Positions 1-64,000 of a stretch of 64,000 nt of DNA are shown in pieces (position 1 is the first letter of the stretch; each line of letters begins with the position of its first letter). The stretch covers positions 1 through 64,000 of the forward strand of contig NZ_RCMB01000018.1 of the NCBI RefSeq assembly GCF_011319465.1. The letters are read 5' to 3'. The notes below the pieces were generated by a model. That model had not been told where the DNA came from. It saw only the letters and a program-made list of their open reading frames with translations, and ran no database searches. A program made the translations under genes and the position numbers. This DNA comes from Candidatus Nitrosotalea sp. TS. GTDB taxonomy: Archaea; Thermoproteota; Nitrososphaeria; Nitrososphaerales; Nitrosopumilaceae.

Positions 1-38
1 AAAAATAGTATCCTGATTTCCACTAGAATGGATGACTG

Positions 39-272
39 ATGTTTGCAATGCACTCTAGTGCATACCTACTGATTAAATTCCACAGAATCAAGTTAACTAC
101 GGTTGGATCATGGCATCAAGTAATAAAGCTCGAACTTTTGAATTTCTTTGGAGTAAAAAGCTTAAGAAAACACATACTCATTTGTATAAGATGCGGTTCT
201 GACAATATTCAGCGGGGACAGAATATCATCAAGTGCACAGATTGCAGCAAGGTTATCTCCATCAAGTCATAA
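39..272 (+). CDS. Hypothetical small protein with C-terminal zinc-ribbon-like cysteines
   Basis: A 77-residue frame whose last third has two CxxC-type pairs (CIRC near residue 50 and CTDC near residue 66) with 12 residues between them, the spacing of a zinc ribbon. The N-terminal half has no recognisable domain and the start codon is uncertain. I do not recognise a family. It lies at the window edge ahead of other cysteine-rich microproteins. It could be a chance frame, although the paired CxxC motifs argue for a real C-terminus. Confidence 0.35.
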   Translation: MFAMHSSAYLLIKFHRIKLTTVGSWHQVIKLELLNFFGVKSLRKHILICIRCGSDNIQRGQNIIKCTDCSKVISIKS

Positions 273-333
273 TCTAGACATCAAATCTCTTGACATAGTC
301 AATCCATCAGGTCCTTACCTCGAGGTTTCTGCC

Positions 334-341
334 TTTATATA
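334..341 (+). promoter_or_regulatory. TATA box of the 33-residue ORF
   Basis: TTTATATA is centred about 25 nt before the ATG at 363, the spacing expected for a leaderless archaeal transcript. This is the main support for the short ORF downstream being expressed. Confidence 0.45.
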
Positions 342-362
342 ACCGCGAAAGTCGTACTAGAC

Positions 363-464
363 ATGTTAAAAGAAATAATTGCAAAATTGAAATCTTGCTC
401 TTGTAACAAGAAATCATCTGATGACATGAATACCGCAAAAAAATCCGAAGAATCAAAAAAGTAA
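363..464 (+). CDS. Putative leaderless microprotein, 33 aa, Lys/Ser rich
   Basis: The frame encodes 33 residues starting MLKEIIAKLKSCSC and ending in a lysine- and serine-rich tail. It has a CSC pair at residues 12-14. A TATA box sits one promoter spacing upstream. The N-terminal dozen residues could form an amphipathic helix. No family is recognised. At this length a chance ORF cannot be excluded; the promoter position is the best evidence for it. Confidence 0.35.
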   Translation: MLKEIIAKLKSCSCNKKSSDDMNTAKKSEESKK

Positions 465-681
465 AAAATAGATTCTAAACCCTTTTTGTTTTTCAATACA
501 GTATAAACTCCAAACAGACCACCTTACAACGTTATGAAATGCTGATGTGTATTTTCTTTGTAAAAAGGCGTAAGTTCCATCTATTGAATCAGCAACAAAA
601 TGAGACAGTCGTCAATATGTGCCTAGTAGTGTCCAATAATCATGCCAAATTTAAAATTAGTATCAATTCAAATCAAGTCAC

Positions 682-912
682 ATGCATAAAATACATAGTA
701 ACGCCAAGGCAGGACCGGCAATCAAGTGTATAGTCTGTGGGCGTAACGATACCGTTCATTGTACTAAATGTAAAACTCTTGTTTGCAGACATTGCCACAA
801 GCCAACCACCCAGGTTTATTGTGAGATATGTCTTGAAAAGCTTCCAAAGCATAAAACACATTGTGACAAAAAAATGGAATTGTCTTATAAAAAGTACAGT
901 AAACTGATGTAA
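682..912 (+). CDS. Small cysteine/histidine-rich zinc-finger protein
   Basis: A 76-residue protein with closely spaced metal-ligand pairs: CIVC, CTKC, CRHCH and CEIC between residues 16 and 51, followed by a basic tail. The density of CxxC pairs suggests two zinc sites in a B-box or RING-like arrangement, but I cannot name a family. TTTAAAATT at 650-658 lies about 28 nt before the ATG, which fits a leaderless start. A hairpin followed by a T run lies just past the stop. The frame on the opposite strand over this region is a shadow. Confidence 0.6.
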   Translation: MHKIHSNAKAGPAIKCIVCGRNDTVHCTKCKTLVCRHCHKPTTQVYCEICLEKLPKHKTHCDKKMELSYKKYSKLM

Positions 913-918
913 AATAAT

Positions 919-951
919 TCTAGTTCATTTTAGAACTAGATCTAATTTTTT
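919..951 (+). terminator. Hairpin plus T-run between convergent genes
   Basis: Arms TCTAGTTC (919-926) and GAACTAGA (933-940) form a perfect 8-bp stem with a 6-nt loop, followed by a run of six T at 946-951. It lies a few bases after the stop of the zinc-finger gene and touches the stop of the convergent sugar kinase gene, so it could end transcription in one or both directions. Confidence 0.5.
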
Positions 952-1950
952 GCTACAAAAGACAATACTTGACGCAATGTTGGTGGACTTCCTTGTGTAT
1001 TTTTTATGTAAAGTGCAGATGCACCATTTGCAAAGATGAGTCGTTCCTGCGTACTCAGGTTTGCAAGATACCCCATTATGTTTGCTGCATCCCATACATC
1101 TCCTGCACCAGTAGCAATAACAGGTTCGACTTGAAAGGACTTGGCAAATTCAACCTCGCTTCCATTTGACCAGTAGGATCCAGATGCGGTATGAAGATCT
1201 ATTGTTACTGGTATCTTCTTTGCCAGTTCTAGAACTAGTTTTTTTGTGTGCTCAGCATCAGAGATGGCTGCCAAGGCCATACTGTTTGAGCAATATGTTA
1301 CATTCATTCTCATTAATGCATAAAGAATTCAGACCAAAATGAAGTTCTTCTAGGGCTTCCTTGAATTCTTTGGGCCTTGTTTGTATATCAGCAGGATCTA
1401 GAAAATGAAGCGCAGCACTAGATTTTTCAAACGCAAACTTTGATAGTTCCGTTCCTTTCTTGTTGCTTGCCCAATTTGCCACAATGACAGCTTTGGAGTT
1501 TTTCAGTGCTTGTTGTTCCCTTGCTCCAAGCTTTTCAGGACCAAAATTTTCATTGTCGCCAAGATCAGAGAGCATTATATTTACAATGTTTTTGCCATCT
1601 TGAAATTCAAGAGCAGTAGTTCTGCCTGGTTTTCCATCAATTACAAAAAGTGATGCGTGTTCAAACTCTGAAAATACTTCAGTGAGAAGAGCAGATCCTG
1701 CCTTGTCTGCAACCGTAATTAGAGAGACTGGGCAACCAAGCCTTGCAAGAGCATATGCGACATTTGTGGCATTACCGCCTTTGAGATCCTTTTGCGGAAT
1801 GCCACGAATACTTCCACCAAGCTTACTTTTCTCAATAATCTGGCTGTAGACCTTGTCAAGATCAGATATTGAGATTATCCTATCAAGAAAAAAATCATTT
1901 AGAACAACAACTGGATCTACTAGGTTAATGGTGTCTAGTTTTTCTAGCAT
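942..1950 (-). CDS. PfkB/ribokinase-family carbohydrate kinase (one frameshift)
   Basis: The product belongs to the PfkB sugar kinase family, which phosphorylates a sugar or nucleoside with ATP. The N-terminal part (from 1950) has the substrate-side glycine motif LKGGNATNVAYALARLG. The C-terminal part has the catalytic signature VIATGAGDVWDAAN, containing the GAGD anion hole and catalytic Asp. The two parts are in different frames. The shift lies close to 1258-1266, where frame one stops after GLGSHL and the other frame continues SDAEHTKKL. The repaired length of about 335 residues is normal for the family. The substrate cannot be told from sequence. It lies 9 nt downstream of the thermosome stop side and reads in the same direction as ade and the thermosome. 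Confidence 0.8.
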
Positions 1951-1959
1951 GAAATGGTT

Positions 1960-3641
1960 CTAGCCCATTGGCGGCATTGGAGGTCCACCTCGTCCTCCTT
2001 TACCAGATGACGCAATTACATCATCTATTCTTAGAATCATGCACGCGGCTTCTGTTGCAGATTTTATTATCTGCTCCTTTACTGCCACTGGCTCTATGAT
2101 ATCAAGAGTGTACATATCAGCTACCCTTGTGTTTCGTGCATCAATTCCAGTCCATTTCTTACCCTGACTGTGCTTTGCACGCAGAGTAACCATGGTATTG
2201 ATTGGATCCATGCCAGCATTCTCGGCTATTGTCAACGGAATTATTTCAAGAGCTTCTGCATATTTTTTGATTGCAAGTTGTTCTCTTCCCTCAAATCTGT
2301 CTGCCCAGTCTTTTAGACTTGATGCGAGAAATTCTTCTGGGGCACCACCACCAGCTACAACTGCTGGTTTTTCAATTACATCTTTTACTACCATCAATGA
2401 ATCATGAAGTGATCTGTCTACTTCATCTACGACTCTTTGTGAGCCACCTCTAATTAGCACGGTAATTGCTTTTGGATTCTTACATCCTTCAACAAATGTC
2501 CACTTTTCTGTCTCCTACCTTTCTTTGTTCTACTAGTTCAGCAGAACCTAGATCCTTTGAAGTCATATCGTCAATATTGCTGCTAATTCTTCCACCAGTA
2601 GCTTTTGCAAGCTTTGTCATATCGCTTTCCTTTACTCTTCTTACTGAAAGAATTCCTTGTTTTGCAAGATAATGTTGTGCAATGTCATCTATTCCCTTTT
2701 GGCATATTAGGACATTAGCGCCAACTTCATGAATCTTGTCTACCATTGACTTTAGCATTCTATTTTCTTCCTCAAGGAACATCTGCATCTGAGTAGGATC
2801 GGTAATTCTAATCTCTGCACTCATCTCTGTCTTTTCAATTTCAAGAGCGGAATTTAGCAGAGCAATTTTTGCCTTTTCTATTTTTGTTGGCATGCCGCTA
2901 TGAACTATTTCTTTATCAAGTACAATGCCTTTGATGAGTTGTGTATTTCTAATCGAGCCACCTGCTTTCTTTTCTACTTTGATATTATCTAGATCAACTT
3001 TATTGCCTCCTTCCTCTTTTTCAGCTATTTGCAGGATTGCATCAACCACAAGTTTTGAAAGCATGCCACTGTCCTCTGAGATTAGTTTTGATTCCATGCT
3101 TGTTTTTGCAACCTTCAAAAGAATTTCCTTTTCATTTGTGCTAACAGGCTTGGCAAGCTCTTGGAAGAAGAGAAAGTGCCTTCTCTGAAGCAGCCTGGAA
3201 CCCTTCAATGATTACAGTAGCGTGAACATCTTTTTCTAAGAGTTCTTCAGCCTTTGCCAAAAGAGCTCCTCCAAAGACAACAGAGGATGTAGTTCCATCT
3301 CCCACTTCAGTATCTACTGTCTTTGAGATCTCTACCATCATCTTTGCTGCCGGATGCTGAACATCGATTTCCTTTAGAATAGTAGCACCGTCGTTTGTAA
3401 TTGTAACATCGCCCAATCCATCTACTAACATCTTGTCCATTCCTCGTGGGCCAAGGCTTGTTCGTACTAGTTCAGCAACAAGTTTTGCCGCTGAAATGTT
3501 ATTTTTCTGAGCATCTCGTCCCTTTTGCTGCAAGGCGCTCTCCTTTAGCACAAGAACAGGACCTTGTGGTGTTTGTTGAATTGAAGCCAAAATTATCTCT
3601 CTCTTTCGTGATTTAGTTTCCCCTTTTAATACCTTATCCAT
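1960..3641 (-). CDS. ths: Thermosome (group II chaperonin) subunit, two frameshifts
   Basis: ATP-dependent group II chaperonin subunit. The N-terminus carries [17 protein letters not shown] and [15 protein letters not shown], and GDGTTSSVV is the nucleotide-binding motif. The middle and C-terminal parts have the apical and equatorial sequences [17 protein letters not shown] and VVAGGGAPE. The C-terminus is glycine- and methionine-rich ([12 protein letters not shown]), typical of thermosomes. The gene is broken twice: near 3165, where [10 protein letters not shown] must join FQELAKP, and near 2505, where GD must join EKWTFVEGC. The repaired length of about 560 residues is normal. The start overlaps the end of ade by 8 nt. 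Because this chaperonin is essential, I infer sequence errors rather than decay. Confidence 0.93.
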
Positions 3642-5406
3642 CCAAAATTTTGAGATAGGTTCTGTTTTTTACATCTATTACGCCATTATACAAAATTCTG
3701 ATCTCTGGCAATGCAAGAAACGGTAAAAAGAGCGGGATCAGGTGAGGTTGTTTAAATCGACATCCTGTCTCAACTAGCTTTTCATCAACCTCATTGTACT
3801 TGGCTACTGCTTCCTCAAGTGGCAATTTGGAGACTAGCCCTGCAACCGGCATTTCAAATTTACATATTATTTTTCCATCTTTTGCAGCAACCATCCCGCC
3901 TTGTGTTTTTACTAGCTCGTTTGCCACAAAAGCCATGTCCTTTTCATTTGAACCAATTACGATCAAGTCATTTTCATGAAAACTCTGTGTACATCCAAAG
4001 GCCCCAGTTTTTCCTCCAAAATTCTTCAGGAATCCAACACATTTCCGTCCAGTACCATATGTTCTATCTATTGCTGCTACCTTCCAGACATCTTTCTCTT
4101 GAGAAGCAACCACATTTCCGTCCTTTACGCAAAGCTCCTCATGATCCTTTCTTGTTATAATTTCAGTATCTAGCCGGATTACAAGGGCTTGTGCCGAGTC
4201 CCCTTTGCTTTTGACCACAAAATCATTCTCTGTAAATTTACGCCTCACCTTTACCGTTTCTGTTATCCATTTTGAGATTGCTAGTTTTGCATTTTTGAAT
4301 ACAGGTCTGCCGTGGGCCACCATTAATTTTCCTCCTACGAAGACCTTGTCTGGTTTTAACTTGTTTAGATCATCGAAAACTAGAATGTCGGCAAGTTTGC
4401 CTGGAGCAATTCCTCCCAAGTCTTTGCCCATCTTATAATATTCAAAACAGTTTCTGGATGCAATTGTTATTGCATCTATCAATTCCATTCCCATAGATAT
4501 TGATTTTCTGATACAATGATCAATCATGCCAAAATCTAAGAGATCCTTTGGGGTTACTCCATCAGTGCAAAACATCAGCCTATCAAGATAGGTTTTTTGC
4601 AATAGTACGTTTGGTATTATCTTATCAAGATCTCTTCGTATCGATCCTTCCCTCATCATAACCCACATTCCAAGTCGTAGTCTTTCCATCACTTGATCAT
4701 AGTCTATTGGCTCATGACATGAAAATATTCCAGATGCAATGTAGGCATTTAGCTTCTTGTCGCTAGCACCTGCAGTGTGACCGTTTATGATTCCATCATT
4801 TTCAAGAATGTAATTCATACTTTGAATTGTTTTTGGATCCTGCGTTGTGACCTTGGTCCAGGAAAATACTTCTCCCATGCCAAGAACATTTTCTAGCTCA
4901 AAGGCCCTCTTCTGTTCTGTCAGTGACATTGTTCTTGCATGGCTAAACTTTCTGTCAACTGGAAGACCACCCGGTATCATATGAAATACCCTTATTGGTA
5001 AATTCTCTGTCATCCTGACGAATTCCCTAAAGCCCCTGTATCCGCAAACACTTACGATATCAATTGGATCTGAAAATAATGTTGTAGTACCACATAGAAG
5101 AGAATGCTTTGCAAGCTCAGAAGGCAAGATATACTGATCCATGTGTATATGGGAATCTGCAAATCCAGGTGTGACAAATTTTTCTTCCAAATCAATGGTT
5201 ACAGTTTTTTCACCGATAGTGTGCGATGCGTCCTTTCCAACATATGCAATTCTATCTTGTAAAACGGCAATCTGTGTTTGCGGCGTTGTTTCTCTCGAAT
5301 AGACATTAACAAGTTTGCAGTTTTTCAATACAATGTCTGCTTTTTTTTCACCCATTGCAACTTTGTTTAGTGGACCAATCATTGATGCAAGGGAGCTGGC
5401 CTTCAC
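3634..5406 (-). CDS. ade: Adenine deaminase
   Basis: 590 residues, matching the archaeal and bacterial Ade family that converts adenine to hypoxanthine and ammonia in purine salvage. The amidohydrolase metal motif HIHMDQ follows the loop [11 protein letters not shown] near residue 85-90. Further conserved stretches include the GHTAG motif, SCHEP and MFCTDGVTP, which carries the metal-binding Asp. The C-terminal third is the Ade-specific domain. Translation starts at a GTG with a TATA-like box about 26 nt upstream, consistent with a leaderless mRNA. The 3' end overlaps the thermosome start. The gene diverges from rpl44e. Confidence 0.93.
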
Positions 5407-5428
5407 AAAATGACTTTGGACAAATACA

Positions 5429-5436
5429 TTATTAAA
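5429..5436 (-). promoter_or_regulatory. TATA box of ade
   Basis: On the minus strand this reads TTTAATAA, centred about 26 nt before the GTG start of ade at 5406. It shares a 67-bp divergent intergenic region with the rpl44e promoter. Confidence 0.5.
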
Positions 5437-5442
5437 GCGATG

Positions 5443-5450
5443 TTTAAATT
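5443..5450 (+). promoter_or_regulatory. TATA box of rpl44e
   Basis: TTTAAATT is centred about 27 nt before the ATG at 5474, which places the expected transcription start at the first codon of L44e. Confidence 0.55.
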
Positions 5451-5473
5451 ACGGTCAGCCATCGTCTTCTTTT

Positions 5474-5753
5474 ATGAACATGCCCAAGGAGATCAGACGA
5501 TACTGTCGCAAGTGTAAGAAGCATACGCTACAGAAGGTCTCCTTGTACAAGGCAGGAAAAAGAAGAGGCTCTGCAATAGGTGAAAGAAGACACGCCGAAG
5601 ACAAGAAAGGATACGGTGGTCAGAAATTCCCCAAGTTAGCCAAGCCTGCAAAGACTACAAAGAAGATGACACCCATTTTCACGTGTCCTGAATGTAAAAA
5701 GAAATGGAACGTGCCAGGAATAAGACTAAGAAAGTTGGAGCTTGGTTGCATAA
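5474..5753 (+). CDS. rpl44e: Large-subunit ribosomal protein L44e (stop lost by frameshift)
   Basis: The archaeal/eukaryotic ribosomal protein L44e (eL42) of the 50S subunit. It begins MNMPKEIRRYCRKCKKHT, giving the first CxxC pair, and has the second pair in FTCPECKKKW; together they bind zinc. The conserved loop GGQKFPKLAKPAKTTKK is present. The last codons read KLELGCI and run in frame into S27e. If one G of the GG at 5744-5745 is removed, the frame reads KLELVA followed by TAA, and that TAA overlaps the ATG of S27e as TAATG. I therefore place the true end at 5753. Confidence 0.93.
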
Positions 5754-5950
5754 TGAAAAAGGCTCAAATCCTCATCCCAAAACCAGGAAGTAAATTCCAG
5801 CGAGTTCAGTGCAAAGAATGCGGAGAGGAAAGTGTTGTTTACTCTCATGTTTCTACCACAGTTGCATGCAAGGCCTGTGGCAATACATTGGCTGAACCAA
5901 CAGGTTCCATTGCAGACATTAACGGTAAAGTGCTAGGCAGCGCCGAGTAG
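5753..5950 (+). CDS. rps27e: Small-subunit ribosomal protein S27e
   Basis: A 65-residue S27e (eS27) of the 30S subunit. It starts MKKAQILIPKPGSKF and has the four-cysteine zinc ribbon CKEC and CKAC around residues 20-43, with the family motif YSHVSTTVACKACGNTLAEPTG split around it. The ATG lies in a TAATG stop-start junction with L44e, so the two are translationally coupled once the upstream frameshift is corrected. As given, the two read as one 158-residue frame. The 3' end overlaps convergent cobY by 18 nt. Confidence 0.93.
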   Translation: MKKAQILIPKPGSKFQRVQCKECGEESVVYSHVSTTVACKACGNTLAEPTGSIADINGKVLGSAE

Positions 5951-6517
5951 ATCGCAGTCGCTTTTTGTGTTAAGGTTTATCGCAACACGCTTGTCATCAA
6001 TTACAACATATGATTCTTGTACAGGTTCCATGCCCACAATTATTTTTGGATTTACAATCGATATGCCTGTAAATGCACATTCCTCCCCGTTGTAATTTAC
6101 TAGATATTCTGGTTTTACTCCAATCAGGTCCAAGAACTTTTTGCTTACAAGGACACTTGTCCATGATTTCCTGTTTTCAAAATCACTTACAATTTTTTGT
6201 ACGATTTCAGAATCTAATAATGCAAGGTCGCCTGACACTACAAAGACATCATCATCAAAACTTTCTAGTATATGATTTAGATCTTCCACATATCCTTCTC
6301 CCTTGGTTTCAACTGTGGACATGCCAAGATCCTTTACAAACTGGGATGTTTTTGGAGCATTACAACTCGTAGCACACACTATTTTGGAAAAACATCCAGA
6401 CTCGTCTAATGCGGAAATAACATGTTGGATAATTGGTTTTTTGTATTTGAGAAGAAGTTTTTCTTGGACTGACTCCATCCTTGTACCCTTGCCTCCGCAC
6501 ATTACAAGGCCGATCAT
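5933..6517 (-). CDS. cobY: GTP:adenosylcobinamide-phosphate guanylyltransferase
   Basis: The archaeal CobY, which transfers GMP from GTP to adenosylcobinamide phosphate in the nucleotide-loop assembly of cobalamin. The nucleotidyltransferase signature is at the N-terminus (IGLVMCGGKGTRM), followed by VVSGDLALLDSE as the metal-binding region and a C-terminal VAINLNTKSD motif. At 194 residues the length fits. It overlaps cobS by 4 nt and is the last gene of a cobalamin operon. Its tail overlaps the end of rps27e on the other strand. MobA-like enzymes share the fold, but the operon settles the assignment. Confidence 0.9.
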   Translation of the reverse strand: MIGLVMCGGKGTRMESVQEKLLLKYKKPIIQHVISALDESGCFSKIVCATSCNAPKTSQFVKDLGMSTVETKGEGYVEDLNHILESFDDDVFVVSGDLALLDSEIVQKIVSDFENRKSWTSVLVSKKFLDLIGVKPEYLVNYNGEECAFTGISIVNPKIIVGMEPVQESYVVIDDKRVAINLNTKSDCDLLGAA

Positions 6518-7239
6518 CTTGATGCAAAAATTATCAGCGATGCAAGTCTTACAAGTTCATTGCTTGCCCCAAATACGTCGCCTGAAATTCCCCCAAAGCT
6601 CCTGTTTGCCACAGCAAGAAGCAAAAATGACATCCCAATAGTAACACCTGTTACTATTATTCCAGTAATGCCACCTAGAATGATGGCAGGTGCTATTGCC
6701 AGTATAGATGCCACGGCTAATTTGGCGGGACTTTTCATAAATTGTGTAAATGGAGAGCTAAGCCCTTGCCATGCAGAAGATCCTCGGTTTGCTTGTAAAA
6801 CCATGGCAAACTTTGCCATAAGCTCGCTAACCAATATTGCCTCAAATAGAACAAAACCCTTCATCATTGAAATTGACATTATCATTCCAGCAGCATAAAG
6901 AACTACAGTAACCACACCTGCCGAGCCTACTGCGGGGTCCCGCATTGCCTTGAGTTTCTTTTCCTTTGTTCCCTTTGCCATCATACCATCAGCAAAATCA
7001 CAAAGAGCATCGGTATGATGTATTCCCGTAATGATCACAAGCGCTCCTGTTAGAACAAGGCCGACAATTAACGGCTGAACATACAAAGAGAGCCCATAGC
7101 CTGCACCACCAATCATCAGTCCAATTAATGCACCAGCGATTGGGAAAAGATACATGTTTTTTGCAACAATATCAAGCTCTGCACCTTTTGACGGAATAAT
7201 TGTTAGAAATGAAATTACCGAGGCTATTCCTTTAAACAA
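6514..7239 (-). CDS. cobS: Adenosylcobinamide-GDP ribazoletransferase (cobalamin synthase)
   Basis: An integral membrane CobS of 241 residues with about six hydrophobic segments, which joins AdoCbi-GDP to alpha-ribazole as the last steps of cobalamin synthesis. The catalytic motif HHTDALCDFADGMMAKG near residue 75-90 carries the aspartates that bind Mg2+. It overlaps cobY (ATGA) and overlaps the end of cbiB by 8 nt. Confidence 0.93.
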   Translation of the reverse strand: MFKGIASVISFLTIIPSKGAELDIVAKNMYLFPIAGALIGLMIGGAGYGLSLYVQPLIVGLVLTGALVIITGIHHTDALCDFADGMMAKGTKEKKLKAMRDPAVGSAGVVTVVLYAAGMIMSISMMKGFVLFEAILVSELMAKFAMVLQANRGSSAWQGLSSPFTQFMKSPAKLAVASILAIAPAIILGGITGIIVTGVTIGMSFLLLAVANRSFGGISGDVFGASNELVRLASLIIFASR

Positions 7240-8224
7240 GACTCCACCATCCCAAGTAAGACAAAATTACAGCCATTGGAATTGTAAACAACAGGGCAAA
7301 CAAAATAGTTGTAACTTTCATTATAGATATAGCAGTCTTGAAATGTTTCTCTGTAAACTCTGTGCTGCCGTCACCCAAGACATAGTGATCTAGTTTTTCA
7401 AATTTTACTCCCAGAGCTCCTGCCATTGTTGCCATTGGATATCCAGCATTTGGGCTCTCAGTCTTTGGACCGTCTCGCTTCATGACTTCAAGTGAGTGTT
7501 TCCAGTTGCTGCCTACAATTATGCTTGCAAGTATCATGATCAAACTTGTCAGCCTTGAAGGTACAAAGTTTAGCACCTTATCACAATTTGCCCCAAACCA
7601 TCCCAAGTTTCTAAAAAGATCAGTCTTGTACCCAATCATTGAATCTACAGTGTTTACTGTTCGATAAACAAAAGCCCCCACAAGTCCAAAAAATGCAAAG
7701 TAAAACAAAGGACCTGTGATTCCATCCACTGTATTCTCACTTATGCTCTCAAGTGTAGCAGAGATGATGTGTTGCTTGTCTAGATTTTTTGTGTTTCGCT
7801 TCACTATCATGGATAGTTTTGCCCTTGCTTGATCTAGATCATTTCTTGACAGAGAGTCCATGATTTGTGATGCGTGCCTTTGCATTCCCTTGACTGCAAT
7901 TGTAGTCTTTAGCAGCAATCCAATTGCAAACACAGAACCTGCCAGGACTAGAATCTTTGGCAATTCATTCAAATCAAGACTGGCAAGATATGCAAAGACT
8001 TGACCAATGTAAAATGTCAAAACAGCAACAAGTGTCACTATAGAAACAACGAGAACCAGTCCCCCTAATTTTTCCGATGCAGAATTATTTGATCTTACCA
8101 ATGGCGCAAACTTGCCAATCAGTGTTCCAATCCAAACTGTTGGATGATATCTGTTTTTTGGATCTCCAAGTACAAGATCAAGTGAAATAGCAAGTATAAC
8201 TGATAGAACAAGTACTAGCATCAT
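7232..8224 (-). CDS. cbiB: Adenosylcobinamide-phosphate synthase
   Basis: A 330-residue membrane protein of the CbiB/CobD family that attaches aminopropanol phosphate to adenosylcobyric acid. It has the N-terminal GDPKNRYHPTVWIG motif, SENTVDGITGPLFYFAFFG and AYRTVNT-like YRTVNTVDSMIGYK, all family hallmarks. It has several membrane segments. Its ATG overlaps the TGA of the upstream cbiP reading frame, which shows that the two genes are coupled and fixes the end of cbiP. Confidence 0.93.
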   Translation of the reverse strand: MMLVLVLSVILAISLDLVLGDPKNRYHPTVWIGTLIGKFAPLVRSNNSASEKLGGLVLVVSIVTLVAVLTFYIGQVFAYLASLDLNELPKILVLAGSVFAIGLLLKTTIAVKGMQRHASQIMDSLSRNDLDQARAKLSMIVKRNTKNLDKQHIISATLESISENTVDGITGPLFYFAFFGLVGAFVYRTVNTVDSMIGYKTDLFRNLGWFGANCDKVLNFVPSRLTSLIMILASIIVGSNWKHSLEVMKRDGPKTESPNAGYPMATMAGALGVKFEKLDHYVLGDGSTEFTEKHFKTAISIMKVTTILFALLFTIPMAVILSYLGWWSLV

Positions 8225-9062
8225 TTCAAAAGACCACGTATCGCTTTCATATTTAGACTTGATCTCACGACGCGACTTAAATTCTCTATCTCTTTGTCAA
8301 GGGATCGTATGTATCGCGTGGTAAACGATACTTGTTTGGGATTTGCATGCAATGAATCCTCATCTGGGATATTAAATTTTAAGAGCGGGATTGTCCCAAA
8401 TACTGGCCTGCCGTCTTCTTCTTTAACATCACAAAGCCCGGACGTAAAATATCAATATCTCCTCGAAACTTGTTTATTACATATCCCTTGACAAATCTCT
8501 TGTATTCTCCCTCAAGCAGATCTAGTGTTCCCACTATACTAGCAAAGGTTCCTCCCTTGTCTATATCAGATATCAGAATTACTGGCGATGAACAATGCTT
8601 GGCCATTTTCATGTTAGCTATATCATATTTTTGCATGTTTATCTCTGCAGGAGAACCTGCTCCTTCCAGAATGACAAGATCATATTGTTCCCTTAGATTA
8701 TCAAGCGATTTCTTTGCCACGTCAAGCCCTCTTGTAAGAGAGAACTTTTTGTAATATTCATCGGCGCGCATTTTTTTATAGAACTTTCCCTTGACAAAGA
8801 CTTCACTTTTGTAATCTCCAAGGGGTTTTAGTAGAATTGGATTCATGTGTGGAGATATATCTGTCCTGGCTGCAATGGCCTGAATTGCCTGGGCCCGTGA
8901 GATCTCAAAATCATCACTTCGATAAGAATATGATGACATGTTTTGTGATTTGAAAGGGGCTACCCTATAACCTTCATCTGCAAAAATTCTGCACAGTGCA
9001 GTGACAAGAGTTGTCTTGCCTGCACCAGAAGACGTTCCTTGAATCATTAATGTTTTTGTCAT
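8221..9062 (-). CDS. cbiP: Cobyric acid synthase-like protein without glutaminase domain (one frameshift)
   Basis: The N-terminal domain is that of CobQ/CbiP, the ATP-dependent enzyme that amidates cobyrinic acid side chains: P-loop IQGTSSGAGKTTLV, FKSQNMSSYSY, then ILEGAGSPAEINM and VILISDIDKGGTFAS. A frameshift near 8437-8447 breaks the frame after RPG. The other frame then continues EEDGRPVFGTIPLLKFNIP and DEDSLHA, and ends KAIRGLLK with a TGA that overlaps the cbiB ATG. The total is about 280 residues, against about 480-500 for the usual enzyme. The whole C-terminal type-1 glutamine amidotransferase domain is absent and no room exists for it. Operon context supports the pathway; how ammonia is supplied is open. 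Confidence 0.85.
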
Positions 9063-10156
9063 GGCTTTCCAAACTCTTTGACTAGTCTTTGATTTTCATC
9101 ATGGGTTCGTACAGCAACCCTGATGAATTTGCTGTCCAGTCCTCTAAACGAGCTACAATCCCTTATCAAGATATTTTTTTTCAGCAGTTTTTTCTGCAGT
9201 TGCTTTGAGCTTATTTTTGACTTTATCAAAATAAAATTTGCGTCAGAGCCATAGCATGAAAATCCATCAATCTTTGATATTGAACTATCCAAAAAATTGC
9301 GTTCTTTTTCAATTAATTTTCTTGTCTTTTTTAGATGTGATCTGTCAGATAGTGCCCTTATTGCAATATTTTGGGCAATGCCACTGACATTCCACGGAAT
9401 CTTGATCTTGTTTAGAATTTCAATCATCTTCTTGCTTCCAAGTCCATATCCTACTCGTAGGCCTGCAAGCCCAAAGGATTTTGTCATGGACCTCAAGATG
9501 AAGAGGTTATCAAACTCATGCAGCTTGGACGCTATGCTCTCTTTTGGATTTGAAGCAAGTTCTATGAAACACTCATCTACAAAGACCAGAACAGACTTGT
9601 CATGTGAGAGATCCAAGATCTTGAGCATGTTTTTTTGGCTGGTGAGAATTCCGGTTGGATTGTTTGGATTGCAAACAAATATGCAGTGATTTTTTGGAAT
9701 TATTTTTAGAAAATTGTCAATGTCTTGATTTAGGTTCATGGTCTTAAAATAGGAAACTCTGGCGCCATTCAGTCTTGCCGCAGATTCGTATTCTCCAAAT
9801 GTTGGTATTGGAATTGAGACATTACGCTTGTTCAAAAATGCCTTGCTAAAATTGTAAATTATTTCAGTTGCCCCATTGCCTATTATTATCTGATTTTTTG
9901 GAATTCCAGTATAGTTTTCCAGATGAGTCCTTAGCCTAGTTGAATCTGAATCAGGATATACAGAAAACAAGTTAGAATTTTTTTTCAGGTCATTTTTGAT
10001 TGTAGATGGGAACCCCAACGGATTGACATTTGAGCTAAAATCCAATATTTTTGGATCAAATTCAAGTCCTGCAGAATATACTCCTCCATGGGCTACTGTT
10101 TTGTGATTGGCAACATGAGGTTCTACTCTGAGTCTCACACCCTCATGATATCTCAT
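9059..10156 (-). CDS. Threonine-phosphate decarboxylase-like / HisC-type aminotransferase
   Basis: A fold-type I PLP enzyme of 365 residues. It starts with the CobD-type stretch HGGVYSAGLEFDPKILDFSSN and ends with a FIRVAVRTHDEN motif. The PLP lysine is in RSMTKSFGLAGLRVGYG near residue 225, and VCNPNNPTG and VDECFIEL bind the cofactor. The family includes histidinol-phosphate aminotransferase, but the HGG start and the position at the head of the cobalamin operon point to L-threonine-O-3-phosphate decarboxylase, which makes aminopropanol phosphate. It overlaps cbiP by 4 nt. Confidence 0.85.
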   Translation of the reverse strand: MRYHEGVRLRVEPHVANHKTVAHGGVYSAGLEFDPKILDFSSNVNPLGFPSTIKNDLKKNSNLFSVYPDSDSTRLRTHLENYTGIPKNQIIIGNGATEIIYNFSKAFLNKRNVSIPIPTFGEYESAARLNGARVSYFKTMNLNQDIDNFLKIIPKNHCIFVCNPNNPTGILTSQKNMLKILDLSHDKSVLVFVDECFIELASNPKESIASKLHEFDNLFILRSMTKSFGLAGLRVGYGLGSKKMIEILNKIKIPWNVSGIAQNIAIRALSDRSHLKKTRKLIEKERNFLDSSISKIDGFSCYGSDANFILIKSKISSKQLQKKLLKKNILIRDCSSFRGLDSKFIRVAVRTHDENQRLVKEFGKP

Positions 10157-10193
10157 GGGTATTTAGTTGTGTTTTGGATCCCCTGCTAAAGGA

Positions 10194-10201
10194 ATATTAA
10201 T
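10194..10201 (+). promoter_or_regulatory. TATA box of the asd-like gene
   Basis: ATATTAAT is centred about 26 nt before the ATG at 10224, implying a leaderless transcript. It lies in the 67-bp region that diverges from the cobalamin operon. Confidence 0.5.
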
Positions 10202-10223
10202 TGTATGAGCAGAATTTTTTCAT

Positions 10224-11303
10224 ATGAAGAAACGAGTAGCTGTCATAGGCGTTACCGGAGCAGTGGGGCAAGAATTTGTGTTGGCCCTAAATAACCATCC
10301 ATGGTTTGAGGTAAAGCAAATAGCTGCATCGGAAAGATCTGCAAAGAAAAAGTTTGTCGAGGCCATAAGAGACCCAAACAGTGGCATACTCAAATGGCAT
10401 CTCAGGGAGCCCATTCCCGAATATGTCAAGGATATGATAATTGAATCAGTTGATGATATTAAATCAGAAAACCTAGATCTAGTTTTCAGTTCCGTTGAAA
10501 GCGAGGCTGCAAGAGATATCGAGTCAAAATTTGCACAAGACATACCTGTCATTAGCACCTCTGCAGCGTATAGATATGAAGCAGATGTACCAATTTTGAT
10601 TCCAGGAATAAATGACGATCATGTTGCACTCTTAGATCAGCAGAAGAAAAACAGAGGATGGAAGGGATTTGTAGCACCTCTGCCAAATTGTACCACTACT
10701 GGTCTTGCAATTACAATGAAGCCGCTCTTGGACAAGTTTGGTGCACAAAAGATAATCATGACCTCAATGCAGGCAATGTCTGGAGCCGGAAGGTCTCCCG
10801 GAGTTTCTGCGTTAGATATCACAGATAACATAATTCCATACATTCCAAAAGAAGAGGACAAGGTTAGACTTGAAACAGGAAAAATTCTTGGCAAACTAAT
10901 AGACGGTAAGATAGATCCTGCCAAAATGAAAGTTAGCTGTACATGTACAAGAGTTCCTGTAATTGATGGACATACAGAAACTGTTTTCGTCGAAATGGCG
11001 TCTCACACTGATCCAGAGAACGTAAAGAAGGCCATGCAAGAGTTTTCAAGTAAGATAAGTGTCACAGGCCTTCCATCTGCTCCAAAAGACTACCTCTTGG
11101 TTCACGAAGATCCAACAAGGCCGCAACCAAGATTAGATCGTGAGATTAATGACGGCATGACAACGGTGGTTGGCAGAATCAGAGAGGACACTGTTTTTGA
11201 TAACGGTATAAAGTACGTCTTATTCTCACATAACGAGAAGATGGGCTCTGCCAAGGGAGCTGTCTTGCTAGCTGAAATGCTATACAAGAAAGGCTACATC
11301 TAG
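10224..11303 (+). CDS. asd: Aspartate-semialdehyde dehydrogenase family (Asd or malonyl/succinyl-CoA reductase)
   Basis: A 359-residue enzyme of the archaeal/fungal Asd class. The NADP-binding glycine motif is VAVIGVTGAVGQEF at the N-terminus. The acyl-enzyme cysteine is Cys156 in PLPNCTTTG. A second family block is SAPKDYLLVHEDPTRPQPRLDRE. Asd makes aspartate semialdehyde for lysine, threonine and methionine. In Sulfolobales and in ammonia-oxidising archaea, members of this family also act as malonyl-CoA/succinyl-CoA reductase in carbon fixation, and sequence alone does not decide here. It is followed by an Lrp regulator. Confidence 0.85.
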   Translation: MKKRVAVIGVTGAVGQEFVLALNNHPWFEVKQIAASERSAKKKFVEAIRDPNSGILKWHLREPIPEYVKDMIIESVDDIKSENLDLVFSSVESEAARDIESKFAQDIPVISTSAAYRYEADVPILIPGINDDHVALLDQQKKNRGWKGFVAPLPNCTTTGLAITMKPLLDKFGAQKIIMTSMQAMSGAGRSPGVSALDITDNIIPYIPKEEDKVRLETGKILGKLIDGKIDPAKMKVSCTCTRVPVIDGHTETVFVEMASHTDPENVKKAMQEFSSKISVTGLPSAPKDYLLVHEDPTRPQPRLDREINDGMTTVVGRIREDTVFDNGIKYVLFSHNEKMGSAKGAVLLAEMLYKKGYI

Positions 11304-11338
11304 TCTACTGCAAATTATAGAAAAATTATAATAACAAG

Positions 11339-11346
11339 TTTATTAA
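11339..11346 (+). promoter_or_regulatory. TATA box of the Lrp-family regulator
   Basis: TTTATTAA predicts transcription starting near 11369, about 10 nt before the ATG at 11379. A perfect palindrome begins 4 nt downstream of this box. Confidence 0.5.
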
Positions 11347-11349
11347 GAT

Positions 11350-11370
11350 CCATTTATTCACAATAAATGG
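11350..11370. promoter_or_regulatory. Palindromic operator candidate of the Lrp gene
   Basis: Arms CCATTTATT (11350-11358) and AATAAATGG (11362-11370) form a perfect 9-bp inverted repeat around a 3-nt centre. It lies between the TATA box and the start codon and covers the expected transcription start. Lrp/AsnC proteins bind as dimers to such palindromes and commonly repress their own gene, so autoregulation is a reasonable inference. Confidence 0.55.
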
Positions 11371-11378
11371 TGTTTTGA

Positions 11379-11834
11379 ATGGCAAAAGTTGATGATTTAG
11401 ATATGATAATTTTATCGGAGCTATCACAGGACGCAAACATTTCAGTTCCTCGAATATCAAAGAAGATAAACGTAAACTCTTCTGTTGTTTACAGCAGAAT
11501 CAAGAGGCTTATCAAAAGAAAGCTGATTGAGCGTTTTACCATTGTGGTAAATGACAGGGAACTGGGATATACCGTTAAAGCCCTAACAGGAATAAACATG
11601 GACTCTAAGATGAGAGACCATGTGATTGAGGAGCTGCTAAAGATAGCTGAGGTAAGGGAGATTTCAGAAGTAACAGGCAGATTTGATATCATCGTTACAA
11701 TGTATGCCAAGAATCTCGATGAGATGCACAGGCTCATATCAGAGAGAGTTGGGCGAATACAAGGAGTTCAGCGTTCTGAGAGCTTCATTGAGATGAAAAG
11801 GACTACAAAGCCAATGCCCTACAAGGCTGCCTAA
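11379..11834 (+). CDS. Lrp/AsnC-family transcriptional regulator
   Basis: 151 residues with an N-terminal helix-turn-helix (DLDMIILSELSQDANIS through SVVYSRIKRLIKRKLIERF) and a C-terminal RAM/AsnC ligand-binding domain (residues about 65-145, with EISEVTGRFDIIVTMYA). These proteins form dimers or octamers that respond to amino acids or other small effectors. It follows an amino-acid or CO2-fixation enzyme and precedes haem O synthase, so its targets are unclear. The palindrome just upstream of its start suggests self-regulation. Confidence 0.92.
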   Translation: MAKVDDLDMIILSELSQDANISVPRISKKINVNSSVVYSRIKRLIKRKLIERFTIVVNDRELGYTVKALTGINMDSKMRDHVIEELLKIAEVREISEVTGRFDIIVTMYAKNLDEMHRLISERVGRIQGVQRSESFIEMKRTTKPMPYKAA

Positions 11835-11854
11835 ATAATCCAATATTTTCAACC

Positions 11855-11862
11855 TATAAATA
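11855..11862 (+). promoter_or_regulatory. TATA box of cyoE
   Basis: TATAAATA lies about 31 nt before the GTG start at 11890, so the transcript would have a leader of only a few bases. Confidence 0.5.
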
Positions 11863-11889
11863 ACAAAAAGTCTCCAAAAAGGACAGAGT

Positions 11890-12798
11890 GTGCTAACAAC
11901 AAAAGCCAGTTCCAGAATTAAGACGTACTATGAAGTAACCAAGCCTAAGATATGGTACCTTTTGGTCTTTACCGCAATGGGTGCAACATATACTGCTTCT
12001 AATCTATATCATATTCCAGTGTCTGCCCTGACTTGGGCACTTGTAACCTTTGGTGTCATAGCAGGCTCTGCCGCAGCCAATACACTGACAAACTACAATG
12101 ACAGGGACATTGATGCCATCATGGAAAGGACAAAGGAGAGACCAATCCCAAGCAGAAGGATCTATCCAGCAAAGAAGGCATTTTACTTTGGGCTAATTCT
12201 TGCAGGCATATCACTAGTCTGTGCATTTGCAATTAACATATGGGCTGGTGTCTTCATGGCATTTGGCCTTGCAGACAACATTCTAGTTTATAGTAAATTT
12301 CTAAAACGAAGAAGTAGAACAAATATTGTCTTGGGCGGATTCTCAGGAGGAGCACCCGCAATGATTGGCTATGTGGCAGTGACAACAACTGGCATGTGGG
12401 ATCTTGGATTGGTCATGGCAGGACTGGTCTTTGTCTGGATCCCAATGCACATCTGGAGTCTTACACTGCATGTCAAGGACGATTACAACAAAGTAAAAGT
12501 TCCAATGCTTACTGCAGTAGAATCTGAAAAGACATCGGTTCGAGTTATAGCTGGCACTACCTTGATGATGGTCGTGTTCAGCGTGTTGCCATTTTTCATG
12601 ACAGATGCGTCTGGAAAACATTTGTTCCATGCAACATATCTTTACAGTGCAATAGCATCAGGCGCAATAATGATAGCATTGAGCATATGGCTTCTTGTTA
12701 AACCTTCAGAGAGGGCATCTTGGACACTATTCAAGTTCTCCAGCCCATATCTTGCAATCTTGTTTATTGCACTTATGGTAGATTCGGTCCTAAGATAG
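11890..12798 (+). CDS. cyoE: Protohaem IX farnesyltransferase (haem O synthase)
   Basis: A UbiA-superfamily prenyltransferase of 302 residues that makes haem O for haem-copper terminal oxidases. The first aspartate-rich motif is NDRDIDAIMERTKERPIPS and the second is in LHVKDDYNKVKVPML. Nine hydrophobic segments fit the family topology. Translation starts at a GTG close behind a TATA box. It is convergent with ubiD and separated from it by one base. Chlorophyll or menaquinone prenyltransferases share the fold, but the RTKERPIPS motif matches CyoE/CtaB best. Confidence 0.9.
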   Translation: MLTTKASSRIKTYYEVTKPKIWYLLVFTAMGATYTASNLYHIPVSALTWALVTFGVIAGSAAANTLTNYNDRDIDAIMERTKERPIPSRRIYPAKKAFYFGLILAGISLVCAFAINIWAGVFMAFGLADNILVYSKFLKRRSRTNIVLGGFSGGAPAMIGYVAVTTTGMWDLGLVMAGLVFVWIPMHIWSLTLHVKDDYNKVKVPMLTAVESEKTSVRVIAGTTLMMVVFSVLPFFMTDASGKHLFHATYLYSAIASGAIMIALSIWLLVKPSERASWTLFKFSSPYLAILFIALMVDSVLR

Positions 12799-12799
12799 T

Positions 12800-14133
12800 T
12801 TACTTGAGATAATTTTTTAGAGAAACTTTTTCGGATTTTGGAATCTTTGCAATCTCGAATCCTTCTGGACGTTTTGAGAAAGGTTTGGTTGCATCAATTC
12901 CCATCTTTGTTGTAAGTAAGTTTTTTTGATCACTTGATGGGTCAAGGCTTGAGCCGCGCACCTTTGGTATTATCACAAGATTCTTGTCTGCCTGGAATCT
13001 TGTTGCTATGGCATATTCAACCTCCACGGGATTTGACGGATCAATATCATCATCCACTACAGTTACATGTTTGAGAGACCTGTGCGCACCAAAGGTTGCA
13101 TGGATTGCCTTCTTTGGATCAGATTCTTTCTTCTTTGAAATTTGCACGATGGCATGAAGCCAGTTGCATCCCCCGTCACTTAGTACTACATTTTTTATCT
13201 GCGGCATCTCCTGTTTGAGATTTTTGTTTAACTTTGCTTCAATTGGCATTCCCATGAGTAATCTGTGTTCTGCGTACCCTGACAAAATATCATGAAATAT
13301 TGGATTGTTTCTAAAATACAACCGGTCAAGCTCAAAGACTGGCTGTTCTCTCTTAAAGTCATACGTACGGAGCATTTCCACCATCCATTCCTTGTGGGTC
13401 TTGTCCTTGAGTATGCGTCCTTCCAAGACTATCTCAGATTCTGATGGTACCAGCATTCCAGAGTAAGGACATGCCGCAAGTGTCAGTTTTTTGGATAACA
13501 GTTCGTTTGCTATCTCAAGTTCATCCTTGCCCCATTCTGCCTGATAGGCACCTGCTATTGATACTGCGGGATGTACTCCAACAGTGATGGCTACACGCAG
13601 GTCTTCTCCATGCTCCTTGGCATACATATAGGATCGGTGCAGATGTCTTCCTTCAACCATTCTTACTGAAAAGTGGCGCTTGTCAAGCCTGAGAAGCCTA
13701 TGAAAAGACGAGTTTTGGGTTCTAGTCTCCTGATTTTTTGTATAAATTATGGATGATGTGATAAAAGCACCTGGCTCTTTTTCAAAGTGCGTTATTATTG
13801 GCAGATCGTAGAGGTCTTGGGAATGATTTTCCATGAATCTGCCTTTTTTTATCATCTTGGGCTTTGATGCATGATTTATCGCATGGATTACTTTTTCGTG
13901 AATCTTGTCCTCTGTAGATCCTACTGCAAGCGCAAATCGTTTCTTTGTGCCAACAAGATTTGATACAACACGAAATTTGCTTTCTTTGATGTTTTCAAAC
14001 AAGACTGCTTTTGAGCCATCAAGTTTTGCAGTAACAGCTGCAATCTCATATTTTGTAGAGACCTCTTTTTTACAATTGCCAGCTCTTTTGCCTTTGAAAC
14101 CTGGCTTAGATATCCTCGCAAGTCCGCAGTCAT
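12800..14133 (-). CDS. ubiD: UbiD-family decarboxylase (N-terminal frameshift)
   Basis: A prenylated-FMN-dependent decarboxylase of the UbiD family, about 443 residues after repair. The N-terminus starts at 14133 with MTADLRGYL and KELAIVKK, then breaks at a T6 run at 14066-14071 on the plus strand. With one more base it would read KKEVSTKYEIAAVTAKL and join the long frame. Family motifs include ITVGVHPAVSIAGAYQ and VEVEYAIATRFQADKNL. The substrate may be a quinone precursor, but other aromatic or unsaturated acids are possible. The start overlaps the preceding small gene by 4 nt (ATGA). Confidence 0.9.
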
Positions 14134-14468
14134 TGTTTTATAATCTCCATTACTTCATCCATTAGAACCTTCATACTTTCAAGTTCTAGCTCTTTTTGTA
14201 TGTTTAATGAAAAAATACAGATTCCGTTTATAGTTAGTGCAACTCGCTCAGAGACCATCTTTAGAAAAATTGTATCGGATTTTGATGGTATTACTGTAGC
14301 AGTGCTTGTACGTCCAACCGAACCAATTGAAACAACCAGTGTTCCAATCTTTTCTTTTCCCTCCGTTATAGAAATAAAATTTCCATTATCGAAGGGAACC
14401 ATTTGTACTAAGAAATCTCGTTGATTCACTTTTGCGGTTTTTTTTCTATAACCGACCTGTGATATCAT
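14130..14468 (-). CDS. Conserved-type hypothetical protein, possibly proteasome-assembly-chaperone-like
   Basis: 112 residues without signal peptide or membrane segment, predicted alpha/beta. I do not recognise a confirmed family. The order of motifs (DFLVQM, then ITEGKEKIGTLVVSIG, then a strand-rich centre and a C-terminal helix SMKVLMDEVMEIIKQ) resembles the eukaryotic proteasome assembly chaperone PSMG3, which also has a KMGTLV block and a similar C-terminal helix. That similarity is by eye only. Its stop overlaps the start of ubiD, so the two are probably co-translated. Confidence 0.7.
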   Translation of the reverse strand: MISQVGYRKKTAKVNQRDFLVQMVPFDNGNFISITEGKEKIGTLVVSIGSVGRTSTATVIPSKSDTIFLKMVSERVALTINGICIFSLNIQKELELESMKVLMDEVMEIIKQ

Positions 14469-14481
14469 CAGCTAACTGCGC

Positions 14482-14952
14482 CTATATTGCTACAGGTTCT
14501 ATTGCTACTTTCTTTATAGCACTGGTCTTAGTTGTCTTTGTCTTTCTTGTAGACTTTACAACTGGTGCTATCTCTTCTGTTTCCACAGTAGCATTAGCCT
14601 TAGTCGTCTTTGCCTTTCTTGTAGACTTGGCCACAACTGGTGCTATCTCTTCTACTTCCATAGCCCTTCCAGCAACAGCTTCTAATTGATCAGCCTCGAC
14701 TCTTGCTCGTAGTTTTGCTTTATACTTGAGGTTTCGTGGTTTGGTTCTGAGTCTGTATCCGCAGCAAGGACACCAGAGACCTTCCCATTTTATGAAGATC
14801 TCACAGATTTGACATCTTTTTTGTCCTGATGCGTAACGGCCCGTACCTACTGGCTTCTGTGCCTTGTATCTTGTGCATATTCCTTTACATGTCATTCTAT
14901 AGTCACTTTTTACCTTGTGTAATTTCATATAGTAATAGTATAATTTAAGCAT
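14482..14952 (-). CDS. Zinc-ribbon protein with repetitive Lys/Thr/Ala-rich tail
   Basis: The first 70 residues hold a zinc-binding domain: MTCKGICTRYKAQ with two cysteines, CQIC, and CPCC before GYRLRTKPR. The following tail repeats a block twice: EEIAPVVAKSTRKAKTTK and EEIAPVVKSTRKTKTTK. The tail is basic and disordered in character, suggesting nucleic-acid binding. The start is uncertain; the ATG at 14895 (MTCKGIC) would also give a complete domain. It precedes the small gene and ubiD in the same direction. Function unknown. Confidence 0.65.
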   Translation of the reverse strand: MLKLYYYYMKLHKVKSDYRMTCKGICTRYKAQKPVGTGRYASGQKRCQICEIFIKWEGLWCPCCGYRLRTKPRNLKYKAKLRARVEADQLEAVAGRAMEVEEIAPVVAKSTRKAKTTKANATVETEEIAPVVKSTRKTKTTKTSAIKKVAIEPVAI

Positions 14953-15150
14953 GGATCAGAAATTTTTATAATTTATAGCATTTTTTTTTAGAAAAATTAC
15001 ATGTATCTTCTGGGATCAGGGCAACAGTTTTCAGAAAAAACGAAGAAATGTTCTATAAATATGTATGTTATTTTAAAGATAAGAATTTTGCGAATTTTCA
15101 ACAATTTTCAAAAGTAGATATTTAAAGGTTGTTGATCGCTTTTTGATTTT

Positions 15151-15777
15151 TTATCCTATTCTTGAAAGTGGCAGTACAAGATGACGATATCCTTCTCTTT
15201 GAGTAATGTATCTTGCAGATAACTTGTCACGTGTTCCCCGCTTGTTGTAGTTCTTAACTCTAAGTGATGTTCTGCGCTCATCAACAAACTCTAATTCAAA
15301 ATGGGAACAAAAGCGAAGATTTAGCAAATTGGCTATCTGTTTTGCAATTTGCATATTTCCGTTTCCTACCTTGACTACTTTACGTTCTGCATTCAGTCCG
15401 ACAAGAACTTTTACAATATGGGAAATTAGGTCGTCGACTGATGTGTAAATAGAGCTCTCTATCTCCTTTTCGTAATAAAACACAGAAAGGCCTATTCTGT
15501 TACCAGGATCAATTCCTATGATTAATGAGCTATGATGAATTCCTGATTCTAGTTTTTGTTCTATCCTACCCCGCACTATTGTAGGATCATAGTCGAATTC
15601 ATCATCAAATAGAACAAAGTTGCTTGGTATTTTAGACGATTCCCTAACTGTTGTAAGGACTAGCCTCCTATCTGAATTTGTAATTTCTTCTGGCAGAACA
15701 GAGTCGTAATCTAATTTCAGGTTCTTTAACGTATTTACGAATTTAAAATAAGATCTACCGTATGCAGTTGCAACCAC
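15151..15777 (-). CDS. RNase H-fold protein, RuvC/YqgF-like (function unknown)
   Basis: 208 residues starting at a GTG. The C-terminal two-thirds looks like an RNase H-fold nuclease of the RuvC/YqgF type. Asp90 is in IIGIDPGNRIGLS, a GNG loop is at 138-140, FVDERRTSLR (residues 164-173) resembles the YqgF VDER motif, and Asp184 in RDKLSARY could complete the acidic site. The N-terminal 80 residues are not recognised. Archaea normally resolve Holliday junctions with the unrelated Hjc, so the role is open. It stands alone, with a 200-bp gap downstream. Confidence 0.6.
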   Translation of the reverse strand: MVATAYGRSYFKFVNTLKNLKLDYDSVLPEEITNSDRRLVLTTVRESSKIPSNFVLFDDEFDYDPTIVRGRIEQKLESGIHHSSLIIGIDPGNRIGLSVFYYEKEIESSIYTSVDDLISHIVKVLVGLNAERKVVKVGNGNMQIAKQIANLLNLRFCSHFELEFVDERRTSLRVKNYNKRGTRDKLSARYITQREGYRHLVLPLSRIG

Positions 15778-15866
15778 AATGTTACTTTGGGTTTGATACG
15801 CTATGACTAATCTGGCTTCTTTGAAAATTTAAAGTTTTTTTGTATTCTATTGTTGATCAATGGAGA

Positions 15867-16208
15867 TCATTTAGTTGTCAACAAAAGTATTGCTCTTGCC
15901 AGATCACCCTTGGCTTCAGTTAATGCTTTGGTTGCTTCTTCTGGCGAAACATTTGCCTGTTGTGCTACAAGCATTATATCATCTTGGCTAAAGACCGGCA
16001 CTTCAAGTTCCCTTTCCTCATAACTTTCTGCAATTACTTGAAAGATAGAGTTGTCTTTTGCCTTCATTTCGGTGACTGCCGGCTTTGCGATTATAATCTC
16101 CTTTGTATCAGTCTTGATTATGACTTCTTGAACATTACTGAGCTCCTTCATTTCTAGGCCCATCCTGTCCAACATCCTACGCATTTCCCGGTTTCCGCCA
16201 CGCATCAT
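15867..16208 (-). CDS. nac: Nascent polypeptide-associated complex protein (aNAC)
   Basis: The archaeal homologue of NAC-alpha, 113 residues, which binds nascent chains at the ribosome exit. It starts MMRGGNREMRRMLDRMG, followed by the NAC beta-barrel (about residues 20-65), and ends in a UBA domain (about residues 75-112: SQDDIMLVAQQANVS through GDLARAILLL). The order and length are typical. The next gene upstream encodes a PUA RNA-binding protein, 35 bp away, consistent with a translation-related pair. Confidence 0.93.
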   Translation of the reverse strand: MMRGGNREMRRMLDRMGLEMKELSNVQEVIIKTDTKEIIIAKPAVTEMKAKDNSIFQVIAESYEERELEVPVFSQDDIMLVAQQANVSPEEATKALTEAKGDLARAILLLTTK

Positions 16209-16243
16209 TTTCTACTCATATTCCTCAATCTAGACTTTTTAAA

Positions 16244-16684
16244 CTATCTCTGATCTTCACTGGCAACCCCCCTCTTCAAAGAACTCATCATTTGAGATGA
16301 AAGGATGGCCCTGCCTACAGCAATGACTTTGTTCTCATGCAAAACCGGAACATCGGAGCCGATCAGGATGTTCTTGCCACACCATGTAATATGACTGCAA
16401 AAGACAGAGTTGCCATTTTCAATAAATGGTTTTGAGTCATCGTCTACTTCTACACAGTTTTCTCGAAATTTCTTGCTTTTCATTAGAATTTGTGCAAAAT
16501 TCGGAGTGATTGCAAGCCCGCCATCTATTCGTAATGTACACAGCAACATATCATTTTGATATACGTGCTGGATTCTTCCAGTTTTTTTTGAATAGGTGAA
16601 TCTGACATCTTTTGGCAGGTATTTTGATACGCCAATACCAAAAAGGGCATCAAGAGTATGCTTGATCTTCAAGACGGAATCCAT
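16244..16684 (-). CDS. PUA-domain RNA-binding protein
   Basis: 146 residues. The last 75 form a PUA domain (DDSKPFIENGNSVFCSHI, VPVLHENKVIAVGRAILSS), which in other proteins binds structured RNA such as tRNA. The N-terminal part (GVSKYLPKDVRFTYSKKTGRIQ) resembles the domain before PUA in archaeosine tRNA-guanine transglycosylase C-terminal regions, but no catalytic domain is present. Probably an RNA-modification or ribosome-related factor. It precedes aNAC in the same direction and diverges from phoU. Confidence 0.75.
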   Translation of the reverse strand: MDSVLKIKHTLDALFGIGVSKYLPKDVRFTYSKKTGRIQHVYQNDMLLCTLRIDGGLAITPNFAQILMKSKKFRENCVEVDDDSKPFIENGNSVFCSHITWCGKNILIGSDVPVLHENKVIAVGRAILSSQMMSSLKRGVASEDQR

Positions 16685-16733
16685 TACTGACTTTCATTTG
16701 TAATGCCCCTAATTATTTTATAATGAATGCCAT

Positions 16734-16763
16734 ACTATATAGTAGAACCGAAGAACTATATAG
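16734..16763 (+). promoter_or_regulatory. Tandem TATA boxes of phoU
   Basis: The 9-mer ACTATATAG occurs twice, at 16734-16742 and 16755-16763, exactly 21 bp apart. The second predicts a transcript starting near 16785, next to the ATG at 16787. The first predicts a start near 16764, leaving about 10 nt before the ATG at 16775. Confidence 0.45.
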
Positions 16764-16774
16764 AATAAACCATA

Positions 16775-17830
16775 ATGCAATATTATATGGGAAATACCGA
16801 AGAGATGAGAAAAATACAGTTCACCGGCAAGTCTTCCTATATCGTTTCACTTCCAAAACAATGGGTTGCTGACATGGGATTAAGACAGGGAGACCAAGTG
16901 GCCGTAGTTCGACAGGGAATTTCCACGTTACAGATTGTTCCACTAAAACATCACAACAAACCTGTAGTTACAGAAGATGCAACTATTGAGATAAAACCAG
17001 AGGATGAAGGCGCTGTGATTATCAGGAAGCTTATTTCGTTATACTTGCTTGGATTTAACATCATAAACGTTAAACCAAAACTTGGAAGACTAAAACCATC
17101 CCAAAGAAATGCTGTCAAAGAGGCAGTAAAGGGAATCTTGATGGGAACAGAAATCATTGCAGATTCGACAGAGGGGCTTACCATCCAGGTTCTGATAAAT
17201 CTCTTTGAGCTTTCAGTGGATGGCGCGTTAAAGAGAATGCTGATAATTGCAAAATCCATGCAAAATGATGCGTTGCTTGCTTTAGGAGAAGCCAACTATG
17301 ACTTGTCAGAAGAAGTTATCGATAGTGACGATGAAGTTGACAGATTCAGTTTCTACATAATACGACAGTTAAAGATTGCAATTCAAAATGAACACATGTT
17401 AAAGGAGATGGGAATAGAGAGCCCGCACCATTGTCTTGGTTATAGATTAATTGTTAAAAACATAGAACGTGTTGGAGACCATGCCACAGAGTTGGCCAAG
17501 GATCTTCTAGAATTTAAAAAACCTATCAAAAAGTCAGTTCTTGAGCCAATCCAAGAATTGAATACCTTTGCACTAGCAGTGCTTGACGAATCTTGTCTAT
17601 CCCTTTTCAAGAAGGATTTCAACCAGGCAGAGCGCACAGTGGAAAAGAGTGCGGAAATTTCCAAGTATGAAAAGAAGATCCTGGACAGCATCAAGTCACT
17701 CAGAGATGATGAAGAGATATACCGCGTTAGACGAATGAACGAAAACATACGTAGGATAGCGGAATACGCCAGCGATATTGCTGAAATCGTAATGAATATG
17801 ACCATAGAAAAGAGTCTGCGAAGACAATGA
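16775..17830 (+). CDS. phoU: PhoU-family phosphate uptake regulator with AbrB-like domain
   Basis: 351 residues: an N-terminal SpoVT/AbrB-like DNA-binding domain ([20 protein letters not shown], then [10 protein letters not shown]) and two C-terminal PhoU helical bundles (about residues 120-210 and 225-345; [20 protein letters not shown] is the metal-binding signature). This archaeal architecture suggests a DNA-binding phosphate-response regulator rather than a pure signalling adaptor. Two possible starts exist, 16775 and 16787; the tandem TATA boxes could serve either. It heads the phoU-hflX-trm56-tfe run. Confidence 0.9.
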
Positions 17831-17855
17831 GACACGAAAAAAAGGACTGGACCTA

Positions 17856-18983
17856 TTGAGAGACTCTGCCATCCTGATAACATACGATAAAGAGGACGTT
17901 GTCAAGGAGGCAATTGCTCTCTGTGATGCTGCAGGCTATGAAATAAAAAAAATAATACGACAAAAATTCCTCAACAAATCTAAATTTGGACTAGGGGAAG
18001 GAAAGGTTGAGGAACTCAAGGAGTTTATTGGTTCTCTGAGGCCCGATGTCATAATATATGATGAAATACTAAGGCCCAGCCAGAATTACAATCTTGCATC
18101 TACTCTGAAAACCAAGATTCTAGACAGGGAAATGCTGATATTGGAAATTTTCCAGCGCAGAGCCAAAAGTTCTGAATCAATGCTGCAAGTAAAGTTGGCC
18201 CATCTAAGATACGAGATGTCAAGAGCCAAGGAACGAGTAAGACTTGCAAAGATGGGAGAGCAGCCAGGCTTTATGGGCATTGGAAAATTCGAAGTAGACG
18301 TGTACCACAATGATATCAAAAATAGAATGAATAACACCAAGTCAAAGCTGGTCAAGTCATCAAAACAACGCGAACTTCACAGGCAGGCAAGAAAAAGAAT
18401 TGGGTTCAAGACCATTTCACTTGCAGGATACACATCAGCTGGAAAAACTACATTGTTTAACACGTTAACTGGAGAGCGAAAAGAAGAGAGTCCTAATCTT
18501 TTCACTACCCTTTCAACAACCACAAGAAAAATAGTGTTGCGCAGTACTGAGATACTGATATCTGATACGGTCGGCTTCATAAGCAAGCTTCCGGCATACA
18601 TGATTGACGCATTCAAGTCTACACTTGAGGAATTAGTTTACACAGATATTGTAATAGTTGTAGTGGATTCAAGCGATCCCTTTCCGGAATTAAGGAAAAA
18701 GTTCCGAAGTTGCGTGTCTACCCTTGATGAGATAGGGGTAAATCAAGATAAGATAATTTTTGCTCTAAACAAGTCAGACTTGGTTCCAGAAGAAGAGATC
18801 ATTGACAAGGCAGATCAGCTGGGCTTGAAGGAAAATAAAAAATGCCTGCCGGTATCAGCGGTAACGGGCAAAAACATTCCAGCCCTTAAGAGTCTCATTT
18901 ACAGCATACTAGAAAACCAGCCTTTACTGAATGAGAAAAATGAAATAGCAAAACAAGAAATAAAAATCAACCATGAAGATTGA
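17856..18983 (+). CDS. hflX: GTPase HflX
   Basis: A ribosome-associated TRAFAC GTPase of 375 residues. The N-terminal HflX domain includes [20 protein letters not shown]. The G domain has the P-loop [16 protein letters not shown], switch [12 protein letters not shown] and NKSD. HflX splits stalled or hibernating 70S ribosomes in bacteria; an archaeal role in ribosome quality control is likely. Translation starts at a TTG 25 nt after phoU. The stop overlaps the start of trm56 by 11 nt. Confidence 0.92.
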
Positions 18984-19504
18984 AGTTTTACGAATAGGCC
19001 AGAGATTGGTAAGGGACGATAGGGTAACCACTCATGTTGCACTTGTGTCAAGGGCATTTGGTGCATCAAAGATATTGATGTATGACGCCAATCCGGAGAT
19101 AAAAGACACTGTTTCCAAAGTAAACAAAATGTGGGGAGGCGATTTTCAAGTGGAAATAATCGAGGATTGGAAGAAAGCTCTCAAATCAAAAAAATCTGAC
19201 CTGTACAAAATTGTTCATCTAACAATGTATGGAGAAAATATCAATAGCAATAGAGGCTGAACTAAAAAAAGAAGACAAGATCTTGGTTGTGGTGGGGGCA
19301 GAAAAGGTACCAAGAGAAGTTTACGATATTGCAGATTACAACATAGCAATAGGAAACCAGCCACATTCAGAAATATCGGCGTTGGCCATCTTGCTTGATA
19401 GAATACTAGATGGGAAACAATTGCAAAAGAAACTTGGCAACGCGCAGCGTGAAATAATTCCTACAAAAAAGGGAAAAAGAGTAATGAATAAAACCATTGA
19501 TTAA
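18973..19504 (+). CDS. trm56: tRNA (cytidine-56-2'-O)-methyltransferase (one frameshift)
   Basis: The archaeal Trm56 (SPOUT superfamily) that methylates C56 of tRNA. The N-terminal half has [21 protein letters not shown]. The C-terminal half carries the knot and SAM-binding motifs [19 protein letters not shown] and [18 protein letters not shown]. The halves are in different frames. Lengthening the A4 run near 19233-19236 by one base would restore [17 protein letters not shown]. Repaired length about 177 residues, normal. It overlaps hflX upstream and approaches tfe downstream. Confidence 0.9.
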
Positions 19505-19529
19505 ATATGGCAAGAAGAAAGATTTTGAC

Positions 19530-20039
19530 ATGAATGTAGAGCATGAAGATCCTTTTGTTAAGATAGCTGCCTTGATTGGCGGCGATGAGTACCTAAAGGT
19601 GGCCCGCTCCCTGCTAAATACAGAGGATGCAACAGATGAAGAGATTGCCAGCTCTACAGGCCTTAGAATTAACATTGTAAGAAAAGTGTTGTATGATCTT
19701 TTTGGAAAAGCCCTGATAACTGGAATAAGGGTAAAGGACGAAAAGAAAGGATGGTTTGTTTACAGATGGAGAGCCAGAAAGGACGAAGTGGACAATTTCA
19801 TAGGAAACCAGAAGAAAAAGATTGTTGAGAGGCTACAACAAAGAATTGATTATGAAAATTCTGCAGACTTTTACCATTGCGGTAACATGGATTGCCAGAA
19901 ACTAACGTTTGAGAAAGCCTTAGACTTGTCCTTCAAGTGTCCCACCTGTGGAAAACTTGTTAACCTTTCAAAAAATGACAAGTTGAAAAAAGCACTGCAA
20001 GTAAAAATCGATCAGTTACGCGATGACTTGAAACACTAA
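19530..20039 (+). CDS. tfe: Transcription initiation factor TFE alpha
   Basis: The archaeal homologue of TFIIE-alpha, which helps open promoters with TBP, TFB and RNA polymerase. The winged helix spans about residues 10-90 (DEEIASSTGLRINIVRKVLYDL, KKGWFVYRWRA). The zinc ribbon is CGNMDC then CPTC before GKLVNLS. I take the ATG at 19530 (MNVEHEDPF) as start; a TTG at 19497 in the same frame would add 11 residues and overlap trm56. The 3' end overlaps convergent rib7 by 4 nt. Confidence 0.93.
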   Translation: MNVEHEDPFVKIAALIGGDEYLKVARSLLNTEDATDEEIASSTGLRINIVRKVLYDLFGKALITGIRVKDEKKGWFVYRWRARKDEVDNFIGNQKKKIVERLQQRIDYENSADFYHCGNMDCQKLTFEKALDLSFKCPTCGKLVNLSKNDKLKKALQVKIDQLRDDLKH

Positions 20040-20683
20040 ATGGTATAGTGCAAAATTATCTCGCTGCCCATCCTTTTGACTTGTTTTAGTTTTAAGGGAT
20101 ACGATATTTTGTCAAACCCATGTCCTTCTACCAGAGAGACAGATTCTTTGCCTCCAACCACGTATGGAGTGATAGTTACAATAATTTCATCAACTAGTTT
20201 TTCTTTCAAGAAATACCAGTTAGTTGTTCCTCCACCTTCAACAAGTATTTTTCTGATACCTCGCTTTGCTAAGATTGATAACAATTTTTTGAGATCAATT
20301 CTGATTTTGCCGCACTTGATAACTTCCAGCCCTTTCTTTGCAAGAATAGACACGCGCCTTGATGGTGCAGTTTCTGATACTATTGCCATGGTATGGATCT
20401 TTTTGGATGTTTTTACAATTTTTGAGCTGGGAGAAATTGTTGCTTTAGGATCGAGAATTATCCTAAGTGGATTTCTGCCTTTTGCATGTCTTACCGTAAG
20501 AGATGGATTGTCTACAGATACTGTGTTTCTTCCAACTAGTATGGCATCTACGCTACCACGAAGCCTATGAACTCTGGCAAGATCTTTGCTTGAAGAAAAT
20601 TTTGATTCTCCCTTACGGGTAGCTATCTTTCCATCCATGCTCATCGCTGCACTCAGGATAACATATGGTTTAGAATTTGCCAT
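20036..20683 (-). CDS. rib7: 2,5-diamino-6-ribosylamino-pyrimidinone 5'-phosphate reductase
   Basis: A 215-residue RibD-C/RIB7 (ArfC) family reductase that uses NADPH to turn the ribosylamino side chain into ribitylamino in archaeal riboflavin synthesis. It starts MANSKPYVILSAAMSMDGKIA, has LRGSVDAILVGRNTVSVDNP as nucleotide and substrate contact region, and KILVEGGGTTNWYFL near the C-terminus. The start overlaps the end of the amidohydrolase gene by 14 nt. It is the last gene of the riboflavin cluster. Confidence 0.92.
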   Translation of the reverse strand: MANSKPYVILSAAMSMDGKIATRKGESKFSSSKDLARVHRLRGSVDAILVGRNTVSVDNPSLTVRHAKGRNPLRIILDPKATISPSSKIVKTSKKIHTMAIVSETAPSRRVSILAKKGLEVIKCGKIRIDLKKLLSILAKRGIRKILVEGGGTTNWYFLKEKLVDEIIVTITPYVVGGKESVSLVEGHGFDKISYPLKLKQVKRMGSEIILHYTI

Positions 20684-21861
20684 GTACTAGTTCTCCTTCA
20701 AACATTACTGCCCTAATTGTTCCCTCTGATGCACGATGGACAATGGCTGCATATGGATTGTGCATGGGCTCTAGATCAATTGCATGTTTTTCTATGAATA
20801 TGCAATCTGCAAAGCTGTTTCTCTGGATGGTTCCAACTTTATTGCCAAGTGCATTTGCGGCGTTTACTGTTGCCATTTTTAGTATAGATTTTGGAGATAT
20901 TCGTGTCTTGTTCACTCCCATAGAAACTTTCCAGAGATAGTCCATCTCACGGAACATGTCGGCAGAATTTATCATTACATTATCGGTGCCAATCATGATA
21001 TCACATCCTGCTTTCATCATCAGACTAACATTTGGTATGCCTTCTGCAAGTGCGCCATTTGCACGCGGGCATACTACAATGCCCACTTTATTTCTGGCAG
21101 CAAGTAAAAGGTCGCTTTTTGATGCATATGTCATGTGAATGAGGAGGTCGGGTTTTGCAAGCAATGCCCTCTGTGTTTCTGTTTTTTGTGTTGTTTTCTT
21201 TGATAGATTATTGCTTTGCTCTGTCTCTGCAGAATGAATCGCGCGCATGGTCTTTTGTTTTGAAAAATGTTTCAGGACAGAATCACTGAATTCATTTGGT
21301 CCACTTATTCCCAAGCCATCACAATTTTTTACAAGATTTTTAAGGTCTATCTTTTGGGATTCTGGCAGGGAATCATTTTTCTTGATTAATTTAGAGTCCT
21401 GGTAATAGTTTATTCTGCCCAAAACTATCGGCCTTATTGGTATTCCAGAAGATGCATTTTGCAGTATGTTGACTCCTTCTAGGCCTCCCTCTCTGAAATC
21501 AATGAAGGTGGTTATTCCTTTTCTAATCATGGAAATGCAGGAATTTTTAATAAAATTAGTAAGATGGGAAATCTCTGAATTCTTGAGAATTCTTTGTTTA
21601 AAACCACTTACAGGATGAATCTTTGATTCTACACCTGAGTTGATTCCTACATCCTTTCCTATAGAATCTCCTATGTGGGTGTGTGAATTAACAAAACCTG
21701 GCATCATCAAGAGGCCCTCGCAGTCAATGACTTTTTCTTTATTGCTGAGGTGCAAGACCCTCTCCTATTGATTCAATGTATTTTTTAGAAATTCTTACGT
21801 TTGTTTTAACAATATAATCCAGGTCTTTTCCATAAAGAAGGCTGACGTTTCGTATTAACAT
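20670..21861 (-). CDS. Amidohydrolase (MTA/SAH or guanine deaminase-like) in riboflavin cluster, one frameshift
   Basis: An amidohydrolase-superfamily enzyme, about 396 residues after repair. The metal motif is GFVNSHTHIGDS. Other ligands are in IHSAET, LLIHMTYAS and MIGTDNVM, the pattern of aminohydrolases that deaminate guanine, cytosine or S-adenosylhomocysteine. The true N-terminus starts at the ATG at 21861 (MLIRNVSLLYGKDLDY) and runs to 21742 in another frame; the break lies at about 21751-21758. It sits between arfA, which it overlaps by 7 nt, and rib7, which it overlaps by 14 nt, so a step in riboflavin synthesis is a strong possibility. Confidence 0.82.
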
Positions 21862-22607
21862 GTAAGCTCAAGAATTCTCTGTTCGTCCTTGCCAGAATCG
21901 CGAAGCTCTCGTATTTTGTCAAGCGATTTGGTTGCTAGCTTTGCGGCATCTCTTCCTGTCTTTGCAGTTCCTATACCGCAATTAAACGATATACTATGGT
22001 GCTTTTTTATCAATTCAAGAAATTCAGATATGGTTTTTTGTTCAACAGATGAACTAATTATCATAAAATTATCTCCACCCATAAAGAATGCAAGAGAATT
22101 CTTTTTTAGGAAAAATTCTGACATCTCGGAATACAACTTGAGTATAAGTGATGAAACTTCGTAGGGGGACTTCTTGGCTGAAATGGATGTAGAGCCATCT
22201 ACGTCCATGTGTATTATCTGTACCAGGTCTTCGCCATTTTGCAGAGACTGTCCGAAAATATTGTGTTCCCTGTCCAAAACAAGATTTGCCCTTCGTGCAT
22301 TGTCTGCATTTGAGTTTGCTTCAAAGGGAGTCTTTCCTTGTCCTATTGTCATCGATAGGCCCAGATCGAAGAGTTTTGACAACTTTTCTTGAATTTCCAC
22401 ATGGTCCCTTACTGTGAGTCCATTTGTTATAACAAAAATCTCATCGAATCGGTTAGGAAAGGCAAGACAGTTCCTCTCTGAAAACAGGTTTTGAACCTCC
22501 TTGTATAGCGAGGCCTGGAGCATCTGAAGCCTGTGTTCCCTGTCACTTCCCAAAGTTAGAGTCCATGGTCCATACCCAGTTATTTTCAATATAGTAAGTT
22601 GAATCAT
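21855..22607 (-). CDS. arfA: GTP cyclohydrolase III (IIa)
   Basis: A 250-residue ArfA, the archaeal enzyme that opens GTP to the formamidopyrimidine that starts riboflavin (and F420) synthesis. It begins MIQLTILKITGYGPWTLTLG, characteristic of the family. Two GGDEF-like half-domains are present, with FPNRFDEIFVITNG in the first and HMDVDGSTSISA and FFMGGDNFMIISS in the second. The start follows the ribH stop by one base, so it belongs to the same operon. Confidence 0.93.
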   Translation of the reverse strand: MIQLTILKITGYGPWTLTLGSDREHRLQMLQASLYKEVQNLFSERNCLAFPNRFDEIFVITNGLTVRDHVEIQEKLSKLFDLGLSMTIGQGKTPFEANSNADNARRANLVLDREHNIFGQSLQNGEDLVQIIHMDVDGSTSISAKKSPYEVSSLILKLYSEMSEFFLKKNSLAFFMGGDNFMIISSSVEQKTISEFLELIKKHHSISFNCGIGTAKTGRDAAKLATKSLDKIRELRDSGKDEQRILELTC

Positions 22608-22608
22608 C

Positions 22609-23020
22609 TCAAATCTTTTTTAATTCATCAAATATTTTTTGTGCGGCTTCCACAGCTCTTTCTGCAACTGGTCTTATTCGTTGGTGAGCCTGTCTGTCAC
22701 TCATTCCGGGACCTGTTATTCCAAGGGAAATTGGTTTTTGATGCTTCAATGATAATTCGGTTAACATCTTTGCCACAACATTTGCAATAAGCTCATCATG
22801 TTTTGTTTGACCCCTTATTACTGCACCAAGTGTTATTACGGCATCAACCTCCTTCTTTTTCAACAACATATCTATTACAAGAGGCATATCAAATACGCCG
22901 GGAACTTTACAGGTGTGACTTATGGTCATCTTAAGAGATCTTGCCTTTTCAAGTGCCACCTCAGAGCATTTTTGAGGTTACTTCATCGTTGAATTCTGCC
23001 ACAACAATTGCAATATTCAA
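22609..23020 (-). CDS. ribH: 6,7-dimethyl-8-ribityllumazine synthase (one frameshift)
   Basis: Lumazine synthase, about 136 residues. A TTG start at 23020 gives the expected N-terminus MNIAIVVAEFNDEVTSKML. After that the frame hits TGA near 22976; dropping one base joins EVALEKARSLKM and the rest. Core motifs are CKVPGVFDMPL, VITLGAVIRGQTKHD and ISLGITGPGMSDRQAHQR. It condenses the butanone phosphate from RibB with the ribitylamino-pyrimidine. It starts 2 nt after the ribB stop and ends 1 nt before arfA. Confidence 0.92.
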
Positions 23021-23022
23021 AA

Positions 23023-23703
23023 TTAATGCTCCTTGGCGTATTCTACGAGTTTGCTGCCATCAAAATACGGTATGGCATTTTGCTTTGCATATTTTTTTGC
23101 CTTTTCAGCAGAAAGTGCACCATATGTTTCTGAATCTAACATTTCACAAATAACAGTTACAGGCGACAGACCTGCAAGAGTAGCCAAATAAACTGACATC
23201 TCCGTATGTCCCAATCTACTAGATAATAGTCCTTCTGATGCAATAAGAACGGAAACATGGCCAGGTGTTTTAAAACTTGAATTGAAAATTTCCTTCTTGT
23301 TTTCATTTGGATTTTTGTATAGACGTGCCATTTCTGACATTGTCAATGCCCTATCTCTGTCTGTGACTCCGGTATAGGTACTTTGATGATTAATTGAGAT
23401 TGAAAATGACGGTCTGTCTCCATATGGTGCTTTTCCAATAATCATTTTTTTGGATTCTGCATCAACATTTTGAGAATTAGAAAGTATATCATGCATATAG
23501 TTGAGGCCCAGGTTTTTTGCAAAAGCATGGTTCAAAGACAAGCATATGAGCCCGCCAGCATCCTGTCGCATTCTTGCAACATGTTCAGGGGTAACAAAAT
23601 CAGCAGCAACTACCATATCTACCTCGTTTTCTCGAGTATTTCCATCATGAAGTAATACAAAATCCCCTCTTTTCAGCGAGGTTATGGTTTCTTCTAAGGA
23701 CAT
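23023..23703 (-). CDS. ribB: 3,4-dihydroxy-2-butanone 4-phosphate synthase
   Basis: A 226-residue RibB that makes the four-carbon unit of riboflavin from ribulose 5-phosphate. Catalytic motifs are GDFVLLHDGNTRENEVDMV (acidic site), RMRQDAGGLICL and PGHVSVLIASEGLLSSRLGHTEMSV split over residues 140-170. It is a stand-alone enzyme without GTP cyclohydrolase II, as expected when ArfA is present. A TATA box about 27 nt upstream suggests a leaderless start of its own. Confidence 0.93.
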   Translation of the reverse strand: MSLEETITSLKRGDFVLLHDGNTRENEVDMVVAADFVTPEHVARMRQDAGGLICLSLNHAFAKNLGLNYMHDILSNSQNVDAESKKMIIGKAPYGDRPSFSISINHQSTYTGVTDRDRALTMSEMARLYKNPNENKKEIFNSSFKTPGHVSVLIASEGLLSSRLGHTEMSVYLATLAGLSPVTVICEMLDSETYGALSAEKAKKYAKQNAIPYFDGSKLVEYAKEH

Positions 23704-23726
23704 GATATGATCAGCTTGGAATTATA

Positions 23727-23734
23727 ATTATAAA
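23727..23734 (-). promoter_or_regulatory. TATA box of ribB
   Basis: On the minus strand this reads TTTATAAT, centred about 27 nt before the ATG of ribB at 23703. It gives the ribB-ribH-arfA-amidohydrolase-rib7 run its own promoter downstream of the riboflavin synthase gene. Confidence 0.5.
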
Positions 23735-23754
23735 TCTTACTACAAAATTGGTTA

Positions 23755-23772
23755 TTACCACAAAAGTGGTAA
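23755..23772. promoter_or_regulatory. Inverted repeat upstream of ribB (operator candidate)
   Basis: Arms TTACCAC (23755-23761) and GTGGTAA (23766-23772) form a perfect 7-bp inverted repeat around AAAA. It lies just after the riboflavin synthase stop and about 40 bp upstream of the ribB TATA box. It may be a regulator-binding site (archaeal RbkR sites are palindromes at rib genes) or a weak hairpin behind the upstream gene. Confidence 0.4.
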
Positions 23773-23776
23773 ATGG

Positions 23777-24367
23777 TTAATCTTTTGATAAAATGTACTT
23801 TCCAAGAACGTCAGTTTCAATATTAACTTTATCGCCAACTTTCTTCAATCCAAGATTTGTTACTTTCATGGTATGTGGAATTATAGAAACTGAAAATTTG
23901 TTTTTTATTTTATCAACTATAGTCAAACTAATTCCATCCACTGTTATCGATCCTTTTTTGGCGACATATTTTGATAGATCTTTTGGTAATTCTATCCAGA
24001 TCTGCACTTGATTGGGTTGTTTATTTATTTTTGAAATTATTCCAGACCCGTCAACATGTCCAAGTACGAAATGTCCTTCTAGTCTATCCCCCATCTTGAG
24101 ACTGCGCTCAATATTTACCCTATCACCATTTTCTAAAGAGCCAAGATTTGTTTTCTTTATTGTCTCCCCAACCATTTCAAATCTTGCCATTCCTTTTGCA
24201 ATATGTATTGCTGTTAGACATACGCCGTTTATTGCAACACTGTCTCCAACTCGCAGTCCCTTTGCAAGTTTGCCGAGATTTATCATCATCTTTGCTTCGC
24301 TGCGAGTTTTTGTATTCTTGTCAAATTTCATTATTGTACCAAGCCCTTCAATAATTCCGGTAAACAT
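23777..24367 (-). CDS. ribE: Riboflavin synthase, alpha-chain type
   Basis: A 196-residue two-domain riboflavin synthase that dismutates two lumazines. The first lumazine-binding repeat starts MFTGIIEGLGTIMKF with VGDSVAINGVCLT. The second starts at EGHFVLGHVDGSG with KGSITVDGISLTIV. Many archaea use an unrelated pentameric riboflavin synthase, so this bacterial/eukaryotic-type enzyme beside archaeal ArfA is a mixed pathway. I choose the ATG at 24367; a TTG directly before it is also possible. CATAAATC on the minus strand about 26 nt upstream fits a leaderless promoter. Confidence 0.93.
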   Translation of the reverse strand: MFTGIIEGLGTIMKFDKNTKTRSEAKMMINLGKLAKGLRVGDSVAINGVCLTAIHIAKGMARFEMVGETIKKTNLGSLENGDRVNIERSLKMGDRLEGHFVLGHVDGSGIISKINKQPNQVQIWIELPKDLSKYVAKKGSITVDGISLTIVDKIKNKFSVSIIPHTMKVTNLGLKKVGDKVNIETDVLGKYILSKD

Positions 24368-24434
24368 CAAACGATTTTATGGACTAAACATGATTTATGT
24401 TCATCGCTGGAGATATCGGTTGTGCGTTATACAG

Positions 24435-25295
24435 TCATGCAGAATTAACAGACTGGAGCAATGTTTGTGCTCTCTTAAAGTGCACCTCATCTATCATTTT
24501 TCCGTCTACCTTTGTTGCGCCCTTCTTCTTTTTCTTTGCTGATGCATATGCGTCAATCACTTTTTTTGCCCATTCAATCTCAGAGCTTGTTGGACGAAAT
24601 ATCCCATGAGTGGTTTGAATCTGACCTGGGTGAATAATGGTTTTTCCTGTGTATCCCAAATTCTTTGCCATGATACAGTCTTGTTCAAGGCCAGCTTCAT
24701 CGTTTAGGTCCTGCCAGATTGCATCCAGTGCATATTTTCCTGCAGCTCTTGCATCTATTGGAATCTTTGCCCTTGCGTATTTTGCTCCCTCTGCTTGTTT
24801 TGTATATTCTATTCCCAAATCATTGAGCAGGTCAAAGACGCCAAATATCAGGGAAGATACGCGTTTGCTTGAAGATGCAATGGAATATGCATTTACTACT
24901 CCTTCAGTTGATTCTATGGATGCCATCAGCTCTATTGGTTTTAATTTTCGCTTTTTTTCTAAATTTGCCAGTGCCTTTTCTATTTTTTTTATCTCACTTG
25001 CATTATTGACTTTGGGTATAACTATGCCGTCAATTCCCTTCTGAACAATTACGGCAAGATCATCTCCAATTAATCCCGACATCGGGGAATTTGTTCTAAC
25101 ATAGATTTCAGCTTGATAGTCTGTGCGCTTTTCTAGTGCTCCTTTGATGATATTTCTAGCAGATTTTTTTTCTTCAAGCGGAACAGAATCTTCAAGATCA
25201 AAGCAAACAACATCGGCAGAAAGTGTCTTGGCTTTTTCTAAGAAACGTTGGTTGTTACCTGGTACAAATAGAAGACTGCGTAAGAGTCTTGCCAT
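24435..25295 (-). CDS. HpcH/HpaI aldolase family CoA-ester lyase (CitE-like)
   Basis: 286 residues starting MARLLRSLLFVPGNNQRFLEKA, the typical start of citrate lyase beta and malyl-CoA lyase-like proteins. VVCFDLEDSVPLEEK and ELMASIESTEGVVNAYSIA hold the Mg2+-binding acidic residues. TGKTIIHPGQI is a family signature. No citrate lyase alpha or gamma genes accompany it, so a stand-alone malyl-CoA or citramalyl-CoA lyase-type reaction is more likely than citrate lyase. The alcohol dehydrogenase gene lies 13 nt upstream in the same direction. Confidence 0.88.
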   Translation of the reverse strand: MARLLRSLLFVPGNNQRFLEKAKTLSADVVCFDLEDSVPLEEKKSARNIIKGALEKRTDYQAEIYVRTNSPMSGLIGDDLAVIVQKGIDGIVIPKVNNASEIKKIEKALANLEKKRKLKPIELMASIESTEGVVNAYSIASSSKRVSSLIFGVFDLLNDLGIEYTKQAEGAKYARAKIPIDARAAGKYALDAIWQDLNDEAGLEQDCIMAKNLGYTGKTIIHPGQIQTTHGIFRPTSSEIEWAKKVIDAYASAKKKKKGATKVDGKMIDEVHFKRAQTLLQSVNSA

Positions 25296-25308
25296 AAAGT
25301 TGGTTAGA

Positions 25309-26360
25309 CTATGGCTTCAATAAGATTTTGCCGAAGAGTCCCTTACCGGTTAACATTTTTGTGTGCGCTTCTGCGGCATTATCAAAGCTATATGAAGAAT
25401 CAATTATTGACTTTAGCTTCTTCTTACCCATCCAGAACAGACCCTGCTCTAGCTCAGCCTTTGTTCCTTGTGTTGAACCCAAGATGTTTGTTCCTTTGAA
25501 GAAGATGTGTCTCAAGTCAGTCTTTGCATCATATCCAGTTGTTGCTCCACATGAAACAAGTGTTCCACCGATACTTTAGCAATGTGAGTTGAGCATTCCA
25601 GTGTGTCTGACCAATGTGGTCAAATGAGATATCTATGCCACCATATGGTTTTGCTATATCTCTTACTTGTTTGCTCCAGTCTTCTTTTCTGTGGTCTACT
25701 GCATAATCTGCGCCAAGCTGTTTTAGCTTGTCTAGTTTATCGCCACTTGCGGTTGAGATTACTGTACAATTGTACAGTTTTGCAATTTGAATTCCAAAGC
25801 TTCCTACACCAGAACCTCCTCCCATGATAAGGACTACTTGACCTGGTCGAATTTTTGCTCGGCCTACTAACATGTGCCAAGAAGTAAGCAGTGTCATCGA
25901 AGATGCTGCTGCCTCGTCATAGCTTACACCGTCAGGAATCTTTGCTACATTAACTTCAGGTAAATGAGTAATCTCAGAAAATGCACCCCACAGAGGCCCT
26001 GTTTGGAATCCCCAGATGGTTCTTTTCAGGCAGTCATATTCTCGTCCGTCAGGTGCATGCTTGACATACCCTGCAGGACATGTTTGAGTGAGAAACAACT
26101 TTGTCGCCAACTTTGAAGCCTGTGACATCCTCGCCAACAGCGATTACATCTCCTGCGGCATCGGAGCCAGAGATGTGTGGTAATGGAACAGGAACTGGCT
26201 GGCCCCTCATTCCCCAAATATCATTATAATTTAATGCTGCTGCCTTTACGCTAAATACAACTTCGTTTGGTTTTGGTTTTGGATCTGGGACTTCTTTGAC
26301 TTGTAAGATTGATTTGTAATTATCGTCTGGGGCATATTTTTCATAAACGACTGCCTTCAT
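25309..26360 (-). CDS. Zinc-type alcohol dehydrogenase / quinone oxidoreductase family (two frameshifts)
   Basis: A medium-chain dehydrogenase of about 350 residues in three frames. The N-terminal part has LKYNDIWG-like LNYNDIWGMRGQ, HISGSDAAGDVIAVGE and the lobe CRVCQAC. The middle part continues GREYDC (the fourth structural-zinc cysteine) and holds the cofactor motif VLIMGGGSGVGSFGIQIAK. The C-terminal part is FFKGTNILGSTQGT to the end. The breaks are near 26055 and 25578, each fixed by removing one base. The substrate is not evident. A semialdehyde reductase role in carbon fixation is possible because alcohol dehydrogenases are invoked there. A TATA box lies about 28 nt upstream of the start. 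Confidence 0.87.
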
Positions 26361-26404
26361 AGATGGTTTCGACTAATTTACCCCTAATATATTTTCGCTC
26401 AGTT

Positions 26405-26684
26405 TTATCTTCTGTTTATTCTAAAATCGCGCTTTGGCTGCTGGATAGAAAGCAGGATCTGCTTTAGTTGATCATCGGATATCTGGTTATGCAGTTTTCC
26501 CTGGGATGCCATACCTAGAAGATAGTTTCTCCACCATGGCTGCAAGATCGGGTTTAACCAGTCGTACATTGTTCAATCTCAGTCTTGCTTCTGGCGCCAA
26601 GAGTGTTCTCATGGCTTGCTCTTTCATGGCTGTAACTTCTGCATCAGTAGGATTTTTCTCATCGTGTGGATCTTGGTTACTCAT
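26405..26684 (-). CDS. PDCD5-family DNA-binding protein (one frameshift)
   Basis: The archaeal PDCD5 homologue, about 92 residues after repair. The helical core is EQAMRTLLAPEARLRLNNVRLVKPDLAAMVE split around residues 22-52. Near 26518 the frame fails at an AAA run. Removing one base gives ENYLLGMASQGKLHNQ, ISDDQLKQILLSIQQ and PKRDFRINRR, the exact C-terminal pattern of the family, ending at 26405. Its role in archaea is unclear; eukaryotic PDCD5 assists chaperonin-dependent folding. The gene follows rps19e by 7 nt. Confidence 0.88.
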
Positions 26685-26691
26685 AAGATCA

Positions 26692-27144
26692 CTAGGAGTA
26701 TTTTTTTAGATTTGGATTTTTTGCAACCAGTTCGTTTAGTAGTTCAGTTGAAACGCGATCAACTTTTTTCATTCCCTCGTGAGAAATGGTTCTTCCTTTT
26801 CCTTCAACTTTATCAAGATAGCCTAGCTTTTCCAGGTTGTGTATGGCAGTTCTAATTATTGCGCCGCCAGCATCTCTGTGATGTGCGCCGCCATATCCAA
26901 CTGGTTTTGTTCCACCATACATTGTTCTTAGATCTTGTACGCCGATTGGGCCGTGCAAGTAGATCTTTCTCAAAAGTGAAGCACATCTTGTGTAATACCA
27001 GTCATTTTGCTGTGGTGGTTTAACTGCATGAGCACCTGTCTTGACAAATGGAATCCAGCTGGGTGTGACTATGTCTTCAGTCTTTAGAATCTCCGATAAC
27101 CTAGTAATCAGTAAATCTGCTGGTACGTCATATGCCTTTGCCAT
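26692..27144 (-). CDS. rps19e: Small-subunit ribosomal protein S19e
   Basis: A 150-residue eS19 of the 30S subunit. Motifs are AYDVPADLLI at the start, DWYYTRCASLLRKIYLHGPIGV split over residues 48-72, and RTISHEGMKKVDR near the end. I choose the ATG at 27144 (MAKAYDVPAD) over a TTG three codons upstream because a TATA box lies 27 nt before this ATG. It is followed by PDCD5, a pairing common in archaea. Confidence 0.95.
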   Translation of the reverse strand: MAKAYDVPADLLITRLSEILKTEDIVTPSWIPFVKTGAHAVKPPQQNDWYYTRCASLLRKIYLHGPIGVQDLRTMYGGTKPVGYGGAHHRDAGGAIIRTAIHNLEKLGYLDKVEGKGRTISHEGMKKVDRVSTELLNELVAKNPNLKKYS

Positions 27145-27167
27145 AAAATCCAAAATTCAAAGTTCGT

Positions 27168-27175
27168 CTTATAAA
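27168..27175 (-). promoter_or_regulatory. TATA box of rps19e
   Basis: On the minus strand this reads TTTATAAG, centred about 27 nt before the ATG at 27144. It ends right before the stop of the RNase P gene and supports the internal ATG as the S19e start. Confidence 0.55.
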
Positions 27176-27496
27176 TCATTGACCTTTGGAAGCTTGTTTT
27201 TTTATTATTTTTCGGTATGTGTGATTACAAAATTTGCATGTTATGCGTATTGATTTTACGTCAGATCTGCCCAGTCTAATTCTTGCTGTGAATCCTGGAA
27301 CGATAAATTTCTTGCATTTTTTGCAAAAGTTCATTCTCATCTCATAAGGCATTCTGACACGATATTTCGTGCTCAGCCTCTTTGCTAGACTCGCTTGCCT
27401 TTGAGCTATCTCTGGATCGTGTCTTGCGTGCGATATTGCATTTTGAATCAAGATTTGCATTCTCTCTATGATAAGATCCCGTAATCTAGCCTTCAT
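27176..27496 (-). CDS. rnp4: Ribonuclease P protein component 4 (Rpp21)
   Basis: 106 residues from the ATG at 27496 (MKARLRDLIIERMQ). The N-terminal helices contain LAKRLSTKYRVRMP, and the zinc ribbon is CKKC and CKFC, as in archaeal Rpp21/RPR2. The protein binds the specificity domain of RNase P RNA with Rpp29 for tRNA 5'-end maturation. A longer frame to 27610 is open but crosses the promoter shared with divergent nep1, so it is rejected. Confidence 0.92.
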   Translation of the reverse strand: MKARLRDLIIERMQILIQNAISHARHDPEIAQRQASLAKRLSTKYRVRMPYEMRMNFCKKCKKFIVPGFTARIRLGRSDVKSIRITCKFCNHTYRKIIKKQASKGQ

Positions 27497-27501
27497 GTTG
27501 A

Positions 27502-27509
27502 TTAAATAA
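27502..27509 (+). promoter_or_regulatory. TATA box of nep1
   Basis: TTAAATAA is centred about 26 nt before the TTG start at 27532, supporting a leaderless transcript with a TTG start. Confidence 0.5.
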
Positions 27510-27518
27510 TGCCTACCC

Positions 27519-27526
27519 TTAAAATA
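27519..27526 (-). promoter_or_regulatory. TATA box of rnp4
   Basis: On the minus strand this reads TATTTTAA, centred about 26 nt before the ATG of rnp4 at 27496. It interlocks with the nep1 TATA box in a 35-bp divergent promoter. Confidence 0.5.
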
Positions 27527-27531
27527 CAATC

Positions 27532-28200
27532 TTGCTTTCACTAGTAATAGCAGAATCAGCACTGGAACTAGTACCCAAAGAGCTTCAAAATCACAATTCG
27601 GTTCTTGCATCAGCCAAGAAATTTAACAAAAAACCATCTGAAATTCTTCTTGATGTATCATGGCATTTTGCCGCTATGAAGAAGATAAAAAATGAGATAA
27701 AAAGAGGTAGGCCTGATTTGGTGCATTTCTGCCTTCTTGAGGCTTGTAGCATACCTATCTATTTTGAAAATAGACTCCAGGTCTTTGTACACACAATTGA
27801 TGACATGGTGATATCCCTTGACAAGTCAGTAAGACTGCCCAAGTCTTATCACCGATTTGCAGGCCTCATTGAGAAATTATATTCAGAAGGCAAAATAGAA
27901 GAAGATGGAAAAAAGCTGCTAGAAATAAAAAAAATGAATTTTGGCGACCTGATCAAAAAAATCAGCCCCGAGCAGATAATTGGACTTTCAAGCAAGGGAG
28001 CCTCATCTTCCTATCAGCAGCTTGCAGAAGAAACAGGCAAAAACGCGTGCATCATAGTTGGAGGTTTTGCAAAGGGACAATTTTCTGATGACATCAAGAA
28101 GCATTTTGATAAGACTGTATCAGTTGACAAGAATCCTCTTGAAGCTCACATAATTATTTCTCGCATACTATACGAGTGCGAAAAAAGAATTATTATGTAG
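27532..28200 (+). CDS. nep1: rRNA small subunit pseudouridine N1-methyltransferase Nep1
   Basis: A 222-residue SPOUT methyltransferase (Emg1/Nep1) that modifies a pseudouridine in helix 35 of 16S rRNA and assists 30S assembly. Motifs are LLDVSWHFAAMKK, RGRPDLVHFCLLEA, VRLPKSYHRFAGLIEKL and ACIIVGGFAKGQFS, which forms the SAM-binding knot. Translation starts at a TTG with a well-placed TATA box and no room for a leader. The tRNA-Gly gene follows 20 nt downstream. Confidence 0.93.
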   Translation: MLSLVIAESALELVPKELQNHNSVLASAKKFNKKPSEILLDVSWHFAAMKKIKNEIKRGRPDLVHFCLLEACSIPIYFENRLQVFVHTIDDMVISLDKSVRLPKSYHRFAGLIEKLYSEGKIEEDGKKLLEIKKMNFGDLIKKISPEQIIGLSSKGASSSYQQLAEETGKNACIIVGGFAKGQFSDDIKKHFDKTVSVDKNPLEAHIIISRILYECEKRIIM

Positions 28201-28220
28201 GTATAAGATTGGCAGTGTGA

Positions 28221-28294
28221 GCGGTCGTAGTATAGTTTGGTTAGTACACTGGCCTTCCAAGCCCGTTACCCGGGTTCAAATCCCGGCGACCGCA
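28221..28294 (+). tRNA. tRNA-Gly (anticodon TCC)
   Basis: A 74-nt cloverleaf. The 7-bp acceptor stem GCGGTCG/CGACCGC has discriminator A at 28294 and no encoded CCA. The D arm is GTAT/GTAC, the anticodon loop CTTCCAA has TCC at 28256-28258, and the T stem CCGGG/CCCGG closes loop TTCAAAT. The anticodon stem has one mismatch, T28250 against C264 of the same block (28264); the other four pairs are good. Discriminator and anticodon agree with glycine. Confidence 0.9.
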
Positions 28295-28304
28295 TGTTCT
28301 ATTT

Positions 28305-29485
28305 TTATGAAATTATCTTGTTTGATATGAGATATTGAATCGAGTTTAGAAATGTTGCATCATCTATCTTTCCCTCAAACCACCAATAAGCAGTGATCTT
28401 CAACCAGTAAGGAATTACAGTTTTGCTTGACACTTCGTCATTTTGTGTCACGGTGTTTTGTTGAGTCAGGTATTGAATTACATTGTAAAAATCAGCATCA
28501 CTTGCTTGTCCAGTAGCCCACAAACCTGCTACTCTTTTTGCCCATATGATGCCAGTAGAATTGTTGTACGAAGTAGATGTTTTGTTGGTTTGATTATCAA
28601 TAAGGTAAAACCACGCTATACCCGACTCTGTTTTATTGATGAGTGTTCCTTCCAGAAGAACTGTATTGTTAAAAGATCCAAATTTGGTCTCATCTATGTT
28701 AACTGCCCTAAGAGTCACCTCACCTCCAGTTACAAACTGCGGATAATCATTGATGTTGAAAACCTTGATTGCAAATCTTCCATTTTGGGTGTCATTAGGC
28801 ATTACATTTTTAGTAATCATTTCTCCTCCCTGTGCCTCCATTAGCTCAGATGCAAACTGGGATTGTAGCGGATTGATTATGATATGATTAGGATCGGCAT
28901 ACGAATAGTCTACTGCTTGTTGTGGACCCTTGTTACAAATCTCATGCCTCCAAGTTCCAGGGTACTTTATTGCATCAATCATCAATTGGCCGTGAAGCAG
29001 TTCATGATATAGAATTACTTGATTTTCCACTTGGTGAACTGTGGGGTTTACACCTGTTCCATTTAACAAAATTTCCGGATTCAGTCTTAGCTCGTTGTTA
29101 CATTGAAGTGTGACCTTGCCTACTTCTGTTGTAACAAGACAATTCCATGTATAGGTCCCTCCTGTAACTATATCCTGATGAGAATTATCTTCATCAAACT
29201 TGGCTAATCGGGTCGTGATTACAGATACTACAAAATTATTTGTATCATTAGCATTGCATGAGAAACTTGTGATCAGTGGTTTCTCAAATGTCTGAATTAC
29301 ATCAGTTACATCTTTCTTAGGAGCCAGTGATCTTCTCAAACTGGGCAAGCAATTGATTGAAAAGATTTTGCTCTTGGAGGTGTAGGAGAATCATAAGTGG
29401 CATATGCCGAGACAAAGTTTGCAAAAAACAGAACAACGATTACAAGGCATAGATTTTTCAAACTGGCAAATTCACTTTTTTGCAA
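28305..29485 (-). CDS. Secreted HELLH-motif protein with C-terminal Trp repeat (one frameshift)
   Basis: A TTG start at 29485 gives MQKSEFASLKNLCLVIVVLFF and ANFVSAYA, a signal peptide, followed by SPTPPRAKSFQSIACP. The frame breaks near 29345 and continues as a 340-residue ectodomain. ILYHELLHGQLMIDAIK around residue 155 is a zinc-protease-like HExxH. The C-terminus has a degenerate and then a good copy of the repeat IPYWLKITAYWWFEGKIDD, ending IQYLISNKII. Several NxT/S sites fit an extracellular protein. A protease role is only suggested by HELLH. It starts next to the stop of the upstream secreted gene. Confidence 0.7.
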
Positions 29486-30602
29486 TTAAGAATTAGGACT
29501 CATCTGTACTTGATTCTTAAATTCATCCCATGCCGGCTTTGTGTTGTTGGTATCGTCAATCAGTCCAGAACTGCAAAGATATGCCGCAGTATTATTCAAG
29601 AGAATGTTGTTGTTAAATGAAGTTTGTACGTTTGTATTCAGGCCTCTATAACAAGTATCAAGCGGTCTGTCATATTGCCTGTACCATGTCATAAACTCAA
29701 ATTGAGATTCATTTTTCCTGTAAAAGTCAAATGCAGTCTTTACAAATTGTGCCTGGTCAGCCTCGGTTCCGTTAATTGTTTTATCTGTGCCCCAACCAAT
29801 CTCCATTAATGCAATGTTCTTTCCGCCTGCAAAATCTATCATCTTCTGAAGATTTTGTCCCGCTTCATCAGGACTCTTGGTTTGATAGAATTCCAGATCA
29901 ACTGGAGCGTAAGAATACGCTACAAAATCACCTTGGATTGAGTTTTTTTACCATGTCAGAATCAGAGTGGTTTATCAGGTCATTTAGTGAAAACCAGTTT
30001 CCAAACTTGACATTGGGGTGTTTTGTCTTAAGATCCGCATAAACTGGAATTGAAAAAGTCCACATATTTTGGAATGTCATTTGGGTGATCTCTAAAGTAG
30101 ACATTCAGATCCCCTCCTATGATTACATAGTCCACGTATGTAGTATCTTGACAGAATTGTGTCAAGCGCACTTGCTGTCTGGTTTGCCAGATTTGCATCA
30201 AGGCTTGGTTGTTGTCCCAACCAATTTGGAAATGGTCCAAGCTGTTCGTTATTTATTATAGAAAAGTAGAGTGTGACGTTGAGATGTTGCTCCCTGTTCA
30301 GACCCATGAGAATATCATATGTTTGCCAATTGAAAGTTCCTTGTTGCGGTTCTATAATTGGCCATAGCATGTAGACGTTGCTTCGGCCTATGCCAGTTGA
30401 TGCGGCTTGGATGTAGGCATTGTGCACTTCATTAAATGTAGGCCTCTCAGTTGGCGGCATGATAACTAGACCAAGTTTTGGATTTGGCGTTACTTGAGTT
30501 ACTGGTTGTGGTTGTGACGGTTGTAAAACAAGAAAGAGCACTGCAACAGCGAACCGCAGCTACTACTGCACCTATAGCAATACCAATAGTTTTTCTCTGC
30601 AA
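29486..30602 (-). pseudogene. Secreted glycoside-hydrolase-like TIM-barrel protein, about four frameshifts
   Basis: Fragments in all three frames assemble into one protein. A membrane anchor (MQRKTIGIAIGAVVAAV then AVAVLFLVL) starts at a TTG at 30602. A catalytic-barrel-like region follows with ASTGIGRSNVYMLWPIIEP, TYVDYVIIGGDLNVYF, GDFVAYSYAPVDLEFYQ and KNIALMEIGWGTDK, then MTWYRQYDRPLDTC. The ordered W, D and E residues resemble clan-A glycoside hydrolases. Breaks lie near 30555, 30135, 30040 and at a T7 run near 29944-29950. More breaks than in any other gene here; genuine decay is possible, although error is equally plausible. Confidence 0.6.
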
Positions 30603-30657
30603 CGCTATTTTCAGTAAGTAATGATACTAAAAGAGTTTTGATTTGAGAACGGCAGAT

Positions 30658-33316
30658 CTATCCAGATGTGCATCCGCTATATCCACATTCAATGCAGATG
30701 TTGCAGCCTTCTGCGAAGACAAGTGTATTTTTACATGTTGGACACAACGTCTCTTCAATTTGTTCAGCCGTAAGTTTTGGCGGTGATTGAATTACCCCAC
30801 TTTCTGGAATCTTTATCTGAAGTGCTCGTTCCACTTGGACTCTCAAGTAAGCATTTGTGATATTCTTTGAGATGTAGTCAGTTACAAATGTGCTTGGAGT
30901 AACTTGGAATGTCTTTTGTACATCATCACCTGTCATGTGAAGTACTTGTTCATGTCTTGAGCCGTCTCGGTATACAGTGATTCCCTTTAGTCCGAGTTCA
31001 TGTGCTAACAAATATGCTGCCTTTACATCGTCAGATGATACATCGTTTGGCATGTTGATGGTCTTTGCAATGGCATTTCCGATCCATCTTTGCCATACAC
31101 CCTGTGCCATTAGGTGATCTGCCCAGTGAATGTCCATTGCTGTAACAAAGATTTTCTGCATCCATTCTGGAATCTCTGCAATTCCTTTTACTGAACCATA
31201 GTTATTTGCAATTTTTTCCAGTAACTGATCACTGTATAGACCGTGTTCCTTGAGAACTGCTTCAAATATCTTGTTTGTGTAGAAGAATCTTCCTACGGTT
31301 ACTCGTTTTTCAAATACAAGTGCAAACATTGGTTCCATTCCATTGGAGCAATCGGCAATCATGGACAAGGTTCCAGTAGGTGCTACTGTAGTAGTGAGAA
31401 CATTTCTGATTCCGTTCTTTTGGATCTTTGCTATCAAGGCATCCCAGTCATAGGTTCGAGTATTCTTTGGCTTTTCATAATAACCTGCCACTGGAATCTT
31501 TCCTTCGGGATATTCTGTTTTTGAACACAATGGAAACGGTCCTCGTGTTTTTGCAAGTGCAATGCTTTCTTCGGTGGAATAGTAGGTCAGTGCCTCGGCT
31601 AATTTTTCTTGGAATTCATATCCTTCTTGTGAGTTGTATGGAATTCGTAGTTTGAATAACAGGTCTGCAACTCCCATTACTCCAAGACCTATTCTTCTAG
31701 AGTCCTTAGATGCCTGATCTATCTCTGGAATTGGATAGTTGTTGACATCAATTATGTTGTCTAGGAATCTGGTTGTTTTTCTAATTGCTTCTTCATATCT
31801 TTGCCAGTCAAATTCGTATTGTCCATCTGCCTTTCTCTTTACATAGTTAGCCAGATTAATTGATCCAAGGTTGCATGATTCGTATGGATACAGGCTTTGT
31901 TCCCCGCAAGGATTTGTTGCACGAAGTGGTGCACCGCGAGCCTTTGCAAATACATTGTACTTGTTAATTATATCAAAGAAGATCAGTCCAGGTTCTGCAC
32001 TCTTCCATGCAGATAGTGCTATCAAATCAATAATGTGATGAGCATTCACTTCTCTTACTGGTGACTTGTCCAGAGGACTTCGTAGGGTGTATTTGCCATC
32101 TTGTGAATTTACTAATGCTTCCCAAAAGTCTTCCCAGATTCCTACACTTACATTAAAGTTCTCTAGTATACCTGGCTTTGTTTTAGCAGTAACGAATTTC
32201 TCAATATCTGGATGCCATGATTCTATGATTCCCATGTTTGCACCCCTTCGTTTTCCTCCCTGCTTGACCACTTCTGTTACAGTGTTAATTATATTCATGA
32301 AAGAGACTGGACCTGATGCAACTCCTGATGTTGATGCAACCATGTCTCCTTCTGGCCTCAAGTCAGAATAATTGATACCAACACCACCGCCTGATTTGAA
32401 TATCAAAGCAGCATCAGAAGATGATTTCATTATCTTTTCCATGTCATCAGGCATTCCAAGCACAAAACAGGCAGAAAGTTGTCCTAGTCGTGCTCCTGCA
32501 TTCATCATGGTAGGGGAATTTGGTAGAAAGTCTTGGGAAGCCATCATTTCATAGTATTCGTCAATTCTCTCAGCATGCTGTTCAAACTTGTTTGCTGCAA
32601 GCATCGTAAGAAATTCTTTGATGCCAACCTTCATCTGGCCACGTTTGGCCAAGTCAATGTAATGCTGTATGAGTGACCTAAAGTGATATTTGCTGAGGTA
32701 ATACTTTCCTATTTTGAATTTGCAGTTAAAGTCATCCAGCTTGTCTAGATATTTTGCTGCCTCCTTCGGTATTCTGGATATCACCCCTCTCCACACTGAA
32801 GATAGATGGATCTTTTAGAACATCAGAGATTCCAACAAGCGTTGCAACTCTTTCAAACATCTCACCTGGGCTTTCAGTTATCTGGCCCTTGTTGTTTCTG
32901 AGTAGATATCTAGAGGCAAGAACTCTAAGACAATTAAGATCAAATTTCTTGGCAACAGAGTCAAGAGTCTGGGATTCGAGCACCTTTGACTTTTCCTCTC
33001 GTACCCTTCTGCGTTCATGTCTATACAGTATGTATGCTTTAGCGATCTCCCCCAATCCTTCATCAATCAGGGTTGATTCTACCATATCTTGTACATCTTC
33101 AACGCTTGGTAATGCTGAGGATGAATAGCCATGAGTTACAAGTTTTTCAATAACACGATTTGCTAGTTTATCGGCGGATCCATGATCGGGTCTGCCGCAA
33201 GCTACTAGTGCCTTGTAGATCGCATTTGAAATTTTATCCTTCTGGAACGAAGATACGCGGCCGTCACGCTTCTTTACATCGATGATCGAATTCTCTATTT
33301 GTGAAAAATCTGTCAT
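30658..33316 (-). CDS. nrdJ: Adenosylcobalamin-dependent (class II) ribonucleotide reductase (one frameshift)
   Basis: About 885 residues. An N-terminal ATP-cone (VKKRDGRVSSFQKDKISNAIY) is followed by the ten-stranded barrel with LGQLSACFVLGMPDD, KSGGGVGINYSDLRPEG, the radical-cysteine motif NPCGEQSLYPYESCNLGS and a TTTVAPTGTLSMIADCSNG motif. The C-terminal CPTCKNTLVFAEGC and CIECGYSGCTSG form a zinc-ribbon or thiol-exchange tail. The frame breaks near 32752-32755 at a T4 run; removing one base joins EGGSKYLDKLDDF. It makes dNDPs using coenzyme B12, and cobalamin genes occur 20 kb away. The mRNA leader is short, with GGGGAG nine bases before the ATG. Confidence 0.94.
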
Positions 33317-33348
33317 TTTACACTCCCCGCAACAGTATCAAATGAGAG

Positions 33349-33356
33349 TTAAATAA
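33349..33356 (-). promoter_or_regulatory. TATA box of nrdJ
   Basis: On the minus strand this reads TTATTTAA, about 36 nt before the ATG at 33316. It predicts a leader of roughly 10 nt that would contain a GGGGAG Shine-Dalgarno-like element. Confidence 0.45.
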
Positions 33357-33476
33357 AGTCTGCGGCAAAATTTTTTTTCGTATTGCTGAGCTTTGGATCA
33401 ATTTTGTTGACACCATTATGATTTTCATAGTAATAGATCGTCATGCGTCAATATAATCGTAAAAGAATTCTGTGAA

Positions 33477-33492
33477 AATTTGTGAACAAATT
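33477..33492. repeat. Inverted repeat between the NrdD-like gene and nrdJ
   Basis: Arms AATTTGT (33477-33483) and ACAAATT (33486-33492) form a perfect 7-bp inverted repeat around GA. It lies in the 216-bp gap, about 120 bp upstream of the nrdJ TATA box and 40 bp after the stop of the upstream gene. Regulatory function is only a possibility. The rest of the gap is AT-rich and has no gene I can see. Confidence 0.3.
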
Positions 33493-33532
33493 CAATAATA
33501 TTTTCTAATTTTTAATTCTAGGAATTTGTTGG

Positions 33533-35628
33533 CTATGCTAGTATGTAGGGTGACTTGCAGACCGGACATTTTTCTGCAATCTTTTCTTCTTTGAGTCCGC
33601 AATTGCTACAAATAGGCACCTTCTTGATTGGCCTAAACGAACCTAATAGATCTCCGGCTTTTTCTATTGCCTTTTTAATTCCTGAGGAATCCATTGCGTC
33701 TGGGATCTTTAGTTGGACCAGTAATCCGCCGTTAAGCATCTTTGAAAGATGGTTAGATTCTGCTACCTTTTCGCTCTTAGGCGTCATTCCATCAATTTCT
33801 GAGGCGTCGATTGTGACTCCTTCCGAGTAAGATTCGCCTTCTACGTGTGGGTGAATTGACATTTTGCCATACTTTTCACCATCTAATGAGGAGAAGCGAG
33901 CAGATGCGTCACTTTCAGTTATGGAAATGGTAACATTGTCACCCATCTCTTTTCCTTTCTTGGCTGCCACCTCAGTAGCAGTAGTTACAACTTTTGCCAA
34001 GATTTCCTGTCCAGCCTTGTTATTCTCATAACCTAGGATTCCATAAACTGCTTCCTTGAGTCCTAGCAAATTAACAACTAGTGTAACTGAACCCTTTTGC
34101 ATATACTGCGTATTATTTGCAAGGATTGGGTTAAGTCCCCTACGAGTAAGATCTGATATCTCCTTCTTTCGTATTGACATTGCTGCCAGAGCAGGTTTCA
34201 TTAACAATGCCAATCTTGCTCTAAAGTAGGTTTCATCTTTGTTTGATTCAAACGCAAGTCGTGGCATATTGATCGATAAAGATTGCAAGTTAATTGAGGT
34301 GACCGAAGTGCTCTTTGCATCTCCCTTAGAGAGGCCTTTGCTTGATGCCAGTCCTTTTGAGAACATTACACGTCCTCCTAACGCAATAATGTCAGACAAA
34401 ATATCTGAAAACTCGTTGATCTTTCCTTTTTCATAATCTATTATGACACCTATCGATGGTAAAGGTGTAGATTTTACATATTTTTTATACGCTGCAAGAA
34501 TAGCGCCGACAATTTTTGGCTCTGTACCTAGTGAAATTCTAAACGATGCAAGTGCCTCGTTCTTTCCATACTTGGGCGCAGTTGATATTTTGGCAAAAGA
34601 ATTTGTAAGTTTTTCTTCAATTTCCTGGATATTTTTTGAATATTTTTGTAATACTCCTACCAATCCATCAATAACAACCTCCTGAGAGGCCTCCTTGATA
34701 AGAAGCGATGTTATGATTGAAAGAGATGTGGCCAAGTCATCAAGAGAAGTTGGAGCCGTCTTTCTTGTTACTCCCAAGAATTTTCCTCTTAGGTCTATGC
34801 CATCTTCAATTAGCTCCTTGATGTTTACAAATATGGTATCAGGAAGAATTGACCACAGGCCAGCGTTTGTAATATGAATATCACCTGAAAGATGAGAATC
34901 GGCAACATCTTTGGCAATGTATTCAATACAAGATACTCCCCGAAAACAGTTTGACCTGTCTTAAACAGCATGCCTTCTACCCCGTTATGGATGCCATCCA
35001 CATTAGTCAGCATCTCATGTATATCGTATCCAGGAATGCCAAATCGTGCTAGTTTGTGCCTATAGTCCTCATGGCCCTGTTCCAAAAGGACAGAATTGAC
35101 CATTTCACGTATTAATGAAGAAGTAAGATATGATGTCTGGAATTTGTATATGCGGTTTTCTACCTCTTCTGTTATCTTCTGTGCAAGTTCTAAAGGCAGG
35201 CTTCCTTCCCGAACAAGGGACTGGATTATTTTATGAGAGTTGAATTCCTCTATAGATTCGTGCGATGTACGTACGTACATCTTGCCGCTCTCAATAATTG
35301 AGCGTTCCTCGATCTGCCTAGCAAGGCTTAGTACTAGTTTACCCAAATTTGTGATGGTATATCTTCTCTCAGACTTGTTTAAAGCCACAAGAGACTGGCG
35401 CAATAATTTTCGAAGATGATATGCAAACTTGCCGCTTTCTTTCTTTGATTTGAACCCAGCAAGCGACTTTAGCTCCGAATATGTAAGTGGACCTTTTGAA
35501 TTTAAGATTCTTAAAATATCTATTCTGTTAGGGCTTGCCATGACAGAGAAGATCATTCTTACTCGCTTTGATGCAGACTGTAAAATTCCTCCTCGCTTTT
35601 GATCACCAAAGTCTTCACTCAGTTCCAT
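33533..35628 (-). CDS. wHTH + ATP-cone + inactive NrdD-like protein with zinc ribbon (one frameshift)
   Basis: About 697 residues after repair of an A4 run at 34943-34946. Residues about 15-100 form an ArsR-like winged helix (SVMASPNRIDILRILNSKG). Residues about 105-195 form an ATP-cone (YVRTSHESIEEFNSHKIIQSL). The rest matches the anaerobic ribonucleotide reductase NrdD: DVADSHLSGDIHITNAGLW, and a C-terminal ribbon with CSNC and CPVC. The GDIHI block lacks the usual catalytic Cys/His surroundings. The protein ends at SPYILA right after the ribbon, with no glycyl-radical loop in any frame. It is therefore unlikely to be a working class III reductase. The domain set and the nrdJ neighbour suggest a nucleotide-sensing regulator. 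Confidence 0.85.
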
Positions 35629-35696
35629 GGAAAGGTCTACTTTACGTTGGTAAATAAGATTTGTGACGTAATCTGATCTTACGCAAACTTTTTAGA

Positions 35697-35858
35697 TCAG
35701 TTCTTTTGAACGTCTACGGTAAATTCCGATGATGACAGCGTTTGACCGCAGGACGGGCATTTACTGTTGTAGGGTCGCATTACATCCTTGATCGATTTTA
35801 GCATTCGCATGTTTGCTATCTTAGATCCACATTTGCTGCATACGACATCCACTGACAT
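35697..35858 (-). CDS. Small zinc-ribbon protein, 53 aa
   Basis: A 53-residue protein starting MSVDVVCSKCGSKIANMRML, with CSKC near the N-terminus and CPSC near residue 34, separated by a helix-like linker. This is a rubredoxin-like or zinc-ribbon knuckle pair. A TATA box lies about 25 nt upstream of the ATG, so the transcript is leaderless. It stands between the DUF35/thiolase pair and the NrdD-like gene, all on the same strand. No family name is certain. Confidence 0.7.
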   Translation of the reverse strand: MSVDVVCSKCGSKIANMRMLKSIKDVMRPYNSKCPSCGQTLSSSEFTVDVQKN

Positions 35859-35879
35859 AAGAATAGATCTTGCATAATA

Positions 35880-35887
35880 TTATAAAA
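35880..35887 (-). promoter_or_regulatory. TATA box of the 53-residue zinc-ribbon gene
   Basis: On the minus strand this reads TTTTATAA, centred about 25 nt before the ATG at 35858. Confidence 0.5.
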
Positions 35888-35928
35888 GAAATTATCTAGT
35901 TTTTTTTAATTAACTCGATAAAATTGAT

Positions 35929-36294
35929 TTACTGTTTTTGTATTATCATTCCGTGTTCGTCATATCCAGTTATCTTTACTTTTGTACCCAAGGGCAGATC
36001 TGCTGGCGACTTGATGTTTGCCATGAAACCTGAAATTCGTAATTCGAAATTGTCTACATTCATGACAACCCAGGCGTATGGAACCGCCTTCTCAAAACCC
36101 TCTGGCGGGACAGTTATTATGGTATAGGTAGCTACTGTGCCCTTGCCATCAATTATTATATTCTCAAATCCCTTGTTTCCGCAACTTTGGCAAAAGTATG
36201 TAGTAACCAGATGAGGGTGTCCGCACTTGGTACATTTTCTTGCTAGTATCTTTCCTACCTTTGCATTAGTGATAAATTCCTCTTTAGATAGCAA
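35929..36294 (-). CDS. DUF35 zinc-ribbon/OB-fold protein, thiolase partner
   Basis: 121 residues with an N-terminal rubredoxin-like zinc ribbon (CTKCGHPHLVTTYFCQSCG) and a C-terminal OB fold (GKGTVATYTIITVPPEGF, LPLGTKVKITGYDE). DUF35 proteins form complexes with archaeal thiolase and, in some archaea, HMG-CoA synthase, and channel the acyl-CoA intermediate. The thiolase gene lies 2 nt upstream, which supports that role. Confidence 0.92.
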   Translation of the reverse strand: MLSKEEFITNAKVGKILARKCTKCGHPHLVTTYFCQSCGNKGFENIIIDGKGTVATYTIITVPPEGFEKAVPYAWVVMNVDNFELRISGFMANIKSPADLPLGTKVKITGYDEHGMIIQKQ

Positions 36295-36296
36295 AA

Positions 36297-37451
36297 TTAT
36301 ACACTTTTGAAAATATGAACTGCGCAGCTTGCGCCAGTTGCACCAAAGTTGTGTGTTAGCCCGATTTTTGCATCTTTGACAGTTCGTTCTCCTGCCTTTC
36401 CTGTCAATTGATCAAAGACCTCAGCTACCTGTCCTATTCCGGTTGCCCCTATTGGATGTCCCTTTGACTTGAGGCCTCCTGACGGGTTTATGGAAATATC
36501 AGCATTGAGTTTTGTTCTTCCTTCTCGTACTGCTTGTACAGCTTGTCCCTTTTCGAAGAATCCAAGATCTTCAGTGTCAACCAGCTCTGCAATTGTGAAA
36601 CAATCGTGGACTTCGGCAAAGTCTACATCCTTTGGAGTAATTCCTGCCATCTTGTATGCTGCCTGAGCTGCAATCTTGGTACTTGGAATTGTAGTGATGT
36701 GATCCCTTCCTTGCAATGCAGCAGGTGATCCACCCCTTCCTGATCCAATTACTTCAATGTAATTTTTTGAATGAGCCTTTGCAAATTTTTCACTACACAA
36801 AATTACAGCACTTGCTCCATCTGAAAATGGACAGCAGTCATATAGCTTCAGTGGGCTTGCAACTACTGCTGAGTTTAGGACATCGTCGATGGTAATTTTT
36901 TTGCGAAGATGAGCTTTTGGATTAAGTAAACCATTATCGTGATTTTTTACTGCAACCATTGCAAGATCTTCTTCGGTTGCCTTAAACTCTGCAAGATATG
37001 CTCTTGCCATAGATGCAAACAATCCTGGAAATGATGCACCATCACCACCCTCATAAAAGAAATCAGAGCAATAAGAAAAGTAGGTTGTAGTCCATTCAGT
37101 ACCAGTGTGGGTTACTTTTTCAACACCGGTTGCTAAAACTACATCATAAAATCCTGCAGCTACATTTGCATATGCTTCTCTAAATGATACAGAACCGCTT
37201 CCACATGCAGATTCTATTGACAAAGATGGAACTTCTGGGATTCCAAGGTTACTCATTATTACTGGACCCAAGTGAACTTGCTTGTCTGCAATACCAAATA
37301 CATTTGATATGTATCCAGCTTGGATTTGCTTTGGGCCTATTCCTGCACTTTCTATTGCTTCTACGGATGCTTGAAGTGCAACGTCGGTAATACTGTCTTG
37401 CAGCTTGCCATATTTTGTGCTGCCGGCACCAATAACACAGACTTTTTCCAC
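36297..37451 (-). CDS. Acetyl-CoA acetyltransferase (thiolase, SCP2 type)
   Basis: A 384-residue archaeal thiolase. The nucleophilic cysteine is in SIESACGSGSVSFREA near residue 86, HDCFTIAEL is in the middle, and GLKSKGHPIGATGIGQ carries the catalytic His. It starts at a GTG behind a TATA box. In ammonia-oxidising archaea, acetoacetyl-CoA thiolase closes the 3-hydroxypropionate/4-hydroxybutyrate cycle. Paired with DUF35, it could instead feed the mevalonate pathway for lipids; both uses are compatible. Confidence 0.92.
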   Translation of the reverse strand: MEKVCVIGAGSTKYGKLQDSITDVALQASVEAIESAGIGPKQIQAGYISNVFGIADKQVHLGPVIMSNLGIPEVPSLSIESACGSGSVSFREAYANVAAGFYDVVLATGVEKVTHTGTEWTTTYFSYCSDFFYEGGDGASFPGLFASMARAYLAEFKATEEDLAMVAVKNHDNGLLNPKAHLRKKITIDDVLNSAVVASPLKLYDCCPFSDGASAVILCSEKFAKAHSKNYIEVIGSGRGGSPAALQGRDHITTIPSTKIAAQAAYKMAGITPKDVDFAEVHDCFTIAELVDTEDLGFFEKGQAVQAVREGRTKLNADISINPSGGLKSKGHPIGATGIGQVAEVFDQLTGKAGERTVKDAKIGLTHNFGATGASCAVHIFKSV

Positions 37452-37471
37452 AAATCTCGCTGACTAGATTC

Positions 37472-37482
37472 CATATAAAAAT
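37472..37482. promoter_or_regulatory. Shared TATA element between thiolase and zinc-finger genes
   Basis: CATATAAAAAT is centred about 26 nt before the GTG of the thiolase on the minus strand and about 40 nt before the ATG at 37516 on the plus strand, so it could drive both divergent genes. Confidence 0.35.
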
Positions 37483-37515
37483 TCTTCACTAGTATTCTTT
37501 AATCAGTCAGATCAA

Positions 37516-37983
37516 ATGATACCAGTGAAAGAAAATATTTCTCGGACAATTGTGCTCAAAAAAAGATCAGGCGCAAGAAATTCTGTTCGAATTACTGATA
37601 AAAAAGTTGTAAGGATGAAAGAAGAGATACGCCAATACTACGACAAGAATGGCTATCTTTCGTGGTCAGAGAAGAAGGGAAAATACGTCATTCTGGGCAC
37701 AAATACTCCTGCAAATGGGCTAGTCGAGTGTCCAGAATGCAAGATTGGCAAGCTTTTGGTCATACGCTCTAGGCAGACAAGGAAACGCTTCATTGGATGC
37801 TCTAACTACTATAATGGCTGCAGGGCCTCTTCTCCGCTAATCCAGAGAGGAATGATGTGTGCGACAAAGATTCCATGCAAGATTTGCTTTTGGCCCATGA
37901 TTGTGTTTAGATATTCTGTGAAACAAAAATGGACAAGGCAATGCTGCAACATACGGTGCCCAAGTAGAAACATCAAATCCTAA
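37516..37983 (+). CDS. Topoisomerase-type C4 zinc-finger protein
   Basis: 155 residues without a catalytic domain. After a basic N-terminus, two C4 zinc fingers like those at the C-terminus of topoisomerase I are visible: CPECKIGKLLVIRSRQ with FIGCSNYYNGC, then CKICFWPMIVF with CCNIRC. They suggest single-stranded DNA or RNA binding. No topoisomerase gene is adjacent. It is convergent with the nitrilase gene and overlaps it by 11 nt. Function unknown. Confidence 0.75.
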   Translation: MIPVKENISRTIVLKKRSGARNSVRITDKKVVRMKEEIRQYYDKNGYLSWSEKKGKYVILGTNTPANGLVECPECKIGKLLVIRSRQTRKRFIGCSNYYNGCRASSPLIQRGMMCATKIPCKICFWPMIVFRYSVKQKWTRQCCNIRCPSRNIKS

Positions 37984-38782
37984 AGTCATTGTATATATCA
38001 GTTCGTCGGTTTTTCAAAAGAGGCAATTTTTTGCGTACTTGTTTTACTTGATCTAGCGAGATGTCAGCTATTCCAACACCTTCTCGTTTTTTCATGTCTA
38101 GAAGAACTTTGCCAAATGGATCTACTATCATGCTTCTTCCACAGTAAATGTTTCCCACCTGGTCTGGTGCAATAACATAACATCCGTTCTCTATTGCCCT
38201 TGTCTTGTTAATTGCAATCCAATGCTCCTCCTTCATTTTCCCTTGTACCCATGCAGAAGGGGCAACTAGGATCTCAGAGCCAGATGATGCCAGCATGCGT
38301 GACATCTCAGGAAATCTCAAATCATAGCAGATCATCATGCCAATCTTGCCAACACTTGTTTTAATTGGTCTTGCAACTGAAGAACCTGGATAAAGTTTTG
38401 CTGACTCTTTGAAGCCAAGTGCGTCATAGAGATGAATTTTTCTATACTTTGACACTATCTTTCCGTTTCTGTCAGTTAGAAACGAAGTGTCATAAACTCT
38501 GTTTTCTTTTGGGCTTTTTTCGTAAAATGTTCCTACAACTTGAACTGAATTTTTTCTTGCTGCTTCTGATATTGAAGTGACAAACTCTCCGGTTATTTTT
38601 TCTGCCAAGCTTGCAAGCTCTGATGCAGATTGGCGAGATGGAGTGTAAAACATCATGAATTCTGGAAATGTGCACAAGGTCGAGTTTCTTTTTGCAGCCT
38701 GTACGATATAGCCAAGAATTTTTTTTAGGTTCTTTTCCTTCTCGGTATCAGCTCTCATCTGTACTACTGTAACTTTTGTCAC
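37973..38782 (-). CDS. Carbon-nitrogen hydrolase (nitrilase superfamily, Nit-like)
   Basis: A 269-residue C-N hydrolase. The triad is Glu in CTFPEFMMF, Lys in SKYRKIHLYDA and Cys in MMICYDLRFPE. The motifs match the Nit/omega-amidase branch, which deamidates keto-acid amides or deaminated glutathione. It lies next to a tautomerase-like microprotein gene upstream on the same strand. Confidence 0.9.
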   Translation of the reverse strand: MTKVTVVQMRADTEKEKNLKKILGYIVQAAKRNSTLCTFPEFMMFYTPSRQSASELASLAEKITGEFVTSISEAARKNSVQVVGTFYEKSPKENRVYDTSFLTDRNGKIVSKYRKIHLYDALGFKESAKLYPGSSVARPIKTSVGKIGMMICYDLRFPEMSRMLASSGSEILVAPSAWVQGKMKEEHWIAINKTRAIENGCYVIAPDQVGNIYCGRSMIVDPFGKVLLDMKKREGVGIADISLDQVKQVRKKLPLLKNRRTDIYNDFRI

Positions 38783-38818
38783 AGACTTTGTGTAATTTTG
38801 TATAAAATAAAAATGTGT

Positions 38819-38995
38819 TTAAAGAGGATTTCCAGCCATGTACCAGTTTTCTTTTGGATTCTCTTCGAAAACTACAATTACATGATTCTCTTTAGTTTTG
38901 AGAATTTCTACTGCAGATTTTGTGACTGCTTTTGCAAATTCCTCTTTTTGTTTTTCAGTTCTGCCAGGATACATAGAGATGGTTATCAGTGGCAT
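38819..38995 (-). CDS. 4-oxalocrotonate tautomerase-family protein, 58 aa
   Basis: 58 residues: MPLITISMYPGRTEKQKEEF at the start, then AKAVTKSAVEILKT and HVIVVFEENPKENWYMAG. The invariant proline directly after the initiator Met is the general base of this superfamily, and the VVFEE..P..NW pattern matches 4-OT proteins. A larger frame on the other strand is a shadow. The physiological substrate is unknown, as for most members. It is 36 nt upstream of the nitrilase gene. Confidence 0.85.
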   Translation of the reverse strand: MPLITISMYPGRTEKQKEEFAKAVTKSAVEILKTKENHVIVVFEENPKENWYMAGNPL

Positions 38996-39078
38996 GTTGT
39001 TTTTGTTGAATTTATGAAATTTATCTCTTGGGAATTGTTATGTGTTGTTTTAGACTTGGTATTTTTTACCTTTGATAT

Positions 39079-40810
39079 TTACTGACTAGACTGTATTATC
39101 CCAATTTTGATAAGATACTGGATTCCAGCCACAAATGTTTGGTCATCTATCTGTCCATTAGACCACCAACCTGCATTTGTTTTGACCCATTGGGGTATCT
39201 GGACACCTGATGAAGCTTGGCCCTGAGATGTTGCAGGTATCTGAATTATTCCTTGTTTTATCATGTATTGAATTCCAGAAGCAAAAGTGGAATCATCTAT
39301 AGAATTTTCTGACCACCACTTGGCGTTGTTCTTTACCCATGCTGGAATCGAAATTTGGCTGGTGGTTGTCTGGTTGCCAATTGGAGTAGTTTGGTTGCCA
39401 ATTGGTTGTACAGTCTGACCTTGGTTTCCTGAGATGGCAACAACACCTTGATCCGTGCCCACTGTAGATGGAATAACCAAACTACCTATTGCCACACCTA
39501 GTCTTGATGTATCAGGTAGTCCTGTTGGACCTACTATAGACGTGATATTCATTTGAAGATGATATATTCCGTCACCTGGTCAGGTTCAGAGATTGTGTGT
39601 CTACTGAATTCTTTGCAGTCAAACCGTTTTTGGAAAGAATGGTGTTACCATCACTGTCTAGTAATTTTAGATTGTAATTTACGTCACCATTAACTGGTTG
39701 TTCAGTAAATGCATCAAAGAATGAAAGTTGTAACTTATTCACAGAGTTTGGTGTGATCTGGGTTGGATTCCATCCCAACTTGACTCCCCAGCCTCCAAAG
39801 TCAGTAAGTGCACTGTTTGATGTTTGTACATCTGGCTTGGCTGGTGCAAGGGTAAAGTTCATTGTGTTGGTTCCAGGCGGCATTTGTTTTGCAATTGTCT
39901 GTATGTCTACCTTGTTTAGCAATATGTGAGCAATAACAGTGGTTCCCGATGTATATGGATCAACAATTAGTCTGCGGCCTGTGATTTGGTATCCATTCAT
40001 AGTTGCAGAGTATGTTGGTGTGTTTGTAAAGTCCTTGAAAGCTTTTGGAATGTGGATTTCTTCGTGCACAAAGATTGGCTGGCCAGCTATTCTTGTCATG
40101 TTCCAGTCAAAGGGCATTGAATACGAAAGCTGCAATTTCGAGGGATCAAAGTTAAAGTCGTCATTAATTTTATCATAATAAGAAATGATAGTAGAATTGT
40201 ATGTGTTTCCCTTGTATGTCATGTCATGACTTGAAACATCTCCAACACTAAGATATGCATCAAAGTTTGGTACACTTGCGGGGTTGTCGGTTGTGTCAAA
40301 TATGTTGTTGTCATAATCTATTGTAAACATTTGCATGTTAAAGTGATACAATCCACCTTCATTGAAAATTGGACCTATTACATCAATTGGGTCATCATCA
40401 TTATCAGGTACCCATCCATTTAGAATTGGTTCCTTGTCGGCATAAACTGTCCAAGTGTTACTGTTAGTTGGGGTGATATCCATGTTGAGTATTCCAGTAT
40501 GGGTGTGGAGAAGTTCTCTGAACAAAAGCTGGTTGTGTTTTGTAATGGTAAGGAAAAACGATATGTGTTGTAGTGTCTGGTTAGTGTTTGCATCAAACCA
40601 CCTGAAAAATATCGTTGGCTGTACGCCAGAGCCAGAATAGAGTATTGTTGGGTTAAGTTTGATGAAAAGCTGTACTTGCCTGTTTCCAACTGATGCAGGC
40701 GGGAGATTTTCCATGGCAAAGCCGTCACCAAAAGCGTTACGCGGCAATGAAGAGAAGACCACAGAAGCGAGCAAAAATGAAAACAGTAAAAACTTGAAAG
40801 TTTTTTGCAA
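39079..40810 (-). CDS. Secreted protein with two C-terminal Trp-rich repeats (one frameshift)
   Basis: About 577 residues. A signal peptide (FKFLLFSFLLASVVFSS, then NAFG) follows a TTG start. The ectodomain is rich in beta strands and NxT/S sites. Near 39575-39585 the frame shifts; dropping one base joins SLNLPGDGIYHLQM. The tail has a PIGNQTT repeat and two tandem copies of a roughly 40-residue unit: IPAWVKNNAKWWSENSIDD and IPQWVKTNAGWWSNGQIDD, each ending in a GIQY(M/L)IK..II pattern. Probably a cell-surface or S-layer-associated protein; function unknown. Confidence 0.75.
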
Positions 40811-40905
40811 TTAACAGTACCCGATTGACGATGTGTCTAGCTTCATATTTAATGTTAGCTCTATTCTCACTAACATTATATTATTAGAAGAATTTAATTG
40901 ACTTT

Positions 40906-41811
40906 GTGAAAAATTGGCAAAGATCTTCCATGGTTCTGGTTTCTGCAGCAGTCATTTCTTTTATCGCCATTAGTTTTCTAGCCCAAGATCACAATACTGT
41001 CTTGGCCCAGAGTACACCTGCCGGATCAAATACAAAATTATCAGGAATTATTCCAGCAGCCAATTCCATCTTGTCCATGTCTTCATCAAACACTGGAGAA
41101 AACAATTCGACTGAAAATCCAACTGGAATAATGTATACTGCAAAATTTGAGTGTGGTTCCATCTTTGCTGGAGAGGGACCTCTCAGGCCGGGCCATTATG
41201 ATACAGATGTAAGCATCTTCAATAAAGAAAGATCTGAATCGACCATGTTTTGGGATGTTGTTGTAAATAATGGACCTAGTTCTAATGCAGCGCTAGTAAA
41301 TTTGGGCTCGGAGAATTCCACTGGCATTACTTGTCAAGACATAAGAAGAGTACTTGATGATTACAACGAAAATTTTCTTGAAGGATTCATTACAGTTACC
41401 GTGCCATTTGATTCAATATTACAACCTTCAAAAGGCGCCGTAATATCGAACTCAAACTATGACACTAATCCCTTAGAGGTGCAGGTCTTCTATACTGCAA
41501 ATGCCCTAGATACGCTACCTCACGAGGTAATTGTAGACAAGATTGTATTTTACATAATACAAGACGGTACAGGCAAAATTCCACCAAACATGATAAAGCA
41601 TACACTTGACATTTCCATTCCCTCGACCCTCAATCAACTGTCCAATACAGAAGATAGGGTAAAGGAGATTCTTGCCAAACAGTACAATCTCACCAGTGAC
41701 GATCTGCCAAAGGTCGTGGTAAGAATAGCAAGCGTTAATGTCGGAGTAGGCGTGCTAATTGATGATCATGCAATATCTCTTAGTACAGTAAGGCCAGAAT
41801 TTGCCCCCTGA
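40906..41811 (+). CDS. Secreted protein of unknown function
   Basis: 301 residues from a GTG. The N-terminus is a signal peptide or anchor (SSMVLVSAAVISFIAISFLA) ending near VLAQ. The mature part has several NxT/S sequons and a pair of cysteines (FECGSIF, ITCQDIR). The stretch GPLRPGHYDTDVSIFN has the look of an immunoglobulin-like beta domain. I do not recognise a family. It lies between the secreted Trp-repeat protein (divergent) and the metal transporter. Confidence 0.65.
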   Translation: MKNWQRSSMVLVSAAVISFIAISFLAQDHNTVLAQSTPAGSNTKLSGIIPAANSILSMSSSNTGENNSTENPTGIMYTAKFECGSIFAGEGPLRPGHYDTDVSIFNKERSESTMFWDVVVNNGPSSNAALVNLGSENSTGITCQDIRRVLDDYNENFLEGFITVTVPFDSILQPSKGAVISNSNYDTNPLEVQVFYTANALDTLPHEVIVDKIVFYIIQDGTGKIPPNMIKHTLDISIPSTLNQLSNTEDRVKEILAKQYNLTSDDLPKVVVRIASVNVGVGVLIDDHAISLSTVRPEFAP

Positions 41812-41835
41812 TTGAAGAATAATAAAAGAAATTTC

Positions 41836-42684
41836 TCAAAGTCTTTGAATTTCGTGCGACATTGTTTTCTTTGAAAATAGTCCTGAACGTTTTGCCAGCA
41901 AGGCGCCAACATACATTGACACCAATATCATAACTATGCATCCAGATGGTGCCAGGTTAAGGGGATATGAAATGATGATGCCAGATATTGTTGCTGTCAC
42001 TGATAAAGAAACAGAAATCATCATTGTTTTTTTGAATCCTTTCCCCATCATCATGCTTGTTATGTTTGGCAGGACTATCAGTGCTGAAATAAGCAAGATT
42101 CCAACCAGCCTCATTGTTATGATTACAGTAACAGCTGCTATGGCGATGAAGAGATAATTTAGCTTCTCCACAGATACGCCATTTACTTTTGCCTGTTCTT
42201 CATCAAATGTGAAATGAAGTAATTGTTTTCTAAATGCAATCAGTATAGCGATAACACCACAACTTATTCCTACAAATGATAATGTATCATTCACTGTGTT
42301 TAGCAAAACGCTTCCAAAGAGAAAGCTGAAAAGATCAATGGTAAATCCATGGTGATGCACTGACAAGTATCACTCCCATACCCAATCCACCAGACAACAT
42401 CACGGCAATGGCTGCATCTCCAGATATCTTGGTACTCTTTCTTAATTTTGTAATTCCCATTGCTGCAGAAACAGAAACTATGGTTGCAGTCCAAATTGGA
42501 TATATGTTAAGAAAGTATCCAAGAGCAATGCCGCCAAATGCCATGTGAGAGAGAGGCATCGCCAAAAAGTGAATATCTCTTCAATACCAAGATACAATCC
42601 TACCATGGCACAACAGATTGCCGCTGCTGCGCCGGCAACCAGAGCCCTTTGCATAAAACCATACGCCAGAAAATCAAGAGTCAT
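41836..42684 (-). CDS. znuB: Metal ABC transporter permease, ZnuB/MntB type (three frameshifts)
   Basis: An ABC-3 family permease of about 280 residues with eight or nine hydrophobic segments. The start is the ATG at 42684 (MTLDFLAYGFMQRALVAG). Breaks near 42590 and 42553 split the conserved GDALSHMAFGGIALGY region, and one near 42350 separates GMGVILV from SVHHHGFTIDLFSFLFG. Each is a one-base change. The permease sits in the order A-C-B with its partners and starts 4 nt after znuC. The metal is likely Zn or Mn. Confidence 0.88.
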
Positions 42685-42688
42685 ACAA

Positions 42689-43510
42689 TTACACTTCTTT
42701 GCCGTGATCGTGGCCGTGATCATGCATGTGCATCTGCATAGCTGACTCGGAATATGTTTTTAGCAAATCCTTGTTTGAGAAAAATTCATCTCTTTGGCCA
42801 TGGAAGAACAAGTCCCTGTTCATGCACGCTACCTTGGTTGCATGATCTGAAATTGCAGTAAGATCATGTGATGCCCAGATTATGGTAATCTTGTTTTCCT
42901 TGTTGATCTTTCTGAGCACTGAATAGAATTTATTTTGTACTTCCATGTCTACGCCAGTAACTGGCTCATCCATTATCAACAACACAGGTTCTTTGACAAG
43001 TGCATTTGCAATGAACGTACGCTGTTGTTCTCCCCCAGACAGCTCACCTATCCTGCGATCCCTTAATGATTCCAGTCCAACAATTTCAATTGCTTTTTCT
43101 ATTTTTTCTCTATCTTTGCTTGATTCACCAAATACTCTGTTCCAACTGCAACCACGATTTTGAATCAACTTGACTCCCTTCCTTAGTTTTTTCTCTGACA
43201 AGAGACCCATTGCGATAACATCAGATACGGTGGCTGGAAAGTTTTGCTCGAAATTTACTTTTTGCGGTACATATCCCACCATAGGAAGCAGTGATGAATA
43301 CTGGCTGCCTTCATAGCCAAATAACTTGATTTTTCCCTGATAGCTTTGCAGCCCAAGAATTGACCTAAATAATGTGGTCTTGCCTGCACCGTTGGGTCCA
43401 ACTATTCCAAGAAGATCTCCCTCCTTTACACCAAAGGTAATTTTGTTTATGGCCAAAGCTCCGTTATAACTTGCAGATACATTTTCTACATCAAGTACAT
43501 TCATGGACAT
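42689..43510 (-). CDS. znuC: Metal ABC transporter ATP-binding protein
   Basis: A 273-residue ABC ATPase. Walker A GPNGAGKTTLF is near residue 38, the Q loop is PQKVNFEQNFP, the signature is GELSGGEQQRTFIA, and Walker B is LLIMDEPVTGVD. The C-terminus is histidine-rich (MQMHMHDHGHDHG), which could buffer or sense the metal. The start overlaps the end of znuA by 10 nt. Confidence 0.92.
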   Translation of the reverse strand: MSMNVLDVENVSASYNGALAINKITFGVKEGDLLGIVGPNGAGKTTLFRSILGLQSYQGKIKLFGYEGSQYSSLLPMVGYVPQKVNFEQNFPATVSDVIAMGLLSEKKLRKGVKLIQNRGCSWNRVFGESSKDREKIEKAIEIVGLESLRDRRIGELSGGEQQRTFIANALVKEPVLLIMDEPVTGVDMEVQNKFYSVLRKINKENKITIIWASHDLTAISDHATKVACMNRDLFFHGQRDEFFSNKDLLKTYSESAMQMHMHDHGHDHGKEV

Positions 43511-44505
43511 TGCATTGCATCTCTGAGTTCAGATAGATTTTCATGCCATTTATCTAGGTACGTTATTCCTTCTTGTTGTTCAGTCTTGTTTATGCCCTCA
43601 AGGGGGCTCAATATTTCGGTTCTAGCGCCAACATCTGCTGACAAGGCATCAGCAAGCTGAGGAGATACGAGATCTTCAGAAAAAATTACTTTAACGTTAG
43701 CTTGTTTGGCCAGAGTTTCTACTCGTTCAAGATCTTGTGGAGACACTTCTGCTTCTGGTGCCAGGCCTGATATCCAGATATCAGTCAAGTTGTATCGCGG
43801 TGCAAAGTAATTAAATGCATTATGAAATGATACAAACGTACGCATCTTACAGTTTGCTAGTCCCGACTTGATGTCTTGATCTAGTTTGGCCAGCTTTCCA
43901 ATGTATGTTACTGTGTTGTTTTCATAATATTGTGCATTTGCCGGATCAGCTTTTTCCATTGCGTTTCCAATATTTCTGACCTCTTGTTCTGCCAATACTG
44001 GATCATTCCATACATGTGGATCCTTTCCTCCCTGTACAATGATTGGACCTGCTTCATTGGGATCCGCGTTTGTTTCATTTGCATTGAGCATTGTAATTCC
44101 TGTAGAAGCTTTGACAAATGTTGTGTTTCCGAAATTACCTGCAGACAAAAATGTTGGAATGAATGCTTCCATGCCCGCTCCGTTGTAAATGAAGAGCTGA
44201 GAGTTTTGTACATCTTGTATCTCCTGAGTAGTCGGTTCCCATCCGTGCGGTTCATCACCGATTGGAATGAAAATACTAACGTCTGCCCTGTCCCCAGCTA
44301 CATTTTTTGCAAATTCATACATTGGAAAAAAAGATGCAATCACTTTGAGTTTATGCGCAGATGCAGAATTGGTACTATTGGCCAAGCTTGGTGAGATATT
44401 TTTTTGAACAAAAACATTTGAAGTTGCAATAACAAGAGCAGATAGGATAACTGCAGCTACAACTGCAGCTATTGCTGCCGTTTTCTTTCCAGATTTCAAC
44501 GCCAT
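43501..44505 (-). CDS. znuA: Metal ABC transporter substrate-binding protein, ZnuA/MntC type
   Basis: 334 residues with an N-terminal membrane anchor (AAIAAVVAAVILSALVIA). The metal site is formed by His in GDEPHGWEP, His in GGKDPHVWND, and His in VSFHNAFNYF, with an acidic ligand likely in VIFSEDLVSPQLA. The long His-rich loop of many ZnuA proteins is absent, so Mn or another metal is possible. A leaderless promoter faces the nikR promoter. Confidence 0.9.
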   Translation of the reverse strand: MALKSGKKTAAIAAVVAAVILSALVIATSNVFVQKNISPSLANSTNSASAHKLKVIASFFPMYEFAKNVAGDRADVSIFIPIGDEPHGWEPTTQEIQDVQNSQLFIYNGAGMEAFIPTFLSAGNFGNTTFVKASTGITMLNANETNADPNEAGPIIVQGGKDPHVWNDPVLAEQEVRNIGNAMEKADPANAQYYENNTVTYIGKLAKLDQDIKSGLANCKMRTFVSFHNAFNYFAPRYNLTDIWISGLAPEAEVSPQDLERVETLAKQANVKVIFSEDLVSPQLADALSADVGARTEILSPLEGINKTEQQEGITYLDKWHENLSELRDAMQCP

Positions 44506-44517
44506 CTTGATTGCAAT

Positions 44518-44584
44518 GTTATTAATAAATTTATAAAATGTTAATAATATTTATTGCTAAACTTATAAGATAGTTAATAATATT
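44518..44584. promoter_or_regulatory. Divergent znuA/nikR promoter with repeated GTTAATAA elements
   Basis: GTTAATAATATT occurs twice (44540-44551 and 44573-44584, 33 bp apart), and a related GTTATTAATAA is at 44518-44528. The znuA TATA box (TTTATAAA, 44530-44537) is flanked by copies on both sides. The nikR TATA box (CTTATAAG, 44562-44569) is followed by the second full copy. Such placement would let one bound regulator block both promoters. Confidence 0.5.
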
Positions 44585-44590
44585 CATGCC

Positions 44591-44974
44591 ATGCCTATTG
44601 TCTCAATCTCGCTAAATGATGAGATCTTGTCGGAGATAGACAAATTGCAAAAAACAATGGGATTTTCTGGAAGGTCTGAAATCATTCGCGCCGGAATTAG
44701 AAATCTAGTGGATGAAGAGAAACAAAAATCAGATCTTTTTGGCCGTATTCATGCTATTCTAATGGTAGTCCATGATGAAAAATCCGAGCAGGTAGTTACT
44801 GGCATTAAACACAATCATGAGGACCTAATCGGTACACATCTTCACAGCAAGGTTGACGGAAACAAATGCATGGAGTTATTCTTGTTACACGGTGACGCTG
44901 AAAAGATTAGCATTATGACAAAAGATTTCAAAACAAATAGAAAAATGGAAAATGTCAAACTTGTGGCAATGTAA
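44591..44974 (+). CDS. nikR: NikR-like metal-responsive ribbon-helix-helix regulator
   Basis: 127 residues. The N-terminal ribbon-helix-helix is IVSISLNDEILSEIDKLQ and GRSEIIRAGIRNLV. The C-terminal ACT-like domain holds KHNH (residues 73-76), THLH (82-85) and Cys93, the ligand set of NikR, although the spacing is shorter than in E. coli NikR. The ATG lies 25 nt after a TATA box (leaderless). It diverges from a Znu/Mnt-type transporter rather than a nickel transporter, so the sensed metal is uncertain. A secreted protein gene follows 5 nt downstream. Confidence 0.88.
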   Translation: MPIVSISLNDEILSEIDKLQKTMGFSGRSEIIRAGIRNLVDEEKQKSDLFGRIHAILMVVHDEKSEQVVTGIKHNHEDLIGTHLHSKVDGNKCMELFLLHGDAEKISIMTKDFKTNRKMENVKLVAM

Positions 44975-44979
44975 GGTAG

Positions 44980-46188
44980 ATGCAAATTAAACTGGATCAG
45001 TGCAATATTAGGATGAGAATTTTTTATACAATACCTGTTTTTGTATTGCTTGGCATTTTATTTCACGCTGCAAGTGCCGAAGTATACATACCTGACAATG
45101 AATATGCAGGATACTTTGATCATGATGGAATCTATGTTGTGTATGGTTCTGTGAAAAATACTGACAACCAGACCGTTCTTGCAAAAGTCCAGATTACGGT
45201 AAATAATGGAAATGCTACATTTTCAGAATCGCGCATCCTTCCTGCGATATATCCATTAAAGGACATGCCATTCAAATTCAAGTTTCCTCAGATAACCAGC
45301 GGGAAGCCTCTTTTGCAAAAACCCCAAGTTTCATTCATTCTTACCAATAGCAATCCCCTGAACATAGAGGTAAACTATGACAAAACTCTTGTGAAATATC
45401 CTGATGGTCACCTGACTGGATTTATCACAAATACTGGCAATGATACGGTAAACAACATTGATGTCTATGCATTGGTACACGACAAGAACAATAACTATCT
45501 TGATGAGGTGGAAAACACCTGGACCATACCAAGCCTAAGCCCTGGAAACAAGACGGAGTTTGTCATGTATCCTGATCCAGCAGTTGCAAAACAGGTATAC
45601 TATTACAGTTGTTTCATTCCAGGAGCTGACAGCTCTGTAGAAATGTCAGCGCCATGGAAAGACAAGACATTTTATTTTAGCGTCCTCTCAATTGTCTATT
45701 TTACCAACCAAAACTTTGATGAGAACAACAATTCAATCTCTTTTGATGCGGCAAATCCTTGGCAGATACCATATTATGCCAACTTTATGTTTCCCAGCAG
45801 GTCAAGTGCTGGAGACTTTACGGTATCAATAGATGGCAACCAGATCAATCCCTTGATTAGCAAGGACAATGATACACAAAATTGGCATGTTGCATTCAAT
45901 GTAGGCTATGGCCAGCACAAGGTGACGATTTCAGGCTTTGATCCAAATTATGTTCCAAACACTGATGAATATTTTTATCTTGATGAAAAATCTGCGTTAA
46001 TTGCCTGGGCTGGCTTTTCAACGTTTACCATATCTGATTCCAAGCTTCTAGATGTACTTGGAATTCAGGGTAGCTATGTTCCACCATGGGTGAAAAACAC
46101 TGTAAGTTTCATGATATACAACAATATTCCTTCAGACGATGTTGTCCATGAAATAAAATATCTAAAGCAGGTTGGAGTAGTAAAATAG
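44980..46188 (+). CDS. Secreted protein of unknown function downstream of nikR
   Basis: 402 residues with a signal peptide (FYTIPVFVLLGILFHAASA). The ectodomain has FxxxG-type beta-sandwich segments resembling CARDB-like domains (GSVKNTDNQTVLAKVQITV; GFITNTGNDTVNNIDVYALV) and many sequons. The C-terminus VPPWVKNTVSFMIYNNIPSD followed by IKYLKQVGVV is a degenerate copy of the Trp repeat found in other secreted proteins here. Position right after nikR suggests metal-linked expression; its role is unknown. Confidence 0.7.
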   Translation: MQIKLDQCNIRMRIFYTIPVFVLLGILFHAASAEVYIPDNEYAGYFDHDGIYVVYGSVKNTDNQTVLAKVQITVNNGNATFSESRILPAIYPLKDMPFKFKFPQITSGKPLLQKPQVSFILTNSNPLNIEVNYDKTLVKYPDGHLTGFITNTGNDTVNNIDVYALVHDKNNNYLDEVENTWTIPSLSPGNKTEFVMYPDPAVAKQVYYYSCFIPGADSSVEMSAPWKDKTFYFSVLSIVYFTNQNFDENNNSISFDAANPWQIPYYANFMFPSRSSAGDFTVSIDGNQINPLISKDNDTQNWHVAFNVGYGQHKVTISGFDPNYVPNTDEYFYLDEKSALIAWAGFSTFTISDSKLLDVLGIQGSYVPPWVKNTVSFMIYNNIPSDDVVHEIKYLKQVGVVK

Positions 46189-47121
46189 CTATATTCCTTT
46201 TTCGTTGAGAATCAGTGCAAGTATAGCTGCACGCGTTTCCTTGCCATATTGAGCTTGTTTGAAATATTTTGCCTGTGGAGTTGAATCAAATTTGTGGGAG
46301 ATTTCGTCCAGGCGTGGCAACGGATGCATCACTATAACATCTTCTTTCATCTTTTTGAGCAACTCCAGCCCGATCTTGTAGCTGCCCTTTACTTTGACAT
46401 ACTCTTCCATGTCAGCAAACCTTTCCTTTTGGATTCTTGTTACATATACAACATCGAGGTCGTCCAGACTTTCTTCCAGGTCTGTTGTTTCCGTATACGA
46501 GAGCCTTTTTCTTATCTCATACGTAGAGTCTGCTCGTATCTTCAAGGCTGGAGGGGATATCAATCGAACATCCACCTTGTAGTTGCTCAGTGCATACAAG
46601 AGCGAGTAGACTGTTCTTCCATATTTTAGGTCTCCAACAATTCCAATCTTCAGACCGTCAATTCGTTTCTTTTCCTTTCTGATTGTATAGAGATCAAGTA
46701 TTGCCTGAGTTGGATGCTCTTCGGTTCCACTGCCAGCATTGATAAGCGGTGTTTCTGACACTTCGGCTGCAAATCTGCTTGACCCATCAAGCTGGTGCCG
46801 CAAAACAACCACGTCAGAATATAGCGACATTATCCTAACTGTGTCAGCAAGGCTCTCACCCTTTTTTGCAGAAGAGGAGGAAGCATCAGCTATGCCAATG
46901 GAGGTACCCCCTATGGAGGCCATTGCAGACTCGAAGCTTAATCGTGTTCTGGTACTTGGCTCAAAGAAAAGATAACCGAGAGTTTTTCCTCGTGCAAGCT
47001 CCCTTCTTTCATTTTGATTCATGCCAATTATTTTATCGGTAGCTTGGAAAACTTCCTCAAACTTTTGTTTATCAAAATCACGTACCGAGACAATATCTTT
47101 TTGGAAAAAAGTATTGCTCAT
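46189..47121 (-). CDS. pyrB: Aspartate carbamoyltransferase catalytic subunit
   Basis: A 310-residue ATCase catalytic chain for pyrimidine synthesis. The carbamoyl-phosphate motif is FFEPSTRTRLSFE near residue 50. Others are SSSAKKGESLADT, HPTQAILDLYTI and VMHPLPRLDEIS. It diverges from pyrI; the gap contains a palindromic TATATA that could serve both. Confidence 0.95.
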   Translation of the reverse strand: MSNTFFQKDIVSVRDFDKQKFEEVFQATDKIIGMNQNERRELARGKTLGYLFFEPSTRTRLSFESAMASIGGTSIGIADASSSSAKKGESLADTVRIMSLYSDVVVLRHQLDGSSRFAAEVSETPLINAGSGTEEHPTQAILDLYTIRKEKKRIDGLKIGIVGDLKYGRTVYSLLYALSNYKVDVRLISPPALKIRADSTYEIRKRLSYTETTDLEESLDDLDVVYVTRIQKERFADMEEYVKVKGSYKIGLELLKKMKEDVIVMHPLPRLDEISHKFDSTPQAKYFKQAQYGKETRAAILALILNEKGI

Positions 47122-47133
47122 CGTAGTTCACTG

Positions 47134-47141
47134 TTATATAT
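47134..47141 (+). promoter_or_regulatory. TATA box of pyrI
   Basis: TTATATAT is centred about 26 nt before the ATG at 47164. An earlier in-frame ATG at 47140 lies inside this box, so 47164 is the better start. The TATATA core is symmetric and also lies upstream of divergent pyrB. Confidence 0.5.
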
Positions 47142-47163
47142 GAGTAGTACAAAAACTATTCCA

Positions 47164-47625
47164 ATGTCAGAATCAGACCTAATCGTTCGAAAAATCAAAA
47201 ATGGAACTGTCATTGATCATGTTGAAGCTGGAAAAGGTCTCAAGGTACTCAGTGCACTGGGGATAGATGGAAAGGACGGCAATGTAATTACAATAGCACT
47301 CAATGTTCCAAGCTCAAAGGTTGCAAAAAAAGATGTCATAAAGGTCGAAAATAGATTTCTGCAAGACTCTGACACCAACAAGCTTGCGCTCATTGCCCCA
47401 AAGGCAACTGTAAACATAATCAAGGAATACAAATTGGTAGAGAAGAGGCGCGTGACGTTGCCAAATGAGATAGAGCGAATTTTCAAGTGTTCAAATCCTG
47501 ATTGTATCTCAAATAGCGATGAGGAGATAGAACCGGTGATGGACGTGGTGGACAAGACCGGGCTTGTTCTAAGATGCAGGTTTTGTACTAGAATACTGGA
47601 TGTTAACGAATTAAAGTACTATTAA
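47164..47625 (+). CDS. pyrI: Aspartate carbamoyltransferase regulatory subunit
   Basis: 153 residues from the ATG at 47164 (MSESDLIVRKIKNGTVIDH). The N-terminal nucleotide-binding domain is followed by the zinc domain with CSNPDC and CRFC, which contacts PyrB. It allows CTP/ATP control of the enzyme. The frame is open further upstream but that region is the divergent promoter. The ATP synthase subunit I gene starts 8 nt downstream. Confidence 0.94.
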   Translation: MSESDLIVRKIKNGTVIDHVEAGKGLKVLSALGIDGKDGNVITIALNVPSSKVAKKDVIKVENRFLQDSDTNKLALIAPKATVNIIKEYKLVEKRRVTLPNEIERIFKCSNPDCISNSDEEIEPVMDVVDKTGLVLRCRFCTRILDVNELKYY

Positions 47626-47633
47626 TTTTGTAG

Positions 47634-49646
47634 ATGGTTCTAAAACCTATACCAATGGCACGCATTGCCGTGCTTGGATTGAGAAAAGAAAGACAAACCG
47701 TAGTCTCAATTCTCCATGATCTAAACGCAGTTCAACTCGAACCGCTCTCAAAAGATGTTGCAGCACTGCTGCGAAACGAACGAGACGATGATACGTACAG
47801 ACAAGTTTCAGACCAGCTCCTAAGGATGAAGGCCCTGAAGACTGTATTGCCTCCAATATCGGCAACACAATGCCAAAGGTTTGGCTCTGTAGGACAGCTC
47901 TTGGAGGGGACAAAATCTATTGACATAGACTCTAAGGTTGCATCATTAGAAAGAGAAAAGGACGCACTCCTGACACAATTCAAAGAAACTGAAAACCACA
48001 TGAAATTAGTTGAAGAGTTTTCGTTTTTCCCTGAAGATTTCAATGTGCTGCAACTTTCATCTGCCCATTCTTATTTTGGAAGAGTGGATCAAAAGAACAC
48101 TGCAGGCTTCAAACAAGCGTTAAATGTACACGGCCAAGATGTCTTCCTGTACTCAAAGGAAGAAAAAGACACAACACGAATTATTTTGGTCACTTTTCCA
48201 AACTTTCCTCCGCATGCATTATCTACTGTAATCCAAGAATACAGTGTCAAACTTGAGGCCGTACCAAAACTAAAGGGGAAGGCGGCAGAGCTAAGCCAGA
48301 GCCTAAAGAACAAACAAAATGAAATTACACAAAAAATAAATGAAATTGATAAACAACTGGCAGAAATTTCAAAGGATAATTATGTAAATATCATATGTCT
48401 TGAAGAACAACTGGAAATTGAGAACAAGAAACTCGAAGTTGTTGACAACCTTGGTGTTACTTCAGATTCCTTTGCACTGGAAGGATGGATACCAAAATCA
48501 AAGGTAAGCCAATTAAAGGATAGTTTTAACCAGCATTCAAACGGAACACTGCTTTTTGAGCTAGAAACAGACGAGAACCCACCCACCCTATTTGGCAATC
48601 CAAAGAGATTCCGACTGTTTGAGGCCTTTATCAGGTTCTATTCTCTGCCATCAGGAAAAGAATTTGATCCCACGCTAATCTTTGGAACTCTCTTTCCAAT
48701 ATTCTATGGATTGATGATAGGCGACTTTGGTTATGGCCTTGTCATACTGCTTGTTTGCCGGTGGGTAATTCGAAGAGTAGAGGGAGGAAAGAGGAACTTT
48801 AACATCATGCCCACGCCACTGCGTAAGTTTGCATTAACCATACTCAAACCGCGACAAATGGTAAAGCTGGCAAAGGCCATGACACCTGGTGCAATTATTG
48901 CAATGGGATTAGGATTTGTGTTTAACTTGTACTTTGGATTCCATCCCAACGTATACCTTTTCAGCTATCTCAATACTGCACTTGGAATGCACTTGCCCGC
49001 AAGCGGCGCATTCTTTGATCCTATCACTGGACTGCGAAAACTATTGCTCATATCTGGATACATTGGATTGGGCATGGTCACATTTGGGTTAATCCTTGGA
49101 ATACTCAACACCATAAGAGAAGGAGAGAAGAAACACGCAATAGGCAAGGCCGGCTGGCTGCTCTTTGGATGGGGTGTAGTCCTTACTGGATTGGCACTAT
49201 TACACCACCAGCATGTCAACCCAATTCATCACATAGAGGGAGTTGGATATGTTGGCCTGATGCTTGCTGGAATTGGACTCATGTTCTACGGCGAAGGTGT
49301 AAGGGCAATCATGGAGCTGCCGTCGATTGTGAGCCATATCCTGTCATATACCAGACTTGTTGGAATTTTGCTTGCATCTGTAATTCTTGCTGATGTGATT
49401 GACTTTATCTTCATCAAGACCCTGCATCACTCGATACCATTTGTTATACTTGGAGTCATTATCGTTTTCATTGGACACATATTCAATATCATAATTGGAG
49501 TGTTTGAGCCAGGAATACAGGGAGCAAGATTAGTCTATGTGGAATTTTTCTCCAAATTCTATCACGGCAACGGAAAACCGTTTAGGCCATTTGGAACAGC
49601 AAGAAAGTATACCTATGATCAGTACGAGCTAAAGGCAAAAGAATAG
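47634..49646 (+). CDS. atpI: A-type ATP synthase subunit I (a subunit)
   Basis: A 670-residue subunit I (NtpI/a). The N-terminal cytosolic half has two coiled-coil stretches and forms the peripheral-stalk anchor. The C-terminal half has about eight membrane segments with GTLFPIFYGLMIGDFGYGL and the half-channel motif SHILSYTRLVGILLASVIL, whose Arg faces the c ring. It is transcribed opposite to the other ATP synthase genes and is convergent with subunit H, 2 nt apart. It follows pyrI, so the two may share a transcript. Confidence 0.93.
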   Translation: MVLKPIPMARIAVLGLRKERQTVVSILHDLNAVQLEPLSKDVAALLRNERDDDTYRQVSDQLLRMKALKTVLPPISATQCQRFGSVGQLLEGTKSIDIDSKVASLEREKDALLTQFKETENHMKLVEEFSFFPEDFNVLQLSSAHSYFGRVDQKNTAGFKQALNVHGQDVFLYSKEEKDTTRIILVTFPNFPPHALSTVIQEYSVKLEAVPKLKGKAAELSQSLKNKQNEITQKINEIDKQLAEISKDNYVNIICLEEQLEIENKKLEVVDNLGVTSDSFALEGWIPKSKVSQLKDSFNQHSNGTLLFELETDENPPTLFGNPKRFRLFEAFIRFYSLPSGKEFDPTLIFGTLFPIFYGLMIGDFGYGLVILLVCRWVIRRVEGGKRNFNIMPTPLRKFALTILKPRQMVKLAKAMTPGAIIAMGLGFVFNLYFGFHPNVYLFSYLNTALGMHLPASGAFFDPITGLRKLLLISGYIGLGMVTFGLILGILNTIREGEKKHAIGKAGWLLFGWGVVLTGLALLHHQHVNPIHHIEGVGYVGLMLAGIGLMFYGEGVRAIMELPSIVSHILSYTRLVGILLASVILADVIDFIFIKTLHHSIPFVILGVIIVFIGHIFNIIIGVFEPGIQGARLVYVEFFSKFYHGNGKPFRPFGTARKYTYDQYELKAKE

Positions 49647-49648
49647 AT

Positions 49649-49972
49649 CTATACCCCTTTTAGCAAAATATCGATTATTTCTTGTACAGTTTGTGTGTCA
49701 ATTTTAGCGGAAACTGTTTTTGATTTAGTAGTTGCATCGTTGACTATCTTTTCGGTTTCTGTTGTGGCTTTTTTTCTTGATTGGTCCACATTTGATCCCA
49801 CTAGTTTTTCGCCATCAGTCTTTGCAGTAGTGATTGTTTTGGATACATAACTTTCAAAATTTCTAAATTCTTCTGAAACTTGTTTTTTGCGCTCGTCTAT
49901 CTGTATTTGCGTCCTATCCTCTGCTTCTTTTATCTGCTTGAGTGAATGGACGTATTTTTCTGCAGTCGACAT
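49649..49972 (-). CDS. atpH: A-type ATP synthase subunit H (peripheral stalk)
   Basis: 107 residues, predicted to be almost entirely helical coiled coil (AEKYVHSLKQIKEAEDRTQ, FRNFESYVSKTITTAKTD). It resembles AhaH/subunit H, which pairs with subunit E in the peripheral stalk. The assignment rests on length, helix content and position at the end of the operon. It starts 1 nt after the stop of a 41-residue ORF. Confidence 0.8.
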   Translation of the reverse strand: MSTAEKYVHSLKQIKEAEDRTQIQIDERKKQVSEEFRNFESYVSKTITTAKTDGEKLVGSNVDQSRKKATTETEKIVNDATTKSKTVSAKIDTQTVQEIIDILLKGV

Positions 49973-49973
49973 T

Positions 49974-50099
49974 TTATACTCCTAGAAAGTGCCTTCCTGC
50001 GTATAATGCTAGAGCGACTGTTCCAAAGATATTTCCGAACTTGAAAGCCCTCATTATCAGATATAATTTTCTCTGTTCTGCGTTCTTGAAGCTAGGCAA
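49974..50099 (-). CDS. 41-residue ORF between ATP synthase subunits D and H
   Basis: A TTG start at 50099 overlaps the end of subunit D, and the stop lies 1 nt before the ATG of subunit H. The product starts MPSFKNAEQRKLYLIMRAFK and continues FGNIFGTVALALYAGRHFLG, a short basic/amphipathic part and one 20-residue hydrophobic segment. The tight packing suggests a real gene that may encode a small membrane accessory of the ATP synthase. A shorter version from the internal ATG (MRAFKFGN, 26 residues) is possible. Confidence 0.55.
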   Translation of the reverse strand: MPSFKNAEQRKLYLIMRAFKFGNIFGTVALALYAGRHFLGV

Positions 50100-50760
50100 C
50101 TATCTCTTTCTCCTTTTTGAGTTGGGCTTCCTGCTCTCTTTCTCCCATCTTTCGCTTGACTGTCTTTAGCATTATGAAAGTATCACGTTCCATCTCATCT
50201 AATCTAAAAGTGATAAACTTGACTGCAGCTTGCAATCTTGGTATGAATACATTCTCAATTGCGTTTGATTTACGCTTTGTTTTTTCTATTTCGAGCAAAA
50301 GTTTTCGTAATGCTGTTTCCTTTTCTGCCACCTCAAGTACCATCTTGTGGACATTTTGGAAAGCCTTTATTGCTTCATTAATTGATGGCGGCAACTCTAG
50401 CAAGTGTTCTGTAAGGGACTGATCATTTTGTCCTCCGCCAATTTTTGGAATTTTAACGCCCATTACATTTTTTGAAGTAATTTGTAATTTGTTAAGCTGA
50501 GGAATCTTCATTGCTTCATTTTCCAGCCTCATTGAACCTGCTAGCATTTCTGCCATAATTATGCTCTGATAGCCCTTGATGAGCTCTGCCTGCAAGGCAG
50601 TTCTCATAGAGGCTGCAGTTTTGCTGGTATTGAAAAATTCTAAAATTAGAGCCTGTCTTTTTAGTTTCAGTAACTTTAGGCCCTTTTGTGCCATCTTTAT
50701 TCTTCTTTTTGTGCGTATGTATTCAAGACGAGTAGGCCGGATGTTAGTTACTGATGGCAA
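50092..50760 (-). CDS. atpD: A-type ATP synthase subunit D (central stalk)
   Basis: A 222-residue central-rotor subunit. The N-terminus has VTNIRPTRLEYIRTKRRIKMAQKG split across residues 3-27, typical of subunit D. The C-terminal helix has NAIENVFIPRLQAAVKFI, a family signature. It lies 2 nt after subunit B. Confidence 0.93.
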   Translation of the reverse strand: MPSVTNIRPTRLEYIRTKRRIKMAQKGLKLLKLKRQALILEFFNTSKTAASMRTALQAELIKGYQSIIMAEMLAGSMRLENEAMKIPQLNKLQITSKNVMGVKIPKIGGGQNDQSLTEHLLELPPSINEAIKAFQNVHKMVLEVAEKETALRKLLLEIEKTKRKSNAIENVFIPRLQAAVKFITFRLDEMERDTFIMLKTVKRKMGEREQEAQLKKEKEIVA

Positions 50761-50762
50761 CC

Positions 50763-52154
50763 CTACTTTCCACCTGGACTGGTCCTCTTTCTGTATTTCT
50801 CGATAAATTCAGGCTTGATACGATTCAATTCAGAGTCTGAAAGTTCATCGAGCAATTCCCAACCAATATCCAAAGTCTGTTCAATGGAGCGATTTTCATC
50901 CATTCCTTGATTGACAAATTTTCTTTCAAAGCTGTTAGCTACCCTTAGGAACTTTCTGTCAAGATCACTTAATGCTTCTTCACCCACAATAGCCGCAAGT
51001 GATCTTGCATCCTTTCCTTGTGCATAGCTAGAATAGAGTTGGTCTGCAAGACTTCGATGATCTTCTCTTGTCCTTCCTTTTCCAATTCCCTGATTCATCA
51101 AACGCGAAAGGCTGGTCAAGACATCTACTGGAGGATGTATGTCTCCTCTATGAAGATCTCTGCTCATGACAATCTGTCCTTCAGTAATGTAACCAGTAAG
51201 GTCTGGAATTGGATGAGTGATATCATCTGCTGGCATGGTTAGAATTGGAATCTGTGTAACAGAGCCGTTTCTGCCCTTGATCTTTCCTGCTCTTTCATAG
51301 AGAGATGCCAAGTCAGTGTACATGTAGCCTGGATATCCTCTTCTGCCAGGAACTTCTTCTCTTGCAGCTGAAATTTCTCTTAATGCTTCACAATAGTTTG
51401 TCATATCAGTCATTATGACTAGCACGTGCATGTCTCTTTCATATGCAAGATATTCTGCTGTAGTTAATGCAAGTCTTGGAGTAAGCAAACGCTCCATTGA
51501 TGGATCTGATGACAAGTTTAGGAAAAGTGAGGTTCTGCCAAGTGCACCACTTTCTTCAAATTGTTTTACGAAAAAGTTTGCTTCTTCGCTTGTAATTCCC
51601 ATTGCTGCAAAGACTACTGAGAAATTCTCAGATGTATTAAGAACTTTGGCCTGTCTTGCAATTTGCGCTGCAAGCAAGTTGTGAGGAAGACCTGCGCCGG
51701 AGAAAACTGGAAGCTTCTGACCTCTTACAAGCGTATTCATTGCATCTATGTTAGACATACCGGTTTGAATGAACTCAGATGGTTCTTCTCTTGAATATGG
51801 GTTGATACCAGAGCCGACCAAGTCGACTTTGTGTTTTGAGACTATCTTGGGACCATTGTCTCTTGGATTTCCTAGTCCATCAAAGACTCTGCCAAGCATG
51901 TCATCTGATACTGAAATCTGGGCAGTCTCTCCAAGGAACTTTACTGATGTTCCATTGGTGTTCAATCCCATAGTTGAGCCAAATACCTGAACTACTGCAA
52001 GTCCTTGTCTTGTATCGAGAACCTGTCCTTGTCTTCTTTCTCCGTTTACAAGTTTTATTTCCACCATTTCACCATAAGATGCATTATCCACTCCTTGTAC
52101 AAACATCAGCGGACCTGCAATCTTGTCAATTGTCTTGTATGATATGGTAGACAT
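50763..52154 (-). CDS. atpB: A-type ATP synthase subunit B
   Basis: The 463-residue non-catalytic subunit of the A1 head. It lacks a P-loop. Motifs include [50 protein letters not shown] and [20 protein letters not shown]. It follows subunit A without a gap. Confidence 0.96.
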
Positions 52155-53918
52155 CTAGCGTGTAACCTCCACTAGGAGACTGTCAAACTCTTGCTGCATT
52201 TTGTTTTTAAAGTCCTTGACTAGCTGTTCGACCTGATCCTCTTTTGTCCATTTTATTTTTGATATCATCTTTCTTGATTCTAATGTTCCTATCTTTGAAG
52301 ATGTAACTCCTTTCTTGATTGCCTCTGTTTCCATTTTACCAAATTCTATGATTGCAGCTAGCATCAGGAATTGTTTCCTAATTGATGTGTATGTATCCAC
52401 ATCGTCATAGGCGCTTTGTTGTAGATAGTCTTCTCGGATTGCTCGTGCGGTATCAAGAACTCCCTTTTCGGGTTCTGGTAATGCATCGTAACCGACAAGT
52501 TGGACAATTTCTTGCAACTCGGATTCTCTCTGCAAGATTTCAAGTGCTTCCTTTCTTAACGCAGTCCATTCAGCTGCAACATTCTTCTTGTACCAATCAC
52601 CCATGTCATCTGCATATAATGAATAACTTGTAAGCCAGTTAATTGATGGGAAGTGTCTTCTTGATGCCAAGCTTGCGTCAAGTGCCCAGAAAACTCTAGT
52701 TACTCTAAGTGTGTTCTGAGATACTGGTTCTGAAAAGTCTCCACCTGGAGGTGATACTGCGCCGACAAGCGTGAGAGAGCCGACACGCTCTTCTGGAGAG
52801 ATAACAATTGCCTTACCTCCTCTTTCATAAAATTCTGCTAGCCTTCTACCAAGATAAGCTGGATATCCTTCTTCACCTGGCATCTCTTCCAGTCTACCTG
52901 AAATTTCTCTTAATGCCTCGGCCCATCTGGAAGTACTGTCTGCCATCAAGGCAACGCCATAACCCATGTCACGGTAGTATTCACCCATTGTAATTCCGGT
53001 GTAGATACTTGCCTCTCTTGCTGCGACTGGCATGTTAGAAGTATTAGCTACAAGAATGGTACGCTCCATCAATGGTCGTTTTGATTTTGGATCTTCGAGT
53101 TTTGGAAAAGTTGAAAGAACTTCGGTCATTTCATTTCCTCTCTCACCACAACCTACATACACGATAACATTGCTGTCTGCCCACTTTGCAAGCTGCTGTT
53201 GAGTTACTGTCTTTCCACTTCCAAATGGACCTGGAATTGCAGCTGTTCCGCCCTTTGCAACAGGGAAGAATGTATCAAGTACTCTTTGACCGGTAAGCAG
53301 TGGTTCCTCTGGCGGCAGTTTTCTTAGAACTGGTCTTGGAGTTCTTACGGTCCACCAGCTTGAAAGGCCGATATCTGTTTTGGCACTGTTTTGTACAGTT
53401 GCAACAATATCATTAACTGTAAACTTGCCTTCTGAAATTTCTGACAATTGGCCCTCAACATTGAATGGTACCATAATTTTGTGCATGATAAGCGGAGTTT
53501 CTTGGACTTGGCCAATTATTTCACCAGGAGACACAGTATCTCCTTTTTTCTTTAATGGAACAAAGTCCCATTTTTTGGTTTGATCAAGAGCTGGAATGAC
53601 TTTTCCTCTACTGATAAAGTCACCACTTTGTTCTCTTAGAACATCAAGCGGTCTTTGAATTCCGTCATAAATCGAAGTAAGCAGACCTGGACCAAGCTGC
53701 ATTGAAAGTGGCCTTTTTGTGTTGGTTACCTTCTCGCCTGGACGTAGACCTGTAGTATCTTCATAAACCTGTACTGTTGCCTTGTTTCCTTCTAATCTGA
53801 TTATTTCACCGACTAGTCCCATCTCACCGATGCGGACGACGTCGAACATCTGTGCTCCCTCAAGTCCACTAGCAATTACTACCGGACCCGAAATTCTTGA
53901 GATTATTCCATCAACCAT
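52155..53918 (-). CDS. atpA: A-type ATP synthase catalytic subunit A
   Basis: The 587-residue catalytic subunit. The P-loop is GPFGSGKTVTQQQLAKWAD near residue 230, with the non-homologous insert upstream (GDTVSPGEIIGQVQETPLI). GRLEEMPGEEGYPAYLGRRL and SVSPPGGDFSEPV-like VGAVSPPGGDFSEPVSQNTL are typical of A-type and V-type A subunits. It closely follows subunit F. Confidence 0.96.
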   Translation of the reverse strand: MVDGIISRISGPVVIASGLEGAQMFDVVRIGEMGLVGEIIRLEGNKATVQVYEDTTGLRPGEKVTNTKRPLSMQLGPGLLTSIYDGIQRPLDVLREQSGDFISRGKVIPALDQTKKWDFVPLKKKGDTVSPGEIIGQVQETPLIMHKIMVPFNVEGQLSEISEGKFTVNDIVATVQNSAKTDIGLSSWWTVRTPRPVLRKLPPEEPLLTGQRVLDTFFPVAKGGTAAIPGPFGSGKTVTQQQLAKWADSNVIVYVGCGERGNEMTEVLSTFPKLEDPKSKRPLMERTILVANTSNMPVAAREASIYTGITMGEYYRDMGYGVALMADSTSRWAEALREISGRLEEMPGEEGYPAYLGRRLAEFYERGGKAIVISPEERVGSLTLVGAVSPPGGDFSEPVSQNTLRVTRVFWALDASLASRRHFPSINWLTSYSLYADDMGDWYKKNVAAEWTALRKEALEILQRESELQEIVQLVGYDALPEPEKGVLDTARAIREDYLQQSAYDDVDTYTSIRKQFLMLAAIIEFGKMETEAIKKGVTSSKIGTLESRKMISKIKWTKEDQVEQLVKDFKNKMQQEFDSLLVEVTR

Positions 53919-53927
53919 TTATTATCA

Positions 53928-54266
53928 TCAACTTGTGGGGATACTTATTCCTAACACTCTCTTTGCCAGTGCCGCAATCGACTCTTCTTGAATGTTTCCT
54001 TCCATGGCCGGCATGAACAGAACTAATGGTTCTATTGACGCCTCGATCTTTTTCCTAAAGACTGCCGGGAGGGCATTTCGTACGGCATCGCTTGCAATAA
54101 TTAGACTAAATTTTCCAGAGTGGTACAGGTCTTGGATAGTTTTGCTTGCCTCTTCACCGCTTACTACAAAGGTATCCTCGATTCCAATAAGCCTGTATCC
54201 TATGACAAGCTCACGCTCTCCTGCTACTGCGATCTTTCCACTGGATTGGGTTTTTTGTGTAGACAT
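53928..54266 (-). CDS. atpF: A-type ATP synthase subunit F
   Basis: A 112-residue regulatory central-stalk subunit with a Rossmann-like core: IAVAGERELVIGYRLIGIE, then FSLIIASDAVRNALPA. Length and place between C and A agree with the family. Confidence 0.88.
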   Translation of the reverse strand: MSTQKTQSSGKIAVAGERELVIGYRLIGIEDTFVVSGEEASKTIQDLYHSGKFSLIIASDAVRNALPAVFRKKIEASIEPLVLFMPAMEGNIQEESIAALAKRVLGISIPTS

Positions 54267-54270
54267 TATC

Positions 54271-55338
54271 TCACTCTATTAGTAATAACGAGTTGATGTG
54301 CTCGGCTGAGAGGTTATAGCGCTTGCCATATGCAATTCTTTTGATATTTTCACGCTCTTGTTCCATTTTAAGAATAAAGTAGAAAATTGTTCCAATTGAT
54401 AATGCAATATTTTTCAATTTGTTCACATATTCGGAATTTATGAATTTATCCAAAGCAACTTCAAAATCAATTAGACTTTTTGATTTCTTGTATAGAGCAA
54501 GTGCGTTAACCAACATAAAGCGATTCTCGATTCTTCCTACGATTTCCGGCACGTCCTTTGCGTTATAGATCTCCAAGAGTTCATTTTTCGAGATCTTTCC
54601 TCCATCTATAATGTGTCTGCCAAGTATATCTTTGTCAAGGTTAGATTCTTTTGCCTTCAGAAGACTTAGGACATTCTTTTTGTCTATCTCTGTTCTAAAG
54701 AGATCGCGAATCATGCCCTCATCACCCTGGAAGAACTTGAGTGATTCCAAAAGATTATGATAGTAATGAGTCTGTAGTGCAGACATCATAGGACCTTGGT
54801 TTCCTGTCTTTTGATATGTCTCAAGATGCTGCATCAACATGGTACCATAGTTGTACTTGACTAGTTGATTTACAACTCCCTCTACATTGTTCTGTGAAAG
54901 TATAACCTTAATCTCATCGTGAGGAATATTTCCTGCCGAGATTCCGGCTGGAACGTTTCTGCTTGATACCAAAAATGATTCTACCTCCGTGATTGGTCTG
55001 CCCATGATTTTTGAAGACAAAATTAGTTCTATATTGTAAATATCCCACTTGGACAGATATGCTCGCACTGCAGACTTGCCATTAAATGGCGTTGCCTCTA
55101 GTGCAATCTTGTTAACAAGTACTAGGTGTCTGTTTAATGCGACCTCCAAGAGATCTGTATCTTTGAATAAAGTTGCCGCCTTTTCAATTTCTGGGCCATA
55201 CCAGGTTGATTCTAAAATCTTTACCATCTCCCCTTCGTCTTTTGCTTTCATTAGATTCTGTATTGCCTCTTTTGAGAGGAGGTTCAGGGAAAATGCTTGT
55301 AAACGGCCAAAGGATGATGCATACTGCGATGTCGGCAA
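54271..55338 (-). CDS. atpC: A-type ATP synthase subunit C
   Basis: A 355-residue, all-helical subunit d/C homologue that couples the central shaft to the c ring. Three helical repeats are visible; YASSFGRLQAFSLNLLSKE starts the first and LSKWDIYNIELILSSKIMG marks the second. It starts exactly after subunit E. Confidence 0.9.
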   Translation of the reverse strand: MPTSQYASSFGRLQAFSLNLLSKEAIQNLMKAKDEGEMVKILESTWYGPEIEKAATLFKDTDLLEVALNRHLVLVNKIALEATPFNGKSAVRAYLSKWDIYNIELILSSKIMGRPITEVESFLVSSRNVPAGISAGNIPHDEIKVILSQNNVEGVVNQLVKYNYGTMLMQHLETYQKTGNQGPMMSALQTHYYHNLLESLKFFQGDEGMIRDLFRTEIDKKNVLSLLKAKESNLDKDILGRHIIDGGKISKNELLEIYNAKDVPEIVGRIENRFMLVNALALYKKSKSLIDFEVALDKFINSEYVNKLKNIALSIGTIFYFILKMEQERENIKRIAYGKRYNLSAEHINSLLLIE

Positions 55339-55893
55339 CTACATTCGCTCCGAAAGGAAACTTTTGATCTGGTCTTCGTTGGTTCTTAGCAATTCTTCAA
55401 AAGTAAGATCAAGTTCTTTTGTTCCTTCCTTGTTTTCTACAACTATGCCGCCTAGAGTTTTAATGATCTTGTCCACTGTTACACCCATATCCTTCAATAC
55501 GGATTTGTCCTCATCGCGGCAGTGAACAACAATATTTTGTCCGAGTTTTTTCTTTGCGCTGTTCACCATGGTTTCAAGAGCTTTTTTGTATTGCGGACTC
55601 TTGGTATAATTTTCAACTTCTTTTTGGATGACATCAAATGCAGATTGCATGTTTGCATTTATGGCATCAAACATGATCTTTTTTGCCTGGAGTTTTCCTG
55701 CTTCAATTATCCTGGCATATTCTCTTTCTGACTTTACCTTTGCTTCATTTGCAAACTTTTCTTGAATCTCTTTAACAGTAATATTCAATTCTGTTTGAAG
55801 TTTAGATTTTTTTTCTGCTAGGTCCTTATCGAGACTATCAATCTCCCTTTTCTTTCTATTCTCTATCTCAAGGAGGAAAGTCTCTATGCTCAT
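55339..55893 (-). CDS. atpE: A-type ATP synthase subunit E
   Basis: A 184-residue peripheral-stalk subunit. The N-terminal 90 residues are a charged coiled coil and the C-terminal half is the globular head, with IVHCRDEDKSVLKDMGVTVD and GGIVVENKEGTKELDLTFE, typical of V/A-type E subunits. Confidence 0.92.
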   Translation of the reverse strand: MSIETFLLEIENRKKREIDSLDKDLAEKKSKLQTELNITVKEIQEKFANEAKVKSEREYARIIEAGKLQAKKIMFDAINANMQSAFDVIQKEVENYTKSPQYKKALETMVNSAKKKLGQNIVVHCRDEDKSVLKDMGVTVDKIIKTLGGIVVENKEGTKELDLTFEELLRTNEDQIKSFLSERM

Positions 55894-55905
55894 TACTGAA
55901 AACCA

Positions 55906-56250
55906 CTACAGGATACCTAGCAGTAATATTATTCCCAATACGAATCCGATGATCCATAATGTTTCTGGAATGACAAAGAAGAATAGTACCTGACCAAACT
56001 TCTCTGGTTTTTCTGCAATGATACCCATGCCGGCAGCACCAATACCTTGTTGTGCATTACCGGTACCTATCAAACCGCCTGCAATTGCAATAGCTGCAGC
56101 AATAGCAAGTAATGGTTTAGTCAAACCACTGCTTGTTGTAGTAGTGTCTGCAGCAAATGCAGAATGAGTTGTAAAGAAGGTCGATAATCCGATTGTCAAT
56201 CCAGTCATTATGATAATAAGCGATAATTTGGAACGCTTGTTCAACACCAT
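55906..56250 (-). CDS. atpK: A-type ATP synthase subunit K (c-ring proteolipid) with signal peptide
   Basis: 114 residues. The first 34 look like a cleavable signal peptide (LSLIIIMTGLTIGLSTFF, ending SAFAA). The mature part is a two-helix hairpin: LLAIAAAIAIAGGLIGTG then FFFVIPETLWIIGFVLGI, with the ion-binding Glu in PET. QQ in the first helix (GNAQQGIG) and the Thr after Glu could coordinate Na+, but H+ use is not excluded. It is the first gene of the operon. Confidence 0.9.
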   Translation of the reverse strand: MVLNKRSKLSLIIIMTGLTIGLSTFFTTHSAFAADTTTTSSGLTKPLLAIAAAIAIAGGLIGTGNAQQGIGAAGMGIIAEKPEKFGQVLFFFVIPETLWIIGFVLGIILLLGIL

Positions 56251-56274
56251 CAGTAATGGCTCATTTGGCGTGGA

Positions 56275-56282
56275 TATATTAA
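56275..56282 (-). promoter_or_regulatory. TATA box of the ATP synthase operon
   Basis: On the minus strand this reads TTAATATA, about 28 nt before the ATG of subunit K at 56250, and it begins the K-E-C-F-A-B-D-H operon. Confidence 0.5.
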
Positions 56283-56385
56283 TCTAATTCTTATAAAGCC
56301 TCACTAGATTTTTTCAAAAAATAGGAAAATCCTTGGTGCGATCATCGTACGTTGTATTTGCTGTATTGCAATATCTAGAAACCTG

Positions 56386-57184
56386 TTAATCTTCAACTGG
56401 AAGATCTAATCTGTTTCCCCATTCGCCCCAAGAGCCAAGATATACCTTTACGTTTTTGAAGCCGAGCATTTTTAGTGCCACAAATGAGTTTGCTGCCCTA
56501 TAGCCTCCCTGACAATAAGTTATGATCTCGTCATTTTTTGAAAATTTGTATAGCTTTGCAAGTTCCTTTAGCGATTTCATGGTGCCATCTTTGTTGATGT
56601 TCAATGTCCAATCAGTGCTGACGGAATTTGGTATGTGACCCTTTCTTGCTGCACGCATGACTTTTCCTTCGTATTCCTCTTTTGTTCTTGCATCAACTAG
56701 TTTTGTCTTGCCAAGGTTTTTCTTGATGTATTCAAAACCAGCTAGAATTTTCTTGTTGGTTTTGCCAGAGAACTTGGCCGGGATGAAACCATTGGTCGTG
56801 GTTTCAACAGGCAGCCCAAGGCTCTGCCACTTTCTGAAATCCGCCATTTAGCATGGATGCATGCGGGTGTGAAAAATACATCAAGAGCCAGACCCCACGG
56901 GATGCACTCATACCTGCAACATCATCGTAAAACACAACGGTCTTTTGCTTTGTTACACCCATGAATGAAAAGAGGTTTCTCATCTGCTTTTCAAATGACT
57001 TGATGCCGTCCTGTGTTGTGTCAAGCCAGTGATAGTAAAACAGATCAATGTTTACTGCACCCGGAATATGTCCTTCTGAGTATTCTTTGTAAGATCTGCA
57101 ATCAACTAGAACCAAGTTGGGTTTTTGTATTATTTTTACAAGTTCTTCTGGAGACTTTAACATGAAAACTCTACGACCATCCAA
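56386..57184 (-). CDS. Thiosulfate sulfurtransferase (two rhodanese domains, one frameshift)
   Basis: About 265 residues with two rhodanese domains. The first has VLVDCRSYKEYSEGHIPGAV and VVFYDDVAGMSASRGVWLL. The second has KLVDARTKEEYEG and the active-site loop TYCQGGYRAANSFV with the catalytic cysteine. The frame breaks near 56840; removing one base joins MLNGGFRKWQSLGLPVE. The start may be the TTG at 57184 or the ATG at 57163. It moves sulfane sulfur between thiosulfate or mercaptopyruvate and a thiophile. Confidence 0.88.
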
Positions 57185-57306
57185 TGTAAATTCATTTCAC
57201 AATCTTACATCAGCTGGCAATACATGGAAACATGGAAAATTTGTCATATTTGTTGAAATTTCTATGCAATCAAATTATGCATTATAACTAGAAAAGTCAT
57301 AATTTG

Positions 57307-57329
57307 TTACAATTCTTTCAAAATTGTAA
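57307..57329. promoter_or_regulatory. Inverted repeat upstream of the wHTH gene
   Basis: Arms TTACAATT (57307-57314) and AATTGTAA (57322-57329) are perfect 8-bp inverted repeats around 7 nt. They lie about 100 nt upstream of the DNA-binding protein gene and just before a TATA-like CTTATATC. They may be its own operator. The rest of the 57185-57421 gap holds one 21-residue ORF starting at 57367 that overlaps the gene start and that I do not consider established. Confidence 0.35.
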
Positions 57330-57421
57330 ATTCTTATATCCATGTAAAGTATGATACTATCACAAAATGAGAATCTTAAATCATAAATATGTTAATTCTA
57401 AATTTTTGGCATACGAAATTA

Positions 57422-58120
57422 ATGGAAACTGATTGGCAAATGACAAAGTCAGAGACCGCCGCTCCAAGATTATCTGTTTATCAAACCTTCAAGACAAAAA
57501 ATAAAGAGTTTACAGGAGAGGCCATGCGCCAACGCGGAATAATTATGCATCTTGCAGCAGAGGTTTTGCCTACAAAGAAAACTAGGACTGCCATAGCACA
57601 CAAACTTGCAGAAAGAAACGGAACTACCTGGCAGAATATTTATTCTGGAATCTTCAGGGACCTCGACGAGATTCTTTTACCATTAGGAATTGTTGAAGAA
57701 TCTGGCAGGCTTCCGATAAAACGAGGACCCAAGGCTCTTCAAGAACAAGGAGTACCATACTACAAGTTAACTGAAGGAGGTTTGTTGGTTGCTGCCTCTT
57801 TGTCAGAGATGGGGCCTGAGCGATTTGGAATCATCAATGAATTTTTTGAGAAAAATCCTAATTCAAAAGACAAGGATCTAAAAAAGTCAGTTCTTACATT
57901 GCTTGATATTGCTCCAAATTTTGTTTCCCTGCTGTTAAGAAGATATATCGAGTCATACAGCGAGGGCAAGATAGACAGCCTGATTCCGTTTGATAGCGAG
58001 AGTGTAAAAAAGGCGCTAGATGAAACATTGAGGGTTCAGCGCGAGTTGTTGGAGGGATTCTCGTCATTGTCAGATGTAGACAGAGAGCCCATCATGAATT
58101 TCCTAAAAAAAGTGGGCTAG
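57422..58120 (+). CDS. Winged-helix-like protein of unknown function
   Basis: 232 residues from the ATG at 57422 (METDWQMTKSE). Residues about 25-110 look like a winged helix (MRQRGIIMHLAAEVLP, RTAIAHKLAERNGTTWQNIY, and the wing GVPYYKLTEGGLLVAASL). The C-terminal half is helical, with no known motif. It could be a regulator. An in-frame ATG 33 nt upstream is also open but lies in the promoter. A palindrome lies upstream. I do not recognise a named family. Confidence 0.7.
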   Translation: METDWQMTKSETAAPRLSVYQTFKTKNKEFTGEAMRQRGIIMHLAAEVLPTKKTRTAIAHKLAERNGTTWQNIYSGIFRDLDEILLPLGIVEESGRLPIKRGPKALQEQGVPYYKLTEGGLLVAASLSEMGPERFGIINEFFEKNPNSKDKDLKKSVLTLLDIAPNFVSLLLRRYIESYSEGKIDSLIPFDSESVKKALDETLRVQRELLEGFSSLSDVDREPIMNFLKKVG

Positions 58121-58227
58121 TCTCACGAATAATCAAAATCCTTTTCCAAAGGAGCTTGATAATGTTGATAAGGTTATCTAAAACTGAACCTGTCGATTTA
58201 ATTTGTATTGAGGCATAGGTGATTGCG

Positions 58228-58803
58228 ATGGACGATGAGTTAATTGAGCATGTATTGCACTTGATTGATGCAAAGAAGGGAGACAACGGCAGATTGAGCT
58301 ACATTCTAAGTATGCTTCAAGAGGACAGGCCGCTATACATCTCTGACAGAAAATATCTTGAATCATTGATCTCAATGTACGCAGAACCATCTAAAAGAAA
58401 AGTTGTGCAACAGCAATCTGTTGAAGAACTAAAGACAGAGCTTACACAGGTAAAACAAAGACTTGAAAGATATGAAAAGCGAGGATACAAAAAGGCAATT
58501 GGCAGAAAATCTGTTTTCTTTTTTGTTACATTCTTCTTTGGATGGCATGCAATAATACAGCTACTAGCGGGTACTGACTTGATTAACAATCAAAACATCA
58601 ATCCATATCTCTTGCCGATATACCAGTTAAAGCTGGTAATACCGTCACAGGTCACCACAATCATGGGGCAGTATGGCCTAAGCCTGGAGCAGATTGTCGT
58701 GTTTGCTTGGTCACTGATGATGCTGACATGGATAATTCTTGGCTTTGTCTACTTGGTAAAATTCATGCGATCAAGATACAATCCTGCACTGCAACAGACC
58801 TAG
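58228..58803 (+). CDS. Coiled-coil membrane protein of unknown function
   Basis: 191 residues from the ATG at 58228 (MDDELIEHVLHLIDAKKGD); a GTG three codons earlier is possible. The first 60 residues match the N-terminal pattern of small archaeal proteins with a helical domain (LSYILSMLQEDRPLYISDRKYLE). A coiled coil follows (QQQSVEELKTELTQVKQRLER), then two membrane segments near residues 95-115 and 155-180. It overlaps the next gene on the other strand by 4 nt. Confidence 0.65.
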   Translation: MDDELIEHVLHLIDAKKGDNGRLSYILSMLQEDRPLYISDRKYLESLISMYAEPSKRKVVQQQSVEELKTELTQVKQRLERYEKRGYKKAIGRKSVFFFVTFFFGWHAIIQLLAGTDLINNQNINPYLLPIYQLKLVIPSQVTTIMGQYGLSLEQIVVFAWSLMMLTWIILGFVYLVKFMRSRYNPALQQT

Positions 58804-59363
58804 GATTGTGTAAAGTTGAAATCTTGCGTATAGTCACTGCCACTAAATGCTGTCTTTATTGCATAGTGGGCTGTTCCTGAAACAGTAATCTTGGCTGTTC
58901 CCTTTTCCAGATCAGACCAGATAGCTGGATAGTTTCCAGTGTTTTCAATGACTGCACTGTTGGGCATGTTTGATGATGTTCCTGCCACAAGCGGATAGTA
59001 GTTGGAACCTTCCAAGTTGGTGTCATATGACTGTCCTATCTCGCCATATCCAATCACTGTTCCATCATCGGAGATGGTATAAGTGATGTATTCAAGAATT
59101 ACCGTAGTAGTGTTTGGGTTTGTGATGTAAAAGTTGGTTTGCAATGTTGCCTCTCTTGTACTGGTTGAGACAATTGAGGTTCCGTTATAGCTTATAGAGA
59201 GAGGCTTGATCTGAGCTGAGACTGCCATAAGTGAGGTAGGAACGTTTGGGCCCTGCGGTACAAGGTTTTTCATCATACCTGAGCCGGGCAGAATAGCAAA
59301 TGCCGCAATGACCACTATGACCACTACAACTGCCACATAAAGTATTATTTTTGCATCCAACAA
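58800..59363 (-). CDS. Membrane-anchored extracytoplasmic protein, LEA/WHy-like
   Basis: 187 residues from a TTG. A single N-terminal anchor (IILYVAVVVVIVVIAAFAIL) precedes a beta-rich domain with TNFYITNPNTTTVILEYITY, the pattern of LEA-2/WHy-type domains. A TATA-like element (CAATTAAACC on the plus strand, 59384-59393) lies about 25 nt upstream. Function unknown; this fold is often linked to stress tolerance. Confidence 0.6.
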   Translation of the reverse strand: MLDAKIILYVAVVVVIVVIAAFAILPGSGMMKNLVPQGPNVPTSLMAVSAQIKPLSISYNGTSIVSTSTREATLQTNFYITNPNTTTVILEYITYTISDDGTVIGYGEIGQSYDTNLEGSNYYPLVAGTSSNMPNSAVIENTGNYPAIWSDLEKGTAKITVSGTAHYAIKTAFSGSDYTQDFNFTQS

Positions 59364-59408
59364 TATCCAATCGAGTCGCTCTTCAATTAAACCTTTGAGT
59401 TGAAAACC

Positions 59409-59416
59409 CTTATAGT
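59409..59416 (+). promoter_or_regulatory. TATA-like element of the small conserved gene
   Basis: CTTATAGT is centred about 26 nt before the GTG at 59439, supporting a leaderless start there rather than at the upstream TTG at 59400. Confidence 0.4.
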
Positions 59417-59438
59417 AAAAGTTCTAGGATCTAAATTT

Positions 59439-59754
59439 GTGCAGTATCACCAAGCAGTAAGAATTGGGCAAGAGAGATCAAGAAAATCACAGATGACTCT
59501 GTTTGAGCATGCAGGCTTTGCAATGCTTACACTTACAGTGAAAAAAATCCCAGGGGACATTTGTCCCAGTTGGAGAAAAGGAATTTGTATGCATTGCCCA
59601 AAAGCCAGAGGGCTGGGTTGCAATCATAGTAGACGAGGAAGGATACGCAAAAGCGCAGTCAAAGGCCTTGTCTGAAGAACAGGCAAAAGAAATTTTACAA
59701 AAAGCAGTTACTGCAGGAATTCAAGAATATGCTGGTGCTGTCAAACTAGTGTAA
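59439..59754 (+). CDS. Small protein of unknown function (one frameshift)
   Basis: About 104 residues from a GTG. The first part reads [20 protein letters not shown] and [18 protein letters not shown]. At the GGGG run at about 59556-59559 the frame must lose one base to continue [34 protein letters not shown] and the helical tail. The coherent second half shows that the 91-residue frame seen as given is not the true protein. The first half may contain another error. It is convergent with pyrH and overlaps it by 14 nt. Confidence 0.55.
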
Positions 59755-60418
59755 TCTCGGTGCCTTCTGGGCTTCCCCTGATTGCTTTTTCCAGTGTCTT
59801 GACATCAGCTTTGAGGATTCGTGTTTTTATTTTTGAGCGCTCAATTACTTTGAGGGCCACAATGTCCATCAGGTCATAGCCACCTGCAACAGAATCTTGG
59901 TGCACAAGCATGCTTCGAAGATTTTTGAGTGGAATTTTTTTGAATTTTTTTGCATTCTTGTTTTTGCGCGGATCGGAATCATAGACACCATCCACGTCGG
60001 TTGCATTAAGAAATGCACTTGCCCTTACCTTTTCTGCAATTAGTGCTGCAGTTGCATTTGTGCTCTGTCCTGGATGCAGCCCTCCCGTTACCACTATCAG
60101 GCCGCTGTCTGCTGCATTTGCTACTTCCTTCAAATTGGTAGGTGGATGGGGATATGCCTTTTCTTGTAGTGCAAAAATTAGCAGCCTTGCGTTGAGTCGC
60201 GATACCTCAATGCCAAGTTCGTCAAGCGTTGACTCGTCTGCACCCGATGACCTTGCATGAGAGATGTAGTGCCGTGCTATTTTGCCCCCGCCTGCGATTA
60301 TGATTGGCTGGCAGATCTTGCTTGATTTTACAAAAAACTCGGCAAATTGCTTCAATGTCTTTGTGTCTTCAAGACCAAATAGGCTGCCTGACAGTTTTAT
60401 GACAATTCTTTTTCTCAT
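59741..60418 (-). CDS. pyrH: UMP kinase
   Basis: A 225-residue amino-acid-kinase-fold UMP kinase of the archaeal type. It has [47 protein letters not shown] and [20 protein letters not shown]. It makes UDP for RNA and DNA precursors. Its start overlaps the end of the HD hydrolase gene by 4 nt (ATGA). Confidence 0.92.
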
Positions 60419-61626
60419 TGCCTGTTTTCACCAAGGATGACTTGTGCTGCAATTTCAACCTTTTTTCTAAATTGTTGCCTTGTATAGATTCGCAAAATAT
60501 CCATAAATCCCGAGATGGCTGACACCAATGGAATCTCCGAGATTGGCAGCTCATATGCCTCTTTTGGGCCTGCTCCTCTAGTTGATGTAAGAATGATTGA
60601 CTGGGACTCTTTTTTTGAAGGCGTAAGCGGAATTGATGGTGTCTTTGATATGTCTACAAAGACTTCGGCCTCGCTGACCTTGGCTTTTTTTGCAATGTCA
60701 TGCTGGAGTTCAGAGGGGTTGACTTTGCCCATCCTTGGTTTCATGAAAATTTTTTCGTAGACGCACTTTAGCAGCCTGCGCTCTTGATAGTCCAGTGCCA
60801 GCTGGCTTGCCCTTCGAAGCTCGGAATTTGTCTTGGGCAGGGAAATTAGCTTTGAAATGATAAATTCGTCAGTGAACTGGACATATTTTTCCAAGTTGTC
60901 TGTAGCAAGCCCAAGCTCACGGTCTGCAAGCAACATTGATTCAAGCAACATTACTTCTGCTGCTCGTACCGTCTTGTGGAAATAGACTGCCCTGAACATC
61001 TGGTACCTGGAAATCATCATTGATTCAAAGGAATGAAGTGCAGACCTGTCAAGGGAAAGCTTTCTTTTATGAACATCAAATGAATTTATGATTCTCTTAA
61101 AGTCGATTCTTGCATGTTCTGCTCCTGTAAAATAGCTGTCACGAAGGAGGTAATCCATCATGTCTGCACTGAGGCCCCCAGAAATTATCTCGTTCATGAA
61201 TTGGTATTTTGAGTTTCCAAATGCAAGGTTGCTGATGAATGTCTTGTCAAAACCATTTTTTGATATGAGATCGCCGATTTCTGACTTTAAGATGAGATTT
61301 CTGCCTATTTTTTCATGAGAAATTTTTTTCTTTTTTTGAAGCACCTCTTCGAACAGGTGCGAAAATGGCCCATGACCTATGTCGTGCAGAAGAGCTGCAA
61401 GCCTGAGATTTTTCATGTTGTCAGGGCTGAGGTGGCCTTTTTCTTCCAGTATTGATGCTGCCTGGCTTGCAATATGCATGGTACCAAGCGAGTGTTCAAA
61501 TCTAGAGTGCTGCGCTCCAGGGTAAACTAGATGTGCACCTGCAAGTTGCCTTATCCTGCGAAGCCGCTGAAAGATTGGGTTGTCAATAACATCGGTCTCA
61601 TGCGTGTAGACACTGGATGAATCCAT
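60415..61626 (-). CDS. HD-domain phosphohydrolase (dGTPase/SAMHD1-like)
   Basis: 403 residues. The metal site is His in [15 protein letters not shown] in [15 protein letters not shown], and further Asp residues in [14 protein letters not shown]. This domain order matches archaeal and bacterial HD hydrolases related to dNTP triphosphohydrolases. In this nucleotide-metabolism block with UMP kinase and thymidylate kinase, control of dNTP pools is plausible. The exact substrate is not determined. Confidence 0.85.
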
Positions 61627-61664
61627 GTATTGGATCTACAATCTGAAGATATTTTTTTTTCATG

Positions 61665-62244
61665 TTACTTGACATGTTTTAAAACAATCTGCCTGATGTC
61701 TTGATGAATTGCTTGCTTGTGACGGGATGCATTTACAATGTGCCAGCCAAATTGCTTTGCCAACTTTCTGTATGTTTCTGCAATCTTTTGTGCAAACTCG
61801 ACGTTCTCTTCAAATTTGTCCCGCCTTTCTTTTTTGCGGGAAAATGAATCAGTTACATTTACGTCAAGAAGAATTACAATGTCTTCTTTTGGCAATCCAT
61901 CATCCAAATTTTCAAGCCATTTCATGTCAAGGCCGTTTACTGTTCCATATACGAGATTTGATTGGTAATATCGATTCATGATTACAACATTATTTTCTGA
62001 TAATGCATCTTGGATTTCCTTTGCCTTCTCCCACCTGTTTGCTGCAAGAAGACAGTGGATTACTTGTGGGGGAAAATGATCGTTTTCCGCCAAGATAGCG
62101 CCTAATCTCTTTGCCAATGGGCGTTGAATAATCTGGAAAGCTGAATATTTTTGATTTTATATTTCTAGTCTTCAAAAACTTTGCCAAAAGTTTTGATTGG
62201 GTTTTTTTTCCTGCCTGATCAAAACCCTCTACAACTATAATCAT
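61665..62244 (-). CDS. tmk: Thymidylate kinase (one frameshift)
   Basis: About 193 residues. The P-loop is VVEGFDQAGKKTQSKLL, with Lys-Lys-Thr instead of the usual Lys-Thr-Thr. FSFPDYSTPIGKEIRRYL follows. The other half has HCLLAANRWEKAKEIQ, VIMNRYYQSNLVYG (the DRY-like region) and a C-terminal helix. The break is at about 62092-62100, where RRYL must join AENDHFPPQVIH. It phosphorylates dTMP. Confidence 0.88.
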
Positions 62245-62445
62245 GGAATCCTATTGAATTAGCCTGTAGATAAATTGTAAATTTAATGGTTCTACGCCAT
62301 GCTTTTTCATTTGACAGGGCAGGTTTGAAAAATCAATACAAATGTTATAATTTCAAATCTACTAGTATCAAAATCTTTGAGATGTTGCAGGTAATGTATA
62401 CGAATAATGCAATTATTATTATGTAACAAAAATTAACATGGTGTA

Positions 62446-63510
62446 ATGGCTTCAGACACACTTTTCAGAAATGAAAAGATTGTAAAAATTCTATTTGAAA
62501 CTACACCAGATATGCTAACCATATTAGATAAAGATGGAAAAATCCTTGACTGCAATCATCGTTTTACCGAAAACTTTGGATATGATAAAAGTGAGGCAGT
62601 TGGAAAAATTGGCCCAGTCGACATGGTTTCTGACAGAGACAGACAAAAGGCTGTATCAGCATTTAACCAACTGCTGATTGATGGCATTAAGCTAAATGTT
62701 CCAATTGAGGTTATGCGAAAAGACAAATCTACATTTCATTCTATTTGGAGTGGTGCAAAATTAAGTGACGAATTAGGAAACTTTGAAGGATATCTGATCA
62801 CAGGAAAAGATCTTACAGATATCAAAAAGCTGCAGGACGACTTGAAAAAAGAAAAAGATGAGAAATTAATGCTAATTGGGGACATGACGGCAAGAATTGC
62901 ACATGATCTTCGTAACCCGCTAAATGTAATTATTAATTCAGCGAAACTATTAGAAAGTCAGTTAGAAAACAATCCAGATGAGAATATTTCAAAACGCGTT
63001 GCGCCAATTTTAAGATCAGCGGAGAGAATGAGACACCAAGTAGAAGATGTCATGATATATGTTGGTACAAGGCCATTGAATCTGTCTGAGCATTCTGTTC
63101 TTGGTTTAATAGCATCATCCATTGAAAACATCATTGTTCCGGATAACATCCAAATCAATTGCGCTAAAAATGATGTCAAGATAATGTGTGATGGAAAACA
63201 ATTGGATGCAGTCTTTGGAAATTTAATATTAAACTCAATTCAAGCAATAGGTGAAAACAAGGGAACTGTTATTATCAATTGGAAAGTTGACGGAGATCAT
63301 ATTATAATTGATTTCATAGATTCCGGACGCGGCATACCAGACGAAATCATGCACAGAATATTTGAATCATTTTTTACAACAAAACAGATGGGCACTGGAT
63401 TGGGTCTGATAATCTCTAAAAATATCATAGAGCAACACAGTGGAACATTATCTGTAAAAAATAATCCCACTACTTTTACAGTTACTCTACCAGTAAAATT
63501 GGCAGCCTAG
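62446..63510 (+). CDS. PAS-domain sensor histidine kinase
   Basis: 354 residues, without membrane segment. A PAS domain occupies about residues 10-125 (ILFETTPDMLTILDKDGKIL). The phosphoacceptor His is in ARIAHDLRNPLNVII. The ATPase domain has NLILNSIQAIG (N box), DSGRGIPDEIMHRIFESFF (G1/F) and GTGLGLIISKNIIEQHSG (G2). It is a cytosolic sensor; no response regulator gene is in the window, so its partner lies elsewhere. The 200-bp upstream gap is AT-rich and holds no other gene I can see. Confidence 0.9.
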   Translation: MASDTLFRNEKIVKILFETTPDMLTILDKDGKILDCNHRFTENFGYDKSEAVGKIGPVDMVSDRDRQKAVSAFNQLLIDGIKLNVPIEVMRKDKSTFHSIWSGAKLSDELGNFEGYLITGKDLTDIKKLQDDLKKEKDEKLMLIGDMTARIAHDLRNPLNVIINSAKLLESQLENNPDENISKRVAPILRSAERMRHQVEDVMIYVGTRPLNLSEHSVLGLIASSIENIIVPDNIQINCAKNDVKIMCDGKQLDAVFGNLILNSIQAIGENKGTVIINWKVDGDHIIIDFIDSGRGIPDEIMHRIFESFFTTKQMGTGLGLIISKNIIEQHSGTLSVKNNPTTFTVTLPVKLAA

Positions 63511-63567
63511 TCTATCATCTATTCAAAAAACCAAATCAATCCATAGGTGTTGAACCGGATCGTTAAC

Positions 63568-63577
63568 ATTTAATAAT
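63568..63577 (+). promoter_or_regulatory. TATA box of hsp20
   Basis: ATTTAATAAT is centred about 28 nt before the ATG at 63601, consistent with a leaderless transcript. Confidence 0.45.
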
Positions 63578-63600
63578 CAAAAAGCGCTAAAAACAACAAA

Positions 63601-63984
63601 ATGGGCTTGGGCTATTACATGGTAAAAGAAGTAATGAGAGAGATAGGAAACAAATCAAGAGAGTTCTACGAGTTTGTCCTTCCTCCAGTGGATATGGTAA
63701 TGCAAAATGACAGCCTTGTTGTAACAATAGACATGCCAGGATTTGATAAAAAAGAGATCAAGGTTAGAATTCATGGGCACATACTATCCATAAATGCAAA
63801 AAGAGAAACAATCGGAGAGGGTACAGTAGTATGGCGCCAGAGACCCAACACAGTAGACAAAAAAATCAGACTACCTATGAGGGTAAAAGACGAGGAAGAC
63901 CTAGGTGCATCTGCAAAATATCATGACGGTGTACTTACACTAACAATTCCGATAAAGACTGGGAAAAATATCACTGTAGAATAA
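63601..63984 (+). CDS. hsp20: Small heat-shock protein Hsp20 (alpha-crystallin domain)
   Basis: 127 residues. After a short N-terminal helix, the alpha-crystallin domain covers residues about 35-120 (LVVTIDMPGFDKKEIKVRIH, ILSINAKRE, VDKKIRLPMRV, AKYHDGVLTLTIPI). It is an ATP-independent chaperone that holds unfolding proteins. There is a C-terminal hydrophobic-basic end but no clear IxI motif. Confidence 0.92.
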   Translation: MGLGYYMVKEVMREIGNKSREFYEFVLPPVDMVMQNDSLVVTIDMPGFDKKEIKVRIHGHILSINAKRETIGEGTVVWRQRPNTVDKKIRLPMRVKDEEDLGASAKYHDGVLTLTIPIKTGKNITVE

Positions 63985-64000
63985 TTACCATTCCTCAACC

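Follow-up and report, generated by a model that had tools for sequence, protein, structure and literature searches.

A retired class III ribonucleotide reductase fused to a winged helix as a candidate regulator of nrdJ in ammonia-oxidizing archaea

The window analysed here, a stretch of 64,000 nucleotides from Candidatus Nitrosotalea sp. TS, encodes next to nrdJ a protein that, judged by the residues it has kept and lost, is a retired class III ribonucleotide reductase (RNR). It consists of a winged helix, an ATP-cone, an NrdD-like barrel and a zinc ribbon, in that order and followed by a stop, and is about 700 residues long in relatives. We consider it probable, from gene context, that this protein is a transcription factor controlling the synthesis of ribonucleotide reductase; in the best reading, it works like NrdR yet stands outside the NrdR family. 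The protein is widespread in Thermoproteota and present in most of the sampled genomes of the ammonia-oxidizer order (Nitrososphaerales). The features of the window are as follows.

33533 to 35628, minus strand: gene for the winged-helix/ATP-cone/dead-NrdD protein, taken as a single gene that a one-base break interrupts near 34915
35281 to 35586, minus strand: winged helix and linker helix, residues 15-116 (Pfam DUF7347/HTH_20; invariance in 43 loci)
35062 to 35280, minus strand: ATP-cone (Pfam); one further cone was found in the genome, which is 71% complete
33611 to 35061, minus strand: NrdD-like barrel without the active-site Cys, containing the frame break (Pfam and alignment with relatives)
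33557 to 33610, minus strand: CxxC/CxxC zinc ribbon, with a stop seven residues later and no glycyl-radical loop
30658 to 33316, minus strand: nrdJ, with a frame break near 32766, for a class II reductase that carries an ATP-cone of its own; the sole RNR barrel found in the genome
33395 to 33429, minus strand: conserved composite element 5′ of nrdJ, with core GGTGTCAACAAAATTGATCC at 33395-33414, plus TATGAAAATCATAAT
33350 to 33357, minus strand: putative TATA-like box of nrdJ, assigned by eye
35651 to 35667, minus strand: GTCANAARTCTTAWTTA, a promoter element before the regulator gene that spans a TATA-like box and is conserved in family f1

In the window the regulator gene is divided between two open reading frames (34825-35628 and 33533-34777), and one base is missing near 34915 relative to L064, a 90% identical locus from a Nitrosopumilaceae MAG that served as the reference for frame comparison. 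Likewise, nrdJ is present as two overlapping frames with one extra base near 32766 relative to L064, where it is whole. The regulator frame is uninterrupted in nearly all relatives read; it is also in pieces in G299, G311 and, at a contig end, G330. Given that the relatives are whole, that the genome of the window is 71% complete and that nrdJ is broken in the same manner, both breaks are probably assembly errors, and by comparison with these relatives the reading of the two frames as one protein is right. Start codons were set by rule or by eye. With the two protein pieces as queries, Pfam models exceeded their cut-offs for DUF7347 (42.8 bits, cut-off 27.6), HTH_20 (34.6 bits, cut-off 27), the ATP-cone PF03477 (40.3 bits, cut-off 25.8) and NRDD PF13597 (85.9 bits, cut-off 26.2). 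The original prediction had placed all four parts in a single protein, and all are present, in a gene split by a one-base break that it did not mention. On the 5′ side of the regulator gene, at 35929-37451 (minus strand), lie two genes of 121 and 384 residues that each recur in 41 of 43 loci and that, by look only, resemble an OB-fold protein and a thiolase.

The loss of reductase chemistry was assessed in an alignment of 159 full-length relatives, of which 99 come from the order and 60 from other parts of the phylum. The alignment also included 11 real NrdDs, which are neighbours of some of these relatives. The aligned loci start at L032; L003-L031 and L052-L061 (same genomes or overlapping stretches) and pieces shorter than 600 residues (L046) were left out. 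The first active-site Cys is found in none of the 159 relatives versus all 11 real NrdDs, most of which have it as RPFC, and its column holds Thr in 97 of the 99 proteins from the order. The two columns of the CC pair contain Cys in 0 and 2 of the 159 relatives, respectively. The radical Gly is likewise absent from all 159, versus its presence in 10 of the 11 neighbouring real enzymes, the one without an aligned Gly being the divergent L149D; this column is a gap in all 99 rows from the order and in 31 of the 60 others, the remaining 29 having another residue. These counts uphold the earlier statements that the protein lacks the catalytic Cys and ends after the ribbon without a glycyl-radical loop, and in the regulator frame of the window a stop codon directly follows CSNCGLKEEKIAEKCPVCKSPYILA. 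Some relatives outside the order, L146 (...TENIFAPLNLWPEAKKKDL) among them, retain a stretch that resembles a decayed glycyl-radical loop.

Other parts of the protein have been kept. All four ribbon Cys are present in 157 of the 159 relatives, the Asn of the NLPR motif in all 159, and the winged-helix columns are filled in all 159, with a GKFxYHL motif in 155 that occurs in none of the 11 real NrdDs. The C-terminal ribbon was also found in each of 40 further genomes of the order, a non-random set picked from genomes with an NrdD-family match, none of them in family f1; no GWN or RxTGYY-type motif was found in these 40. Against the NrdD model TIGR02487 the protein scores 74 bits, far below the cut-off of 326. 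In a quick-method tree of 90 rows, unrooted and with flagged long branches, a branch with support 99 separates the real NrdDs from the other rows, a topology compatible with a single origin of the dead form. An AlphaFold model of the protein is poor, with a mean pLDDT of 54 that probably stems from too little variation among the aligned sequences in the N-terminal part, and counts against the regulator reading; when this model was used in Foldseek, all 32 matches at E up to 0.001 were class III RNRs. At L149 (4951-7062, minus strand) the NrdD that follows the regulator is divergent and long-branched, and the close relative L150 has the usual type at this position.

The enzymes that would accompany a functional class III reductase are scarce in the order. 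Among 131 genomes, the activase NrdG (TIGR02491) exceeded its cut-off in none and NrdG2 (TIGR02495) in one, G408, which is also the only genome with a real NrdD over cut-off; neither activase passed in the 71% complete genome of the window. Sub-threshold radical-SAM matches are common in these genomes and are not evidence of NrdG. In G408, a genome 82% complete in 150 contigs, the real NrdD and NrdG2 lie side by side on contig C30 (1-2030), possibly through transfer or contamination. The idea that the protein is a functional anaerobic reductase of unusual chemistry, or one whose active site is hidden by an assembly artefact, could appeal to the match to the NRDD model and to public records, which may name such proteins anaerobic reductases; we consider it highly improbable given the absence of the first Cys and the radical Gly from all 159 relatives, the near absence of activases over cut-off and the presence in these genomes of nrdJ, which is able to supply dNTPs. 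An active class III enzyme was rejected on the residue counts and the lack of any NrdG over cut-off. The original prediction has thus withstood a search of the relatives for a radical Gly or catalytic Cys in unbroken copies, or for an nrdG partner.

An NrdD-family match is present in 119 of the 131 genomes of the order, below cut-off except in G408, and absent from 12, including the 99%-complete G402, which counts against the regulator reading. On this survey the regulator is widespread in the order, and universality is not supported. NrdR exceeded its cut-off in a single genome of the 131 (G426). In the genome of the window an ATP-cone was found in the regulator and a second in nrdJ, which also provided the single RNR barrel found there.

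Gene context links the protein to ribonucleotide reductase. In 76 of 80 loci, the best 80 of 522 relatives, nrdJ is the next gene downstream on the same strand, 25-571 bases on, and the remaining four end at a contig border 0-666 bases downstream. In a second set from the order, with partly the same genomes, nrdJ lies downstream in 48 of 49 loci. The exception, L045 (4270 bases, from the same family as the window), has a winged helix 59% identical to that of L064 and no nrdJ detectable by tblastn in its 1985 bases downstream; it counts against the regulator reading and perhaps represents a paralogue or a lineage in which nrdJ has been relocated. The 40 further genomes have nrdJ downstream in 37 cases by open reading frame and in 38 when L213 is included by tblastn, the other two being cut; the length and N-terminus of nrdJ vary among them.

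The picture differs outside the order, where 60 loci were chosen, non-randomly, among the best-scoring matches. A real nrdD or nrdJ follows within 1000 bases on the same strand in 12 of these loci, so that the other 48 have no RNR gene directly downstream, which weighs against the regulator reading. In 34 loci (among L146-L199) the gene converges with pyrI or with a member of the aspartate/ornithine carbamoyltransferase family, probably pyrB; 10 loci are near neither an RNR gene nor a pyrB-like or pyrI gene, and four are cut. The convergent arrangement hints at control of pyrimidine supply or at overlapping transcripts. Since the same protein occurs before nrdD, or beside pyrB-like genes or pyrI, in other archaea of the phylum, its ancestral job would probably have been the control of nucleotide supply.

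The pairing with nrdJ could also reflect a partner that acts on the NrdJ protein itself, through allosteric or oligomer control, with the winged helix as a docking module. The pairing is very frequent in the order, the two proteins carry the two ATP-cones found in the genome of the window, and constraint on nearly every residue of the winged helix (see below) could mirror protein contacts. We nevertheless regard such a role as unlikely, as the family also occurs beside nrdD, pyrB-like genes or pyrI without an adjacent nrdJ, and the winged helix matches DNA-binding families, the nearest solved chains being regulators of the ArsR/HlyU type, with weak matches (E 0.003-0.03).

Our preferred reading, a transcription factor for RNR synthesis, draws attention to the winged helix, which is the most constrained part of the protein. 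Across 43 closely related loci, taken from the best 80 of 522 relatives (a forty-fourth, L134, was left out for ambiguous letters), 100 of the 102 residues of the winged helix and linker are invariant. The mean identity of this part is 99.5%, against 94% for the ATP-cone and 62-75% for the parts of the barrel in the same loci, and 81% for NrdJ (38 loci). The longest invariant run spans 103 residues, versus at most 18 among eleven other open reading frame families of the same loci, one of which is an antisense frame inside the regulator gene, and 24 in NrdJ. Fourfold sites differ by 51% in the winged helix and by 51-63% elsewhere in the regulator gene; the constraint therefore acts on the protein, and a cause at the level of DNA is unlikely. 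More widely, the winged helix is at least 93% identical to that of L064 in 92 of 99 proteins from the order; family f3 shows 92-99% identity to L064 and most of the other families sampled 67-80%, one of them (L235) reaching 98%.

A repressor with a single site could drift together with that site, so the rigidity may stem from a large number of sites or from contact with the basal machinery. A global replication or cell-cycle regulator that happens to include nrdJ among its targets would account for the near-constancy of the DNA-binding domain, with its invariant run of 103 residues in 43 loci, as a protein with many sites cannot drift with any one of them. To this possibility we assign a low probability: the core of the nrdJ element, GGTGTCAACAAAATTGATCC, occurs once in the genome of the window with up to three mismatches allowed, GTCANAARTCTTAWTTA has six matches elsewhere in 12 genomes compared with 14 for a reversed control, and the gene context is mostly one of nucleotide supply.

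Two conserved DNA elements accompany the gene pair in family f1, which comprises the Nitrosopumilaceae by organism names. The first, a composite element 5′ of nrdJ, lies mostly 85-101 bases before the start codon (range 67-126). Its consensus is about CTATGAAAATCRTAACGGTGTCAACAAAATTGAT in the Nitrosotalea-type group and about CCN2TATGAANTTCATAGTANCGGTGTNAA-N5-TTGA in the rest of f1, and putative imperfect dyads can be made out in it. The core GGTGTCAANAANNTTGA, which was derived from the scored sequences themselves, among which close relatives are not independent, is present within two mismatches in 66 of 94 loci versus 0.1% of resampled sequences; all 66 fall among the 85 f1 loci scored. The full 35-base composite with up to three mismatches was found in just four of 12 f1 genomes, each time once and directly after the regulator gene, which counts against the regulator reading. 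In L078 and L079, part of the block upstream of nrdJ looks duplicated, and the intergenic stretch is about 595 bases long. A search with Rfam (E up to 1) for an RNA element before nrdJ, such as a cobalamin riboswitch, gave nothing in 30000-37000.

The second element, GTCANAARTCTTAWTTA, is exact at the promoter of the regulator gene in 81 of 90 f1 loci and within two mismatches in 86, four loci in which no start was found having been left out; it never occurs within three mismatches in 47 other loci of the order. All of the 12 genomes have it at the regulator gene (10 exact and two with one mismatch). The element of nrdJ was not seen 5′ of the regulator gene in the alignments, where this different element is conserved; by eye, GTCA-type half-sites look alike in the two.

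Families f2 and f3 yielded neither element. An nrdJ element common to the whole order was rejected on this ground, as it is absent from the nine f2 and f3 loci scored for the core and none is visible in the f3 alignments; scoring covered families f1, f2 and f3. That f3 lacks both elements even though its winged helix is 92-99% identical to that of L064 counts against the regulator reading, and with both elements missing in f2 and f3, binding of either by the winged helix is a guess. Archaeal repressors often bind over the TATA-like box and activators often upstream of it. The position of the nrdJ element, upstream of the TATA-like box, is compatible with activation and repression alike, and the element at the regulator's own promoter covers the TATA-like box.

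These observations are consistent with a model in which an archaeal class III reductase was duplicated and acquired an N-terminal winged helix, in an order of events that we infer, while the duplicate lost the radical Gly and the catalytic Cys and kept the ATP-cone, the barrel fold and the zinc ribbon. The ATP-cone, and perhaps nucleotide sites of the barrel, would read the ATP/dATP or dNTP state. Nucleotide binding would change the oligomer and thereby the manner in which two or more winged helices meet the element before nrdJ, with the regulator's own promoter perhaps as a second target, and transcription of nrdJ would follow from this oligomer-set DNA binding. By analogy with NrdR, repression at high dATP would be the likeliest sign of control, with a modest preference over activation. 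As a tentative and rather doubtful extension, archaea may have built their own RNR regulator from a complete retired class III reductase whose old body still senses nucleotides at its allosteric and perhaps its substrate sites, so that the full dNTP balance and not ATP/dATP alone would set the promoter; the rigidity of the winged helix would then come from additional contact with the basal transcription machinery.

For the question of how archaea without NrdR set their supply of DNA precursors, the analysis provides a named and widespread candidate RNR regulator in very abundant microbes, together with two short DNA elements. If the reading is true, an ancient radical enzyme has clearly been converted here into a gene switch, of which forms that look half-way persist, with decayed glycyl-radical loops and the working enzyme next door. 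Mis-naming of such proteins as anaerobic reductases, if it occurs, would lead reconstructions of the metabolism of aerobic ammonia oxidizers astray. No description of a dead NrdD regulator in archaea was present among the matches listed in the full-text literature, a scope that mostly leaves aside subscription papers and preprints. The protein would add to two kinds already known, nucleotide-sensing RNR regulators and enzyme-derived transcription factors.

Among the latter are regulators of the MocR/PdxR type, in which a whole enzyme fold is joined to a winged helix and serves as the sensor. The protein described here resembles them in this design, although theirs is an aminotransferase fold, bacterial and unrelated. 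Its winged-helix fold is shared, at the level of the weak profile match (E 0.003-0.03), with ArsR/HlyU-type regulators, which differ in being single-domain proteins without nucleotide-binding parts. With NrdD (PF13597/TIGR02487; PDB 9d3x, 1h78, 4coi and 8p23) it has a homologous barrel, ATP-cone and C-terminal zinc ribbon; unlike NrdD, it lacks the active-site Cys and the glycyl-radical loop and carries the additional winged helix. The KRDG-type motif of most ATP-cones is replaced by VRTS, which counts against the regulator reading; the VRTS form is also found in two of three real archaeal NrdDs compared, and the third has VRRTDG. A phmmer search of the PDB with the ATP-cone alone gave no significant solved homologue.

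As in NrdR, an ATP-cone, a DNA-binding domain and a zinc ribbon are combined in a protein linked to RNR genes. In the published account of NrdR, the bacterial RNR repressor, nucleotide sensing by the ATP-cone works via dodecamer, octamer and tetramer forms, and NrdR has 140-220 residues, a DNA-binding N-terminal zinc ribbon and neither a barrel nor a winged helix (PMC9110341). The archaeal regulator, in contrast, has its winged helix first and its ribbon last, with a barrel of about 500 residues between them, and neither protein piece matched the NrdR model TIGR00244 at E up to 1. The ribbon is no evidence of NrdR-like DNA binding, since NrdD ordinarily carries the same ribbon at its C-terminus and the neighbouring real enzymes keep it too. 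An origin independent of NrdR, as proposed, follows from the architecture. The proposal of an archaeal counterpart of NrdR gains from the retired class III reductase body, the fused DNA-binding domain, the pairing with nrdJ (76/80) and the rarity of NrdR itself (1/131), and its regulatory core remains a reading of gene context. Sensing of ATP and dATP is a natural guess from NrdR, and the protein would then constitute a further kind of ATP-cone regulator.
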